A program made the position numbers and the translations under genes. From Deltaproteobacteria bacterium (lineage in GTDB: Bacteria > Desulfobacterota > Desulfobacteria > Desulfobacterales > JAFDMD01), in the NCBI GenBank assembly GCA_019306185.1, contig JAFDMD010000004.1, positions 1 through 45,155 of the forward strand: a stretch of DNA of 45,155 bases. Reading direction: 5' to 3'. Under the pieces are notes generated by a model that was given only the letters and a program-made list of their open reading frames with translations, searched no databases and had not been told where the DNA came from. Below, piece by piece: positions 1-45,155 of the stretch (positions are counted from its first letter, which is position 1; every line of letters starts with the position of its first letter).

Positions 1-573
1 GTTTCTAACTTTATCCGCTTCGGTCAAATCAAGTCCGGTTGAATTTAAACTTTCAAAAATAAGTTGAGGGTTATCCTCCCCGTTTTTAAGCTCTATCTCA
101 ACAATCACAAGCTTTTTTATTGATAAAAATAAATCGTCAACCGAAATTTCCTCTTTTGCAACCCTGTCGTAAAAATACTGATAATTAATAGTAATATTTG
201 AATTTTCCACATAATCTTCTTCATTTTCAAATAACGCTTCAAACGCTCTATTATCATTTTTAACAGGCTTTAATCTGATTTTTTTGTCTTTTTTGGAATA
301 TTTATTAATTAGGTATGCATCTTTAATTTGTTCTTTATTTACGGTAGTCTCTATTATTTTTCCATCTATTAGTTTGTAAATCGCCAGCAATAATAATGAT
401 AAAGTCGTTAATCTTTGCTGCCCGTCAATTATTAAATATTCCGTATATTTGCCGTCATCGTAATAGATAGAAACAATAGAACCGAGAAAATGGGTTCTAA
501 AAGAATTTTTTGCAACATCAATTAAATCCTCAAATAACTGTTTGCACTGTTCCTTTTTCCAATCGTAGTTTAT
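1..573 (-). pseudogene. DUF262 (GmrSD N-terminal-type) fragment, 5' truncated
   Basis: The minus strand is open from 573 to the window edge and encodes a DUF262 domain like the NTPase half of GmrS/GmrD-type modification-dependent restriction enzymes. The nucleotide-binding signature IIDGQQRLTT is visible, followed by a helical region and the family motif ESLNSTGLDLTEADK. Reading begins at I-N-Y-D-W-K, directly after an in-frame TAG at 574-576. Family members normally have about 20-40 more residues here, ending in a YQR motif just before the aromatic-W segment. No in-frame ATG and no ribosome site precede the block, and no missing part is found in other frames upstream. I read it as a decayed restriction gene whose 5' end was lost by a rearrangement. 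The 3' part lies outside the window. Confidence 0.75.
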
Positions 574-635
574 CTATAATAGATTATAAGATCAGATTTT
601 AATCCCGCTCTATTTTACCTCTTTCATTAAACTTT

Positions 636-1319
636 TTATACGGCGTTTAAATATAGCCGATTTTTTTTAATATAATCCGCAATTTTTTCGGTTGCTACTC
701 CGGTTATATCTTCTCCTTTTTTTATTGCGGAACGAATATTAGTAGATGAAATATCCGCAAGTAAAATATCCGCAAACAATACTCTTTTTTTTTTCGGATG
801 TATATAAGCGTTTTGGCTTTTGCAAAATTTGTATTCGGAATTTATTTTTTTTTTCAGATAATTACTTATCTCCGTTTTCATAGCTTCGGGGTCCGAACGA
901 GAAGCGCTTGCCCTTGCCATTACTATAAATTGTATAAGGTCTAAAAGTTTTTTATAAGATTTCCAAGTATGTAGTTCTATAAAAGCGTCGAAGCCTGTAA
1001 TGAAAAAAAGGGCGGCTTTCTGATATTTTGATATAAAATAATTGATAGTGTCTATGGAATAGGATATTCCGTCTCTTTTTATTTCAATATCGGACGCTTC
1101 AAAATAAGGATAATTTCCTATGGCAATATGCAGCATATCAAGCCTTTTTTTTGCGTTCGTAATGGTTGAAGGCTGTTTATGAGGAGGTATTGCGGCGGGA
1201 ATAAATATTATTTTATCAAGAGCAAATTTTTTTTTAACCCGCAGCGCTCCTTTTATATGCCCGAGATGAACAGGATCGAAGGTTCCCCCGAATAATCCTA
1301 TTTTTTTTTTTTTTTGCAT
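636..1319 (-). CDS. nadD: Nicotinate-nucleotide adenylyltransferase NadD
   Basis: Transfers AMP from ATP to nicotinate mononucleotide to give deamido-NAD, the penultimate step of NAD synthesis, in the cytoplasm. The N-terminus carries the nucleotidyltransferase signature GLFGGTFDPVHLGH at residues 8-21, and the C-terminal part has ISSTNIRSAI, the conserved ISSTxIR motif. At 227 residues it is a normal length for the family. It lies downstream of proA on the same strand, a common pairing in bacteria, but a palindromic repeat and a nucleotidyltransferase/HEPN remnant now separate the two genes by about 650 bp. The start ATG at 1319 has only a weak ribosome site. An A9-A10 run right after the start codon is a possible slippage site. 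Confidence 0.96.
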   Translation of the reverse strand: MQKKKKIGLFGGTFDPVHLGHIKGALRVKKKFALDKIIFIPAAIPPHKQPSTITNAKKRLDMLHIAIGNYPYFEASDIEIKRDGISYSIDTINYFISKYQKAALFFITGFDAFIELHTWKSYKKLLDLIQFIVMARASASRSDPEAMKTEISNYLKKKINSEYKFCKSQNAYIHPKKKRVLFADILLADISSTNIRSAIKKGEDITGVATEKIADYIKKNRLYLNAV

Positions 1320-1360
1320 ATATTTTATGCCGTTATGCTGCCTTGATTGTTATTTTTATT

Positions 1361-1550
1361 CTATAGCCTGATTACTATAAATTGATTGTAAAAGTATGCC
1401 ATAAAGAATGCTTAAGAAAGGATATGTCCGAAGTTTATTTGCGTAGCGGCTCTTGGTTGTCTATGAAACAATTTTCGGCTGGTTTCACACTTTTAGCAAA
1501 ACAAAGCCGAAAATCCGAGACGGCAAGCAAAAAGCGGAGCAAACAAACTT
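1361..1550. repeat. Repeat family A, copy 1 (palindromic MITE-like element)
   Basis: This stretch is closely related to 19128-19379. The first about 90 bases (TATAGCCTGATTACTATAAA through TATGTCCGAAGT and GCGTAGCG) are nearly identical. The element is a long imperfect inverted repeat: TATGTCCGA at 1423 and ATTTTCGGCT in the left arm face AGCCGAAAAT and GCGGAGCAAACAAAC on the right. The right terminal TCGGACATA seen in copy 2 is eroded here to TTTTGATAC. No transposase is encoded. It separates nadD from the remains of a HEPN/MNT pair. Confidence 0.8.
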
Positions 1551-1593
1551 TTGATACTGCCAAATTAAATTATCGGATAATTAACCGAACGGC

Positions 1594-1656
1594 TCATTTT
1601 TTACGCTTTTTATTAGCTTTTTCAGTATCGACTATTACAATCTCTTTATCATACAT
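1594..1656 (-). pseudogene. Remnant of a HEPN (DUF86-like) toxin gene
   Basis: An ATG at 1656 overlaps the stop of the MNT gene by 8 bases, the usual arrangement for MNT/HEPN pairs. It opens a frame of 20 codons reading MYDKEIVIVDTEKANKKRKK. The first residues match how many DUF86 HEPN proteins begin (MYDKE-), after which the sequence runs into CTTTTTCAGTATCGACTA. That string is the terminal motif of repeat family B. The catalytic RxxxxH region of HEPN toxins is absent. I infer that the toxin was deleted to its first few codons by a repeat-associated rearrangement. The identification rests on position and very few residues. Confidence 0.45.
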
Positions 1657-1939
1657 AAACGGCTTCCTGTTCTATTCTGCTTTTAAGCAGATAATTCATT
1701 CCGTCTCGGAAACGAACAATATCAACTTTTTTCCCGAATTCCTCTTCCAAATCTGTTTTAATACATCCGAGAAGAAAAATATCCGGTTCTTTTTGTTCTA
1801 CTACAATATCAATATCGCTTTGTTCGCCTGAAATTCCTTTTGCAACCGAACCGAATATCCCAATTTTTGTAAAACGATATTTTTCCTGATTTTTTTCTTT
1901 ATAATCATGTAATATATTTAATATTTCCGAAAGTTTCAT
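1649..1939 (-). CDS. MNT-type minimal nucleotidyltransferase (MntA-like antitoxin)
   Basis: A 96-residue minimal nucleotidyltransferase. It shows the family signature IFGSVAKG followed by SDIDIVVE, that is GSx10DxD with the two catalytic carboxylates, and a conserved C-terminal VDIVRF strand. In MntA/HepT systems such proteins neutralise a HEPN ribonuclease by adding AMP groups to it. I prefer the ATG at 1939 (MKLSEIL-) over an upstream TTG at 1957, because family members start with this helix. It lies 32 bp downstream of proA on the same strand. Its expected HEPN partner directly downstream is reduced to a stub of about 20 codons, so this looks like an orphan antitoxin. A housekeeping DNA polymerase beta-like role cannot be excluded. 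Confidence 0.85.
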   Translation of the reverse strand: MKLSEILNILHDYKEKNQEKYRFTKIGIFGSVAKGISGEQSDIDIVVEQKEPDIFLLGCIKTDLEEEFGKKVDIVRFRDGMNYLLKSRIEQEAVYV

Positions 1940-1971
1940 AATATTTCTTGATGGCAAATTATTATATTATT

Positions 1972-3228
1972 CTATTCTCTTATTTGCCCGTCTCCTATTA
2001 TAACGAATTTTTCGCAGGTAAGCTCTTCAAGCCCCATTGGTCCGAAAGCATGCAGTTTTGATGTGCTTATTCCTATTTCGGCTCCAAGTCCAAGCTCCCC
2101 GCCGTCGTTAAAGCGCGTGGAAGCGTTTACAAATACGCCGGACGAATCAACCTGTTTTACAAAATATCTCGCGCTTTGAATATTTTTGGTAATTATTGCC
2201 TCGCTATGATTTGAACCGTATTTTTTTATATGAAGTATTGCCTCGTCTATATTGTTTACGATTTTTACCGATAGAGTAAGATTAAGATATTCCGCATGCC
2301 AATCCTCTTCCGTAGCCGATTTTATTTCCGGCAAAATAGAGGCGGTTTTTTTACATCCTCTTATTTCCACTTTTGCTTTTTTAAAAGCGGAATGTAATTT
2401 CGGCAAAAATGTATCGGCTATATCCGTATGTATAAGCAAAGTTTCCATAGCGTTGCATACGCCCGGTCTTTGAACTTTGGCGTTTAGACATATTTTTTCC
2501 GCTGTTTGATATTCGGCGCTTTTATCTATAAATGTATGGCATACCCCTTTATAATGTTTTAGAACCGGAATTTTGGAATTTTGCACAACATATCTTATTA
2601 AGCCTTCGCCTCCGCGCGGTATTATCAGATCGATATGCTCTTCCTGTTTTAAAAGTATGGTTACGGCTTCTCTATCCTTGCTTCCCAACGTCTGAATTGC
2701 ATCGATAGGAAGATTTGTTTCGGCAAGCCCTTCTTTAAATATTTTTACAAGCGCCTGATTGGAATTAAAGGCTTCGGAGCCTCCTTTTAGTATAACCGCA
2801 TTGCCGGATTTTAAGCATAACCCCGCGGCGTCTATGGTAACGTTGGGTCTTGATTCATATATTATGCCGATTACTCCTATTGGAATTCTCATTTTAGAAA
2901 CTTCAAGCCCGTTTGGTCTTTTCCAAGTTTTTGTTATTCCGCCTACGGGATCTTCAAGAGAAGCGGCTTCTCTTAATCCGCCGGACATGCTTTTGATTAC
3001 CTTATCCGTTACGGCAAGTCTGTCTATCATAGCGTCGGACAAGCCGGATTTTTTTGCGTCTATCAGGTCTTTTTTATTCTCCGCTTTTATGTAATCTGCC
3101 TGCTTTTCTATTTTTTCGGCAATTGTTATTAATGCAAGATTTTTAATGCTTGTGTCTGCCGCCGCTATTTTATCGGAAGCCTCTTTTGCCTCTTTAGCCA
3201 ATAATATAATTTCTTTTTCTAAATTCAT
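1972..3228 (-). CDS. proA: Gamma-glutamyl phosphate reductase ProA
   Basis: NADPH-dependent reduction of L-glutamyl-5-phosphate to glutamate-5-semialdehyde in proline synthesis. The 418-residue protein has the full aldehyde-dehydrogenase-like fold signatures: the IPIGVIGIIYESRPNVT segment near residue 115, the LKGGSEAFNSN nucleotide region, IPRGGEGLIR, and the catalytic cysteine in NAKVQRPGVCNAMET. It ends with GPMGLEELT. Length is normal. The start has a clear AGGAG ribosome site (AGGAGTAAAATCATG). It begins only 15 bp after the stop of the hdrCB gene, so it is probably read from the same message as the Hdr/Qmo-like genes, an unusual setting for a proline gene. proB is not in the window. Confidence 0.97.
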   Translation of the reverse strand: MNLEKEIILLAKEAKEASDKIAAADTSIKNLALITIAEKIEKQADYIKAENKKDLIDAKKSGLSDAMIDRLAVTDKVIKSMSGGLREAASLEDPVGGITKTWKRPNGLEVSKMRIPIGVIGIIYESRPNVTIDAAGLCLKSGNAVILKGGSEAFNSNQALVKIFKEGLAETNLPIDAIQTLGSKDREAVTILLKQEEHIDLIIPRGGEGLIRYVVQNSKIPVLKHYKGVCHTFIDKSAEYQTAEKICLNAKVQRPGVCNAMETLLIHTDIADTFLPKLHSAFKKAKVEIRGCKKTASILPEIKSATEEDWHAEYLNLTLSVKIVNNIDEAILHIKKYGSNHSEAIITKNIQSARYFVKQVDSSGVFVNASTRFNDGGELGLGAEIGISTSKLHAFGPMGLEELTCEKFVIIGDGQIRE

Positions 3229-3243
3229 GATTTTACTCCTTTT

Positions 3244-4476
3244 TTAATCTAAAACCAAAGCGTCGGCAAAAACTTCCCAAAGATATTTTACCTGTAAGTT
3301 TTCCATTGCATACTCTTTTTTTAAACTGTTTATTTGTCCATGACAGCTATGACAAGGAACTATTACCATTTGAGCGCCCGACGCTTTTATTTGATCTATT
3401 TTTTTTCTGCCGTAATATATTCTTTCTTCGTTATATCCGGTTACAAGGGTTCCGCCGCCGCCGCCGCAGCAAAACTGATGATTTTCCGAAGGGTATGTAT
3501 CTATCCAATTTTCGCAGCAATGATCAAGTATTATGCGAGGCTCTTTATAATATCCGTATCCGAATAGTTTTTCCGATTTTCTGCCGTAATTGCAAGGATC
3601 ATGATATACCGATGGTATTCGGTTTTTACTTTTATCTAATTTTACTCTTTTTTCTTTTATATATTTTAAAAGCAGATCAAATACCGTATATGTATTGATT
3701 TTTTTTAATTCTTCGGGATAATATTTTTCAAGACCTAACCTGGTCGATAAATAGGCGTGTCCTCATTCGGGCCACAAAAGATTTTTTATCTCCAGACGTT
3801 TTATATTCTCCATTATTTTTGCCGTCATTTTTTTCATAGCGTCGTCGTCGCCAGTAAAAAGCCCCCAATTTGTTCCTTCCCAATTATCCGCCGGTATTGT
3901 CCAATCCTCTTTTGCGGCATAGAATATTTTCCATAGATGTTTTAGATCTTCGGTATGGGTATTTACAAGTTTGTTATGAACCGTCATCATCAGGTTTGCC
4001 CCCTTTTTATCCAAAAAGGCTTTAAAGTCGGCAAAACCGTCCTCTTCGGCAAGCTCTTCCCCTACGTCTTGAATTATAAATTCAAAATCCTCTTTTGGAA
4101 GTCTGAGGTTATTGCCTGTTTTTAATGCCGCGGAAAGCCCTTGATGAAGTATGCCCGGAACTTTGTCTCTGTCTCTCATTCCTCTGATTGTTCGGACTAT
4201 TTTGGTTATAGGTATCTCCATAGGGCATAATTCTTCGCACTTGCCGCACATTGTGCATATCCAGCTCCATTTTGTTTCTACGGCTTCATTGTTTTGCCCT
4301 AACGACGCTATCCTTATAAGCTTTCTCGGATCAAACCCGTCAATTCCGGCTACCGGACATGCCGAAGAGCATATTCCGCAGGTAATACATTTATCTTGAG
4401 ATAGGTTGTAATTATTAAAATATTGATGATTAAATTCGGATAAAATGATTCTTTCATTTTTTGCTGCTGATTCCAT
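3244..4476 (-). CDS. HdrC-HdrB fusion (DsrK/HdrD-like), probable selenoprotein with in-frame TGA
   Basis: An iron-sulfur protein of 410 residues if the TGA at 3763-3765 is read as residue 238. The N-terminal HdrC part has two [4Fe-4S] motifs, C30xxC33xxC36xxxC40P and C74xxC77xxC80xxxC84P. The C-terminal CCG part has HDPC295, the CCG motif QFCCG (C336, C337) followed by a run of glycines, and C375HSC378. These ligate the non-cubane clusters of HdrB-type thiol/disulfide or electron-bifurcation modules. The TGA sits in W-P-E-(TGA)-G-H-A-Y, where DsrK/HdrD relatives have Cys in an E-C-G-H-A signature. The frame continues without any shift to TAA at 3244-3246. With a SECIS-like hairpin just downstream, selenocysteine is the best reading. 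Without readthrough the product stops at 237 residues and lacks the CCG centre. The ribosome site AGAGGAAA precedes the ATG. It lies downstream of the two flavoproteins and 15 bp before proA. Confidence 0.88.
3724..3751 (-). other. Candidate bacterial SECIS hairpin after the hdrCB TGA
   Basis: Directly 3' of the TGA (3763-3765) the coding strand can form a 4-bp upper stem GACC/GGUC closed by a six-base loop AGGUUA. Below it is a two-base UU bulge, then U-C/G-A pairs and a weak A-U lower stem. The loop starts about 21 nt after the UGA and has G in its second and third positions. This agrees with what is known for bacterial SECIS elements (a loop G, a bulged U, roughly 16-37 nt spacing). The short stem makes this suggestive rather than conclusive on its own. 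Confidence 0.55.
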
Positions 4477-4480
4477 AGCT

Positions 4481-4545
4481 TTCCTCTGTTTAAATTTCGC
4501 CGTTTAACTTTGCAATTTGTTAACCGGCAAACTTTTTGCGGTTAA
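4481..4545 (-). promoter_or_regulatory. Family C-like leader ending in the hdrCB ribosome site
   Basis: Read toward hdrCB, the segment contains GTTAACAAATTGCAAAG, then GGCGAAATTTAAACAGAGG and AAAGCT before the ATG. The same order (a TAACAAA arm, a GCGAAA stretch, a TTTAA-(N)-AGGA core) occurs before the TSUP, qmoB-like, nrdD and livH genes. A small hairpin AACCG-CAAA/TTTG-CGGTT is also present. The resemblance is imperfect, so this is probably a degraded repeat that supplies the ribosome binding site. Confidence 0.5.
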
Positions 4546-4600
4546 ATATTTTTTATAATTTATTTTTTTTTATGATCGTTAAAATATAGCCGTATTACTA

Positions 4601-4812
4601 TAGTCGATGCTTAAAAACCTGTATTTTAAGCGTAAACGATTTTGCCGTTTCCTTAAATTAAAGTTTAATAAAAGATATAAAAAATCAATCTGTTATTTAT
4701 CGCTTTGTTATTGCTTCCTCGCTTTTTATTAAGGAATTTTTCCCTTTCGGGTCGACGAGACAGGAAAAAATTCCTGCCCGTCATTCCAAACGAAGCGAGA
4801 AATCCCTTAACT
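4601..4812. repeat. Repeat family B (MITE), copy inside the Hdr/Qmo-like operon
   Basis: The left end TAGTCGATGCTTAAAAACC followed by GTATTTTAAGCGTAAACG matches the terminal inverted repeat of the full-length copy at 9507-9874. The interior has the family's facing pair AAGGAATTTTTCCCTTTCGG and GAAGCGAGAAATCCCTTAA. It fills the 363-bp gap between the QmoB-like gene and hdrCB, so its hairpins would be transcribed within the operon and could attenuate hdrCB. The rest of the gap is the hdrCB leader. Confidence 0.8.
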
Positions 4813-4839
4813 ATTTTCTTTGCTTCGTTTAAAAAAAAA

Positions 4840-6339
4840 TTACGCTTCTATTTTTTCTATAAATTTGTTTATATTTTCGATTAATGCGCCGGACATGTTG
4901 GAAGTCGATGCAAAAATAGCGATCTTCTCTTTTCCTATTCCGGTTTTATCAAAAAATTTCGATATGTATTCGACTCTGTTTTTAGCGTGGATATTTCCTG
5001 TTTCCGAATAACAATTATCTTCGCAACAGGTAAGAAGCATTACCCCTAACGCCCCTTTTTTGAATTCCGAATATATCTTATCTACCGATACGCTTCCCGC
5101 GCATGGAACTTCTATGATTTTTAATTGTTTCGGAAGTTTTATTCCTTCGGCATAAATACTTTTGATAGCCGGGACTGCGGAGCGAGAGCAGCAAAACGCC
5201 GTAATAAAAAATTGTTTTTCAGGCTCTTTTATAACGGAGATTGTTTTATTAAGGTTGGCAAATTGTATCGCTTGTTTCGGGCATTCCGCAATACATAATC
5301 CGCATGCTTCGCATGCTTCTTTTACTATTTGAGGTCTTGGTTCGGTTATTATCGCTTTATGATTGCATAAGCGATAGCAGGTAAGGCAGTATATACATTT
5401 ATCCGTATCAATTTCCGCTTTTTCGTTTATATTTATATCAAGATTTCGGAGATTTAAAATTTCCAAAATAACCAAATCTATATCTTGGTTTTTGATTTCT
5501 TTGTCCGCAATTTTTCTTGAAGTTCCTATAACAAAAATCCCTTTGCGATTTGTAAATATCGGGAAACGCCAAACATTATTTGCCTGCGCAAAACCGTTTT
5601 CGTCCATATCAAGCCGTAATATCGAGGTTATCTTTTTAAGATTTGGATCCGGCAAAATTTTTTCGTCCGTTATAATAATATCCGGAATTATTCTAATGTC
5701 TTGCATTGATATTTCATCAGCGCAGTCTATTACGCTTTTTTTATTGTCGGCTCGAACTATTTCCGGATTTGTCTCCGTAAATTTAAAATATATAACCCCC
5801 GCCTTTTTTGTTTCGCTATATAAAGCTTCAAGGTTATTTGCGCCGACCTTTAAATTGTTGACAAGTATATATATATTTTCAACCTTTTCTTTTGCCATTA
5901 ATAATGAAGCCTGCATTATTTCTTTTAAAATAATGGGGTTGGAATCCTTTTTTATGCCTGCAAGCAAAACTGCGGTTTTGATTTTTTCAAAAGAATTGCA
6001 GTTTTTTAATTCGGATAAGGATATAATATCGGAGCTTCTCGATAGTCCGTAATCTTCAAAATTCGGTTTTCGGATAGCGTCTTCGGCAATAATGATTTCG
6101 GAAGCGTCAATTTTTGTTTCTTTATTCTTTATTTTTACAGATAGCCGAAAATTTCCGGCCGTTCCTTTGCAAGAAAGGATTTTGGCTTCCGATATTATTT
6201 TGATATGTTCGGATTCAATAGTTTTATTAGTTTTTTTTGAAGATATTATAACTGTTTTGATATTTTCCGCCGCAAGGCTTTCCGCAGCATGAGCCGCATA
6301 TTTTCCGCTTCCTATTATCAGCGCGTTTGATTCGTTCAT
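4840..6339 (-). CDS. QmoB/HdrA-like flavoprotein with C-terminal MvhD domain
   Basis: A 499-residue electron-transfer protein. The N-terminus has a nucleotide-binding loop (ALIIGSGKYAAHAAESL) of an HdrA/QmoB-type FAD domain. The middle is poorly conserved. Around residues 320-370 there are two ferredoxin motifs, CIYCLTCYRLC and CEACGLCIAECP. The C-terminal about 110 residues are an MvhD/FlpD-like domain (FCCSRSA, then VPCAGSVSVDKI and LLTCCEDNCYSETGN), which takes electrons in HdrA-MvhD and QmoB proteins. It is clearly shorter than typical QmoB (about 750 residues). It sits between the QmoA-like gene and hdrCB on the same strand, and the three likely form a soluble Hdr-like complex. The electron donor is not evident. 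A family C-like hairpin leader with AGGAAA precedes the start. Confidence 0.85.
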   Translation of the reverse strand: MNESNALIIGSGKYAAHAAESLAAENIKTVIISSKKTNKTIESEHIKIISEAKILSCKGTAGNFRLSVKIKNKETKIDASEIIIAEDAIRKPNFEDYGLSRSSDIISLSELKNCNSFEKIKTAVLLAGIKKDSNPIILKEIMQASLLMAKEKVENIYILVNNLKVGANNLEALYSETKKAGVIYFKFTETNPEIVRADNKKSVIDCADEISMQDIRIIPDIIITDEKILPDPNLKKITSILRLDMDENGFAQANNVWRFPIFTNRKGIFVIGTSRKIADKEIKNQDIDLVILEILNLRNLDININEKAEIDTDKCIYCLTCYRLCNHKAIITEPRPQIVKEACEACGLCIAECPKQAIQFANLNKTISVIKEPEKQFFITAFCCSRSAVPAIKSIYAEGIKLPKQLKIIEVPCAGSVSVDKIYSEFKKGALGVMLLTCCEDNCYSETGNIHAKNRVEYISKFFDKTGIGKEKIAIFASTSNMSGALIENINKFIEKIEA

Positions 6340-6349
6340 AATAATAAAA

Positions 6350-6411
6350 TTTCCTATATTAAAATTTTGGCGGATAACTTTGCAACTTGCTTGATTTCTG
6401 CTTTGCTATCC
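6350..6411 (-). promoter_or_regulatory. Family C-like hairpin leader ending in the qmoB-like ribosome site
   Basis: Read toward the QmoB-like gene: GGATAGCAAAGCAG, a short spacer, TTGCAAAGTTATCC, then GCCAAAATTTTAATATAGG. The arms GGATA/TATCC pair, and the order matches the family C arms (GATAACAAAGC and AAGTTATCCGC) at 10005-10147, followed by the AT-rich AGGA core. It is probably a shortened family C element that provides the Shine-Dalgarno sequence about 12 bases before the ATG. Confidence 0.5.
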
Positions 6412-6476
6412 AACTAAATTCAATCGTCCTTTTTTATGATTAAACATTTTTATGTTTCTATATTTATACTATGGGG

Positions 6477-7496
6477 TTATTCTATCCGATCGAAATATTT
6501 TATAACGCCTCGAGCGGCGGATGCTCCGCTTACGGACGCCTCTTCTATATTCATAGGACATAACGCCGCTCCCGCGGCAAAAATTCCGCTTTTTATAGCC
6601 TCGTTTATTTTCGGCTTGCTTATAAAGCCGGTATTTTCGGTTTTAAGATTAAGCATTCGGACTATTTTCGGCTTATTAGGCGTAATTCCTACGGATAAAA
6701 TAGCCATATCAACCGCCTCATCTATGGATTTATCCGTTTTTTTATCAAAATATGTAATAAGCAAATCTTTCTCCGCTTCAAAAATATCCGCTGGAATAGC
6801 TCTTATCATTTTTATCTTATCTTTTATTTTTTTATAATAAGAGTTAAAATCTTTGCCGAAGTTTTGAATATCTATATAAAAAAATAGTATTTCCGTATCA
6901 GGGCTTTTATCCTTTATAAGAGACGCCATTCTAATAGCCGAACCGCAACATGTTTTTGAACACCATAAATGATTAAGCGAGGCGTCTCTGCTGCCTACGC
7001 ACTGAATAAAAGCTATTTTATTCGGATTTTTTTTGTCCGAGGGCTTTTGAATTCGGTTCTTTTCCCTAATCATATTTTCAAGTTCAAAATTGGTTATTAC
7101 ATTATCAAATCTTTTATATCCGTAAGGTTTTAACGCCGGATTAAAAAGGGTAAAGCCCGTAGCCGTTATAACCGCGTCGCAGGATATATTAAATTGTTTT
7201 GCTTTATTTTCCGCTATTGCCTTAAAAGGAGCGGCGGCGGATATTTTTTTTATAACGGAGTTTGTAAAAATCTCTATATTGCCGTCCGTTTTTGCCTTTT
7301 GCAATTTGTCTTCGGCTATACAAGCGCCGCATTTTACGCATTTTCCCGCGGCTTTGCAGGTAAAAGAGGCGGCATGTCCTCCGGGGTAAGAGGCTTTTTC
7401 TATAACTATTGTTTTGACGCCGTTTTTTGAAAGCAAAAGAGCGGCGGAAAGCCCCGCTACGCCGGCGCCTACTATAAGAACTTTTTTATCGGTCAT
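6477..7496 (-). CDS. QmoA/HdrA-like FAD-dependent electron-transfer subunit
   Basis: A 339-residue FAD protein. It has an N-terminal dinucleotide-binding loop GAGVAGLSAALLLSKNG, the GGHAASFTC region typical of HdrA/QmoA, a CVKCGAC cysteine cluster near residue 55, the HdrA signature IQCVGSRDASLNHLWCS with TCC following, and a C-terminal FAD motif GIFAAGAALCPMNIEEASVSG. It is somewhat shorter than usual QmoA proteins (about 400 residues) and much shorter than methanogen HdrA, and it lacks extra ferredoxin domains. It is the first gene of a minus-strand operon running to a QmoB/MvhD-like protein, the selenoprotein-like HdrCB and proA. Known relatives pass electrons between soluble donors, disulfides or quinones. 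No membrane QmoC and no apr or dsr genes are in the window, so the physiological partner is unknown. Confidence 0.87.
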   Translation of the reverse strand: MTDKKVLIVGAGVAGLSAALLLSKNGVKTIVIEKASYPGGHAASFTCKAAGKCVKCGACIAEDKLQKAKTDGNIEIFTNSVIKKISAAAPFKAIAENKAKQFNISCDAVITATGFTLFNPALKPYGYKRFDNVITNFELENMIREKNRIQKPSDKKNPNKIAFIQCVGSRDASLNHLWCSKTCCGSAIRMASLIKDKSPDTEILFFYIDIQNFGKDFNSYYKKIKDKIKMIRAIPADIFEAEKDLLITYFDKKTDKSIDEAVDMAILSVGITPNKPKIVRMLNLKTENTGFISKPKINEAIKSGIFAAGAALCPMNIEEASVSGASAARGVIKYFDRIE

Positions 7497-7549
7497 TATA
7501 TTATAACTCTCCGGTTTTTCTATTATATGTAAAAAATTCTGTTTTTATC

Positions 7550-7900
7550 CGGTTTTAAGCGTCGGATAAAAATGACAAAGGAATTCCTCGCTTTGCTCAA
7601 GATGACAAAAAGCGTTTTTTGGGTTGCAATCTCAATAAACCCAATATATGAAAAATCTTATAATTAAAATATCAAGAAATATATATATACCGATAAAAAA
7701 TTGCAAGAAATAATCAAGGGGTTTCCCCCTTCGGTCGAAATGACAAGCTTTTAATTTTTGTTGCATTATTTTGACGGGTGTTATTTTTGCTTGTCATTTC
7801 GACGAACAAAGCAAGGAGAAATCCCTTAATAAAAAGCGATAAATAACAGATATTGGCAAAACCGTTTACGCTTAAAATACAGGTTTTACAGCATCGACTA
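7550..7900. repeat. Repeat family B (MITE), copy between the qmoA-like gene and DUF4416
   Basis: This fills most of the 541-bp gap 7497-8037. It has the facing core AAGGGGTTTCCCCCTTCGG with TCGAAATGACAAG and TTGTCATTTCGACGA with GGAGAAATCCCTTAA. The right end ATTGGCAAAACCGTTTACGC...CAGCATCGACTA (to 7900) is intact. The left end is eroded (GGTTTTAAGCG near 7550, with an additional ATTCCTCGCTTTGCTC block). No gene or clear promoter is seen in the remaining bases. Confidence 0.85.
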
Positions 7901-8037
7901 AAAAAAACGGCTTTTATAAAAAAATAATGTCGGTTTGACAAACGTAACCTTGAAGTTTAATATAAGACAAACAACAAAATGCTTTTGCTTAACTACAATT
8001 ATATACTAACCTATAAAATTAGAAAGTTCGATTCATA

Positions 8038-8592
8038 ATGAGTATTTTAAAAACGCCGGCTTCGGCAAAACTTATTATAGGTTTTTTTTTAAATGATAAA
8101 AGTATTGCGGAACATATTATTAACCGTCTTCAAAATTTGTTCGGAGATATAGATATAATAAGTTCTTGGTTTAATTTTGATAGAACAAATTATTATGAAA
8201 CGGAAATGGGTTCCCCTTTATTTAGAAGAATAGCGGTATTTAAAAAGCTGATAAAACAAACTGATCTTGCAGATATTAAACTTGCTACAAACAACTTGGA
8301 AAAGGAGGAGACAGACAGCGATAAGCGAAGAGTAAACATAGACCCGGGATATATGCTTGCCGAGCGTTTTGTGCTTGCTACCGGAAAAAATTTTTCTCAC
8401 AGAATTTATATCGGCAAAAAAGTCTATGCGGATCTTACCCTTATTTATAAAAAAAATAACTTCTCTTTTTTGCCTTGGACATACCCGGACTATAAATCTC
8501 GGCAATTAGTTGATTTTTTGAGTATAGTCAGAAAAAAATATATGCTTGATTTAAAAAAACATAATGAAAAGGCGGGTTATTTTATATCTTAA
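8038..8592 (+). CDS. DUF4416 family protein
   Basis: A 184-residue cytoplasmic protein of the uncharacterised DUF4416 family. The N-terminal segment (AKLIIGFFLND) is followed by FGDIDIISSWFNFDRTNYYE, the diagnostic RRVNIDPGYMLAERFVLAT, then SHRIYIGKKVYADLTLIY and LPWTYPDY, all family hallmarks. No signal peptide or membrane segment is present. Length is that of the family. Its function is unknown. It is found mainly in deltaproteobacterial, Nitrospirae and related genomes, which supports the lineage guess. The start ATG at 8038 lacks a strong ribosome site. A solute-binding protein follows after 111 bp on the same strand. Confidence 0.88.
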   Translation: MSILKTPASAKLIIGFFLNDKSIAEHIINRLQNLFGDIDIISSWFNFDRTNYYETEMGSPLFRRIAVFKKLIKQTDLADIKLATNNLEKEETDSDKRRVNIDPGYMLAERFVLATGKNFSHRIYIGKKVYADLTLIYKKNNFSFLPWTYPDYKSRQLVDFLSIVRKKYMLDLKKHNEKAGYFIS

Positions 8593-8703
8593 TCTTTTTT
8601 AAACGATTTTTTCAATTGTCTGTTTCTCAAAAAAGCTTTTCATAGGTTTGAAACGCATAAAAGCAGACTTTTAATTATATTTTTATTGTAATCAGGAGGA
8701 AAT

Positions 8704-9417
8704 ATGAAAAAAATTATCGGCGGTTTAACGTTGTTATTTTTTATTTTTTCCGCGCCGGCGTTTGCGGCGGAACTTAAAGTCGTAACCGAAAACTGGAAGC
8801 CTTATAATTATGAAGAAAACGGCGTAATAAAAGGGAATTCCACAAAAATTGTGAAAGCTGTTCTTGATAACGCTCAAATTCCTTACGACATAAAAGTTTA
8901 TCAATGGACAGAGGCTTATGAGATAGCTCAAAAAGAGGCGGATACTTTAATTTATACTATAAACAGAACTCCTCAACGAGAAAATCTTTTTAAATGGGCA
9001 AGCTCTCTTGGCAGAGATATTCAATATTCTTTATATCGATTGAAAAAAAATGACCATATTATTCCCACCTCATTAAACGAGGCAAAAAAGTATAAAATAG
9101 GCTCTCAAAAAGACGCTTCCGGGGATATATGGCTTAAAAGCCAAAGCGTTCCAAATGTAGTAGCATCCGTAAAATTGGAAGAAACCGTAAAAAAACTTTT
9201 TAACGGCAAGGTCGATCTTATAATAGCGGCAAGCAATATTATAACCGCAATTAAAAAAGCCGGTTTTAATCCGGACGAAGCGGTTGCGGTTTTGCCTGTT
9301 TTCCAGACTACTCCCTATATGGCGTTAAGCCTTTCAACTTCCGATGAGGTTTTGAACAAAATTCAGGAATCTTATGACGCTCTTTTAAAAGATAATAAGA
9401 TTAAAATAGACAAATAA
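8704..9417 (+). CDS. Periplasmic solute-binding protein, family 3-like
   Basis: A 237-residue secreted protein. A signal peptide with a basic start and hydrophobic core is predicted to be cut after APAFA (about residue 21). The mature part resembles type 2 periplasmic binding proteins (SBP_bac_3): ELKVVTENWKPYNYEENGVIKG, then PQRENLFKWASSLG and IGSQKDASGDIWLKS, with a C-terminal YDALLKDNKI helix. Relatives bind amino acids or other small polar solutes for ABC transporters or sensor proteins. No permease or ATPase genes are adjacent, so the partner and ligand are unknown. The start has a strong ribosome site (AGGAGGAAATATG). A hairpin terminator follows at 9444. Confidence 0.9.
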   Translation: MKKIIGGLTLLFFIFSAPAFAAELKVVTENWKPYNYEENGVIKGNSTKIVKAVLDNAQIPYDIKVYQWTEAYEIAQKEADTLIYTINRTPQRENLFKWASSLGRDIQYSLYRLKKNDHIIPTSLNEAKKYKIGSQKDASGDIWLKSQSVPNVVASVKLEETVKKLFNGKVDLIIAASNIITAIKKAGFNPDEAVAVLPVFQTTPYMALSLSTSDEVLNKIQESYDALLKDNKIKIDK

Positions 9418-9443
9418 TTTATCTCGTCTATATTTCGATTAAA

Positions 9444-9479
9444 GGGGGAAAAGCGCTTTTGCTTTTTCCCCTTTTTTTA
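9444..9479 (+). terminator. Rho-independent terminator after the solute-binding protein
   Basis: GGGGGAAAAGCG pairs with TGCTTTTTCCCC across a short loop and is followed by a run of seven T. It starts about 26 bp after the stop codon and ends the monocistronic or DUF4416-linked transcript. Confidence 0.9.
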
Positions 9480-9506
9480 TGCTAAATCCTTATATGCGTT
9501 ACAATC

Positions 9507-9874
9507 TAATCGATACTGAAAAATCTGCATTTTAAGCGTAAACGGTTTTACCGAGGATTTTATATTAAAACTTGCAAGAAAATATTAAGATAAAGTCCTC
9601 ATTATTAAAAAAAGGTTTTTAATCGCAAAAAAATTTGTACAAAGGAACAAAGGATAAGATCAGAAGGCAATAATAAAGGGATTTCTCCCTGCGGTCGAAA
9701 TGACAAACTTCTTATTCCGGACGAACATTTTTTCACCCTGTCATTTGGACAAACGTTATCTTTGCCTGTCATTTCGACGAGCAAAGCGAGGAGAAATCCC
9801 TTAATAACAAGCTATAAATAATAGATATTGGCAAAACCGTTTACGTTTCAATGCAAATTTTTCAGCGCCGACTA
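9507..9874. repeat. Repeat family B (MITE), full-length copy
   Basis: The best-preserved copy, 368 bp. The left terminus TAATCGATACTGAAAAA plus TGCATTTTAAGCGTAAACGG is inverted at the right as CCGTTTACGTTTCAATGCAA plus TTTTTCAGCGCCGACTA, giving terminal inverted repeats of about 45 bp. Inside, AAGGGATTTCTCCCTGCGG with TCGAAATGACA faces TGTCATTTCGACGAG with GGAGAAATCCCTTAA. No open reading frame of transposase type is present, so it is a non-autonomous element. A further right-terminus-like piece (AAGCGCCGACTAT) lies at 9987-10000. Confidence 0.9.
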
Positions 9875-10004
9875 AAAAACGCTATGTTTTTTGCAAAAAA
9901 TTGATACTGTTTCTCTTATTACTTTGCAAATATACATCCTATTTTTAATATTTTTTCAATGTCTTTTCAGTATGTTATATGCTTTTTAAGCGCCGACTAT
10001 CTAT

Positions 10005-10147
10005 AAAGCTTATCAGATAACAAAGCGGTTTGTTTGTTTGCAAGGCGAAAAAAATTTTTAATCGGAGGAATACATGGAGTATTTCGAGAATTAAATTTTT
10101 TTTTCAACGCCGCAAACGGGCAAACCGCGAAGTTATCCGCAAGCTTT
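10005..10147. repeat. Repeat family C, complete palindrome abutting the mscS-like stop codon
   Basis: A 143-bp inverted repeat. The left arm is AAAGCTTATC, AGATAACAAAGCGGTTTG and TTTGCAAGGCG. The right arm is CGCCGCAAACGGGCAAACCG, GAAGTTATCCGC and AAGCTTT. An inner A-rich/T-rich stem surrounds the loop GGAGGAATACATGGAGTATT followed by TCGAG. The loop contains a Shine-Dalgarno sequence, an ATG and a six-codon frame (MEYFEN). The right arm runs into the TAA of the MscS-like gene (10146-10148), where it could act as a transcription terminator. Confidence 0.9.
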
Positions 10148-11030
10148 ATTTTTTGTGATAAAAACGGGTGGTAGGATATGCAAAATCTATATCGGAATGC
10201 TTGGCAAAATCCGATATTATATCTTCGCATATTTGATGTTCGGTAATTCTTCGCATTCTCGGTTTTACTATATAACGCATGGTTAAACAAACCCCGCTTT
10301 CTTGAATCGAGGTGTAAACCGTAGGGGTAAGAACATTAAAAAATATCATATATTGCCTTGCGGCTTTTATAATCTGGCGCTCCGCGTCTTTGGTAAGATG
10401 TTCCGCTCTTGCCAAAGCTATTTTAAGAAGCATTTTTTTTGCTTTTTTCCAGTCGCTTTCAAAAGTTATAAGCATAGGAATTTCATTCCATATATAGTTA
10501 AAACCGGTATGATAATTTGTAAGGGTTTCTCGTATAGCTAAATTATTGGGGATATGAACAATTCTGCCTGTGCTTTGCTCCCCGTCAACCCATTCGCCCA
10601 CCTCCACCACGCTGAATTTAAAAAAACCGATTCTTATTACGTCTCCGGTAATATCTTTTAGCTGGATACGGTCTCCGAGAACAAAGGGTTTATTCCACAT
10701 AATAAATAGCCAGCCCATAACGTCAGTTACGGTGTCTTTCATTGCAATGGCTAATCCCGCGCTTGTAAGCCCTAAAAATGTAGCGAGGGAATCAATGCCT
10801 TTTATCCAAATTCTGCCGAGTAGTATTATTATTAAAAAGGTATATATATATGATGTTGATCTACGCCATATATAAGCCTTTTTGACCTCTTTTATTCTTT
10901 TTTTTACTACTTTGCACGCTATATGTTTTAAAAGAAATAAAATTATAAACATAACCGCCGAGGTTATTAGCTTTTCTAAAATATTAGACGATACGCCTGT
11001 ATATTCGAATATATTTATAAAGTAATCCAA
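10146..11030 (-). CDS. MscS family mechanosensitive ion channel
   Basis: A 294-residue inner-membrane channel protein that would open on membrane tension and release osmolytes during hypo-osmotic shock. Hydrophobic segments lie near residues 18-40 and 60-80. The pore-lining helix is recognisable as SLATFLGLTSAGLAIAMKD near residue 85, followed by the MscS beta-domain (GDRIQLKDITGDVIRIGFF, then GRIVHIPNN) and a mixed alpha/beta C-terminus. The start is a TTG with a GGAGATAAAG ribosome site, 17 bp after the nrdD stop, so it is probably co-transcribed with nrdD. A family C palindrome abuts its stop codon. Confidence 0.93.
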   Translation of the reverse strand: MDYFINIFEYTGVSSNILEKLITSAVMFIILFLLKHIACKVVKKRIKEVKKAYIWRRSTSYIYTFLIIILLGRIWIKGIDSLATFLGLTSAGLAIAMKDTVTDVMGWLFIMWNKPFVLGDRIQLKDITGDVIRIGFFKFSVVEVGEWVDGEQSTGRIVHIPNNLAIRETLTNYHTGFNYIWNEIPMLITFESDWKKAKKMLLKIALARAEHLTKDAERQIIKAARQYMIFFNVLTPTVYTSIQESGVCLTMRYIVKPRMRRITEHQICEDIISDFAKHSDIDFAYPTTRFYHKK

Positions 11031-11047
11031 ACTTTATCTCCGAAATT

Positions 11048-13147
11048 CTATTTATAAGCGGCGGTATTAAAAGAGCTTCTTTGGGCAAACTCCGATCTTT
11101 TTCCGTCGTTCCATTGATTTAAGGGCCTTAAATAGCCTACTATTCTGGAATATACCTCTGTTTCTTCGCCGCATTCCGCACATTTTTCCGCTTTTCCGCT
11201 TATATATCCGTGAGTAGGGCATACGCTGAATGTTGGCGTAAGGGTAAAGTAAGGAAGTTTGAAATTGTCGGTAACCTTTTTTATTACCTTTTTTATTACC
11301 TTTATATCCGTAGTTTCCTCTCCCAAAAATATATGTAAAACAGTTCCGCCTGTATATTTTGTTTGAAGATCGTCTTGATGTTTTAATGCGGTAAATATAT
11401 CTTCCGTATATGACACGGGTAGCTGGGAAGAATTTGTATAATACGGTTCCGCGCCTGTTTTAAGTTCCTCTTCGTTTGCGCATATTATATCGGAATACAG
11501 CTCTTTATCTGTTTTAGCGAATCTGTATGTAGCTCCTTCCGCCGGAGTCGCTTCAAGATTAAAAAGAGTGTCTGCCTTTTCTTGTATAGCGGCTATCTTA
11601 TCTCTTATAAAATTCATTGTTTTTAACGCAAATTCTTTTCCTTTTTGGCTTGCTATATCCTCTTTTACAAAATTCAAACAGGCTTCGTTCATTCCTATTA
11701 TGCCTATTGTGGAAAAATGATTTTTCCAATAAAAACCTGTTTTTGCTTTTATATCTCTGAGGTAAAATTTTGCGTACGGATATAATGTTTTTCCGGTAAA
11801 CATTTCCAAAACTTTTCTTTTGATTTCAAGGCTTTTTTGTCCGATTAATACAAGGCGTTCGAGCCTGTTTAAAAAGTCTTGTTCATCTTTCGCCAAATAG
11901 CCTATTCTAGGCAGGTTGACGGTTACTACTCCTATGGAGCCTGTTAAAGGATTTGCTCCGAATAATCCGCCGCCTCTTTTTTGAAGTTCTCGGTTATCGA
12001 GACGAAGACGACAACACATTGATCTGGCGTCTTCCGGCGACATGTCCGAATTTACAAAATTGGAAAAATAGGGTATTCCGTATTTGCCTGTCATTTTCCA
12101 GATCATTTCAAGATTAGGATTATCCCAGTCAAAATTTTTTGTTATATTATATGTAGGTATGGGAAACGTGAACACCCTCCCTTTTGCGTCTCCTTCCATC
12201 ATAACGCTTGCAAAGGCTTTATTGAATATGTTCATCTCCTCCTGATAATCTCCGTAAACGCTGTCTTGTTCTTTTCCGCCTATTATAATAGGCATATTTT
12301 TTAAGGTTTCCGGCGGATACAGATCCATAGTAATATTTGTAAAAGGAGTTTGAAAGCCTACGCGCGTAGGTATGTTTATGTTAAATACAAATTCCTGAAG
12401 CGCCTGTTTTACCTCTTTATAATCAAGGTTGTCGCGTTTTATAAAAGGGGCGAGAAAGGTGTCGAAATTTGATAAAGCCTGCGCTCCTGCGGCTTCTCCC
12501 TGAAGAGTATAAAAAAAGTTGACTATTTGCCCTAAAGCGGAACGAAGATGTTTGGGCGGCGCGCTTTCAATTTTTCCGGCGACTCCTTTAAAGCCTTGTT
12601 TTAACAGATCGTAGATGTCCCATCCTACGCAATATACGGAAAGCAGGCTAAGGTCATGTATATGAATGTCTCCGCTTGTATGGGCTTTTCTTATTTCCGG
12701 CGGATATATTTTGTTAAGCCAATATTCCGTGGTTATATTAGAAGATATGTAATTGTTTAAGCCTTGTAAAGAGTAGCACATATTGCTGTTCTCTTTTATT
12801 TTCCAATCCATTTTTTTTATATAGTTTTCTATAAGGCTTACATTGGCGGCGGCGGTTATGTTTCTGAGTTGCGCATGCTGCTCTCTGTAAAGTATGTATG
12901 CTTTTGCGCTTTTATGATAAGGAGAATCAAGAAAAACGCGCTCCACAATATCTTGTATCTCTTCAACTTCGGCGGCATCTCCCTGATTTAGCTGTTGCGC
13001 AAGATCAAGAACATGTATGGTAAGTTTTTTTGCCTCTTTCTCGTCAAATTCTTTAGCGGCTTTTCCCGCCTCTTTTATAGCGTTTGTAATTTTTTTGGAA
13101 TCAAACTCGACTATTCTTCCGTCTCTTTTTTTTATCTTTTTAAACAA
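11048..13147 (-). CDS. nrdD: Anaerobic ribonucleoside-triphosphate reductase NrdD
   Basis: Class III reductase that makes deoxyribonucleotides from NTPs with a glycyl radical, under anoxic conditions. The N-terminal about 90 residues are an ATP-cone (KKRDGRIVEFDSKKITNAI, then LYREQHAQLR), which controls overall activity. The large barrel follows. The C-terminus has a zinc site (CPTHGY, then CAEC) and the glycyl radical loop SRIVGYLRPLNQWNDGKR. I place the start at TTG 13147 (product LFKKIKKRDG-, 699 residues), because an AGGAG site lies 8 bases upstream and the ATP-cone begins there. The open frame up to 13267 runs through degraded repeat sequence and looks spurious. NrdR boxes lie at 13478-13524. 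The activase gene nrdG is not in the window. Confidence 0.95.
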   Translation of the reverse strand: MFKKIKKRDGRIVEFDSKKITNAIKEAGKAAKEFDEKEAKKLTIHVLDLAQQLNQGDAAEVEEIQDIVERVFLDSPYHKSAKAYILYREQHAQLRNITAAANVSLIENYIKKMDWKIKENSNMCYSLQGLNNYISSNITTEYWLNKIYPPEIRKAHTSGDIHIHDLSLLSVYCVGWDIYDLLKQGFKGVAGKIESAPPKHLRSALGQIVNFFYTLQGEAAGAQALSNFDTFLAPFIKRDNLDYKEVKQALQEFVFNINIPTRVGFQTPFTNITMDLYPPETLKNMPIIIGGKEQDSVYGDYQEEMNIFNKAFASVMMEGDAKGRVFTFPIPTYNITKNFDWDNPNLEMIWKMTGKYGIPYFSNFVNSDMSPEDARSMCCRLRLDNRELQKRGGGLFGANPLTGSIGVVTVNLPRIGYLAKDEQDFLNRLERLVLIGQKSLEIKRKVLEMFTGKTLYPYAKFYLRDIKAKTGFYWKNHFSTIGIIGMNEACLNFVKEDIASQKGKEFALKTMNFIRDKIAAIQEKADTLFNLEATPAEGATYRFAKTDKELYSDIICANEEELKTGAEPYYTNSSQLPVSYTEDIFTALKHQDDLQTKYTGGTVLHIFLGEETTDIKVIKKVIKKVTDNFKLPYFTLTPTFSVCPTHGYISGKAEKCAECGEETEVYSRIVGYLRPLNQWNDGKRSEFAQRSSFNTAAYK

Positions 13148-13155
13148 TTTGTTTT

Positions 13156-13198
13156 CTCCTATGTTTAAATTTCGGCGGGCAACAAAGTAATTTGTCCG
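13156..13198 (-). promoter_or_regulatory. Family C-like leader ending in the nrdD ribosome site
   Basis: Toward nrdD it reads CGGACAAATTACTTTGTTG, CCCGCCGAAATTTAAACATA and GGAG. The first part can pair with itself (ACAAA/TTTGT), and the second matches the AAATTTAAAC-AGAGGA string before hdrCB and livH. It supplies the Shine-Dalgarno sequence for the TTG start at 13147. The 60 bp further upstream (AAAATTTTTTTTCGACTTAA and neighbours on the plus strand) resemble more of a degraded family C element. Confidence 0.45.
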
Positions 13199-13316
13199 AT
13201 TTTTGCGTTTTAAAATTTTTTTTCGACTTAAACTCGAACGAAGCGCTTCATTATTCGCTGAAATCAATAATTCTTTTTTTCGATTAAATTTTTTTAATTT
13301 TTCTGCTTATATTTGA

Positions 13317-13455
13317 ATTAAGGGGTTTCTCCTCGCCGCTCTCTTTGAAATAACAGGCAAGATAAAGCTTGCATAGATGACAAGTAAAAAAATCACTTCC
13401 TGTTATTTCAAGCGTCGAAAGAAACCGCTTTGATTAGAAAACCCTTTAACAAGAG
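13317..13455. repeat. Repeat family B fragment in the nrdD leader
   Basis: AAGGGGTTTCTCCTCGCCG, TTTGAAATAACAGGCAAG and, facing them, CTTCCTGTTATTTCAAGCG with AAACCG and AACCCTTTAAC form an imperfect palindrome that corresponds to the core of family B. The terminal TAGTCGAT ends are missing. It lies between the nrdD promoter and start codon, so it would be transcribed as part of a leader of about 320 nt. The family B core is more diverged here than in other copies. Confidence 0.65.
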
Positions 13456-13471
13456 TTTCAAGGTAAAGGCG

Positions 13472-13500
13472 GGTATAATCCTATATATTGTGTGTGTCAA
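13472..13500 (-). promoter_or_regulatory. Sigma-70-type promoter of nrdD
   Basis: On the minus strand TTGACA (13495-13500) and TATACC (13472-13477) are separated by exactly 17 bp. The -35 match is perfect, and the -10 matches at four of six positions. It points toward nrdD and would start transcription near 13465. One NrdR box fills the spacer. Confidence 0.7.
13478..13493 (-). promoter_or_regulatory. NrdR box 2 (proximal)
   Basis: ACACAATATATAGGAT on the minus strand matches the known NrdR consensus (ACACwATATATwGTGT) at 14 of 16 positions. It lies in the -35/-10 spacer, where bound NrdR would block RNA polymerase when dATP is high. Confidence 0.75.
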
Positions 13501-13508
13501 TATATTTT

Positions 13509-13524
13509 ATACAATATATTGTGT
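13509..13524 (-). promoter_or_regulatory. NrdR box 1 (distal)
   Basis: ACACAATATATTGTAT on the minus strand matches the NrdR consensus at 15 of 16 positions. It starts 31 bp upstream of box 2, which is three helical turns and the canonical spacing for tandem NrdR boxes, and it lies just upstream of the -35 element. Confidence 0.8.
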
Positions 13525-13582
13525 TAATCAGCGTATCTATTAATAAATACGGGATAATTTTTTTTTCAATAAAAAATGTTTT

Positions 13583-14335
13583 TTACCATCCGCCGGATGC
13601 GCCTCCGCCTCCAAAGCCGCCGCCGCCTCCGGAAAATCCGCCGCCAAATCCGCCGGAACTTCCTCTTCCGCCTCCCAACATGCTTCCTACTACAAGCCAT
13701 GGAAGTATTCCGCTGCCTTTTCCGCCTTTTCCGCCTCTTCTTCCGAATCCTCCGAACAAAAACATAATTATCAACACTAATACGGCGCCGGGGATATGAG
13801 ACGTCTCTTTTGGTTTTTTGGCTTTTGCATACTTCGCCAACTCTTCATCCGATATCTGATATTCTTTTGACGCAAAGCCATATATTGCAGATAATCCTTT
13901 TTTTATTCCGGTATAAAAATCTCCTTTTTTAAAATAGGGCGCAATAATATTTCTTATTATAAACCCGCTTTTAGCGTCCGTTAAAACCGATTCTAAACCG
14001 TAGCCTACCTCTATGCGAATTTTTTTCTCTTTTAAAACTATAAGCAACAATGCCCCGTTATCCTTATTTTTTTGTCCGATTTTCCAAGCTTCCGCCGTCT
14101 TTAGCGAGAAATCTTCTATGTTTTCTTTTTCCAAGCTTGTAATTGTAAGCAGGGCAATTTGAGAAGATGAGCGAGTTTCGGCGTTTTTTAAAAAATTTTC
14201 CAGTTCGGCTTCCTGATTCGGGGCGAGTATTTCGGCATAATCGTTTATTCTGCCTTTAAGTTTCGGTATATCCAAAGCAAACGCCGCTTCGGACAATAAA
14301 AGCAATATAAGCGCAAAAGTTATTTTTTTATACAT
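13583..14335 (-). CDS. TPM-domain protein, secreted/membrane-anchored with Gly-rich tail (YgcG-like)
   Basis: A 250-residue protein with a signal peptide (cut after AAFA, about residue 20), a TPM domain (LKGRINDYAEILAPNQEAEL, then SQIALLTI, NKDNGALLLIVLKEKKIRIE and VGYGLE), one membrane helix near residue 180 (AVLVLIIMFLFGGFG) and a glycine/serine tail ending GGGGASGGW. This is the standard layout of YgcG-type proteins. Their role is uncertain, although the TPM fold has phosphatase activity in a plant relative and some bacterial members have envelope-related phenotypes. It follows another TPM gene with only one base between them, with the ribosome site GGAGAAAT inside the upstream gene, so the two are translationally coupled. 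The LemA gene that often accompanies them is not present. Confidence 0.9.
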   Translation of the reverse strand: MYKKITFALILLLLSEAAFALDIPKLKGRINDYAEILAPNQEAELENFLKNAETRSSSQIALLTITSLEKENIEDFSLKTAEAWKIGQKNKDNGALLLIVLKEKKIRIEVGYGLESVLTDAKSGFIIRNIIAPYFKKGDFYTGIKKGLSAIYGFASKEYQISDEELAKYAKAKKPKETSHIPGAVLVLIIMFLFGGFGRRGGKGGKGSGILPWLVVGSMLGGGRGSSGGFGGGFSGGGGGFGGGGASGGW

Positions 14336-14336
14336 T

Positions 14337-15011
14337 TTATTTCTCCAAAATTTTTATATCGTCTGCAAGCTCGTTTATATCATCTTTTTTTATAGGAAAA
14401 TGTTTCGCCAGCAGTTCGCCGCATTCTGATACGGCGTTAGACAGATGTTCGGCTATTTTATCCTTTTTAATTCCTTCGATAATATAAGCGACCATTCCGT
14501 TCCACTTATCATCATTGATCTTTTCGGATATTCCCTTGTCCGCTATCAGTTCCACCCTATGTTCTAACAGGGATATAAATATAAGAATGCCTGTTTGTTC
14601 CTTTGTATAACATACGCCGGATTCTATAAAATAGCGCAAAGCTCTTTGACGCGTTTTTTGTTCCATAATCTTTTTTGGCGTTATCAATCTATCTATATAA
14701 GATATATTTGCTATAAAATATGCGACTGAAATAAATATAAAAGTGGAAAAGCCGTAAAAGGAAAGCAGATAAACCGTATTATAATCCCAAAATTTGTTTT
14801 GAAGCCAGCTTTCTACATTATGAACAAAAAAGGTTATTGTTACAAAATATATAAAACCGACAATAACCGCAAAAATAAGTTCGTAAAGCGCATAGCTTGA
14901 ACTTTCCTTTATAAAGGCTACCGCAATTTCGCCTGATGTTTTACTCTCCGCCTCGGTTACGGCGTTTTTAATTATATCTTTTTCTCTATCTGTTATTTTA
15001 AGTTTCGGCAT
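14337..15011 (-). CDS. TPM-domain membrane protein
   Basis: A 224-residue protein. The N-terminal TPM-type strand-helix unit begins LKITDREKDIIKNAVTEAE, with SKTSGEIAVAFIKESSSY after it. Two hydrophobic segments follow (about residues 45-65 and 82-105), then the second half of the TPM domain (RQRALRYFIESGVCYTKEQ, TGILIFISLLEHRVELIAD and KGI). This split arrangement, with membrane helices inside the TPM domain, is typical of the second TPM protein in LemA-TPM-TPM operons. A GAGGAAATT ribosome site precedes the ATG. It lies upstream of and is coupled to the Gly-rich TPM protein. The substrate is unknown. Confidence 0.88.
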   Translation of the reverse strand: MPKLKITDREKDIIKNAVTEAESKTSGEIAVAFIKESSSYALYELIFAVIVGFIYFVTITFFVHNVESWLQNKFWDYNTVYLLSFYGFSTFIFISVAYFIANISYIDRLITPKKIMEQKTRQRALRYFIESGVCYTKEQTGILIFISLLEHRVELIADKGISEKINDDKWNGMVAYIIEGIKKDKIAEHLSNAVSECGELLAKHFPIKKDDINELADDIKILEK

Positions 15012-15127
15012 AATTTCCTCTGTTTCTAATTTAATTAGTCAACGTTGAAAGGCGTAAGCGCTGAACCTGTCGGCAATACTTCCCTTTATTGTTTCCTTTA
15101 TCTTTTTATAATCATTCTTTTTTGCGT

Positions 15128-16672
15128 CTAATTATAAATCCGCCTCCAAAAATAAACGTTTAAATTCGGAATTTCAACAGGCTGTTTTTTAATAATTTCA
15201 TCTCGGATTTCTATATGCAGCTCGGAAGAATTTTTTAATATTTTGATTATGGGCGCAGACGGTATTCCTTCGCCTATTATTTCGGATACGGAACGCGACT
15301 CTTGCTTCGTAGAATATTCGACGGCAGTCCCGTTTTTATAATTAAGGGTATAAAGCCTCGCTTCGCCGTAGCTCTGTAAATTCGGAGTATATGTAGTAAA
15401 ATATAAGCTGCCTCCGTAAAGTATCGGAGAACCGGCAAGTTTTTCTCCTTTTTCGGAAAGTTTTATATACCATCCTTTTTTACTTTCAATCTGTTTGAGT
15501 ATTTCGGCTTTATCTTGGGATAAAATAAGCTTATCCGTAAGATTTACAAGGTCATCTTCGGTTAAATTGACGCAATCTTCGTTTTGATTATCTTTTATCG
15601 CATAAAAACGGTTTACGATCTCGCGATTATAAGGTTTAGTCATATCTCCGGTTCCGAAAAAAATATATCCGCCCCAACTTGCGGCGACGGATTTAGGGGC
15701 GTAAAATATTTTTTTTTCAAATCCGTCTTTTACGGGGGCGAAAAAAAGTTTTTTTATTTCCCAATTTCCATCCTGATTTTTATCATTTATCGCAAAAAGA
15801 TTTCCCCCGTAATCTCCGACGTAAATTACATCCTCTATTCCGTCTCCGTCTTGATCAAAGCAGGAAGCTTCGATTATGGAACGATTCATTTTAGAATAAT
15901 TATTATAATTAAAATTAAAACCGGTCAATGTTCCGTCCGATACTTTTACGGTAAAAAGAGACCTGCCTGCCGAGTTGTTAGCGTCGTATCCGCCCTGTAT
16001 AAGAAATACATCTTCCGCGTCGCCGGATATTTTGATTTTACATATATCAGGGGTTCCGCGAGATTCGCCCTGTCTTTCTTTTGTATAAGCGGTATGTTCT
16101 TCGTTTATCTCGTAAAGGAATACGGGACTAAACCGAGAAGTTATATCAAGCGCATAATATTTTTTTCCTTTATCGCCTTCTCCGAATAGAATTATTTTAC
16201 GAGCATTATTTTTAAATATATTATAACCAGGACTTGTAATATAAGTATTCTGTCGATCAATTATCAAAGATAAACGGCTTAATTGATTCGGCGGAATAAA
16301 AGCCCATAATTCTTCCGAAGTATCGCGATCAAAACATCTAAGTATTCCGTCCTCGCCCGGTTTAAAAATCATTTCCTTATCTTCATACTTAACTATATTT
16401 TTCAAATCTACAATAGATTCCCGCAATATAACTTTTTTTACCGAAACCTTTTTTATTATATTTTCTTTTTCCTCTTCCGTATCGACTCCCAGCATAGCCG
16501 GAGTAATAAAAGTATTGGAAATTTCAAACCGGTTGGAAGGGTTAGTAAGATCGGTTGTTTGTTTAGTATAGGTATATATATTTTTCTCGGCGCATACGGT
16601 TTTATATCCGAATATTATTAAAGCCATAGCTACTAATAGCTTTTTATATAATCCGCTTTGAATGTTTATCAT
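15128..16672 (-). CDS. PilY1-like C-terminal beta-propeller protein
   Basis: A secreted protein of about 514 residues that resembles the C-terminal propeller of PilY1, the type IV pilus tip adhesin. Supporting motifs are ELWAFIPPNQLSRL near residue 100, YYALDITSRFSPVFLYEI, GRSLFTVKVSDG, the calcium loop DQDGDGIEDVIYVGDYGGN (DxDxDGxxD) and KLAGSPILYGGSLYFTTYTP. The N-terminal von Willebrand A part of full PilY1 is absent. I prefer ATG 16672 because it begins with a signal peptide (LLVAMALIIFGYKTVCA). An upstream TTG at 16786 is part of a TTGACA -35-like box and is less likely a start, but it would add a second hydrophobic stretch. No other pilus genes are near. It may be a free-standing adhesin or a minor-pilin-associated protein. 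Confidence 0.75.
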   Translation of the reverse strand: MINIQSGLYKKLLVAMALIIFGYKTVCAEKNIYTYTKQTTDLTNPSNRFEISNTFITPAMLGVDTEEEKENIIKKVSVKKVILRESIVDLKNIVKYEDKEMIFKPGEDGILRCFDRDTSEELWAFIPPNQLSRLSLIIDRQNTYITSPGYNIFKNNARKIILFGEGDKGKKYYALDITSRFSPVFLYEINEEHTAYTKERQGESRGTPDICKIKISGDAEDVFLIQGGYDANNSAGRSLFTVKVSDGTLTGFNFNYNNYSKMNRSIIEASCFDQDGDGIEDVIYVGDYGGNLFAINDKNQDGNWEIKKLFFAPVKDGFEKKIFYAPKSVAASWGGYIFFGTGDMTKPYNREIVNRFYAIKDNQNEDCVNLTEDDLVNLTDKLILSQDKAEILKQIESKKGWYIKLSEKGEKLAGSPILYGGSLYFTTYTPNLQSYGEARLYTLNYKNGTAVEYSTKQESRSVSEIIGEGIPSAPIIKILKNSSELHIEIRDEIIKKQPVEIPNLNVYFWRRIYN

Positions 16673-16866
16673 ATTTTTATTATATTTGAGATGCAAGGTT
16701 GAAAAGATATAACCCGTTAAGCCGAAAAAACAAAGGGGCGGCAAGCCGAATAATAAGCAAATATTGATTTTTACCGCCTCTGTCAAGCTAATAAAAAACA
16801 GACGAAAGTAGATTTTAAAGAGTTTAGACTTGACAAGAAATAAAGTTATGTCTTATCAATAAGAAC

Positions 16867-16896
16867 TTGACATATTTTAAAGACAATTATTATGTT
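16867..16896 (+). promoter_or_regulatory. Putative promoter of nhaC
   Basis: TTGACA (16867-16872), an 18-bp spacer and TATGTT (16891-16896) point toward nhaC, about 225 bp upstream of its ATG. A second TTGACA at 16830 lacks a convincing -10. The rest of the 16787-17119 gap is AT-rich, and I see no gene, riboswitch or repeat in it. Confidence 0.45.
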
Positions 16897-17119
16897 TCAA
16901 TCATATTAAAAATTATGAATTTTAATAAAAAAATATATCCCAAAAATTTTAATGCTTTCAAAACAATAACAAAAAAAAATCGCATACTTCCCTTCTTTTT
17001 TTATATCATTTCATCATTCATTATAATACAGTCATTTTACTTCTAAAACAGAGCGTAATTAGCATAAAAAATTGCCGCTTTTTTTTAACTTTATTAATTT
17101 TTTATAAGGAGAACTCATC

Positions 17120-18712
17120 ATGGAAACCCAAGCGACTGAGATAACTTACGGGGCTTTGGCGTTGCTGCCCGCGATATTAGCCATTGCTTTGGCTATATGG
17201 AAAAGACAGGTCATTGTTTCCCTGCTCTTCGGAGTATTTGTAGGGGCTACAATTATTAACGGCTATAATCCGCTCAAAGGGCTTACCGAGACTTTTTCAA
17301 CCTTTATAGTTGAAAAATCTCTTGCGGACTCATGGAATATCGGCATATTAACCTTTTGTATGGCGATAGGAGGCATGATAGGGATTATAGGAAAAATGGG
17401 CGGCACCCGCGCTATTGCAGACGCTTTAATAAAAAAAGCCACAGACGTTAAATCTACAATGCTTGCCACAGCGCTGATGGGGGTTGCAATATTTTTTGAC
17501 GATTACGCAAACTCTATGATCGTCGGAAATACTATGAGACCTATAACCGATAAGCAAAAAATATCGAGAGAAAAACTTGCTTACGTTATAGATTCTACAG
17601 CCGCCCCGGTATCTTCTATGGCGCCCTTGTCAACATGGATTGCTATGGAACTGGGGCTTATAGCCTCCGGTCTTGAAACCGCAAATATAGAAGGCAACTC
17701 AATGCTTGTATTCTTCCAGACAATCCCTTTTAGATTCTATTCGATTTTTGCGGTGCTATTAGTATTTTTTCTTATTTTTCAAAAAAAAGATTACGGCGCT
17801 ATGTTAAAAGCCGAAATAAGAGCGAGAAAAACAGGCGCAGTATATGCCTCGGATTCCGAGCCTCTTGTAGCGGACGATCCGGATCTGGAACCTGTAAAAG
17901 GTATATCCTACTCAATATCAGACGCTGTAATTCCTATTCTGAGCTTTGTTCTGATTACAATTATAGGGCTATGGTATAACGGCGGCGGCTTGGAAGAGGG
18001 CAAATCCATAAAAGACGCCTACGGCGATGCAGACGCTTCGGTTGTTTTAACCTGGGCTGCATTTATCGGTTCCATAATAGCCGGCTCAATGGCTCTTTTA
18101 AAAGGAAAGCTAACCCTTAAAGCCAGCGTGGATTCATGGGTTGCCGGAGTAAAAACCATGATGACCGCAGTTATTATATTAGCTTTGGCTTTTGCATTAA
18201 AAGCGGTTATAGGCGAAATGAAACTTGCGGAATGGCTTATAAGTTCAACGGAGGGAGTTCTTACCGGAAAATGGCTGCCTTTGCTTACCTTTGTAATAGC
18301 TTGCATTATAGCGTTTGCCACAGGAACCTCTTGGGGAACAAATTCCATTTTAATGCCTATAGTTATTCCCATAGCCGCGGCGTTATCAACCTCTCCGGGA
18401 GAAGTTAGCATGTTGATGACCGCCACTATGGGAGCGGTATTAACCGGAGCGGTATTCGGAGATCATTGTTCGCCTATTTCCGATACCACAATTTTATCCT
18501 CTATGGCGGCAGGTTCGGATCATACCGACCATGTAAGAACCCAAATACCTTACGCCGCAACAGCCGCGTTTCTTGCAATTGTATTGGGATTTATACCGGC
18601 GGGCTTCGGAATATCCGCTTGGATAAGCTTAATAGTCGGCTGCGTATTGCTTTGGTTTATAGTAATGAAATTCGGAAAACAAATAGACGCGCAAGGCAAT
18701 ATAATGGAATAA
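17120..18712 (+). CDS. nhaC: Na+/H+ antiporter, NhaC family
   Basis: A 530-residue inner-membrane antiporter with 11-12 hydrophobic segments, exchanging Na+ (or an organic ion) for protons. The NhaC family (PF03553) is shown by AIGGMIGIIGKMGGTRAIAD near residue 85, the conserved membrane motif FFDDYANSMIVGNTMRPITD near residue 125, STAAPVSSMAPLSTWIA, and, in the second half, ATGTSWGTNSILMPIVIPIA and GAVFGDHCSPISDTTILSS with charged residues for ion binding. A hydrophilic loop lies around residues 230-265. Some relatives exchange malate/lactate, tyrosine or arginine, so the exact substrate is open. The ribosome site AAGGAGAACTCATC precedes the ATG. A strong terminator follows. Confidence 0.92.
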   Translation: METQATEITYGALALLPAILAIALAIWKRQVIVSLLFGVFVGATIINGYNPLKGLTETFSTFIVEKSLADSWNIGILTFCMAIGGMIGIIGKMGGTRAIADALIKKATDVKSTMLATALMGVAIFFDDYANSMIVGNTMRPITDKQKISREKLAYVIDSTAAPVSSMAPLSTWIAMELGLIASGLETANIEGNSMLVFFQTIPFRFYSIFAVLLVFFLIFQKKDYGAMLKAEIRARKTGAVYASDSEPLVADDPDLEPVKGISYSISDAVIPILSFVLITIIGLWYNGGGLEEGKSIKDAYGDADASVVLTWAAFIGSIIAGSMALLKGKLTLKASVDSWVAGVKTMMTAVIILALAFALKAVIGEMKLAEWLISSTEGVLTGKWLPLLTFVIACIIAFATGTSWGTNSILMPIVIPIAAALSTSPGEVSMLMTATMGAVLTGAVFGDHCSPISDTTILSSMAAGSDHTDHVRTQIPYAATAAFLAIVLGFIPAGFGISAWISLIVGCVLLWFIVMKFGKQIDAQGNIME

Positions 18713-18772
18713 AAATTATAGGCTGCGGGCGACATTTGTATTGCCCGTAGAATTTATAAAAAAACTTAAACC

Positions 18773-18804
18773 AAAAGCCCCCCTCGTTTGAGGGGGGCTT
18801 TTTT
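18773..18804 (+). terminator. Rho-independent terminator after nhaC
   Basis: AAAAGCCCCCCTC and GAGGGGGGCTTTT form a perfect 13-bp stem with a GTTT loop followed by T residues, about 60 bp after the stop codon. It is A-rich on the other side too and could work in both directions. Confidence 0.95.
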
Positions 18805-19029
18805 GCCTTCATAGCGCAGGATGCTTTTCAAATCGGTTTATTTTATAAAACCCTTACCCGCTTTACCGATTTAAAGCATTAAGCTAAAAATTCAATCCGA
18901 ACAACGCTTAATCCCTACCTCCCGCCCAAAGCGGGCAAACAAAATACTTTATTGTATAAAACGCTTATACTATGATAAATAAAAACCGGCTCAAAAAAAG
19001 ACTGTATGCGGCGTTTAATAAAGCAAAGT

Positions 19030-19112
19030 AAATGACAGGGAGCAACAAAAAATCGAGGATTTCTTCCTTCCTTCATTCGAAATGACAGAAGAAATCCCTT
19101 ATGTCATTTCAA
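19030..19112. repeat. Repeat family B fragment
   Basis: AATGACAGGGAGC, ATCGAGGATTTCTTCCTTCC, TTCGAAATGACAG and AAGAAATCCCTTATGTCATT are diverged pieces of the family B core without the terminal repeats. The stretch 18805-19030 upstream of it holds no recognisable gene, only a small CCCGC/GCGGG hairpin near 18937. Confidence 0.55.
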
Positions 19113-19127
19113 ATTATATTAACTTGG

Positions 19128-19379
19128 CTATATAGCCTGATTACTATAAATTGTTTGTAAAAGTATGCCATAAAGAATGCTTAAAAAAGGATATGTCCGA
19201 AGTCTATTTGCGTAGCGCCTCTTGTTGTCGAGGAAGTAATTTTTGGCAAGTTTTGCGTAAAAAAGTGTGAACTGTTTGAGAGCTGCGCATAGCGCAGCTT
19301 GAGTTTTCACACTTTTAGAAAAACGAAGTCGAAAATCCGAGACAACAAGCAAAAAGCGGAGCAAACAAACTCGGACATA
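19128..19379. repeat. Repeat family A, copy 2 (complete palindrome)
   Basis: The stretch from 19192 (TATGTCCGA) to 19379 (TCGGACATA) is one long imperfect palindrome. TATGTCCGAAGTC, TTGCGTAGCG and CTTGTTGTC in the left arm face GACAACAAG, GCGGAGCAA and AACTCGGACATA. In the centre is a near-perfect hairpin, GTGTGAAC-TTTGAG-AGCTGCGC against GCGCAGCT-TGAG-TTCACAC. The 64 bp to the left (19128-19191) are also shared with copy 1 at 1361. No transposase is encoded. Confidence 0.85.
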
Positions 19380-19479
19380 GCCGAATTGATTTAAATCAGC
19401 ATACCCTTATTACTCAGGCCGGCAACCATTTTGTTGGAATTTAGCTATAATTATAATTATAAACGGATAAAAAATAAAA

Positions 19480-22400
19480 TTGAAAGAGTTTGATTTATTA
19501 AAAAGCCCCTTTTACGGAACAAACCTTATAGAAGCAAATGCAGGAACAGGCAAAACTTATACTATAACCGCGCTTTTTTTAAGGCTTCTGTTAGAACGCA
19601 GACTTGACCCGGACAATATACTTGCCGTTACCTTTACTCATGCGGCGGCTTATGAGCTTAAAGAAAGAATACGCCAAAAAATATATGAAGCTACAAAAAT
19701 ATTTTCTTATAATATAAAACTTCCGGACAACATAAAAAAAGAACTACATATAAACGACCCTTTTTTATTAGGATTGTATGAAAAACATACGGATAAAAAA
19801 AGAGCTTTCAAGCTTCTAAATGCGGCTTTAACAGATTTTGATACCGCTTCCGTATTTACAATACACGGTTTTTGCCGTCGGATATTAGATGAAAACAGCT
19901 TTGAAAGCGGAGCGTCATTCGATACCGCATTAGTTGCGGATGCAGACTCTTTTTTAATCGAGATAGCCGAAGATTTTTGGAGAAAAAATACATATAAGCT
20001 TACCCCCTTATATGCAAGTTATTTAAAAAATAGCATATCGATTAAAGATTTATATAAACTAATAAAAAATATTAAAACCGCCGGACTTGTAAAAATTTTA
20101 CCCGATTATAAAGATATTGAAGAAATAAAGGCAAAAGAAGAAAAATTAATCGAAGAAGATTATAATAAAATCATAAAAAGTATTAAGAGATTATGGGAAC
20201 AGGAAAAGAATAATATAACAAATATTTTAGAAAACGAAAAAGGCTTAAATAGAAACAAGTACCGAAAAACAAGCATACCTTATTGGCTATCGGATATGGA
20301 AGATTTTCTTGAAATGCCTAATAATCCTTTTTTATTTGATAATTTTTTCAAATTCACCTCCGAAGAGATTGAAAAATCCACAAAAAAGAACTCTACGCCC
20401 GTATCTCATCCTTTTTTTATATTATGCGATACGCTTGCTTTGCAAAATAAAAAACTTTTACGTTTTTTTGACGCCAAGCTTATCAGGCTAAAACTTAATT
20501 TTATATCTTATTTTAAGCATGAGCATAAAAAACGTAAAAAAAATCTTAATATTCGTTTTTTCGACGATCTGATTACCGAACTTTACAACGCTTTACAAGG
20601 CAAGTCCGGCGAAAAACTTATCGCCGAAATAAAAAAACGATTTAAAGCCGCTATGATAGACGAGTTTCAGGATACGGACAGATACCAATACGAAATTTTT
20701 TCTAAAATATTCGGCAAAAACAAAAATTATCCGCTATTTTTAATAGGAGACCCAAAACAGGCTATTTACGGGTTTAGAGGGGCTGATATTTTTACCTATA
20801 TAAAAGCCGCAAAAAAAACAGATAAAAAATATACCTTAAAACAAAACAGGCGCAGCTCCTTTTTATTAATAGAAGCGATAAATTCAATATTTAAAAATAA
20901 TCCAAATCCGTTTTTATATAAGGATATATCCTTTATCCCTTCCTCTTATAATAACGATAATGTTGAAGATAAAAGTTTTACCATAAATAATATAGAAAAA
21001 TCAGGAATAAAAATATGCCTTTTAAAAACCGACGACAAAAAGCCGAATAAGGATACCATACAAAAAACCGTAAGCCTATATTGCGCAAACGAAATTGCGA
21101 ATTTAATAAAACTCGGAAAAGACAAAAAGGCGTTGATAGACAATATTCCGCTTGAACCGAAGGATATAGCGGTATTAACAAGAACAAACAAAGAAGCGCT
21201 TCTAATCCAAAAGACTCTTATGTCATTTAATATAAAAAGCATATTATATAATACCGGCAACATTTTTGAAACAGAAGAGGCTTACGAAACCGCAATCCTT
21301 CTTGCCGGAATTATAAACCATACAAACTCTGCCGCGATAAAATCCGCGCTTACATGCAAAATGTTCGGGTTGACGGTTCAAGATATTTATAATCTTAAGG
21401 AAGACGATATTTTATGGGGGCAAAAAAAAGAAAGCTTTAGGGAATATAATAACATATGGAAAAACCAAGGCTTTATAAAAATGTTTAATTACATGGCTCA
21501 AAAAGAAAATTTTTTTCCTAACCTAATAACAAGAGAAAACGGAGAAAGAAGAATAACAAATTTAATTCATGTTACGGAGCTGTTAAATAATATTTATATG
21601 GAAAAAAAAACGGACATGTTTGAATTGACAAAACTGTTAGAGGATAAAATAGCAAGCGCAAAAGAAAACTCCGCCGAAGAGGAAGCGCTCTTACGCTTGG
21701 AAAGCGACGAAAACGCGGTTGTAATAGTTACTATCCATAAAAGCAAAGGGCTTGAATACCCTATTGTTTTTGCTCCTTTTATATCCGCAAAAGCTAAATT
21801 TAAAGCCGAAAAAAATAAATATTTAAAATTTCATGATCAAAACGGCGAGTTATACCTTGATATAGGTTCTAACGACTTTAAACAAAATAAAATAATCGCC
21901 GAAAAAGAAATTCTCGCCGAAAATATAAGGTTGCTATATGTCGCGGCTACGCGCGCAAAATATCTTTGCTATTTGGGATGGCAGTCTTCGGAAATCTCGC
22001 CGGATTCGGCTACGGCTTATTTATTACAAGACAAGCATCCAGAGGCGTCGGATGACAAGGATCCGCCTGATAAAACCGATCCGGATTATACATATAGCCA
22101 ATTAAAAAAACTTGAAAAAACATCTGAAAAAAGCGTTAAAATATTAGAAATAAAAGAGGACGATAAGCTCGAAAAACTTCAACCAGTTGAAAATACCAGC
22201 GATTTTACCATAACGCAAAAAAAATTTTCCGGCAAAATAAACAGAGATTGGGAAATAAACAGTTTTAGTTCTATTGCTTCAAGCATAGACGAACAGCCTG
22301 ATTTTTTTACTTCTCATAAGAACAATGAAAAACATGATAATGATGAAAAAACCGCCTTTTTTGAATCCGAAAGAGGAGCCGGTTTTGGAATATTTATACA

Positions 22401-23070
22401 TGATATTCTTGAACATACCGATTTTTCAAATAAAAAGGTATCCCCGTCCATTGCCGAAAAACTTTCCGAGTATGGATATCCCGCTTCCATGGAATCTGCC
22501 GTATCGGATATGATAAAACATCTAACCGATGCCCCGCTTGATTTGCAAAACAAAGAATTTATTTTATCAAATATTGATAATCAAAAAATAATAAAAGAAT
22601 TTGAGTTTTATTTTCCTATAAAGCCGATTTTATGGAGCAAGCTTTCGGCATTATTTAAAAACGTAGCCGGATATGATAAAAAAATAAAACAAATAAATAA
22701 AAATACCATAAAAGGATTTATGCGAGGCTTTATAGACATGGTATTTATGTATAAGGATAAATTTTATATAATAGATTGGAAATCAAATTGGCTTGGAGAT
22801 AACATAACCGATTACAATCAAGACGCCATGTTATCCTTAATGACAAAAAACCATTATATACTTCAGTATCATATATATACTGCGGCGTTAGACAGATATT
22901 TAAAGATAAAAATAAAAAACTACGATTACGAAAAACATTTTGGGAAAATTTTTTATATATTTTTGCGCGGAATAAACAAAGATAAATCGCCGGAATTCGG
23001 AGTTTCTATCGATAGACCTTCTAAATCGGTTATAACAAAATTAAACAATTTTTATTTTGGTTATATTTAG
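19480..23070 (+). CDS. recB: RecB-like helicase/nuclease (exodeoxyribonuclease V beta subunit)
   Basis: A 1196-residue UvrD-family ATPase/helicase with a C-terminal nuclease, as in RecBCD, which processes double-strand breaks and degrades foreign linear DNA. Visible motifs are Walker A EANAGTGKT (K25), FTHAAAYELKERI, the RecB-type TASVFTIHGFCRRIL, Walker B DEFQDTD, GDPKQAIYGFRGADIF, QNRRSS, VVIVTIHKSKGLEYPIVF and LLYVAATRAK. The C-terminal nuclease has FIHDILEH, then GFMRGFIDMVF and YIIDWKSN, with the active-site D-(x)n-DxK. The length matches RecB. The start is TTG 19480, with no good ribosome site. recC and recD are not adjacent: the upstream 770 bp hold only repeats and the downstream gene is a transporter. 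The gene is therefore separated from its expected partners. Confidence 0.92.
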   Translation: MKEFDLLKSPFYGTNLIEANAGTGKTYTITALFLRLLLERRLDPDNILAVTFTHAAAYELKERIRQKIYEATKIFSYNIKLPDNIKKELHINDPFLLGLYEKHTDKKRAFKLLNAALTDFDTASVFTIHGFCRRILDENSFESGASFDTALVADADSFLIEIAEDFWRKNTYKLTPLYASYLKNSISIKDLYKLIKNIKTAGLVKILPDYKDIEEIKAKEEKLIEEDYNKIIKSIKRLWEQEKNNITNILENEKGLNRNKYRKTSIPYWLSDMEDFLEMPNNPFLFDNFFKFTSEEIEKSTKKNSTPVSHPFFILCDTLALQNKKLLRFFDAKLIRLKLNFISYFKHEHKKRKKNLNIRFFDDLITELYNALQGKSGEKLIAEIKKRFKAAMIDEFQDTDRYQYEIFSKIFGKNKNYPLFLIGDPKQAIYGFRGADIFTYIKAAKKTDKKYTLKQNRRSSFLLIEAINSIFKNNPNPFLYKDISFIPSSYNNDNVEDKSFTINNIEKSGIKICLLKTDDKKPNKDTIQKTVSLYCANEIANLIKLGKDKKALIDNIPLEPKDIAVLTRTNKEALLIQKTLMSFNIKSILYNTGNIFETEEAYETAILLAGIINHTNSAAIKSALTCKMFGLTVQDIYNLKEDDILWGQKKESFREYNNIWKNQGFIKMFNYMAQKENFFPNLITRENGERRITNLIHVTELLNNIYMEKKTDMFELTKLLEDKIASAKENSAEEEALLRLESDENAVVIVTIHKSKGLEYPIVFAPFISAKAKFKAEKNKYLKFHDQNGELYLDIGSNDFKQNKIIAEKEILAENIRLLYVAATRAKYLCYLGWQSSEISPDSATAYLLQDKHPEASDDKDPPDKTDPDYTYSQLKKLEKTSEKSVKILEIKEDDKLEKLQPVENTSDFTITQKKFSGKINRDWEINSFSSIASSIDEQPDFFTSHKNNEKHDNDEKTAFFESERGAGFGIFIHDILEHTDFSNKKVSPSIAEKLSEYGYPASMESAVSDMIKHLTDAPLDLQNKEFILSNIDNQKIIKEFEFYFPIKPILWSKLSALFKNVAGYDKKIKQINKNTIKGFMRGFIDMVFMYKDKFYIIDWKSNWLGDNITDYNQDAMLSLMTKNHYILQYHIYTAALDRYLKIKIKNYDYEKHFGKIFYIFLRGINKDKSPEFGVSIDRPSKSVITKLNNFYFGYI

Positions 23071-23147
23071 CTATAAGAGGTTTAAGTTTGCTCGGCTTTT
23101 TGTTTTTTGCTTCGTATTTTTTAGGGGTTTCAACTTGATTATACAAA

Positions 23148-23373
23148 ATAATTAAGGGATTTCTTGCTTTGCTTGACAAAGATAGGTCTTTAAATTAAGG
23201 GATTTCTCCCTTCGGTCGAAATGACAGCCCAAGATTACTTTCTGTTATTTTGATAAATTTTATTTTTGCCTGTCATTTCGAGAGCAACGAGAAATCCCTT
23301 AATAAAAAGCGACAAATAATAGATATTGGCAAAACCGTTTATGCTTAAAATGCAGGTTTTTTAGTATCGACTA
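23148..23373. repeat. Repeat family B (MITE), copy downstream of recB
   Basis: It has a tandem left core (AAGGGATTTCTTGCTTTGC and, about 50 bp later, AAGGGATTTCTCCCTTCGG with TCGAAATGACAG), a facing TGTCATTTCGAG with GAGAAATCCCTTAA, and an intact right end GGCAAAACCGTTTATGC...TAGTATCGACTA. The left terminus is missing. It fills much of the 23071-23561 gap. The stretch 23374-23500 holds nothing recognisable. Confidence 0.82.
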
Positions 23374-23502
23374 ATTAAATTATAAGAAAGCCCATTAGAC
23401 AAAAAAGAATGATTGCAATCTTATCGGGCAACAAAAAATTTATTATAAAAACCCTTTTTAATAAGCAATTATCAATCGAATAGGCTAATTATAAAATTGT
23501 GT

Positions 23503-23561
23503 CGGATAACAAAGTGGTTTGTTCGTTTGCAAAGCGAAAAAAAATTTTAATCGGAGGAAAT
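23503..23561 (+). promoter_or_regulatory. Half of a family C repeat fused to the TSUP start codon
   Basis: CGGATAACAAAGTGGTTTG, TTTGCAAAGCG, AAAAAAAATTTTAATCGGAG and GAAAT lead directly into the ATG at 23562. This is the left arm and Shine-Dalgarno core of the palindrome at 10005-10147, cut exactly where the loop begins. The right arm is absent. The repeat therefore provides the GGAGG ribosome site for the transporter gene. Confidence 0.8.
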
Positions 23562-24470
23562 ATGTTAGACTTCCTATATACAACCTTTCCGGTATCCGGC
23601 GTTACAACCTACATATTTGTTCCGGCTTTTACCGCTTTTGTTATATCTTTTTTTACCTCTATGGGCGGAGTTTCCGGCGCTTTTATGCTTCTGCCTTTTC
23701 AAATGAGCATATTAAACTATACCGCGCCTTCGGTAAGCGGCACCAACCAGTTATATAATATTGTAGCAATACCAAGCGGAGTATGGCGCTATATTAAAGA
23801 AAAAAGAATGGTATGGCCCTTAGCTTGGGCGGTAATTATAGGAACAATGCCCGGAGTTTTTATCGGCGCGTGGATAAGACTTGCATATCTTCCGGACGCC
23901 CGCAATTTTAAATTTTTTGCAGGCTTGGTTTTACTCTATATAGGAATAAAACTATTAAAAGATATAATTAAAAAATCCGGCTCAAATGAAAAAAAACCGA
24001 ATATAACCGGCGAGTTTATAGTAACTGATACGGCGCTTTCTTTAAAAAGAGTAAAATTTAAATTCAACGGAGAAAATTTTTCTTTTTCGGTTTTCGGCAT
24101 ACTGATTTTATGTTTTATAGTAGGAATATTAGGCGGCATATACGGAATAGGCGGCGGAGCTATAGTAGCTCCGTTTTTCGTAACTTTTTTTAAACTTCCG
24201 ATTTATATTGTAGCCGGAGCGGCTTTAATGGGAACCTTTGTAACCTCTATAGCCGGAGTGGCTATCTATCAAATACTATCCGCGTTTTATACTAACTTAA
24301 ACGTCGCGCCGGACTGGCTTTTAGGAATCTCCTTTGGAATAGGCGGATTTTTCGGCATGTATTTGGGCGCAAGATGTCAAAAATATTTTCCTTCTTATAT
24401 TATAAAACTTATATTATGCGTATCTATTCTATTTGTAAGCGTAAAATATGTATTGGGGTTTTTATTATAA
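23562..24470 (+). CDS. TSUP family (TauE/SafE) sulfite/organosulfur exporter-like permease
   Basis: A 302-residue inner-membrane protein of the TauE/SafE/TSUP family, whose members export sulfite, sulfoacetate or related anions. There are eight or so hydrophobic segments. The family's repeated glycine-rich motif is visible in the first half (FFTSMGGVSGAFMLLPFQM, then VSGTNQLYNIVAIPSG) and in the second half (GILGGIYGIGGGAIVAPFFV), with IGGFFGMYLGAR near the end. The start is ATG 23562 (MLDFLYTT-), because a GGAGG site lies 5 bases upstream. The frame remains open for 21 more codons into a repeat, which gives a basic nonconserved extension. No sulfur gene is adjacent on this strand, so the substrate is unproven. 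Confidence 0.9.
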   Translation: MLDFLYTTFPVSGVTTYIFVPAFTAFVISFFTSMGGVSGAFMLLPFQMSILNYTAPSVSGTNQLYNIVAIPSGVWRYIKEKRMVWPLAWAVIIGTMPGVFIGAWIRLAYLPDARNFKFFAGLVLLYIGIKLLKDIIKKSGSNEKKPNITGEFIVTDTALSLKRVKFKFNGENFSFSVFGILILCFIVGILGGIYGIGGGAIVAPFFVTFFKLPIYIVAGAALMGTFVTSIAGVAIYQILSAFYTNLNVAPDWLLGISFGIGGFFGMYLGARCQKYFPSYIIKLILCVSILFVSVKYVLGFLL

Positions 24471-24475
24471 CAAAA

Positions 24476-25276
24476 TTAACCGTGTCTTAACGCAAGCTTT
24501 TCAAACATTGTTATAAGCCCGCCTCCTATCATATAAACCGATTCTATTCCTATCATTTCTTCAACCGAAGAATCAAAAAAAATATTAAGCTCGGAAGCAA
24601 ACCCGGTCTCCGCTTTCCAATAACATATTAAAACAGGAACCTTGGGCAAAGGGTATAAAACAAACGAAATATCTGCTTTATAATGCGTTTTGATATCCTT
24701 TCCGCTAAAAATTTCAACAACATACTCAAAGAATATAGTATATCTATCCGCAATATTTTTAAGCGATTTTTCAAATCTTTGCCCGAAAAGATGCTGCCAT
24801 CTTTTTCCGCCTTCCAATTCTCTAAAAGGAATCCATTTATCAAAAACCGGCATTTCCGAGGCTTTTAATATATAATTAAACACGGGAACGCATATCCATT
24901 GATTAACATGAATGTCCGTATATATATTCCCTTTTGAATCAACCGTAAAATCTTTGCCTAAACATTTTATTGTAATCTTGCCGTTTTTAAAGGGCGCTTT
25001 AAGCTTTTTTGCGGCATCTTCAAGATTTACGCCGGATATTTTTTTTCTTATCTCCTCTATAATAGCCTTTGCGTCCTCTACTCCCGCTACTCCTCTTCCT
25101 TTTTTATCCGCATACCTTGCAATTATTTCTTTGGGAAGATCCGGACATTCGGAAATATGTTTTTTTCCGGTATATACCGCTCCGGCAAATGCCAAACAGG
25201 TTTTTTCATTACATTTTTTGCAGTTAGATTTATTAAGAAGCTTAAATATTTCCATAGCGTTTGCAAATTCCGGCAT
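24476..25276 (-). CDS. DUF3786 protein with N-terminal Fe-S (Fes) motif
   Basis: A 266-residue cytoplasmic protein. The first about 45 residues hold a four-cysteine cluster, NCKKCNEKTC followed by SECP, of the kind found in Fes-type [4Fe-4S] domains of corrinoid/CODH-associated proteins. From about residue 85 it is a DUF3786 domain (VNQWICVPVFNYILKASEM, then FRELEGGKRWQHLFGQRFEK and LCYWKAETGF-like IPVLICYW). The family is mostly found in anaerobes. Its function is unknown, but the Fe-S domain suggests a link to corrinoid or C1 metabolism. It has an AGGAG ribosome site and begins 18 bp after crcB on the same strand. Its 3' end faces the convergent TSUP gene, with 5 bp between the stops. Confidence 0.82.
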   Translation of the reverse strand: MPEFANAMEIFKLLNKSNCKKCNEKTCLAFAGAVYTGKKHISECPDLPKEIIARYADKKGRGVAGVEDAKAIIEEIRKKISGVNLEDAAKKLKAPFKNGKITIKCLGKDFTVDSKGNIYTDIHVNQWICVPVFNYILKASEMPVFDKWIPFRELEGGKRWQHLFGQRFEKSLKNIADRYTIFFEYVVEIFSGKDIKTHYKADISFVLYPLPKVPVLICYWKAETGFASELNIFFDSSVEEMIGIESVYMIGGGLITMFEKLALRHG

Positions 25277-25294
25277 AATGATTTTCTCCTGTTT

Positions 25295-25699
25295 TTAAGG
25301 CGTTTGCATAACAAAGAATTTTGTTAATAAGATTCCGAGCCATACTCCGATTATTCCGATTAAAGCCTGAAAAAATATATTTGCAAAAGAGGCTATAATT
25401 CTTCCGTCTTCAAGCAATTTGTAGGTTTCGTAAGCAAAGGTAGAAAAAGTGGTATAGCTTCCCAAAAATCCCAATATAAAAAAGGCTTTTACTATTTCGT
25501 TGGATTTTAAAAGAGAGCTTAATAATTGGACGATTATTCCTATGAAAAAACAGCCTATCATATTAATAATAAATGTTCCGAAAGGAAAACGTTGAAGATT
25601 AAAAAATTTTCCTATTAAAGGATAAGAATAGTATCTTGCAATAGCTCCGGTAAATCCGCCCAAACCTATATATAAAATTTCAAATAATGTTTTATTCAT
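25295..25699 (-). CDS. crcB: Fluoride ion channel CrcB/Fluc
   Basis: A 134-residue membrane protein with four hydrophobic helices that forms dimeric fluoride channels protecting the cell from fluoride. Family motifs are GGFTGAIARYY near residue 14, FPFGTFIINMIGCFFIG (the conserved GTxxxNxxGxF) and GFLGSYTTFSTFAYE, the phenylalanine-rich polar track. I choose ATG 25699 (MNKTLFE-). A TTG at 25723 would overlap the HNH gene and adds eight nonconserved residues. A single copy is present, so it would be a homodimer. No fluoride riboswitch is seen upstream. Confidence 0.93.
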   Translation of the reverse strand: MNKTLFEILYIGLGGFTGAIARYYSYPLIGKFFNLQRFPFGTFIINMIGCFFIGIIVQLLSSLLKSNEIVKAFFILGFLGSYTTFSTFAYETYKLLEDGRIIASFANIFFQALIGIIGVWLGILLTKFFVMQTP

Positions 25700-25713
25700 A
25701 AAAGCAAAATGTT

Positions 25714-25977
25714 TTATTCCCAAGGAAGCTTATACTTTTTTTTATTATTGCAATCTTTGCATACAGCCGCAACGTTCCCTTTTACGCTTTTGCCTCCGCG
25801 CGAAATCGGCGCTATATGATCCATAGTCAAATCTTGCGCCGCAACCTTTTTTCCGCAATAAGCGCAAATCCCTTTTGCCTTTTTACGCTTCCACCATTCC
25901 GATTTTTTTAGATCTCTCGCTTTGCTTTTTTCTTTTTTTATATCGGCTTCGCTTAGATTGTATGCAAAAGGATTCAT
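25714..25977 (-). CDS. Small HNH endonuclease
   Basis: An 87-residue protein that is little more than a single HNH domain. A basic N-terminal helix (KKEKSKARDLKKSEWWKRKK) is followed by CAYCGKKV, the catalytic LTMDHIAPISRGG and CKDCNNKKKY, giving the Zn-binding pair of CxxC and the D-H of the HNH site. Such free-standing HNH proteins nick or cut DNA and are common in both phage and bacterial chromosomes. A good ribosome site (AAGGCGGAGATAATG) precedes it. It begins 55 bp after the zorD stop on the same strand, and crcB follows at once. It could be an accessory of the Zorya locus or an unrelated neighbour. Confidence 0.85.
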   Translation of the reverse strand: MNPFAYNLSEADIKKEKSKARDLKKSEWWKRKKAKGICAYCGKKVAAQDLTMDHIAPISRGGKSVKGNVAAVCKDCNNKKKYKLPWE

Positions 25978-26032
25978 TATCTCCGCCTTAATTTTTTAAT
26001 GTCAAAATCTATCATAACTTAATTTAATCTGT

Positions 26033-29000
26033 CTATATTCTTTTCATTCGTTGCATTTCTTGTTTATATATGTCTTGAATTGAAATTTTATTTTTACAAT
26101 CCATTTTTTCAAGTAGCAACCGATTTATCAATTTAACATTATTTGATTTTGATAATGTTTCCGCAGACGAACTAAAACCGTTATTCGAAATTACTATCAG
26201 CTTAAATTGTTTATCAAACTTTTTTTCATAATAATTTTTTGCAGCGTAAACCTCTTGAACAGCGCCATTGCCAATTGAAGTTTTACTCTGCTTTACTTGA
26301 ATTAAATAATTTTCGCCTTCTTTTATAGCAACTACATCAACGCCTTTATCATTTGATAAAGGCGTTAAGCAAGCCTGAAACCCTTGTTTTGAATAAAGAA
26401 CTGCAATATACGCTTCAAACAGGTTCGGTCGTAACGCGTCAATTTCTTTCATTGTTAAAGGAATTTGTTTACTTTTTGCGTTAAACCCGAAAACGCTTTC
26501 AAAAATTTCATTCGGTTTTACCTCTGTTTGCTCTGTAGGGAATAATGTATTTCGAGATAGCTCTTTTTTTCTATTAAGAAGCTTATCAAGAAGCAAATCA
26601 AATGTTTCAAACTCATCCGAAACTGCCATTAAATAATAAACGTAAACATCTTTTTGTTGTCCTATTCTGTATGCTCTATCTGTCGCTTGTTCCTCTTTTG
26701 CGGGATTCCAATGGCGCGAATAATGAATTACATGATTGGCTTTTGTTACGTTTAAACCAATGCCTGCGGATAGCTGGGACATTATAATTACGTTAAAACC
26801 TTTTTTTGCCTCAAACCGATCTATAGTCTGCTGTCTGCTTAACTTTGAATTTTTCTTATTTTTTTTAGTTGCAGGGGTATCTCCGTTTATGATGCTGGAA
26901 TAAATTTTAAAATAATCGGATATTACTTTTTGCAGCATCCTTTGTGTCTGTTTTCTATCGGCAAATACTATTACCTTATCCTTTTTTTCTTCAATATTTT
27001 TCAAAAGATCAACTAATATTTGCAGTTTAGCGGAAGTAGCTACAAGCTCTTCGGATTTGAAATTATAAATTTGACTATCCGGTAGAAACGGATGATCGGA
27101 AATGTCTCTAATTGCCCAAAGCATTTTTAAAGTATTAGCCCCGCTCGAATTATTACTTTTTGCCAGATCAATTTCATTCTTATATCTTTCGAGTTGTTTT
27201 TTAGGCATCTGTCTTTTGATTTTTGAATTTTCATTATCGAATTTTTTCGGCAAATCTTTCGCAACATCAAGTTTTAATCTGCGCATAATAAAATTTCCTA
27301 TTCTGCCGCGAACTTTTTCTCCGAGTTCTTTAATATCCGTCTCTTTTTTCTTTAAAGGATGCTGAAACTCTTTGACAAAATCTTTTCCGCTTCCTAAAAG
27401 CCCCGGAACTGAAAAATCCATAATACACCAAAGATCAACAAGCGTATTTTCAACCGGCGTTCCTGTCATTGCAACCTTAAAATCGGCTTTTAACGCCTTA
27501 CAAACTCCGGTAATTAAGGTTCCGGGAGTTTTAATCTTTTGCGCTTCGTCTAAAGCGACAACAGCATAATCTATGGCGCCCAAATTTAATTGATAATTCC
27601 TCAAAGTTTCGTAATTTGTTAAAATAATATGTTTTTTTTGCAGGCTTTCAATATCTTTTTTGTTGGTTTTTTTACTCAGCCCGCTTTTTCCATAAAGCCG
27701 AGTTAAAGAAAGGCTTTGCGGCGAAAAAAACTTTTTATATTCGTTTTCCCAATTCTCAAGCAGAGTTACCGGAGCTACAATCAGATAAGGTTTTAAATTT
27801 TGACTGACATTGGCATGCCATTCGATAAAATAAAGGAGCTGTAAGGTTTTGCCTAATCCCATATCGTCTGCAAGCAAGCATCCGCTTAAATTTTTTTGTT
27901 GCAGAGTTTGCAGCCATGCAATTCCTTTAACCTGATGCTCTTTTAATACTATGTTTTGATAAAGATTTTTAACCGGCGAAAAACCGAATTCGCTTATTTC
28001 AGGTAGATTCCAATTTTCAACATATTCCAAAAAATCGACGTTCTCTTTAATTATTAAAACCTTATCCTCTTTTTTACTAATAGGTTCTTTAGGGTTTTCA
28101 AGCTGTTTTTTAGCGATTGGAATAAATTTTTCCGCGTCGTCAATAAATATCTCCACTCCTTTCCATTCAAAAAATTCTTTTTCGCTTTTGATAGCGGCTT
28201 CTTTTTCCGCCTCAAACTCTTTAAGTTCGATAGAGGTTTTAAAATTAATTCTTTTTTCGCCGTCAAGCCTATCTTTAATTACAATTCCGGGAATCCATTC
28301 GGATTTGTAAGGACAAATAAAGGAGTAAAATTTTGGTTTGTAAATCCCAATCTCTTTTACTCGCTCGCTGTAAAAAACGGAAAGATCAAGCGTTTCATTA
28401 TCAAAAAATTTTTCGGGGCGTTCAACTATTTCATCTATCTCGTCTTTGCTATCAATTCTTCTTTTGGCTTTTATTCTTTCGAGCCCTTTTTTCTGTTTTT
28501 CGTCAATAACAATTCTTGTTCTGTTGCCCTTGTTATCTTGTATATTATAAACCGCTTTTATTTTTGGGAAAATATCAAAAGACTTAACAAATCGGGTTTT
28601 ATTTTCAATATCAATATCCGGAATAATTTCAAGAGTTCCGTCTTTAAATGTAAGGTCTATTTTTATCTTATCCGGGCGGTAAACATTTTCGCCCTCTAAG
28701 TAGCCGTCCAAAATAGCCGCCGCTTTTTTTGAAAAAGATTTTATATCTGCAAATCGTTTTAAATTATTAATAGAAGTTCTTTTGTTTTTTGGCAGCAAAT
28801 TAAATTCTTCAAGCGCTTTACAAACCAAAAATTGATTTTCGGAAAGCATATAACGGCGTTTTTCAATATCTATAATGGGTCCGTTGAGTCGCGCATTAAA
28901 ACGGTTTCCATTAGGCGTAAAATCATAAAATCCGTATTTGAATTTAAAATCGGACTGATTTAACTGCCCGTCAGATTCTATATAGATTTCATACGGATAT

Positions 29001-29239
29001 TGATCCGGCAAAGATAAAATTCTTTTTTCAATATCGGTAAGTTTTAAAATTTCCGCAGCTTCAGCTTCGTATCTATCCGTTTTTATTTCCGCAAAGCCAT
29101 TATCGGCAAGTTCGTTAAGAATTGAAATCTGAGATAAGTTTTCGTTTTCAAACTTATTCCATTCCAAAACCGGAATTCTCTTTTCGGTTTCGTCAATAAT
29201 AAAAAATAAAAAAATATTTGTATAATCCCACTTAAACAT
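26033..29239 (-). CDS. zorD: Zorya ZorD: SNF2-family helicase with Mrr-like nuclease domain
   Basis: A 1068-residue effector of type I Zorya. The N-terminal about 430 residues have no motif I can name. The SNF2 motor follows: KEHQVKGIAWLQ, Walker A LADDMGLGKTLQ, LIVAPVTLLENW, the DEAQ box VALDEAQKIK, MTGTPVEN, and in the second RecA fold VIVFADRKQTQRML, QLSAGIGLNVTKANHVIHY and ATDRAYRIGQ. After residue 920 there is a restriction-endonuclease-type domain (FEAYIAVLYSKQGF, then DKGVDVVAIKEG and YLIQVKQSK), that is D-(x)n-QxK as in Mrr. In known systems ZorD is recruited to phage DNA and degrades it. It overlaps zorC by 8 bp. Both catalytic centres appear intact. Confidence 0.94.
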   Translation of the reverse strand: MFKWDYTNIFLFFIIDETEKRIPVLEWNKFENENLSQISILNELADNGFAEIKTDRYEAEAAEILKLTDIEKRILSLPDQYPYEIYIESDGQLNQSDFKFKYGFYDFTPNGNRFNARLNGPIIDIEKRRYMLSENQFLVCKALEEFNLLPKNKRTSINNLKRFADIKSFSKKAAAILDGYLEGENVYRPDKIKIDLTFKDGTLEIIPDIDIENKTRFVKSFDIFPKIKAVYNIQDNKGNRTRIVIDEKQKKGLERIKAKRRIDSKDEIDEIVERPEKFFDNETLDLSVFYSERVKEIGIYKPKFYSFICPYKSEWIPGIVIKDRLDGEKRINFKTSIELKEFEAEKEAAIKSEKEFFEWKGVEIFIDDAEKFIPIAKKQLENPKEPISKKEDKVLIIKENVDFLEYVENWNLPEISEFGFSPVKNLYQNIVLKEHQVKGIAWLQTLQQKNLSGCLLADDMGLGKTLQLLYFIEWHANVSQNLKPYLIVAPVTLLENWENEYKKFFSPQSLSLTRLYGKSGLSKKTNKKDIESLQKKHIILTNYETLRNYQLNLGAIDYAVVALDEAQKIKTPGTLITGVCKALKADFKVAMTGTPVENTLVDLWCIMDFSVPGLLGSGKDFVKEFQHPLKKKETDIKELGEKVRGRIGNFIMRRLKLDVAKDLPKKFDNENSKIKRQMPKKQLERYKNEIDLAKSNNSSGANTLKMLWAIRDISDHPFLPDSQIYNFKSEELVATSAKLQILVDLLKNIEEKKDKVIVFADRKQTQRMLQKVISDYFKIYSSIINGDTPATKKNKKNSKLSRQQTIDRFEAKKGFNVIIMSQLSAGIGLNVTKANHVIHYSRHWNPAKEEQATDRAYRIGQQKDVYVYYLMAVSDEFETFDLLLDKLLNRKKELSRNTLFPTEQTEVKPNEIFESVFGFNAKSKQIPLTMKEIDALRPNLFEAYIAVLYSKQGFQACLTPLSNDKGVDVVAIKEGENYLIQVKQSKTSIGNGAVQEVYAAKNYYEKKFDKQFKLIVISNNGFSSSAETLSKSNNVKLINRLLLEKMDCKNKISIQDIYKQEMQRMKRI

Positions 29240-30647
29240 TTATGCCAACCCTGTTTTTCATCCAACCTAAAAATACCCGTTCCCACTCCATAACTCCATC
29301 GCTATGGGATAAACGCCCTTCGTCCGAATAATCATATAAGTGATAACCGCTTCTACGAACCAACATAGGTAGGCTGCCATCTCTTAACGACTCTACATTA
29401 TGATAATTTCTATCCATAGAAGGCGAGTTTATAGAATTTTGTTTATAAGCATAAAAAGCATACCCGGGATCGCTGAATTCAATAAATTTATAATTATTAA
29501 CATGCATAAAAAAAGCGGATACCTGTTTTTTGCCGGAAGTTACGCTAAAACGGCTATCTACAAATTCGGCAATTCTTTTATCCTGTTTCAACCTATTTTT
29601 AATATTTAAAGGTCCGAATACTTTAAATGCGGTAATACGCGGGGATAATTCCAACCAAAAATTTTTTCTTCTGTCGTCGTTAATATATTTTTCAAAAAAT
29701 ACGGTTATAAATTGTTTGGTAATCCATCCGTTTAAAATCTCTTTCGCTTTTTTTATATCTGCTTTTTCCTTTTCGCTTGCGCCTTTAAAAGCCGCCCAGT
29801 TGCTTGCAATTGCAGGGTCGCCCACAAATTCAAACGCCATGCTTTTTACTTGTTCCTGCAAGTCTGCAAATTGCTCGTCCGCTTGAATTATTAATTTACT
29901 TACAACTTGTTTATAGGTTTCAGATTGGTTATGCTTTTTTAAAGCCTCATTTAAATCTTCTATAAAAAGGGGAAGCTTATTCTTTTGTTTTTCATAGTAG
30001 CTTAAAATTACTTTGGAAAAATAAGTGTAATTAAACCAGTTATCCGGAAGTTCTAAATATTGTGCGGCTTCTTTAATTGATTTATTTTTTAAAGCTAATG
30101 TATCACAGAGTTCCAAATCTCCTTTTTCATAGTCAAAAAATTTCAGGTTTGATTGTAAAGATTTTAAGGTTTTTCTTCCGCCTTTGTATAGTTTTAACCT
30201 TTTAAATATAAAATTTCCGAGTCTGTCTTTATCCTTTTTTTCCCAATTTTTAAGATAACAAACGATTAATCCGTAAAAATAAGAATCCCGCCAATTTTTC
30301 TCAAAAATTTCAATAACCAAATCAAGTTCGTCCGGGCTGCCATATATTGAAGCAATACGGTTTTCGGAATAATCAAGAGAATAGGTAAGAGTTCTTATTT
30401 CTCTTTTGTCAAAATTATCCAAAGAAAAATTGCCGGATTTTAAACTATTTTTAAATTTTCTAAAAACCTCCGGAATTGAATTTTTACCCTTAAATTCAAA
30501 TAGACTTACGCCGAACTTACGCGTTATGTTTTTAAGGTTATCCATTCTGCTTTCATACCGATTTATACGCTTTAAGGTATTATTTGCGTTCGGCTTCATA
30601 TCGCCGGGCGAAAATTTAAAGTTTAATATTTCGGATGCTGTTTTCAC
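29232..30647 (-). CDS. zorC: Zorya ZorC (EH-signature protein)
   Basis: A 471-residue cytoplasmic protein in the position of ZorC between zorB and zorD. It is alpha-helical and charged, without membrane segments. The C-terminal part (FMHVNNYKFIEFSDPGYAFY, then RRSGYHLYDYSDEGRLSHSD and VMEWERVFLGWM) carries the conserved glutamate and histidine region for which the EH-signature domain is named. In type I Zorya, ZorC acts with ZorD downstream of the ZorAB membrane complex and binds DNA. It shares its first base with the last base of zorB and overlaps zorD by 8 bp, which indicates tight translational coupling. Sequence alone would not identify it, so the call rests on both context and the C-terminal motif. 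Confidence 0.85.
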   Translation of the reverse strand: MKTASEILNFKFSPGDMKPNANNTLKRINRYESRMDNLKNITRKFGVSLFEFKGKNSIPEVFRKFKNSLKSGNFSLDNFDKREIRTLTYSLDYSENRIASIYGSPDELDLVIEIFEKNWRDSYFYGLIVCYLKNWEKKDKDRLGNFIFKRLKLYKGGRKTLKSLQSNLKFFDYEKGDLELCDTLALKNKSIKEAAQYLELPDNWFNYTYFSKVILSYYEKQKNKLPLFIEDLNEALKKHNQSETYKQVVSKLIIQADEQFADLQEQVKSMAFEFVGDPAIASNWAAFKGASEKEKADIKKAKEILNGWITKQFITVFFEKYINDDRRKNFWLELSPRITAFKVFGPLNIKNRLKQDKRIAEFVDSRFSVTSGKKQVSAFFMHVNNYKFIEFSDPGYAFYAYKQNSINSPSMDRNYHNVESLRDGSLPMLVRRSGYHLYDYSDEGRLSHSDGVMEWERVFLGWMKNRVGINV

Positions 30648-31342
30648 TATTTTTTTTGGCTGAATTCTAAAATTTTATCAATCTGTTTTTCGGCGTTTGT
30701 GCGGATTCTAAATTCAACTCTTCGGTTTAAGTCTCTTCCGCGGCTGTAATTATTATCCGCAATAGGCTTGCTGTATGAAAGACCGTTTGCAGTTAAATTT
30801 TCTTGAACCCAAAATTTGGTTTCGCCGTTTATTTTAGTGTTTTCCAAAACAAAATTCAAAACGCTTCGAGTTCTGTTTTGAGATAACTCCATGTTATAAT
30901 AATAACCTCCTATATTATCCGTATGCCCTTCTATTCTTATCTCTTCAATATTTTCCTTAAACCCTCGCCTTGCCAAAACCTTTACATAACGCGGAAAAAA
31001 ATTTTGTAAAATTATTTTAAAAGCCTCTTTTAATTCATATTTTCCCGTTTCAAAAAGAACGTCCGGCTCTTTAAACCTAATTGCTATTTTTTCCCGATCA
31101 ATTTCCGCATTCCATTTTATCAAATCATCTTTAAATTCAATCAACAGCTCTTTATAAAGATTATCTTTAATTGCCGTATATTGTTCTGCAATCTGCGATT
31201 TATTTTCAAATTCGTCCTGTAATCTTAAAAGAGCGGACGCCAAAAGCAGTATAAAAATAAATAGCAAAGCCGCCATTAAATCGCCGATTGAAAGGGCAAA
31301 AGGATTTTCCGTATCTCCTATTTCAATATACTCGTTTCTCAT
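30647..31342 (-). CDS. zorB: Zorya ZorB: MotB/OmpA-domain stator-like protein
   Basis: A 231-residue membrane protein. One transmembrane helix lies near residues 20-40 (GDLMAALLFIFILLLASALL) with an aspartate (D21) at its start, the position of the ion-carrying Asp of MotB/ZorB. A linker is followed by an OmpA/MotB peptidoglycan-binding domain: VLFETGKYELKEAFK, then IRIEGHTDNIGGYYYNMELS, NRTRSVLNFVLE and GRDLNRRVEFRI. In Zorya, ZorA5B2 forms an ion-driven inner-membrane motor that senses envelope perturbation by phage. It is immediately downstream of zorA (adjacent bases) and touches zorC. The OmpA signature residues for peptidoglycan binding (GHTDN and NRRVEFRI) are intact. Confidence 0.94.
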   Translation of the reverse strand: MRNEYIEIGDTENPFALSIGDLMAALLFIFILLLASALLRLQDEFENKSQIAEQYTAIKDNLYKELLIEFKDDLIKWNAEIDREKIAIRFKEPDVLFETGKYELKEAFKIILQNFFPRYVKVLARRGFKENIEEIRIEGHTDNIGGYYYNMELSQNRTRSVLNFVLENTKINGETKFWVQENLTANGLSYSKPIADNNYSRGRDLNRRVEFRIRTNAEKQIDKILEFSQKK

Positions 31343-33119
31343 TTAAGATTTAATTTTTCTTTCATTAAACTTGTCTAATTGCTCGGTTAGCCCTTCTAAA
31401 ATATCTTCCTGTTTATCTATTGCTCCCGCAAGCGCATCGGCTGATTTTTTAAGCTCGTCTGTATAGTTATCTAAAAACTTTTTAACGCTTTCATCAATTG
31501 TGTTCGTATAATCGGATAATCCTGTTTTGATCTGATTAAAAATTGATTCTAATCCTTTTTCAATTATTCCGAATTTTTCGACATAATCTGCGGAAACCTC
31601 TTTTGAACTCAAAAGCGATTCTTGTATCTCTTTGATTGTTTTTGAGTTGTTATCGAAAAACTGCATCTGGGCGGTTTTAAAATCATCAAAGGAGTTTTTA
31701 AAAGTCTCGGACGAATTATTTATATTGTCGGAAATTAATTTCAGTTGTTCCGCCGTTGAATTAAACCCGTCTTGAACTTTGCCGAATTTTGAAATTGTTT
31801 CCGTTACATTTGTTGATAAGCCGTTCATTTTTTCAATGCTTATATTAAAAGCGCTCAATAACTTGTCCGAAACCTGCATATTTTCGGATTGCTTTGTTAT
31901 TAAAACCTCCTGCCCTATTTGCAATTCGCCGACTCTGTTTTTAAAAGTTTCGGTCATCCGTTCAACCTGATCTTTCATCTGTTCTGTAGATTCATTAGAT
32001 TGGGCAAGGGTTTGTTTGGCAATATCTTGAACTGTTCCTTGTAAATTTTTAAAATTTTCATTCAGGTTTTCGGTCATTTTAAAAAGATTATCTGGAAAAC
32101 TTGTAAGAGCGCCGCCTGCTTCCCCTAATATTACGGCAAGTTTTTCAAGTTCCGATTGTGTGGATCCGGATAGCGAGGTTTTGAATTCGTTAATCATTTT
32201 ATCTAAAGCCAATTCAAGATCTTTTACAATATTTTGAGTCATTTCGGTAGCCGGGTCTTTAAGCTTTTTACCGAGATTCTTAATCTCGCTTTTAAGCGAT
32301 TGTAGCTCCGGTATTACCCCTTTTTGAATCTGGTCGCTTAAAATAGCATTAAAACCGGCTTCTATTTTTTCCGCAAGATCGCTTGAAAATGCCTGCATTG
32401 CTTTTGATTGTTTTACCGATTCATTATAAATATCTCGAAAAATATTTGCAGGATTTACTCTATTATTATTTTCGTCGGTAAATATAAAATAATCGGAAAT
32501 AATTTTTTTCTGCTTTTCCAATTCGATATTGAGTTTATCTTCGCTGGAAATTTTATATTTTTCATCCAATCCTTCGTAGAATTCATAGATAGATTTACGC
32601 AAAGAGTTTATTTTGGTTTTTTCAATTAAGGTAAAAAGCAAAGAAGCAGCCATGCCATAGATCGAAGATACAAAAGCGGTTCCCATTCCGGAAAACAGGG
32701 TTTCAATGCTGTTTTTAATATCTTCGGTTGTTGTCGTGTTAAAATCGGTAATTCCAAAAGTTAATCCGCAAAATGTTCCTAAAATACCTATTCCGACAAG
32801 CAAGCTTGGAATTGCGGAAAGCAGTTTAAGGTTTATTTTGCTTGCGAGCAAACTTTTTTCGTTGAAAAAATCGTAAGAATAGCAGTCTGTTTTTTGTTCT
32901 CCATTAAAATCAAAAAAAGTTTTATTGTAATTTTCCCAAATTATTTTAAATTTTTTATCTTTTGCAATGGAGTTTTCCGAAATTTTTTTCAACCCTCTCT
33001 GTTTTATGAGCAAATAAACGCAAAAAGATACAAAAAAGGGTGATGGTTTCGCCGTCAAACTTAAAAAGAGATTTATAAGGAATAAGTTTGTCAATAAATC
33101 TACCAAGATGATCCGTCAT
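31343..33119 (-). CDS. zorA: Zorya ZorA: MotA/ExbB-like protein with long tail, 5' frameshift
   Basis: An inner-membrane motor protein of about 591 residues. A first hydrophobic segment (FFVSFCVYLLI) near residue 35 is followed by the MotA/TolQ/ExbB core (LLSAIPSLLVGIGILGTFCG, then LFSGMGTAFVSSIYGMAASL). After that comes a helical tail of more than 350 residues rich in E, N, K, T and Q, as in the intracellular ZorA tail. The best start, ATG 33119 with an AGGGA ribosome site, reads MTDHLGRFIDKLIPYKS- but is in another frame from the core. The two join perfectly (ETITLF-VSFCVYLL) if one T is removed from the T6 run at 33032-33037. Otherwise translation would need a TTG at 33106 without a ribosome site. 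A real frameshift, a sequencing error or programmed slippage are all possible. Confidence 0.9.
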
Positions 33120-33165
33120 GTGTTTTTATTTCCCTAAAATTTAGCAGATGAGTAGAGGCAAAGTA

Positions 33166-33205
33166 AAAGGGCGCATTTGTAAAACAAAAATTTTACGCGC
33201 CCTTA
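33166..33205. terminator. Hairpin terminator between the ACT gene and zorA
   Basis: AAGGGCGC and GCGCCCTT form the outer stem and GTAAAA/TTTTAC the inner stem around a short A-rich loop. On the minus strand it follows the ACT-domain gene and is 46 bp upstream of zorA, so it should isolate Zorya from the acyl-CoA synthetase operon. Confidence 0.8.
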
Positions 33206-33223
33206 TTTTCTATTTTTATGGCG

Positions 33224-33703
33224 TTAAAATATAATTCTCGCCGCCTCTTCAACATCGTCCGTAGAAAATACAAAGAGCCATTTTGCGTCTTGTCCGGCTG
33301 CGGAGCCATAAACATAATTGATATTGATTTTTGCATCTCCGAATTTTGTCGCTATTTTTGCAAGCTCGCCGGGTTTGTTGTCTAACTCTATGGTTATTAC
33401 GGTTTTAAGGTCAAACAGATAATCCTGTTTGGCAAGCAGTTCTACGGCTTTATCTGTATTATTTACAATAATTCTTATAAGAGCAAAATGAGCGGAATCT
33501 TTTCTCATTGAATTATAGCTTGCAACAGAGGCGATTCTTTGCAAAGATTTGCCTCTTGCTTTAAATAGCTCTTGAACGTAGCTTGAAGCGTCTTGGATTG
33601 TCATAGCTTCTATATTTATATCCGCTTCGCCTATAAGCCTTGTTAAATTTGCAAGCTTCCCCGGAGCATTTTTTAAAAAAAGTGATATTTCTGTTTTAAC
33701 CAT
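33224..33703 (-). CDS. Tandem ACT-domain protein
   Basis: A 159-residue cytoplasmic protein made of two ACT domains. The first is TEISLFLKNAPGKLANLTRL, then IGEADINIEAMTI. The second is VITIELDNKPGELAKIATKF, then GDAKININYVYG. ACT domains bind amino acids and regulate enzymes or act as stand-alone sensors. It overlaps the end of the acyl-CoA synthetase gene by 8 bp (ATATATGGTTAA), so it is translated with it. Synthetase-ACT pairs of this kind suggest that the ACT protein modulates the ligase or senses a branched-chain amino acid. The specific ligand cannot be read from the sequence. Confidence 0.88.
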   Translation of the reverse strand: MVKTEISLFLKNAPGKLANLTRLIGEADINIEAMTIQDASSYVQELFKARGKSLQRIASVASYNSMRKDSAHFALIRIIVNNTDKAVELLAKQDYLFDLKTVITIELDNKPGELAKIATKFGDAKININYVYGSAAGQDAKWLFVFSTDDVEEAARIIF

Positions 33704-35213
33704 ATATTTTTTTTACCTTTTCTCTGTCCGGCGATTCGTCTTTATTAAGCGGCATATCGTTTATAAATTCCACATACTGAGGTTTTTTATAGCTCGCTAT
33801 ACGTTCGCCTACAAATTTTATAAGTTCCTCTTTATCAAGGCTTCTTCCTTCTTTAAGCGTGCATACCGCCTTGACGCCTTCTTTCCATTTTGGATCCGGA
33901 ACTCCGAATACTACCGTTTTTTCTACGTTGGGATGTTGTAGAATAACCTTTTCCACTTCCGCCGGATATACGTTTTCGCCTCCGGGTTTAATAAGCTCCT
34001 TTTCCGCTTTTCTGCCCGCATACCATAGAAAGCCTTCTTCGTCAAAACGTCCCGTATCTCCGGTATGGTGCATTCCCGCCCTAAAGATAAATTCATTATC
34101 TTCCGGCAGGTTCCAGTATCCTTTAAATACTACGGGACCTTTTACCGTTATTTCCCCTACCTGATTTATTCCGAGAATATTATCCTGATCGTCAACTATT
34201 TTAACCTCGGCAAGAGGAACCATTTTTCCGGCGGCGCCGGGTTTTTCGTCATACTTGCCGAATGTCGCAAGGCATGATGTTTCGGTTTGTCCGTAAAGGG
34301 AATAAAAAGAACCTCCGGTTAATTTTTGATATTCTTCGATTGTTTCCGGCGAGTCAAGTCCGGCTACCGCCTTTAAAGAGGTTATATCCTTATTCGATTT
34401 TTTTGCCGCCTCTATTACGGAAGATAGTATGGGAGAAAAATCAAAAGCAAATGAGACCTTATTTTTTTCTATAATATCAACCGCTTTATCCGCGTTAAAC
34501 TTTGCCATGTTTATATTTGCGGCGCCTGCATGAAAAGCCGCGTAAGCCATTGACAAACCGCCTATATGAAACAAAGGCAAAAAATTTAAATGAACGTCCG
34601 CAGACGTTAAATGCAATACCGAAGTATAATTTAAGTTGCCCGCCAATATGTTGCTATGGGTTAAAAGCGCGCCTCTTGGTCTGCCGTGAATCGCCGCGGT
34701 ATGAATTATAAGAAAGCCGTCCTCGCCTGCAATATCTTCCGGAGTAAAATCCGCATTAATATTCTTTAATAATTCTTCTATGGACGGGTAGCCTACGGAT
34801 GCTTCGTTTAAAGAAAAATACTCTTTTACAAAGCTAAGTTTATCTTTAATGGAATCTATTAAGCCATGATATTCGTTATCTGCAAAAATAAATTTTGGCT
34901 CGCAGTCCGTAAAATTAAAACATATTTCATTTGCGGATAGCCTCCAGTTAACCGGCAAAATAATCGCTCCCAAAGCCGCGGCAGCTCCGTAAAGCAGAAA
35001 AAATTCAAGACTGTTTTTGCCGATAATTCCTATTCTATCCCCTTTTTTAAGTCCGGCTTTTTTTAGCTCCGCCGCTAATACGGTTGATTTTTGCTTGTAT
35101 TCGGCAAAGGTAATTTTTTTATCTGTTTCGGCTTCGATCCATGCGCTTTTATTTGCATGGATAAAAGCGTTCCTTTCCATAAGATTGTATATCGTAAAAT
35201 CGTATATTTTCAT
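33696..35213 (-). CDS. Acyl-CoA synthetase (AMP-forming ligase) with atypical P-loop
   Basis: A 505-residue ANL-superfamily enzyme that adenylates a carboxylic acid and transfers it to CoA. The core motifs are present: FYSLYGQTETS (A5), HTGDTGRFDEEGFLWYAGR (A7/A8) and KPGGENVYPAEVEKVILQHP. The phosphate loop is unusual. Instead of Y-T-S-G-T-T-G-x-P-K it reads HTAAIHGRPRGALLTH, with RPRG kept and the Ser/Thr-rich part lost. The C-terminal catalytic-lysine motif (normally GK in P-x4-GK) is also altered, to NKDESPDREKVKK. A subgroup of anaerobe synthetases shares this A-A-x-x-G-R-P-R-G form, so it is probably functional. The substrate is unknown. It has an AAGGAAATT ribosome site and is coupled to a downstream ACT gene. 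Confidence 0.88.
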   Translation of the reverse strand: MKIYDFTIYNLMERNAFIHANKSAWIEAETDKKITFAEYKQKSTVLAAELKKAGLKKGDRIGIIGKNSLEFFLLYGAAAALGAIILPVNWRLSANEICFNFTDCEPKFIFADNEYHGLIDSIKDKLSFVKEYFSLNEASVGYPSIEELLKNINADFTPEDIAGEDGFLIIHTAAIHGRPRGALLTHSNILAGNLNYTSVLHLTSADVHLNFLPLFHIGGLSMAYAAFHAGAANINMAKFNADKAVDIIEKNKVSFAFDFSPILSSVIEAAKKSNKDITSLKAVAGLDSPETIEEYQKLTGGSFYSLYGQTETSCLATFGKYDEKPGAAGKMVPLAEVKIVDDQDNILGINQVGEITVKGPVVFKGYWNLPEDNEFIFRAGMHHTGDTGRFDEEGFLWYAGRKAEKELIKPGGENVYPAEVEKVILQHPNVEKTVVFGVPDPKWKEGVKAVCTLKEGRSLDKEELIKFVGERIASYKKPQYVEFINDMPLNKDESPDREKVKKIYG

Positions 35214-35243
35214 AATTTCCTTCTGCCTATTTTAAATTATAAT

Positions 35244-35580
35244 TAGTCAATGCTAAAAACCTGCATTTTAAGCATAAGGGATTTCTCCTCGCTTTGCTCG
35301 TCGAAATGACAAGCAAAAATAACTTATGTTAAAATAACAGAAAGTAATCTTGACCTGTCATTTCGACCGAAGGGAGAAATCCCTTTATTATTGCCTTCTA
35401 ATCTTATCCTTTGTACATATCTTTTTGCGATTAAAAACTTTTTTTTAATGATGGAAATTTTATTTTAATATTGGCAAGAAGATATTAAAATAAATATTAA
35501 TTCCTTACAAATATATTACCTTATAATTATTAGAATTTATAATAATTATAATATGTATTATACTTTTTCAGCATCGACTA
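35244..35580. repeat. Repeat family B (MITE), long copy
   Basis: It starts TAGTCAATGCTAAAAACCTG with CATTTTAAGC and ends CTTTTTCAGCATCGACTA. Inside are AAGGGATTTCTCCTCGCTTT with CGTCGAAATGACAAG, and the facing CTGTCATTTCGACCG with GGGAGAAATCCCTT. The right half also has TGGCAAGAAGATATTAAAAT, shared with the copies at 9507 and 36470. It fills the gap upstream of the acyl-CoA synthetase, and no promoter is discernible apart from the element. Confidence 0.88.
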
Positions 35581-35609
35581 TTTAACATGCCAATTTTATA
35601 TAATAAAAG

Positions 35610-36392
35610 TTATTTTGTTTCAAAAACCTGTTTATATTCGTCAACTATATCCAAATGAATATCGTCTTCTCCTATTTGATCGTACGGGTTTTCCATATCT
35701 TCCTGAATATTATCCAAGCTAACCAAAACTACGCTGTATATTATAGCCACTATGTATCCTATTATTGTAAAGGATGTTCTGCCGATTTCGGCAAAGTAGG
35801 GAGCGTATAATATCGGAAATAGGTTAAGAAAAACTTGACTGTAAGCCCGAAGCGATATTGGAGTTTTATATAAAAAAATGTTTCTCATTTTTTCAAAATC
35901 TATAATCATAGCTCGCAAGTACTGATTAAGCCGAGATATTTCGCTGTTGGAAACCCCCGCGGCTCTTAATTTTTCGTTAAATAAGGAGAATTCGGAAAAC
36001 ATATCATATACCGCGTAAAATTTTTTTTCATCCTCATTTTTCGGATGCGCCGTAAAATACTCTTTTATAACCTTAAAAAGTTTTTGTATAAGCAGATTAG
36101 CCTCTTCTTGAAGTCCGGAATTTTCTACGGTTATCCAATCTCTGTTAGCGTAATAGAACGCTATTGCCGAAGCTTTAAGGGAAGAAAAATATTTTAACCC
36201 CTCTTCTCTTCTTTTGTAGGCGGCGTTAATTGAAAATACTATCGGAAATATAATTGCAATTCCTATAAGCCCGGAAGGAAGATCCGCATACCATTCTTTT
36301 TTGATGCATATAAACGTTCCGATTACGGATAGAATTGTAACTATAACGGTTTGAAAATTGACGATTTTAAAAAAATTTTTAAAAATATTCAT
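35610..36392 (-). CDS. Bestrophin-like (UPF0187-type) membrane protein
   Basis: A 260-residue membrane protein. Two hydrophobic segments are at residues 14-30 and 40-58, a long helical cytoplasmic stretch follows, and two more hydrophobic segments lie near residues 190-235. The C-terminal part (RNIFLYKTPISLRAYSQVFL, then VSLDNIQEDMENPYDQIGED) has the bestrophin-like ENPYDQ-D-D signature, which in bestrophins forms the calcium/gating region of chloride channels. Bacterial members conduct ions of uncertain identity. It is a stand-alone gene with an AGAGAG ribosome site, between two family B repeats. Confidence 0.75.
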   Translation of the reverse strand: MNIFKNFFKIVNFQTVIVTILSVIGTFICIKKEWYADLPSGLIGIAIIFPIVFSINAAYKRREEGLKYFSSLKASAIAFYYANRDWITVENSGLQEEANLLIQKLFKVIKEYFTAHPKNEDEKKFYAVYDMFSEFSLFNEKLRAAGVSNSEISRLNQYLRAMIIDFEKMRNIFLYKTPISLRAYSQVFLNLFPILYAPYFAEIGRTSFTIIGYIVAIIYSVVLVSLDNIQEDMENPYDQIGEDDIHLDIVDEYKQVFETK

Positions 36393-36469
36393 AATCTCTC
36401 TTATTTATACTTTTCCAAGCCTATATTCATAGTCTTAAACCATGTTAAACTATGATTAAGCCGATTAAA

Positions 36470-36893
36470 TTAATTATATAGCCGTTTTTTTATTTTTGAT
36501 TATCAATTTAATTAAGGGATTTCTCCTCGCTTCGCTCGTTCGAAATGACAAGCAAAAATAACTTATGTTAAAATAACAGACAAAAAAAACTTCCCGTCAT
36601 TTATAGCTTTGGTATTACTTCTTCGCTTTTTATTAAGGGATTTCTCCTCGCTTTGCTCGTCGAAATGACAAGCAAAAATAACTTATGTTAAATTTCCCCT
36701 GTCATTTCGAACCGAAGGGAGAAATCCCTTTATTATTGACTTCTGCCTTTATCCTTTAACCTTTTGTATGAATTTAATGATTATTGCTTATGATTATATA
36801 TGGGCGTTTCCTCTTAATATTTGCAAGAAGATATTAAGATAAATATTAATTCCTTACAAACATTATCTACTAAACTTTTTCAGTATCGGCTAA
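36470..36893. repeat. Repeat family B (MITE), double/composite copy
   Basis: Two left cores (AAGGGATTTCTCCTCGCTTC near 36512 and AAGGGATTTCTCCTCGCTTT near 36637), each followed by CGAAATGACAAGCAAAAATA, share one right half (CCTGTCATTTCGAACCGAAG, then AAATCCC) and one right terminus (CTTTTTCAGTATCGGCTA). It looks like a tandem or nested insertion. The remaining part of 36393-36976 is AT-rich and otherwise empty. Confidence 0.82.
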
Positions 36894-36902
36894 TTAAAGC
36901 CA

Positions 36903-36944
36903 AAAAGGCGCAAAAACAAATATAAAATCTGTTTTTACGCCTTT
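36903..36944 (-). terminator. Terminator after the LEA14-like gene
   Basis: AAAGGCGCAAAAACA and TGTTTTTACGCCTTT form a 15-bp stem with one mismatch, about 30 bp beyond the stop codon at 36977 on the minus strand. A-rich sequence on the plus strand gives the T tract on the minus strand. Confidence 0.7.
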
Positions 36945-36976
36945 ATCATACTTACAAGATTATAGGTTAAACGGTA

Positions 36977-37603
36977 TTAAGGAAAAACATTTTCAAAAGC
37001 CGTAACTTTGATTATGCCTTCTTCGGTAGAAAATATTGCCGCGCCCTGTTTTACCTTTACGGGGAATTCAAATCCGGGTATTGTCTCCCACCATTGCCCA
37101 AGCTGTTTTAAAGCGGCGCCTGCGCCTGTTCCCAATCCTTTTTTCTGAAGTTTAAATCCGCCGGTAACAAGCAGGCTTAAAAGAGACTGTCTGCCGTCAA
37201 ACATTGCATGGACTCGAACCTGATTGGTTTTTCCCGCCGGTATCCATTGGGTCTCTTTGTTTTCTACGGTATTAAGATCAAAATCCTCAAATCCTACGGT
37301 AAATTTTATGCTGTCCATTTGTACCGGATAGGGATTCGGGTTTTTCACGTTAAAGATAAACGCCAGATCAAGAGGCGCTCCGTAGTCTCCTTGCGTTCCC
37401 ATAGTAGGTTTTACTTTTTTGGAAAAATACCACCATCCCCAATAATGGGCTACGTCAACATAATCTAATGTAACCACGGGCGCCTGAAAGTTTGCTTCGG
37501 TAGGCGCAATATTTATTTTAACGTCGGTTGCAACGCATGACGCAATAAAAAAGGCGGCAAAAATTATTGCCGTTAACGCTAATATTTTACTTTTTTTATA
37601 CAT
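36977..37603 (-). CDS. LEA14-like (LEA type 2/WHy domain) lipoprotein
   Basis: A 208-residue envelope lipoprotein. A signal peptide ends in the lipobox FIASC (Cys at about residue 23). The mature part holds a LEA-2/WHy fold: APLDLAFIFNVKNPNPYPVQ near residue 80 (NPNPYPV is the hallmark), then SIKFTVGFEDFDLN and IPAGKTNQVRVHAMF. Related bacterial proteins are linked to desiccation or envelope stress, but no specific role is proven. It has an AGGGGATAG ribosome site and a family C-like hairpin leader. It is transcribed alone and ends in a terminator. Confidence 0.88.
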   Translation of the reverse strand: MYKKSKILALTAIIFAAFFIASCVATDVKINIAPTEANFQAPVVTLDYVDVAHYWGWWYFSKKVKPTMGTQGDYGAPLDLAFIFNVKNPNPYPVQMDSIKFTVGFEDFDLNTVENKETQWIPAGKTNQVRVHAMFDGRQSLLSLLVTGGFKLQKKGLGTGAGAALKQLGQWWETIPGFEFPVKVKQGAAIFSTEEGIIKVTAFENVFP

Positions 37604-37628
37604 TCTATCCCCTCATAGTAACTTCAGC

Positions 37629-37709
37629 CGCCCAACTTTACGGTTTGCCCGAGTTGTGTTATTAATTTTATTTTGCGTCTTGCGAGCTAACAAACCGCTT
37701 TGTTATCGG
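37629..37709 (-). promoter_or_regulatory. Family C-like hairpin in the LEA14 leader
   Basis: Read toward the LEA14 gene: CGATAACAAAGCGGTTTG, a 46-base interior, then GGGCAAACCGTAAAGTTGGG. The arms CAAAGCGGTTTG and CAAACCGTAAAG pair and match the arms of the complete family C palindrome at 10005-10147, but the SD-containing core has been lost. The gene's own AGGGGATAG follows. Confidence 0.65.
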
Positions 37710-37750
37710 ACTAAATTTTATCATTATTTTATAATATTTATTTTTTTGCA

Positions 37751-37892
37751 GTTTCCAAGGAAACGAATTTTATTTTACTTGAGTTCAAGGCGGATAAAAA
37801 TTTTAACCGCAGGAATATATATAATATTTCGAGGATTAAAATTTTTATCCAACGAAGAAATCAAGTAAAAGAAGGCTTTTTTCTTTGGAAAC
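37751..37892. repeat. Repeat family C core in a different palindromic frame, abutting the livF stop
   Basis: The outer arms GTTTCCAAGGAAACG and AAGGC-TTTCTTTGGAAAC, and the next arms TTTTACTTGAGTTC and AAATCAAGTAAAA, are unlike copy 10005. The centre GGATAAAAATTTTAACCGCA, GGAATATATATAATATTTCG and GGATTAAAATTTTTATCC is the same conserved core. The last base lies at the stop codon of livF (37892-37894), as in the mscS-like case, so this is probably used as a terminator. Confidence 0.85.
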
Positions 37893-38704
37893 TAAGAAAG
37901 CCATCGTTTTCTTCTTCTGTAATGCTTAACTTCTCTGAAGCTTTTTCTGCCTGTTCCTCCCATGCCAAGATAAAAATCTTTGATATCCGGATTTTCAAGC
38001 AGTTTTTCGGATTCGTCATCCATAACTATACGTCCGTTTTCCATTATATAAGCGTAAGGGGCTACATTAAGGGCAAGCTTAGCATTCTGTTCAACAAGAA
38101 GTATCGAAATTCCTTGCTCTTTATTGAGACGGATTATAATGTTAAAGATTTCCCGTATTAAAAGCGGAGCAAGCCCCATAGAAGGCTCGTCTAATAGGAT
38201 AAGCTCCGGTTCGGTCATCAAAGCTCTGCCTACAACAGTCATTTGCTGCTCCCCGCCGCTGATAAATCCGGCAATTTCGTTCCGTTTTATCTTAAGACGC
38301 GGAAAGTAGTTATAAACAAGTTCCAAACCTTCTTTAACGGTTCTGCCGCTTGTTTTGCGAAGATGCGCCCCCACTTTTAGATTCTGTTCCACCGTAAGAT
38401 GCTCGAATACTCTTCTTCCTTCTATTACTTGCACAATTCCTTTTTTAGCTATTTTTTCCGCTGGTATTTTATCTATTCTTTCGCCCATAAACTGTATGGA
38501 ACCGTCGGTAACTTTACCGTTGTCCGGAGTTAAGAGTCCTGATACCGCTTTTAGTGTAGTGCTTTTTCCCGCTCCGTTGGCGCCTAAAAGGGCTACGATT
38601 TTCCCTTTTGGAACTTCGATGGATACGCCTTTTATCACAAGTATTACCTCATGATACTTGACCTCTATATTATTGATTTTTAAGATCATTTCTGTGTCAG
38701 ACAA
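37892..38704 (-). CDS. livF: Branched-chain amino-acid-type ABC transporter ATPase LivF
   Basis: A 270-residue cytoplasmic ATPase of the HAAT (Liv) family. Walker A is LLGANGAGKSTTLKAVSGLL, the signature is FISGGEQQMTVVGRAL, Walker B is LILLDEPSMGLAP, and the switch histidine region is ILLVEQNAKLAL. The C-terminus has a basic extension (REVKHYRRRKRW) beyond the usual end, close to where a family C repeat abuts the gene. The likely start is TTG 38704, with GGAGG 10 bases upstream. It is the last gene of the livG-fadD-livHMKF operon, 42 bp after the binding-protein gene. Confidence 0.94.
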   Translation of the reverse strand: MSDTEMILKINNIEVKYHEVILVIKGVSIEVPKGKIVALLGANGAGKSTTLKAVSGLLTPDNGKVTDGSIQFMGERIDKIPAEKIAKKGIVQVIEGRRVFEHLTVEQNLKVGAHLRKTSGRTVKEGLELVYNYFPRLKIKRNEIAGFISGGEQQMTVVGRALMTEPELILLDEPSMGLAPLLIREIFNIIIRLNKEQGISILLVEQNAKLALNVAPYAYIMENGRIVMDDESEKLLENPDIKDFYLGMGGTGRKSFREVKHYRRRKRWLS

Positions 38705-38746
38705 AGCCGTTATGCCTCCGTATTTTAAAACCTGTTTTAAAAAATA

Positions 38747-39991
38747 TTACCAGCCTAACCAAGAATTCCATTTATCGGACCAACGTTCCGCAAGATTAAC
38801 TTTTTGAACAAGCTGAAATTTTCCGTCGTTTATTTCATAAACCGTAATGGTTTTGCCCGGTCTGTGGTCGGTTGCAGTATATGTTACCGGAGATATGCCA
38901 AGTCCCAGATCAAAATTTTCGAGAGTTTCAAAACCGTTTTTAAGAATGCTTTCTCCGCTTAAATCGCCCGCTTTATCGGCTCGTTTCATAGCTTCCCATA
39001 AAACCATAACATTTCCCCAAGCCTGAACGGTTCTTATAAGACGTTTTTCAATAGGTATGCCCGGATTATATTTTTGTGCATATTCCACAACTTTATCCAT
39101 TAAAGGCGTATTTTCTTCGCCTATAAATGCGCATACCGTAGCGCCCATTATCCCGTTTGCAGAAGCGCCCGCAAGTTTTATAAGGTTTTTATCTAAGCCC
39201 CATACGTTTATAAGATGCGTAACTTTAAGTTCCATTGCATAAGCGTCTTTTATGGTAGCCGCAACGCTCATTGTGGTATTGCCATGCCAAATGACATCCG
39301 GTTTAAACTTTTTCATAGAAAGAATCTGACTTTTGGTATCTATGGCAAATAAGGAAACGTCCTGATCGTCGCCTATTTCAAAGCCGAGTATTTTCGCCTG
39401 ATCTTTTATCGCTTTTATAGGAGCGCTGCAATACGGGCTAGAGGACATGTAAGCGCATGTTAATCTAGGTTTTCTTTTTCCGAAATCCGGATGTTTTTTC
39501 CATTTTGTATCAAACCATGCGGTAAGAGTCGCCCTTGCATTCGAGGAATAGTCGGTTCCTGAAAATAGGTTATAAGGCGTTTTATCCGCGCTTGCAAGAT
39601 GTCCCGAATATGAAGCCGAAACAAACGGCATTTTATCCCTTGTAACAGTGGGAGATAAAGCTTCCGTGTCTCCTGTTCCCCATCCGAGTATTGCTTTACA
39701 GTCTAATCTTTTAAAAAGTTTATATTTTGTAAGCGCTTCCGGGATTCTGTACCCGTAATCGAATTGATACAATTTTACCTTTTTCCCGTTTATGCCTCCG
39801 TTATCGTTTACGTAATGTATAGCTTCGGCTACGCCGAGAGCGTAATCTTTGCCTACGTCCGAAGTCGCTCCGGTCATGTCGTTAAGCGCGCCTATATTGA
39901 TTTTATCTCCGCCAAATGCGGGAGATAAGCCGAATATAAAAGTAACCGAAATAATTAAAATAAAAAACTTTTGCCATTTTGTCTTTAACAT
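38747..39991 (-). CDS. livK: LivK-like periplasmic substrate-binding protein
   Basis: A 414-residue type 1 periplasmic binding protein. The signal peptide (FFILIISVTFIFGLSPAFGG) is cut near residue 27. The mature part starts KINIGALNDMTGATSDVG and continues with INGKKVKLYQFDYGY and LGWGTGDTEALSPTV. It belongs to the HAAT-type ligand-binding family, in the subgroup common beside acyl-CoA synthetases in anaerobes, not to the E. coli LivJ subgroup. It ends in a tryptophan-rich sequence (ERWSDKWNSWLGW). The ligand could be a branched-chain amino acid or an aromatic or short-chain carboxylate. An AAAAGGAGGGGTT ribosome site, the strongest in this operon, fits the need for excess binding protein. 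Confidence 0.9.
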   Translation of the reverse strand: MLKTKWQKFFILIISVTFIFGLSPAFGGDKINIGALNDMTGATSDVGKDYALGVAEAIHYVNDNGGINGKKVKLYQFDYGYRIPEALTKYKLFKRLDCKAILGWGTGDTEALSPTVTRDKMPFVSASYSGHLASADKTPYNLFSGTDYSSNARATLTAWFDTKWKKHPDFGKRKPRLTCAYMSSSPYCSAPIKAIKDQAKILGFEIGDDQDVSLFAIDTKSQILSMKKFKPDVIWHGNTTMSVAATIKDAYAMELKVTHLINVWGLDKNLIKLAGASANGIMGATVCAFIGEENTPLMDKVVEYAQKYNPGIPIEKRLIRTVQAWGNVMVLWEAMKRADKAGDLSGESILKNGFETLENFDLGLGISPVTYTATDHRPGKTITVYEINDGKFQLVQKVNLAERWSDKWNSWLGW

Positions 39992-40022
39992 AACCCCTCC
40001 TTTTAATATGGAAATTAAAAAA

Positions 40023-41123
40023 TTAATAAGAAAACGGCCATAAATTAAAATAATTTTTAAGCTGCTGCCATCTGTAAGAAAGCCCGTAAGGCTGGAATAT
40101 CATAAACATACAGATTGCAAGACCAAACGCCGCCTCTTTTATAAAAAGAAAGTCCATGAGCAGTTTCGGATATATATCTGCAAGTGGAATTACCAAAAGT
40201 TGTAATCCCTCCATTACCAAAACCATAAATATAGCACCGAATACGGTGCCGTGAATAGAGCCGACGCCTCCGATTAAAATAACGCCTACGAGCCATAAAG
40301 ACCAGCTCCATGGAAAGTGCTCAGGGCTTATAGCCGCAAGGTTGCTTATCCAACAGGCGCCCGCTATGCCTCCGATAAAACCGGCTACAAAGAATGCCGT
40401 TAATTTATATTTTATTACGTTTATACCCATAACGTCTGCGGAAATATCATTATCTCGAATGGCAATCCAAGCTCTTCCTACTTTGGAGCGCACAAGATTA
40501 GCCAAAACCGCCGTGCATACTATAACGAAAAAAAGCATCATAAAATATACTTTAAGATCGCTGTCTATGATTACGGGACCTATTTTGATTGTTTCCGGCG
40601 GTATTGCAAATGCTTGTCCGCGTCCGCCAATTCGGCTTACATACTGAGTTATTATAAAATCTACTATTATAAACTGCGCCGCCATTGTAGTAAGAATTAA
40701 ATAAAAGCCTTTTACTCTTGCGGAAGGAAGTCCGAAGGCTACGCTCCATATGCCTGCCATAAAAGCCGCCGCGATTATGCTGACCGGATACGCAAGACCC
40801 CAGTCTATCATAAAAGCGGGCCAAGGAAATTCTAATATTAAAAGCGCGCTTGTATATGCGCCTACAGCAAGAAATGCGGCGTGCCCTAATGTTATTTGTC
40901 CGCAAAAACCTATAAGAAGCTGAACTCCTATGGCGCCGAGTATGGTATATCCTATTTGATTACAAAGACTTAATCCGTAGGAATCGGCAAAAAAAGGCAC
41001 TACAAAAAAAAGAATTATAAGAAGCAGTATCATTTTCCCTTTTATAAAAGGGGTCTGCCACCAAGCATGCTCTTTGGCATATTCCTGATGGTATATTCCG
41101 CAAGGAAGAAAAGTAGTTGACAT
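40023..41123 (-). CDS. livM: Branched-chain amino-acid-type ABC permease LivM
   Basis: A 366-residue inner-membrane permease with about nine hydrophobic segments. LivM features include LIGFCGQITLGHAAFLAVGA near residue 90, the cytoplasmic coupling loop VGRAWIAIRDNDISADVMGI near residue 215 and LVGVILIGGVGSIHGTVFGA near residue 285. The N-terminus is a soluble extension of about 30 residues (MSTTFLPCGIYHQEYAKEHA). It pairs with LivH to form the transport channel. The AGGAGAAAT ribosome site lies a few bases from the livH stop. A 31-bp gap separates it from livK. Confidence 0.95.
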   Translation of the reverse strand: MSTTFLPCGIYHQEYAKEHAWWQTPFIKGKMILLLIILFFVVPFFADSYGLSLCNQIGYTILGAIGVQLLIGFCGQITLGHAAFLAVGAYTSALLILEFPWPAFMIDWGLAYPVSIIAAAFMAGIWSVAFGLPSARVKGFYLILTTMAAQFIIVDFIITQYVSRIGGRGQAFAIPPETIKIGPVIIDSDLKVYFMMLFFVIVCTAVLANLVRSKVGRAWIAIRDNDISADVMGINVIKYKLTAFFVAGFIGGIAGACWISNLAAISPEHFPWSWSLWLVGVILIGGVGSIHGTVFGAIFMVLVMEGLQLLVIPLADIYPKLLMDFLFIKEAAFGLAICMFMIFQPYGLSYRWQQLKNYFNLWPFSY

Positions 41124-41146
41124 AAAATATTTCTCCTAATTTTTTA

Positions 41147-42031
41147 CTATACTCGTTCTATACGTTCCCAGCCCCATAACCCGTAAGGCTTAAAGAGTAA
41201 AAATATCGCCATAAATGCAAACGGAGCAATCTCTTTTACCCCTCCGGGAAAATATTGATCAAGGTAAGCGCCGCAAAAATTTTGCAGTATTCCTATTATA
41301 ATGCCGCCGACTATTGCTCCCGGAACGGAGTTGAGTCCTCCCAAAACAACAACCGGAAGCACAAGAAGCCCGAGATGCGCAACCGATATGTTAAGTCCAT
41401 TGATATTTCCCAAAAGGGTTCCGCCCACTCCCGCGGATATAAAAGCTATGGACCAAGCCGCCGCATAAACAAAACGGGCGCTTATGCCGAGCGACAAAGC
41501 AGCCATTTCATCATCTGCCGTAGCCTGCATTGCAAGACCCCATCTTGTATATTTAAAAAAGCATACAAATGCTATAAGCAGCACAATCGCGGCTATAAAA
41601 CTCCATAAGTAAGCCTGCCCTATTATTATGGGTCCTATATGAATAGGTTCCAGCGGAAACACAGGCGGCGAAAATACTCTTGTGTCGGTTCCCCATATCA
41701 ATTCGAGGCTTCCTTTAAAAAAGAAGGAAAGTCCTACGGTTACCATAATTACGGAAAGCACGGGCTCGCCTATAAGTTTGTCTAAAAATATTCTTTCCGT
41801 AAGTATTCCTAATATCAATCCTATTATTAAAGATAACAATAATGCGAGAAGAAAAGGAACGCCCATAGAATGGAAAGTTATCGAGATATAAGCGCCGATA
41901 AGAGTCATCTCGCCCATTGCAAGATTTAATACGCCGGAGCATTTATATATAAGCACCCAGCCGAGAGCTACAAGAGCGTAAATGCCTCCCACCATTATGC
42001 CTGTAACAATAGTCATCAAAAAAAGTTCCAT
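41147..42031 (-). CDS. livH: Branched-chain amino-acid-type ABC permease LivH
   Basis: A 294-residue inner-membrane permease with about eight hydrophobic segments. Signatures are GIMVGGIYALVALGWVLIYK at the start, GVLNLAMGEMTLIGAYIS, the coupling loop TRWGLAMQATADDEMAALSLGI and VVVLGGLNSVPGAIVGGIII. It forms the channel with LivM, and the two ATPases LivG and LivF dock to both. The ribosome site CAGAGGAAAACAGC precedes the ATG and lies at the end of a family C-like leader. It is downstream of the acyl-CoA synthetase and 23 bp before livM. Confidence 0.95.
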   Translation of the reverse strand: MELFLMTIVTGIMVGGIYALVALGWVLIYKCSGVLNLAMGEMTLIGAYISITFHSMGVPFLLALLLSLIIGLILGILTERIFLDKLIGEPVLSVIMVTVGLSFFFKGSLELIWGTDTRVFSPPVFPLEPIHIGPIIIGQAYLWSFIAAIVLLIAFVCFFKYTRWGLAMQATADDEMAALSLGISARFVYAAAWSIAFISAGVGGTLLGNINGLNISVAHLGLLVLPVVVLGGLNSVPGAIVGGIIIGILQNFCGAYLDQYFPGGVKEIAPFAFMAIFLLFKPYGLWGWERIERV

Positions 42032-42038
42032 GCTGTTT

Positions 42039-42118
42039 TCCTCTGTTTAAAGTTTGCCGGATAAGGAAGCGGTTCGCCGGCTTTCTGCGTTATGCTTATA
42101 TTTAACCGCTTTGTTATT
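42039..42118 (-). promoter_or_regulatory. Family C-like hairpin leader ending in the livH ribosome site
   Basis: Toward livH it reads AATAACAAAGCGGTTAAAT, GCCGGCGAACCGCTTCC, TTATCCGGCAAACTTTAAAC and AGAGGAAAAC. The AAGCGGTT/AACCGCTT and GATAAC-like/TTATCC arms pair, and the last block matches the hdrCB and nrdD leaders. It fills the gap between fadD and livH inside the operon, where the hairpin could tune expression of the permease genes. Confidence 0.55.
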
Positions 42119-42170
42119 AATGGAGTTTAATAATTTTTTTATTAAATATTTTTAAACCTAACCCGTTTTT

Positions 42171-44102
42171 TTATTTGCATGCTTCGCATTGGCATATGCA
42201 AAGGTCTATATTAATATTACTTTCGCGTCCGTCTTCATATTTTATTGTAGTGTCTATATGAACTTCGTCCACATCCGAATATAAAGCCTGTATAATAGTC
42301 TCATATCTTTTGGTTACAAAAACTCTTCTTAATTTGCGGGTTCTTGTAAGCTCGTCGTCGTCCGCGTCGAATTCTTTATATAGGTTTATAAATTTTATAA
42401 CTTTAGCCGGGTCCGGCAAGTCTTTGTTTGCGATGTCTATCTGTTGTTTAATTAAATCGTAAACTTCCGATTTTTGGGATAATTCCTGATAACTTGTATA
42501 TGCCAGCTTTTTTTCATCCGCCCATTTTCCCACTACCGAGTAATCTATACATACTACCGCGGTTATATAATCTTTTTGATCTCCTATAACCCAAGCGTCC
42601 TGCACGTAAGGGCTAAATTTAAGACGAGTTTCAAGGTATTGAGGAGCAAAAGGGCTTCCGTCTTTTAAAATAAAAACATCCTTTGTTCTGTCAAAAACCA
42701 CAAGATGCCCGTCGTCGTCCGTAAAGCCTTTATCGTCCGAATGGAGCCATCCGTCTTTAACCGTTTTTTCGGTCGCTTCCGGATTTTTATAATATCCTGC
42801 AAATACGGAAGGGCTTTTTGTCAATATTTCTCCGTCTTCGGCTATTTTTATTTCGGTTCCCGGAAGCGGTATTCCTACGGTGTCAAATTTAATATCTCCG
42901 TTTCTATGAACCGAAGATATGCCGGACACTTCGGTTTGACCGTATATCTGTTTTAAATTTACGCCGAGAGCATGAAAAAATTTAAAATGATCGGGTCCCA
43001 TCGCTGCGCCGCCGGTATAGGCGTTTCTTATGTTTGAAAGCCCCAGATTATCTTTTAATTTTTTTTGAACCGTAACGTATCCGATTTTATCAAGAAGCGC
43101 CATATGCCAAGGAACAGGTTTTTTATCGAATTTTAAGCTTGCAACTTTGTAGCCGATTTTATTGGAAAATTCGTAAAATTTTCTTTTAGTCCAAGAAGCG
43201 TCAAGATATTTTACCTGAACCTCTCTGGTCATCTGCTCGTACATTCTCGGAGGAGCAAACATAACATGAGGTCCTATCTCTCTTATATTTTCGCTTATTG
43301 TATCCGGCTCTTCCGGAAAATTGATTGTAAATCCGCGCAACATTCCGCAAGAAATCGACATCATTTGCTCGCCGATCCAGGCAAAAGGCAAAAAGGAAAC
43401 ATAATCGTCATTTTCATAGCAAGGGTCGATAGACATAAGATTTGCGCCCATTGTCAACATATTATAATGGGTTAAAAGCGCTCCTTTAGGAAGGGAAGTA
43501 GTGCCGGAGGTATAAAAAAGAAAAGGGGCGTCCTCGCCGTTTCCTTTTGATACAAGCTCCTTAAAAAAATTCGGTTTTTCTTTATCTAATTTTTCTCCGA
43601 GTTTTTTTACCTCTTCAAGGCTTATAAGGTAATCCTGATCATAATTTCGCATCCCCTTAGGGTCGTCCCATATAATCTTTTTTAACTTGGGGCATTCTTT
43701 AAGAATCAGAATCGCTTTATCAACCTCTTCCTGAGTTTCGGCTATTAAAAATCTGGTGTCCGAATGATCGACTATATATTTAACCTCGTCGTTAAGAGAA
43801 TCCCGAAAAAGCCACACTGCGGTTCCGCCCGCGCATATAGCCCCGACTTCCGCCATAAGCCCTTCGGGTCTGTTGTCTCCGATCATAGAAACTTTATCTT
43901 CCTCTTTAAGCCCGAGACTTATAAGACCCAAAGCAATATTCTTAACCTGTCGAAGATACTCGCTCCATGTAATAGGCTTCCATATTCCGAATTCCTTTTC
44001 GCGCATTGCAACTTTTTCGCCGTATTTTTCCGCCTGCATTAAAAAGAGTTTCGGAATCGTTAAATCCTTTGTTATTTTTATACTATTATTTTCTTGTTGC
44101 AT
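42171..44102 (-). CDS. fadD: Long-chain acyl-CoA synthetase (AMP-forming)
   Basis: A 643-residue ANL-superfamily enzyme of the FAA1/long-chain type. A3 loop LFYTSGTTSLPKGALLTH, gate region FLPFAWIGEQM, A5 IYGQTEVSG, A7/A8 DGWLHSDDKGFTDDDGHLVV followed by FDRTKDVFILKDGSPFAPQY, and a C-terminal TRTRKLRRVFV with the A10-type lysine/arginine region. A cysteine-rich end (CICQCEACK) is unusual for the family and could bind metal or Fe-S. The start is ATG 44102 (MQQENNSIK-), overlapping the livG stop by 17 bp with an AGAGGA site 6 bases upstream. It lies inside the liv operon between livG and livH, so it probably activates the acid imported by this transporter, making uptake irreversible. Confidence 0.93.
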   Translation of the reverse strand: MQQENNSIKITKDLTIPKLFLMQAEKYGEKVAMREKEFGIWKPITWSEYLRQVKNIALGLISLGLKEEDKVSMIGDNRPEGLMAEVGAICAGGTAVWLFRDSLNDEVKYIVDHSDTRFLIAETQEEVDKAILILKECPKLKKIIWDDPKGMRNYDQDYLISLEEVKKLGEKLDKEKPNFFKELVSKGNGEDAPFLFYTSGTTSLPKGALLTHYNMLTMGANLMSIDPCYENDDYVSFLPFAWIGEQMMSISCGMLRGFTINFPEEPDTISENIREIGPHVMFAPPRMYEQMTREVQVKYLDASWTKRKFYEFSNKIGYKVASLKFDKKPVPWHMALLDKIGYVTVQKKLKDNLGLSNIRNAYTGGAAMGPDHFKFFHALGVNLKQIYGQTEVSGISSVHRNGDIKFDTVGIPLPGTEIKIAEDGEILTKSPSVFAGYYKNPEATEKTVKDGWLHSDDKGFTDDDGHLVVFDRTKDVFILKDGSPFAPQYLETRLKFSPYVQDAWVIGDQKDYITAVVCIDYSVVGKWADEKKLAYTSYQELSQKSEVYDLIKQQIDIANKDLPDPAKVIKFINLYKEFDADDDELTRTRKLRRVFVTKRYETIIQALYSDVDEVHIDTTIKYEDGRESNINIDLCICQCEACK

Positions 44103-44907
44103 ATAAGTCCTCTTCGCCAAGATAAGCCTTAACAACTTCGGGATTTTTCTGAACCTCTTCCGGAATTCCGTCCATAATCATATTGCCGAAGTTCAATACA
44201 AAAATATTATTGGAAAGATCCATTACAACCCCCATATCATGCTCTACAAGCAGACATGTAACCTTCCAACGCTTCTCCTCGTTTACGTCTAAAATAAAAC
44301 GAGCCATGTCCTCCACCTCTTCGAGGTTAAGGCCCGCCAAAGGCTCGTCCAATATAAGCAGTTTCGGCTCCAAAGCCAGCGCTCTGCCAAGCTCCACTCT
44401 TTTTTGAAGTCCGTAAGGAAGCATTCCTACGGGCTTATTTCTTATATGCTCTATTTCAAGAAGATCTATAATCTGCTCCTCTATAAAGGTTCTATGCTCT
44501 ATCTCCTCTTTTGCCGCTTTTCCGAAATAAAGAGCGCCGTTTAAAATGCCGGATTTATAATGGGTATGCCTGCCGAGTCTGATATTGTCTAAAACCGTCA
44601 TTCCGCCGAACACTTCAACTTTTTGAAAGGTTCTTGCTATGCCGATTCTAGCTCGTTCGTAGGGTTTGAGGGGGGTTATATCCTTATTTTGAAAAAAGAC
44701 CGTTCCTTGTTGCGGCTTATATAATCCGTTGATGCAGTTCATCATTACGGTTTTGCCCGCTCCATTCGGTCCTATAACCGAATGTATTTCTCCTTTTTTA
44801 ATTTTAAGATTAATTCCAGCCAATGCTTTGACTTTTCCGAAGCGCATGTGGATGTCTTGCAGCTCCAACAAAATGTTCTCGTTTTTTTGTTCAGCCTGTA
44901 ATGACAA
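44086..44907 (-). CDS. livG: Branched-chain amino-acid-type ABC transporter ATPase LivG
   Basis: A 273-residue ATPase. Walker A is VIGPNGAGKTVMMNCINGLY, the signature is the LivG form MLPYGLQKRVELGRAL (LPYG instead of LSGG), Walker B is LLILDEPLAGLNLEEVEDM, and the H-loop is CLLVEHDMGVVMDLS. It is the first gene of the operon livG-fadD-livH-livM-livK-livF. I choose TTG 44907, because GGAGG lies 5 bases upstream. A frame-open TTG at 44925 has no ribosome site. The product overlaps the start of fadD. An IS5-like element ends about 140 bp upstream and has replaced the distal promoter region. Confidence 0.94.
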   Translation of the reverse strand: MSLQAEQKNENILLELQDIHMRFGKVKALAGINLKIKKGEIHSVIGPNGAGKTVMMNCINGLYKPQQGTVFFQNKDITPLKPYERARIGIARTFQKVEVFGGMTVLDNIRLGRHTHYKSGILNGALYFGKAAKEEIEHRTFIEEQIIDLLEIEHIRNKPVGMLPYGLQKRVELGRALALEPKLLILDEPLAGLNLEEVEDMARFILDVNEEKRWKVTCLLVEHDMGVVMDLSNNIFVLNFGNMIMDGIPEEVQKNPEVVKAYLGEEDLYATRK

Positions 44908-45048
44908 TGGTACCTCCGTTCGCAAGGTAAATGAATGTTATTTAATTTGTGATTTCCTATTATAATTTTGGTTGCAGGTCAAGCATTAAATGAGATTAAT
45001 ACCATCTCAAACGCTTTCATTAACTATTTATATTTGGCTTTTATATTA

Positions 45049-45155
45049 GGGTCTGTTGACAATTCATAAAGGTAGCCAAAGGAAAGCGCGAGCCAAAGCG
45101 AGCATAGCCTCGAAATTACGTTTCAATTTATCATATCTTGTCGCTATAGCTCGGA
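45049..45155 (-). mobile_element. IS5-family insertion sequence, 3' end (partial)
   Basis: The right edge holds the end of an IS. The terminal sequence GGGTCTGTTGAC (45049-45060) is typical of IS5-group inverted repeats. A minus-strand frame ends at TGA 45064-45066 with RAIATRYDKLKRNFEAML and ends ARAFLWLPL, the usual C-terminus of IS5 (IS427/IS1031-type) DDE transposases (ATRYDKL...). The rest lies outside the window. ATTA precedes the inverted repeat and may be part of the target duplication. The gap 44908-45048 otherwise holds only the livG leader. Confidence 0.85.
45064..45155 (-). CDS. IS5-family transposase, C-terminal fragment
   Basis: The visible last 29 codons read RAIATRYDKLKRNFEAM, then LALARAFLWLPL and TGA. 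The motif A-T-R-Y-D-K-L followed by N-F is the conserved C-terminal tail of IS5 family transposases, after the DDE catalytic glutamate region. It is cut by the window edge, so completeness cannot be judged. Confidence 0.8.
   Translation of the reverse strand, partial: RAIATRYDKLKRNFEAMLALARAFLWLPL

Follow-up and report, generated by a model that had tools for sequence, protein, structure and literature searches.

A 410-codon frame on the minus strand of the window (the whole 45,155-nucleotide stretch of DNA that was analysed) encodes an HdrC-HdrB fusion and is interrupted by one TGA. This in-frame TGA is real and almost certainly encodes selenocysteine in an electron-transfer protein. Judged from its sequence, we consider the product a genuine bacterial selenoprotein of the Fe-S oxidoreductase GlpC/HdrD family, which carries the motif UGH, with a probability of about 0.88. 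The gene, its recoding elements and its neighbours are as follows.

3244..4476, minus strand: HdrC-HdrB (HdrD/GlpC-like) selenoprotein gene (hdrCB), 410 aa, Sec238; from translation, Pfam and homologue alignment
3763..3765, minus strand: in-frame TGA, codon 238, read as selenocysteine (WPE-U-GHAY); same codon in homologues
3728..3747, minus strand: bacterial-type SECIS stem-loop directly 3' of the UGA; from folding and homologue comparison
4840..6339, minus strand: hdrA_C-flpD, the HdrA C-terminal half with 2x[4Fe-4S] and an FlpD/MvhD domain, QmoB-like; from domains, order kept in near relatives
6477..7496, minus strand: hdrA_N, the FAD (thioredoxin-reductase-like) part of HdrA, QmoA-like; from domains, kept in near relatives
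1972..3228, minus strand: proA (glutamate-5-semialdehyde dehydrogenase), 15 bases downstream; neighbour within the genus only

Domains of the fusion and the place of Sec238

The preliminary description had reported the 410-codon frame with its one TGA at 3763-3765, and translation of the minus strand confirmed it; the strand itself had been left unstated, and a plus-strand reading of 3244-4476 was ruled out by its many stops. With TGA taken as a residue, the translation runs from an initial methionine to a final aspartate and a stop codon, with the TGA at codon 238 in the motif WPE-U-GHAY. Pfam placed Fer4_8/Fer4_17 at residues 27-88, where two ferredoxin-type [4Fe-4S] motifs make up an HdrC-like part, and the complete second CCG domain at residues 290-382. 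Residues ~160-285 form a degenerate first CCG half, and this N-terminal CCG copy has lost all of its cysteines except at the position occupied by U238. The cysteines C295, C336/C337, and C375/C378 are all present, as first described, and both Pfam and the homologues agree with the earlier reading of a DsrK/HdrD-like HdrC-HdrB fusion. The proposed layout of an HdrC part followed by CCG also stood (Fer4 at 27-88, CCG at 290-382), but the CCG motif is complete in the C-terminal half only.

A confident AlphaFold model of the fusion was obtained, with pLDDT 84.6 and pTM 0.84, and the nearest solved structures were mycobacterial EtfD (9ojn), HdrB, and HdrC. In EtfD, a linear 3Fe-4S cluster is ligated by Cys581, Cys584, and two further cysteines, and a noncubane 4Fe-4S cluster by Cys637, 672, 673, 709, and 712 together with His583 (PMC13083937). 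The cysteines of the noncubane cluster would correspond to C295, C336, C337, C375, and C378 of the fusion. The EtfD C-x-H-C motif probably corresponds to U238-G-H240-A241; the local alignment is weak here, and the correspondence is supported by a distant CCG protein of the same genome (L021), whose CxxC aligns at the U238 spot. Sec238 would then be the first Cys of the CxxC in the N-terminal CCG copy, equivalent to HdrB Cys78 and EtfD Cys581, and thus the sole remnant of the first cluster site. H240 may be the equivalent of EtfD His583 and may contact the noncubane cluster.

From the homology with HdrB and EtfD, we propose that C295, C336, C337, C375, and C378 bind a noncubane cluster, where Sec238 would serve as a reactive selenol towards a disulfide/thiol or sulfur substrate. 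The odds of such free-selenol chemistry are, in our estimate, roughly even. Alternatively, Sec238 could replace Cys as an Fe-S cluster ligand in the HdrB half and would then not be a free catalytic selenol. Its HdrB equivalent, Cys78, ligates iron. The same is true of EtfD Cys581, and the adjacent H240 matches His583, which is a ligand of the noncubane cluster (PMC13083937). However, three of the four EtfD D1-cluster ligands have no cysteine counterpart in the fusion, so that a separate D1 cluster seems impossible, and C295/C336/C337/C375/C378 are already enough for the noncubane cluster. We regard a ligand role as unlikely. As the other first-cluster residues are not cysteines, a reactive selenol is likelier than a ligand of a separate cluster.

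Conservation of the codon, SECIS element and selenocysteine machinery

Two genomes of the same genus (G001 and G002) carried versions of the gene that were 90% and 87% identical to it, with TGA at the same codon. Among 31 aligned homologues from the organism's own and related genomes, column 238 was U in 27 and C in four; the eight ferredoxin cysteines and C295, C336, C337, C375, and C378 were invariant. Codon 238 was TGA in 76 of 80 named homologues, Cys in three and Leu in one, which is the pattern of bacterial selenoproteins, an in-frame UGA where homologues have Cys. Within the Desulfobacterales group, members of the family normally have Sec at this codon. The suggestion that the column would be limited to Cys and Sec held for nearly all relatives and failed for one, L160 (JAJFVB010000225.1), which has Leu with the codon TTA in its DNA. 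Either L160 has genuinely lost the selenol, or its TTA arose from TGA through an error in a single base; if the base in this MAG is correct, the site does not strictly require Cys or Sec. The Cys homologues L044 and L045 showed PDCGGG in place of PEUGHA, having lost the motif histidine along with Sec.

In a tree of 60 rows, at least four Sec/Cys changes were forced on well-supported branches; the site has thus switched between the two residues, which is what a selenoprotein family should show. Upstream of the TGA, dN/dS was 0.14-0.16, and downstream 0.11-0.17, which points to equally strong purifying selection on either side.

SelB and Sec-tRNA would insert selenocysteine at the UGA under the direction of the downstream stem-loop, as the machinery and the conserved stem-loop suggest. 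The stem-loop of the window, UC-GACC-AGGUUA-GGUC-UUGA, has a loop that begins 22 nt past the UGA and a G at loop position 2. Folded singly, its free energy was no better than that of shuffles (z 0.42), and the element was therefore tested by comparison across homologues. The case for a putative SECIS, a stem-loop just past the UGA with an apical-loop G, rests on this comparison and not on the folding energy of the window's own sequence. In 96 Sec homologues, the region folded better than its own shuffles (mean z -1.5) and beat 84% of control windows from the same genes, whereas the region of six Cys homologues showed no better folding (z 0.2). In 87 of the 96 Sec homologues, but in only about 20% of shuffles, the stem reached 5 bp or more and a G occupied one of the first two loop positions. 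Compensatory stem variants were seen among the Sec homologues (GACCA/TGGTC, GACTA/TAGTC, CAACCCG/CGGGTTG, and CAGTCCG/CGGACTG). The G of the loop falls on the third, silent base of the Arg246 codon. This codon was NGG (AGG or CGG) in 94 of 96 homologues, compared with 36% of Arg codons elsewhere in the same genes, which shows that the RNA is under selection as well as the protein.

The draft genome comprises 170 contigs with a total of 2.46 Mb; it is 99% complete, and its contamination is estimated at 5.9%. Its nearest named relatives place the organism in the Desulfobacterales, and judging by dsrA and qmoC it is probably a sulfate reducer. All of selA, selB, selC, and selD, which the preliminary description had named as a check and which bacterial selenoproteins require, were found. 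A tRNA-Sec with anticodon TCA was present, SelA and SelD were matched with 585 bits and 350 bits, respectively (selD itself has an in-frame TGA), and one of two near-identical SelB genes, 636 aa each, scored 379 bits, with the cut-off at 242. The two SelB genes lie on separate contigs (L052:492-2402 and L053:1298-3208); given the estimated contamination, the pair reflects either a genuine duplication or the presence of another strain in the assembly. The conserved TGA codon, the Sec machinery, the SECIS and the purifying selection together bear out the original reading of UGA as selenocysteine.

If the TGA were a true stop, the product would be a 237-residue HdrC-like protein and the remainder would be separately translated or decaying. 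Standard gene calling would indeed stop the ORF at 3763, but the genome holds the Sec machinery and the part after the TGA is under the same purifying selection. The TGA also recurs at one codon in 76 of 80 homologues while the Cys homologues read straight through, and the stem-loop is present in Sec homologues and absent from Cys homologues; a true stop is very improbable. An error that turned TGC/TGT into TGA deserves still less credence, for although the assembly is a contaminated draft (170 contigs, 5.9%), the same TGA occurs in G001 and G002 of the same genus and in dozens of unrelated assemblies, among them those of isolates.

Neighbouring genes and likeness to known systems

The genes hdrA_C-flpD and hdrA_N lie upstream of hdrCB in the same direction, and no in-frame TGA was found when the two were scanned. 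The order hdrA_N, hdrA_C-flpD, hdrCB(U) was kept in most homologues at 59-90% identity; more distant Sec homologues were found beside Sec-containing hdrA and flpD/frhD genes instead. What varies here is the gene context, a trio with two selenium-free HdrA-like proteins that is conserved in Desulfobacterales; HdrA partners that are split and lack Sec depart only slightly from what is known of the family. Both proA and nadD follow hdrCB only within the genus, and proA is probably not part of the system.

The HdrC-HdrB selenoprotein and the two adjacent HdrA-like flavoproteins most likely form a cytoplasmic Hdr-type complex. Electrons would pass from FlpD/HdrA_C to the FAD of HdrA_N, then to the two [4Fe-4S] clusters of the HdrC half and on to the noncubane cluster. 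The flow from the HdrA-like partners is modelled on the HdrABC family.

A second Sec-rich cluster was observed elsewhere in the genome (L077, C108:1-12000). It consists of an hdrCB paralogue 37% identical to the window gene, flpD, an HdrA of ~1010 aa, a second flpD-type protein and an HdrA of ~1020 aa, with one in-frame TGA each. Within the window, four adjacent genes at 26033-33106 on the minus strand matched the Zorya anti-phage system in PADLOC (ZorA, ZorB, a weak ZorC, and ZorD with 1220 bits).

By published motif and gene context, the fusion is likened to the GlpC/UGH family (COG0247/PTHR43551), with the same UGH Sec motif and the same bacterial group. The Fe-S oxidoreductase (GlpC) selenoprotein family was described in a 2006 survey with a glpC-hdrA-frhD-frhG-frhA operon, in which several genes contain Sec (PMC1794560). 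Compared with that operon, the HdrA-like partners in the window are short, split, and Sec-free, and no hydrogenase gene lies next to them. In the tree, the window gene groups with Sec homologues whose hdrA(U)/frhD(U) surroundings resemble the published operon. A 2016 survey counted 47 Fe-S oxidoreductase-like selenoproteins in 31 organisms (PMC5029168), and the protein is also listed in PMC9312934. The motif printed for the 'Fe-S oxidoreductase-like protein' in a 2026 review is UGH (PMC13188914), the motif found here around Sec238.

In the available part of the 2009 genome description of Desulfobacterium autotrophicum HRM2, soluble HdrC-HdrB fusions are reported, one of which, HdrD4, has selenocysteine (PMC2702500). 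HdrD4 is likewise a soluble HdrC+HdrB protein with Sec from the same order, Desulfobacterales. That part of the source gives no position for its Sec, and HdrD4 probably shares the site. A MAG labelled Desulforapulum autotrophicum holds a UGH homologue of 54% identity (L116). Cultured relatives that carry a UGH homologue include Desulfopila aestuarii DSM 18488, Desulfogranum marinum DSM 2058, and Desulfacinum hydrothermale DSM 13146. The view that the gene was probably new or rare finds no support in these reports (PMC13188914, PMC1794560, PMC5029168, PMC2702500); the finding is real but not new, the UGH family having been known since the mid-2000s. A literature search for selenoprotein combined with DsrK found no papers.

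The best NCBIfam similarities were to DsrK, TmcB, and HmcF, membrane-complex subunits of sulfate reducers, with 143, 164, and 169 bits, respectively. Membership in these families was ruled out, as the scores are far under the curated cut-offs of 400, 735, and 750. For DsrK (NF045796) the score was 142.6 bits, and hdrA-like genes and proA stand where dsrMKJOP neighbours would be expected. The window gene has no adjacent membrane subunits and has Sec in place of Cys. A point of likeness is the ECGH motif, with Cys, in the DsrK-like protein of the same genome (C136).

Methanogen HdrB/HdrC and mycobacterial EtfD share the fold and the cluster cysteines of the ferredoxin and second CCG domains. In contrast to them, the first CCG copy is here reduced to a single Sec/Cys, there is no membrane part, and HdrA is split in two genes. 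HdrB is marked by two complete CCG motifs (CX31-39CCX35-36CXXC); in the fusion, the second alone is complete and the first is represented by U238.

The Qmo complex resembles the partner proteins: hdrA_C-flpD shares the domain order of QmoB, and the closest protein to hdrA_N in its own genome is QmoA (33% over 248 residues). However, the genome has separate true qmoABC genes, and the third subunit here is a soluble Sec-containing HdrCB, not the membrane-bound QmoC. The QmoC model (NF038018) matched with 47 bits in the ferredoxin part only, compared with a cut-off of 300 bits; a QmoC would also have a membrane part.

With a family first described some 20 years ago, the finding is a modest discovery. 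A frame that callers cut at 237 residues is nevertheless a full selenoprotein. Functions of such selenoprotein families are largely uncharacterised (PMC13188914), and Sec beside a probable noncubane cluster offers a testable idea for this one. Sec238 might also be a direct, exchangeable ligand of the noncubane [4Fe-4S] cluster or react at it, with the trio forming a distinct Desulfobacterales complex, which we hold to be more doubtful still than the simple ligand role. If true, the QmoA-like, QmoB-like, and HdrCB-Sec trio would transfer electrons as a complex whose Fe-S site is tuned by selenium.
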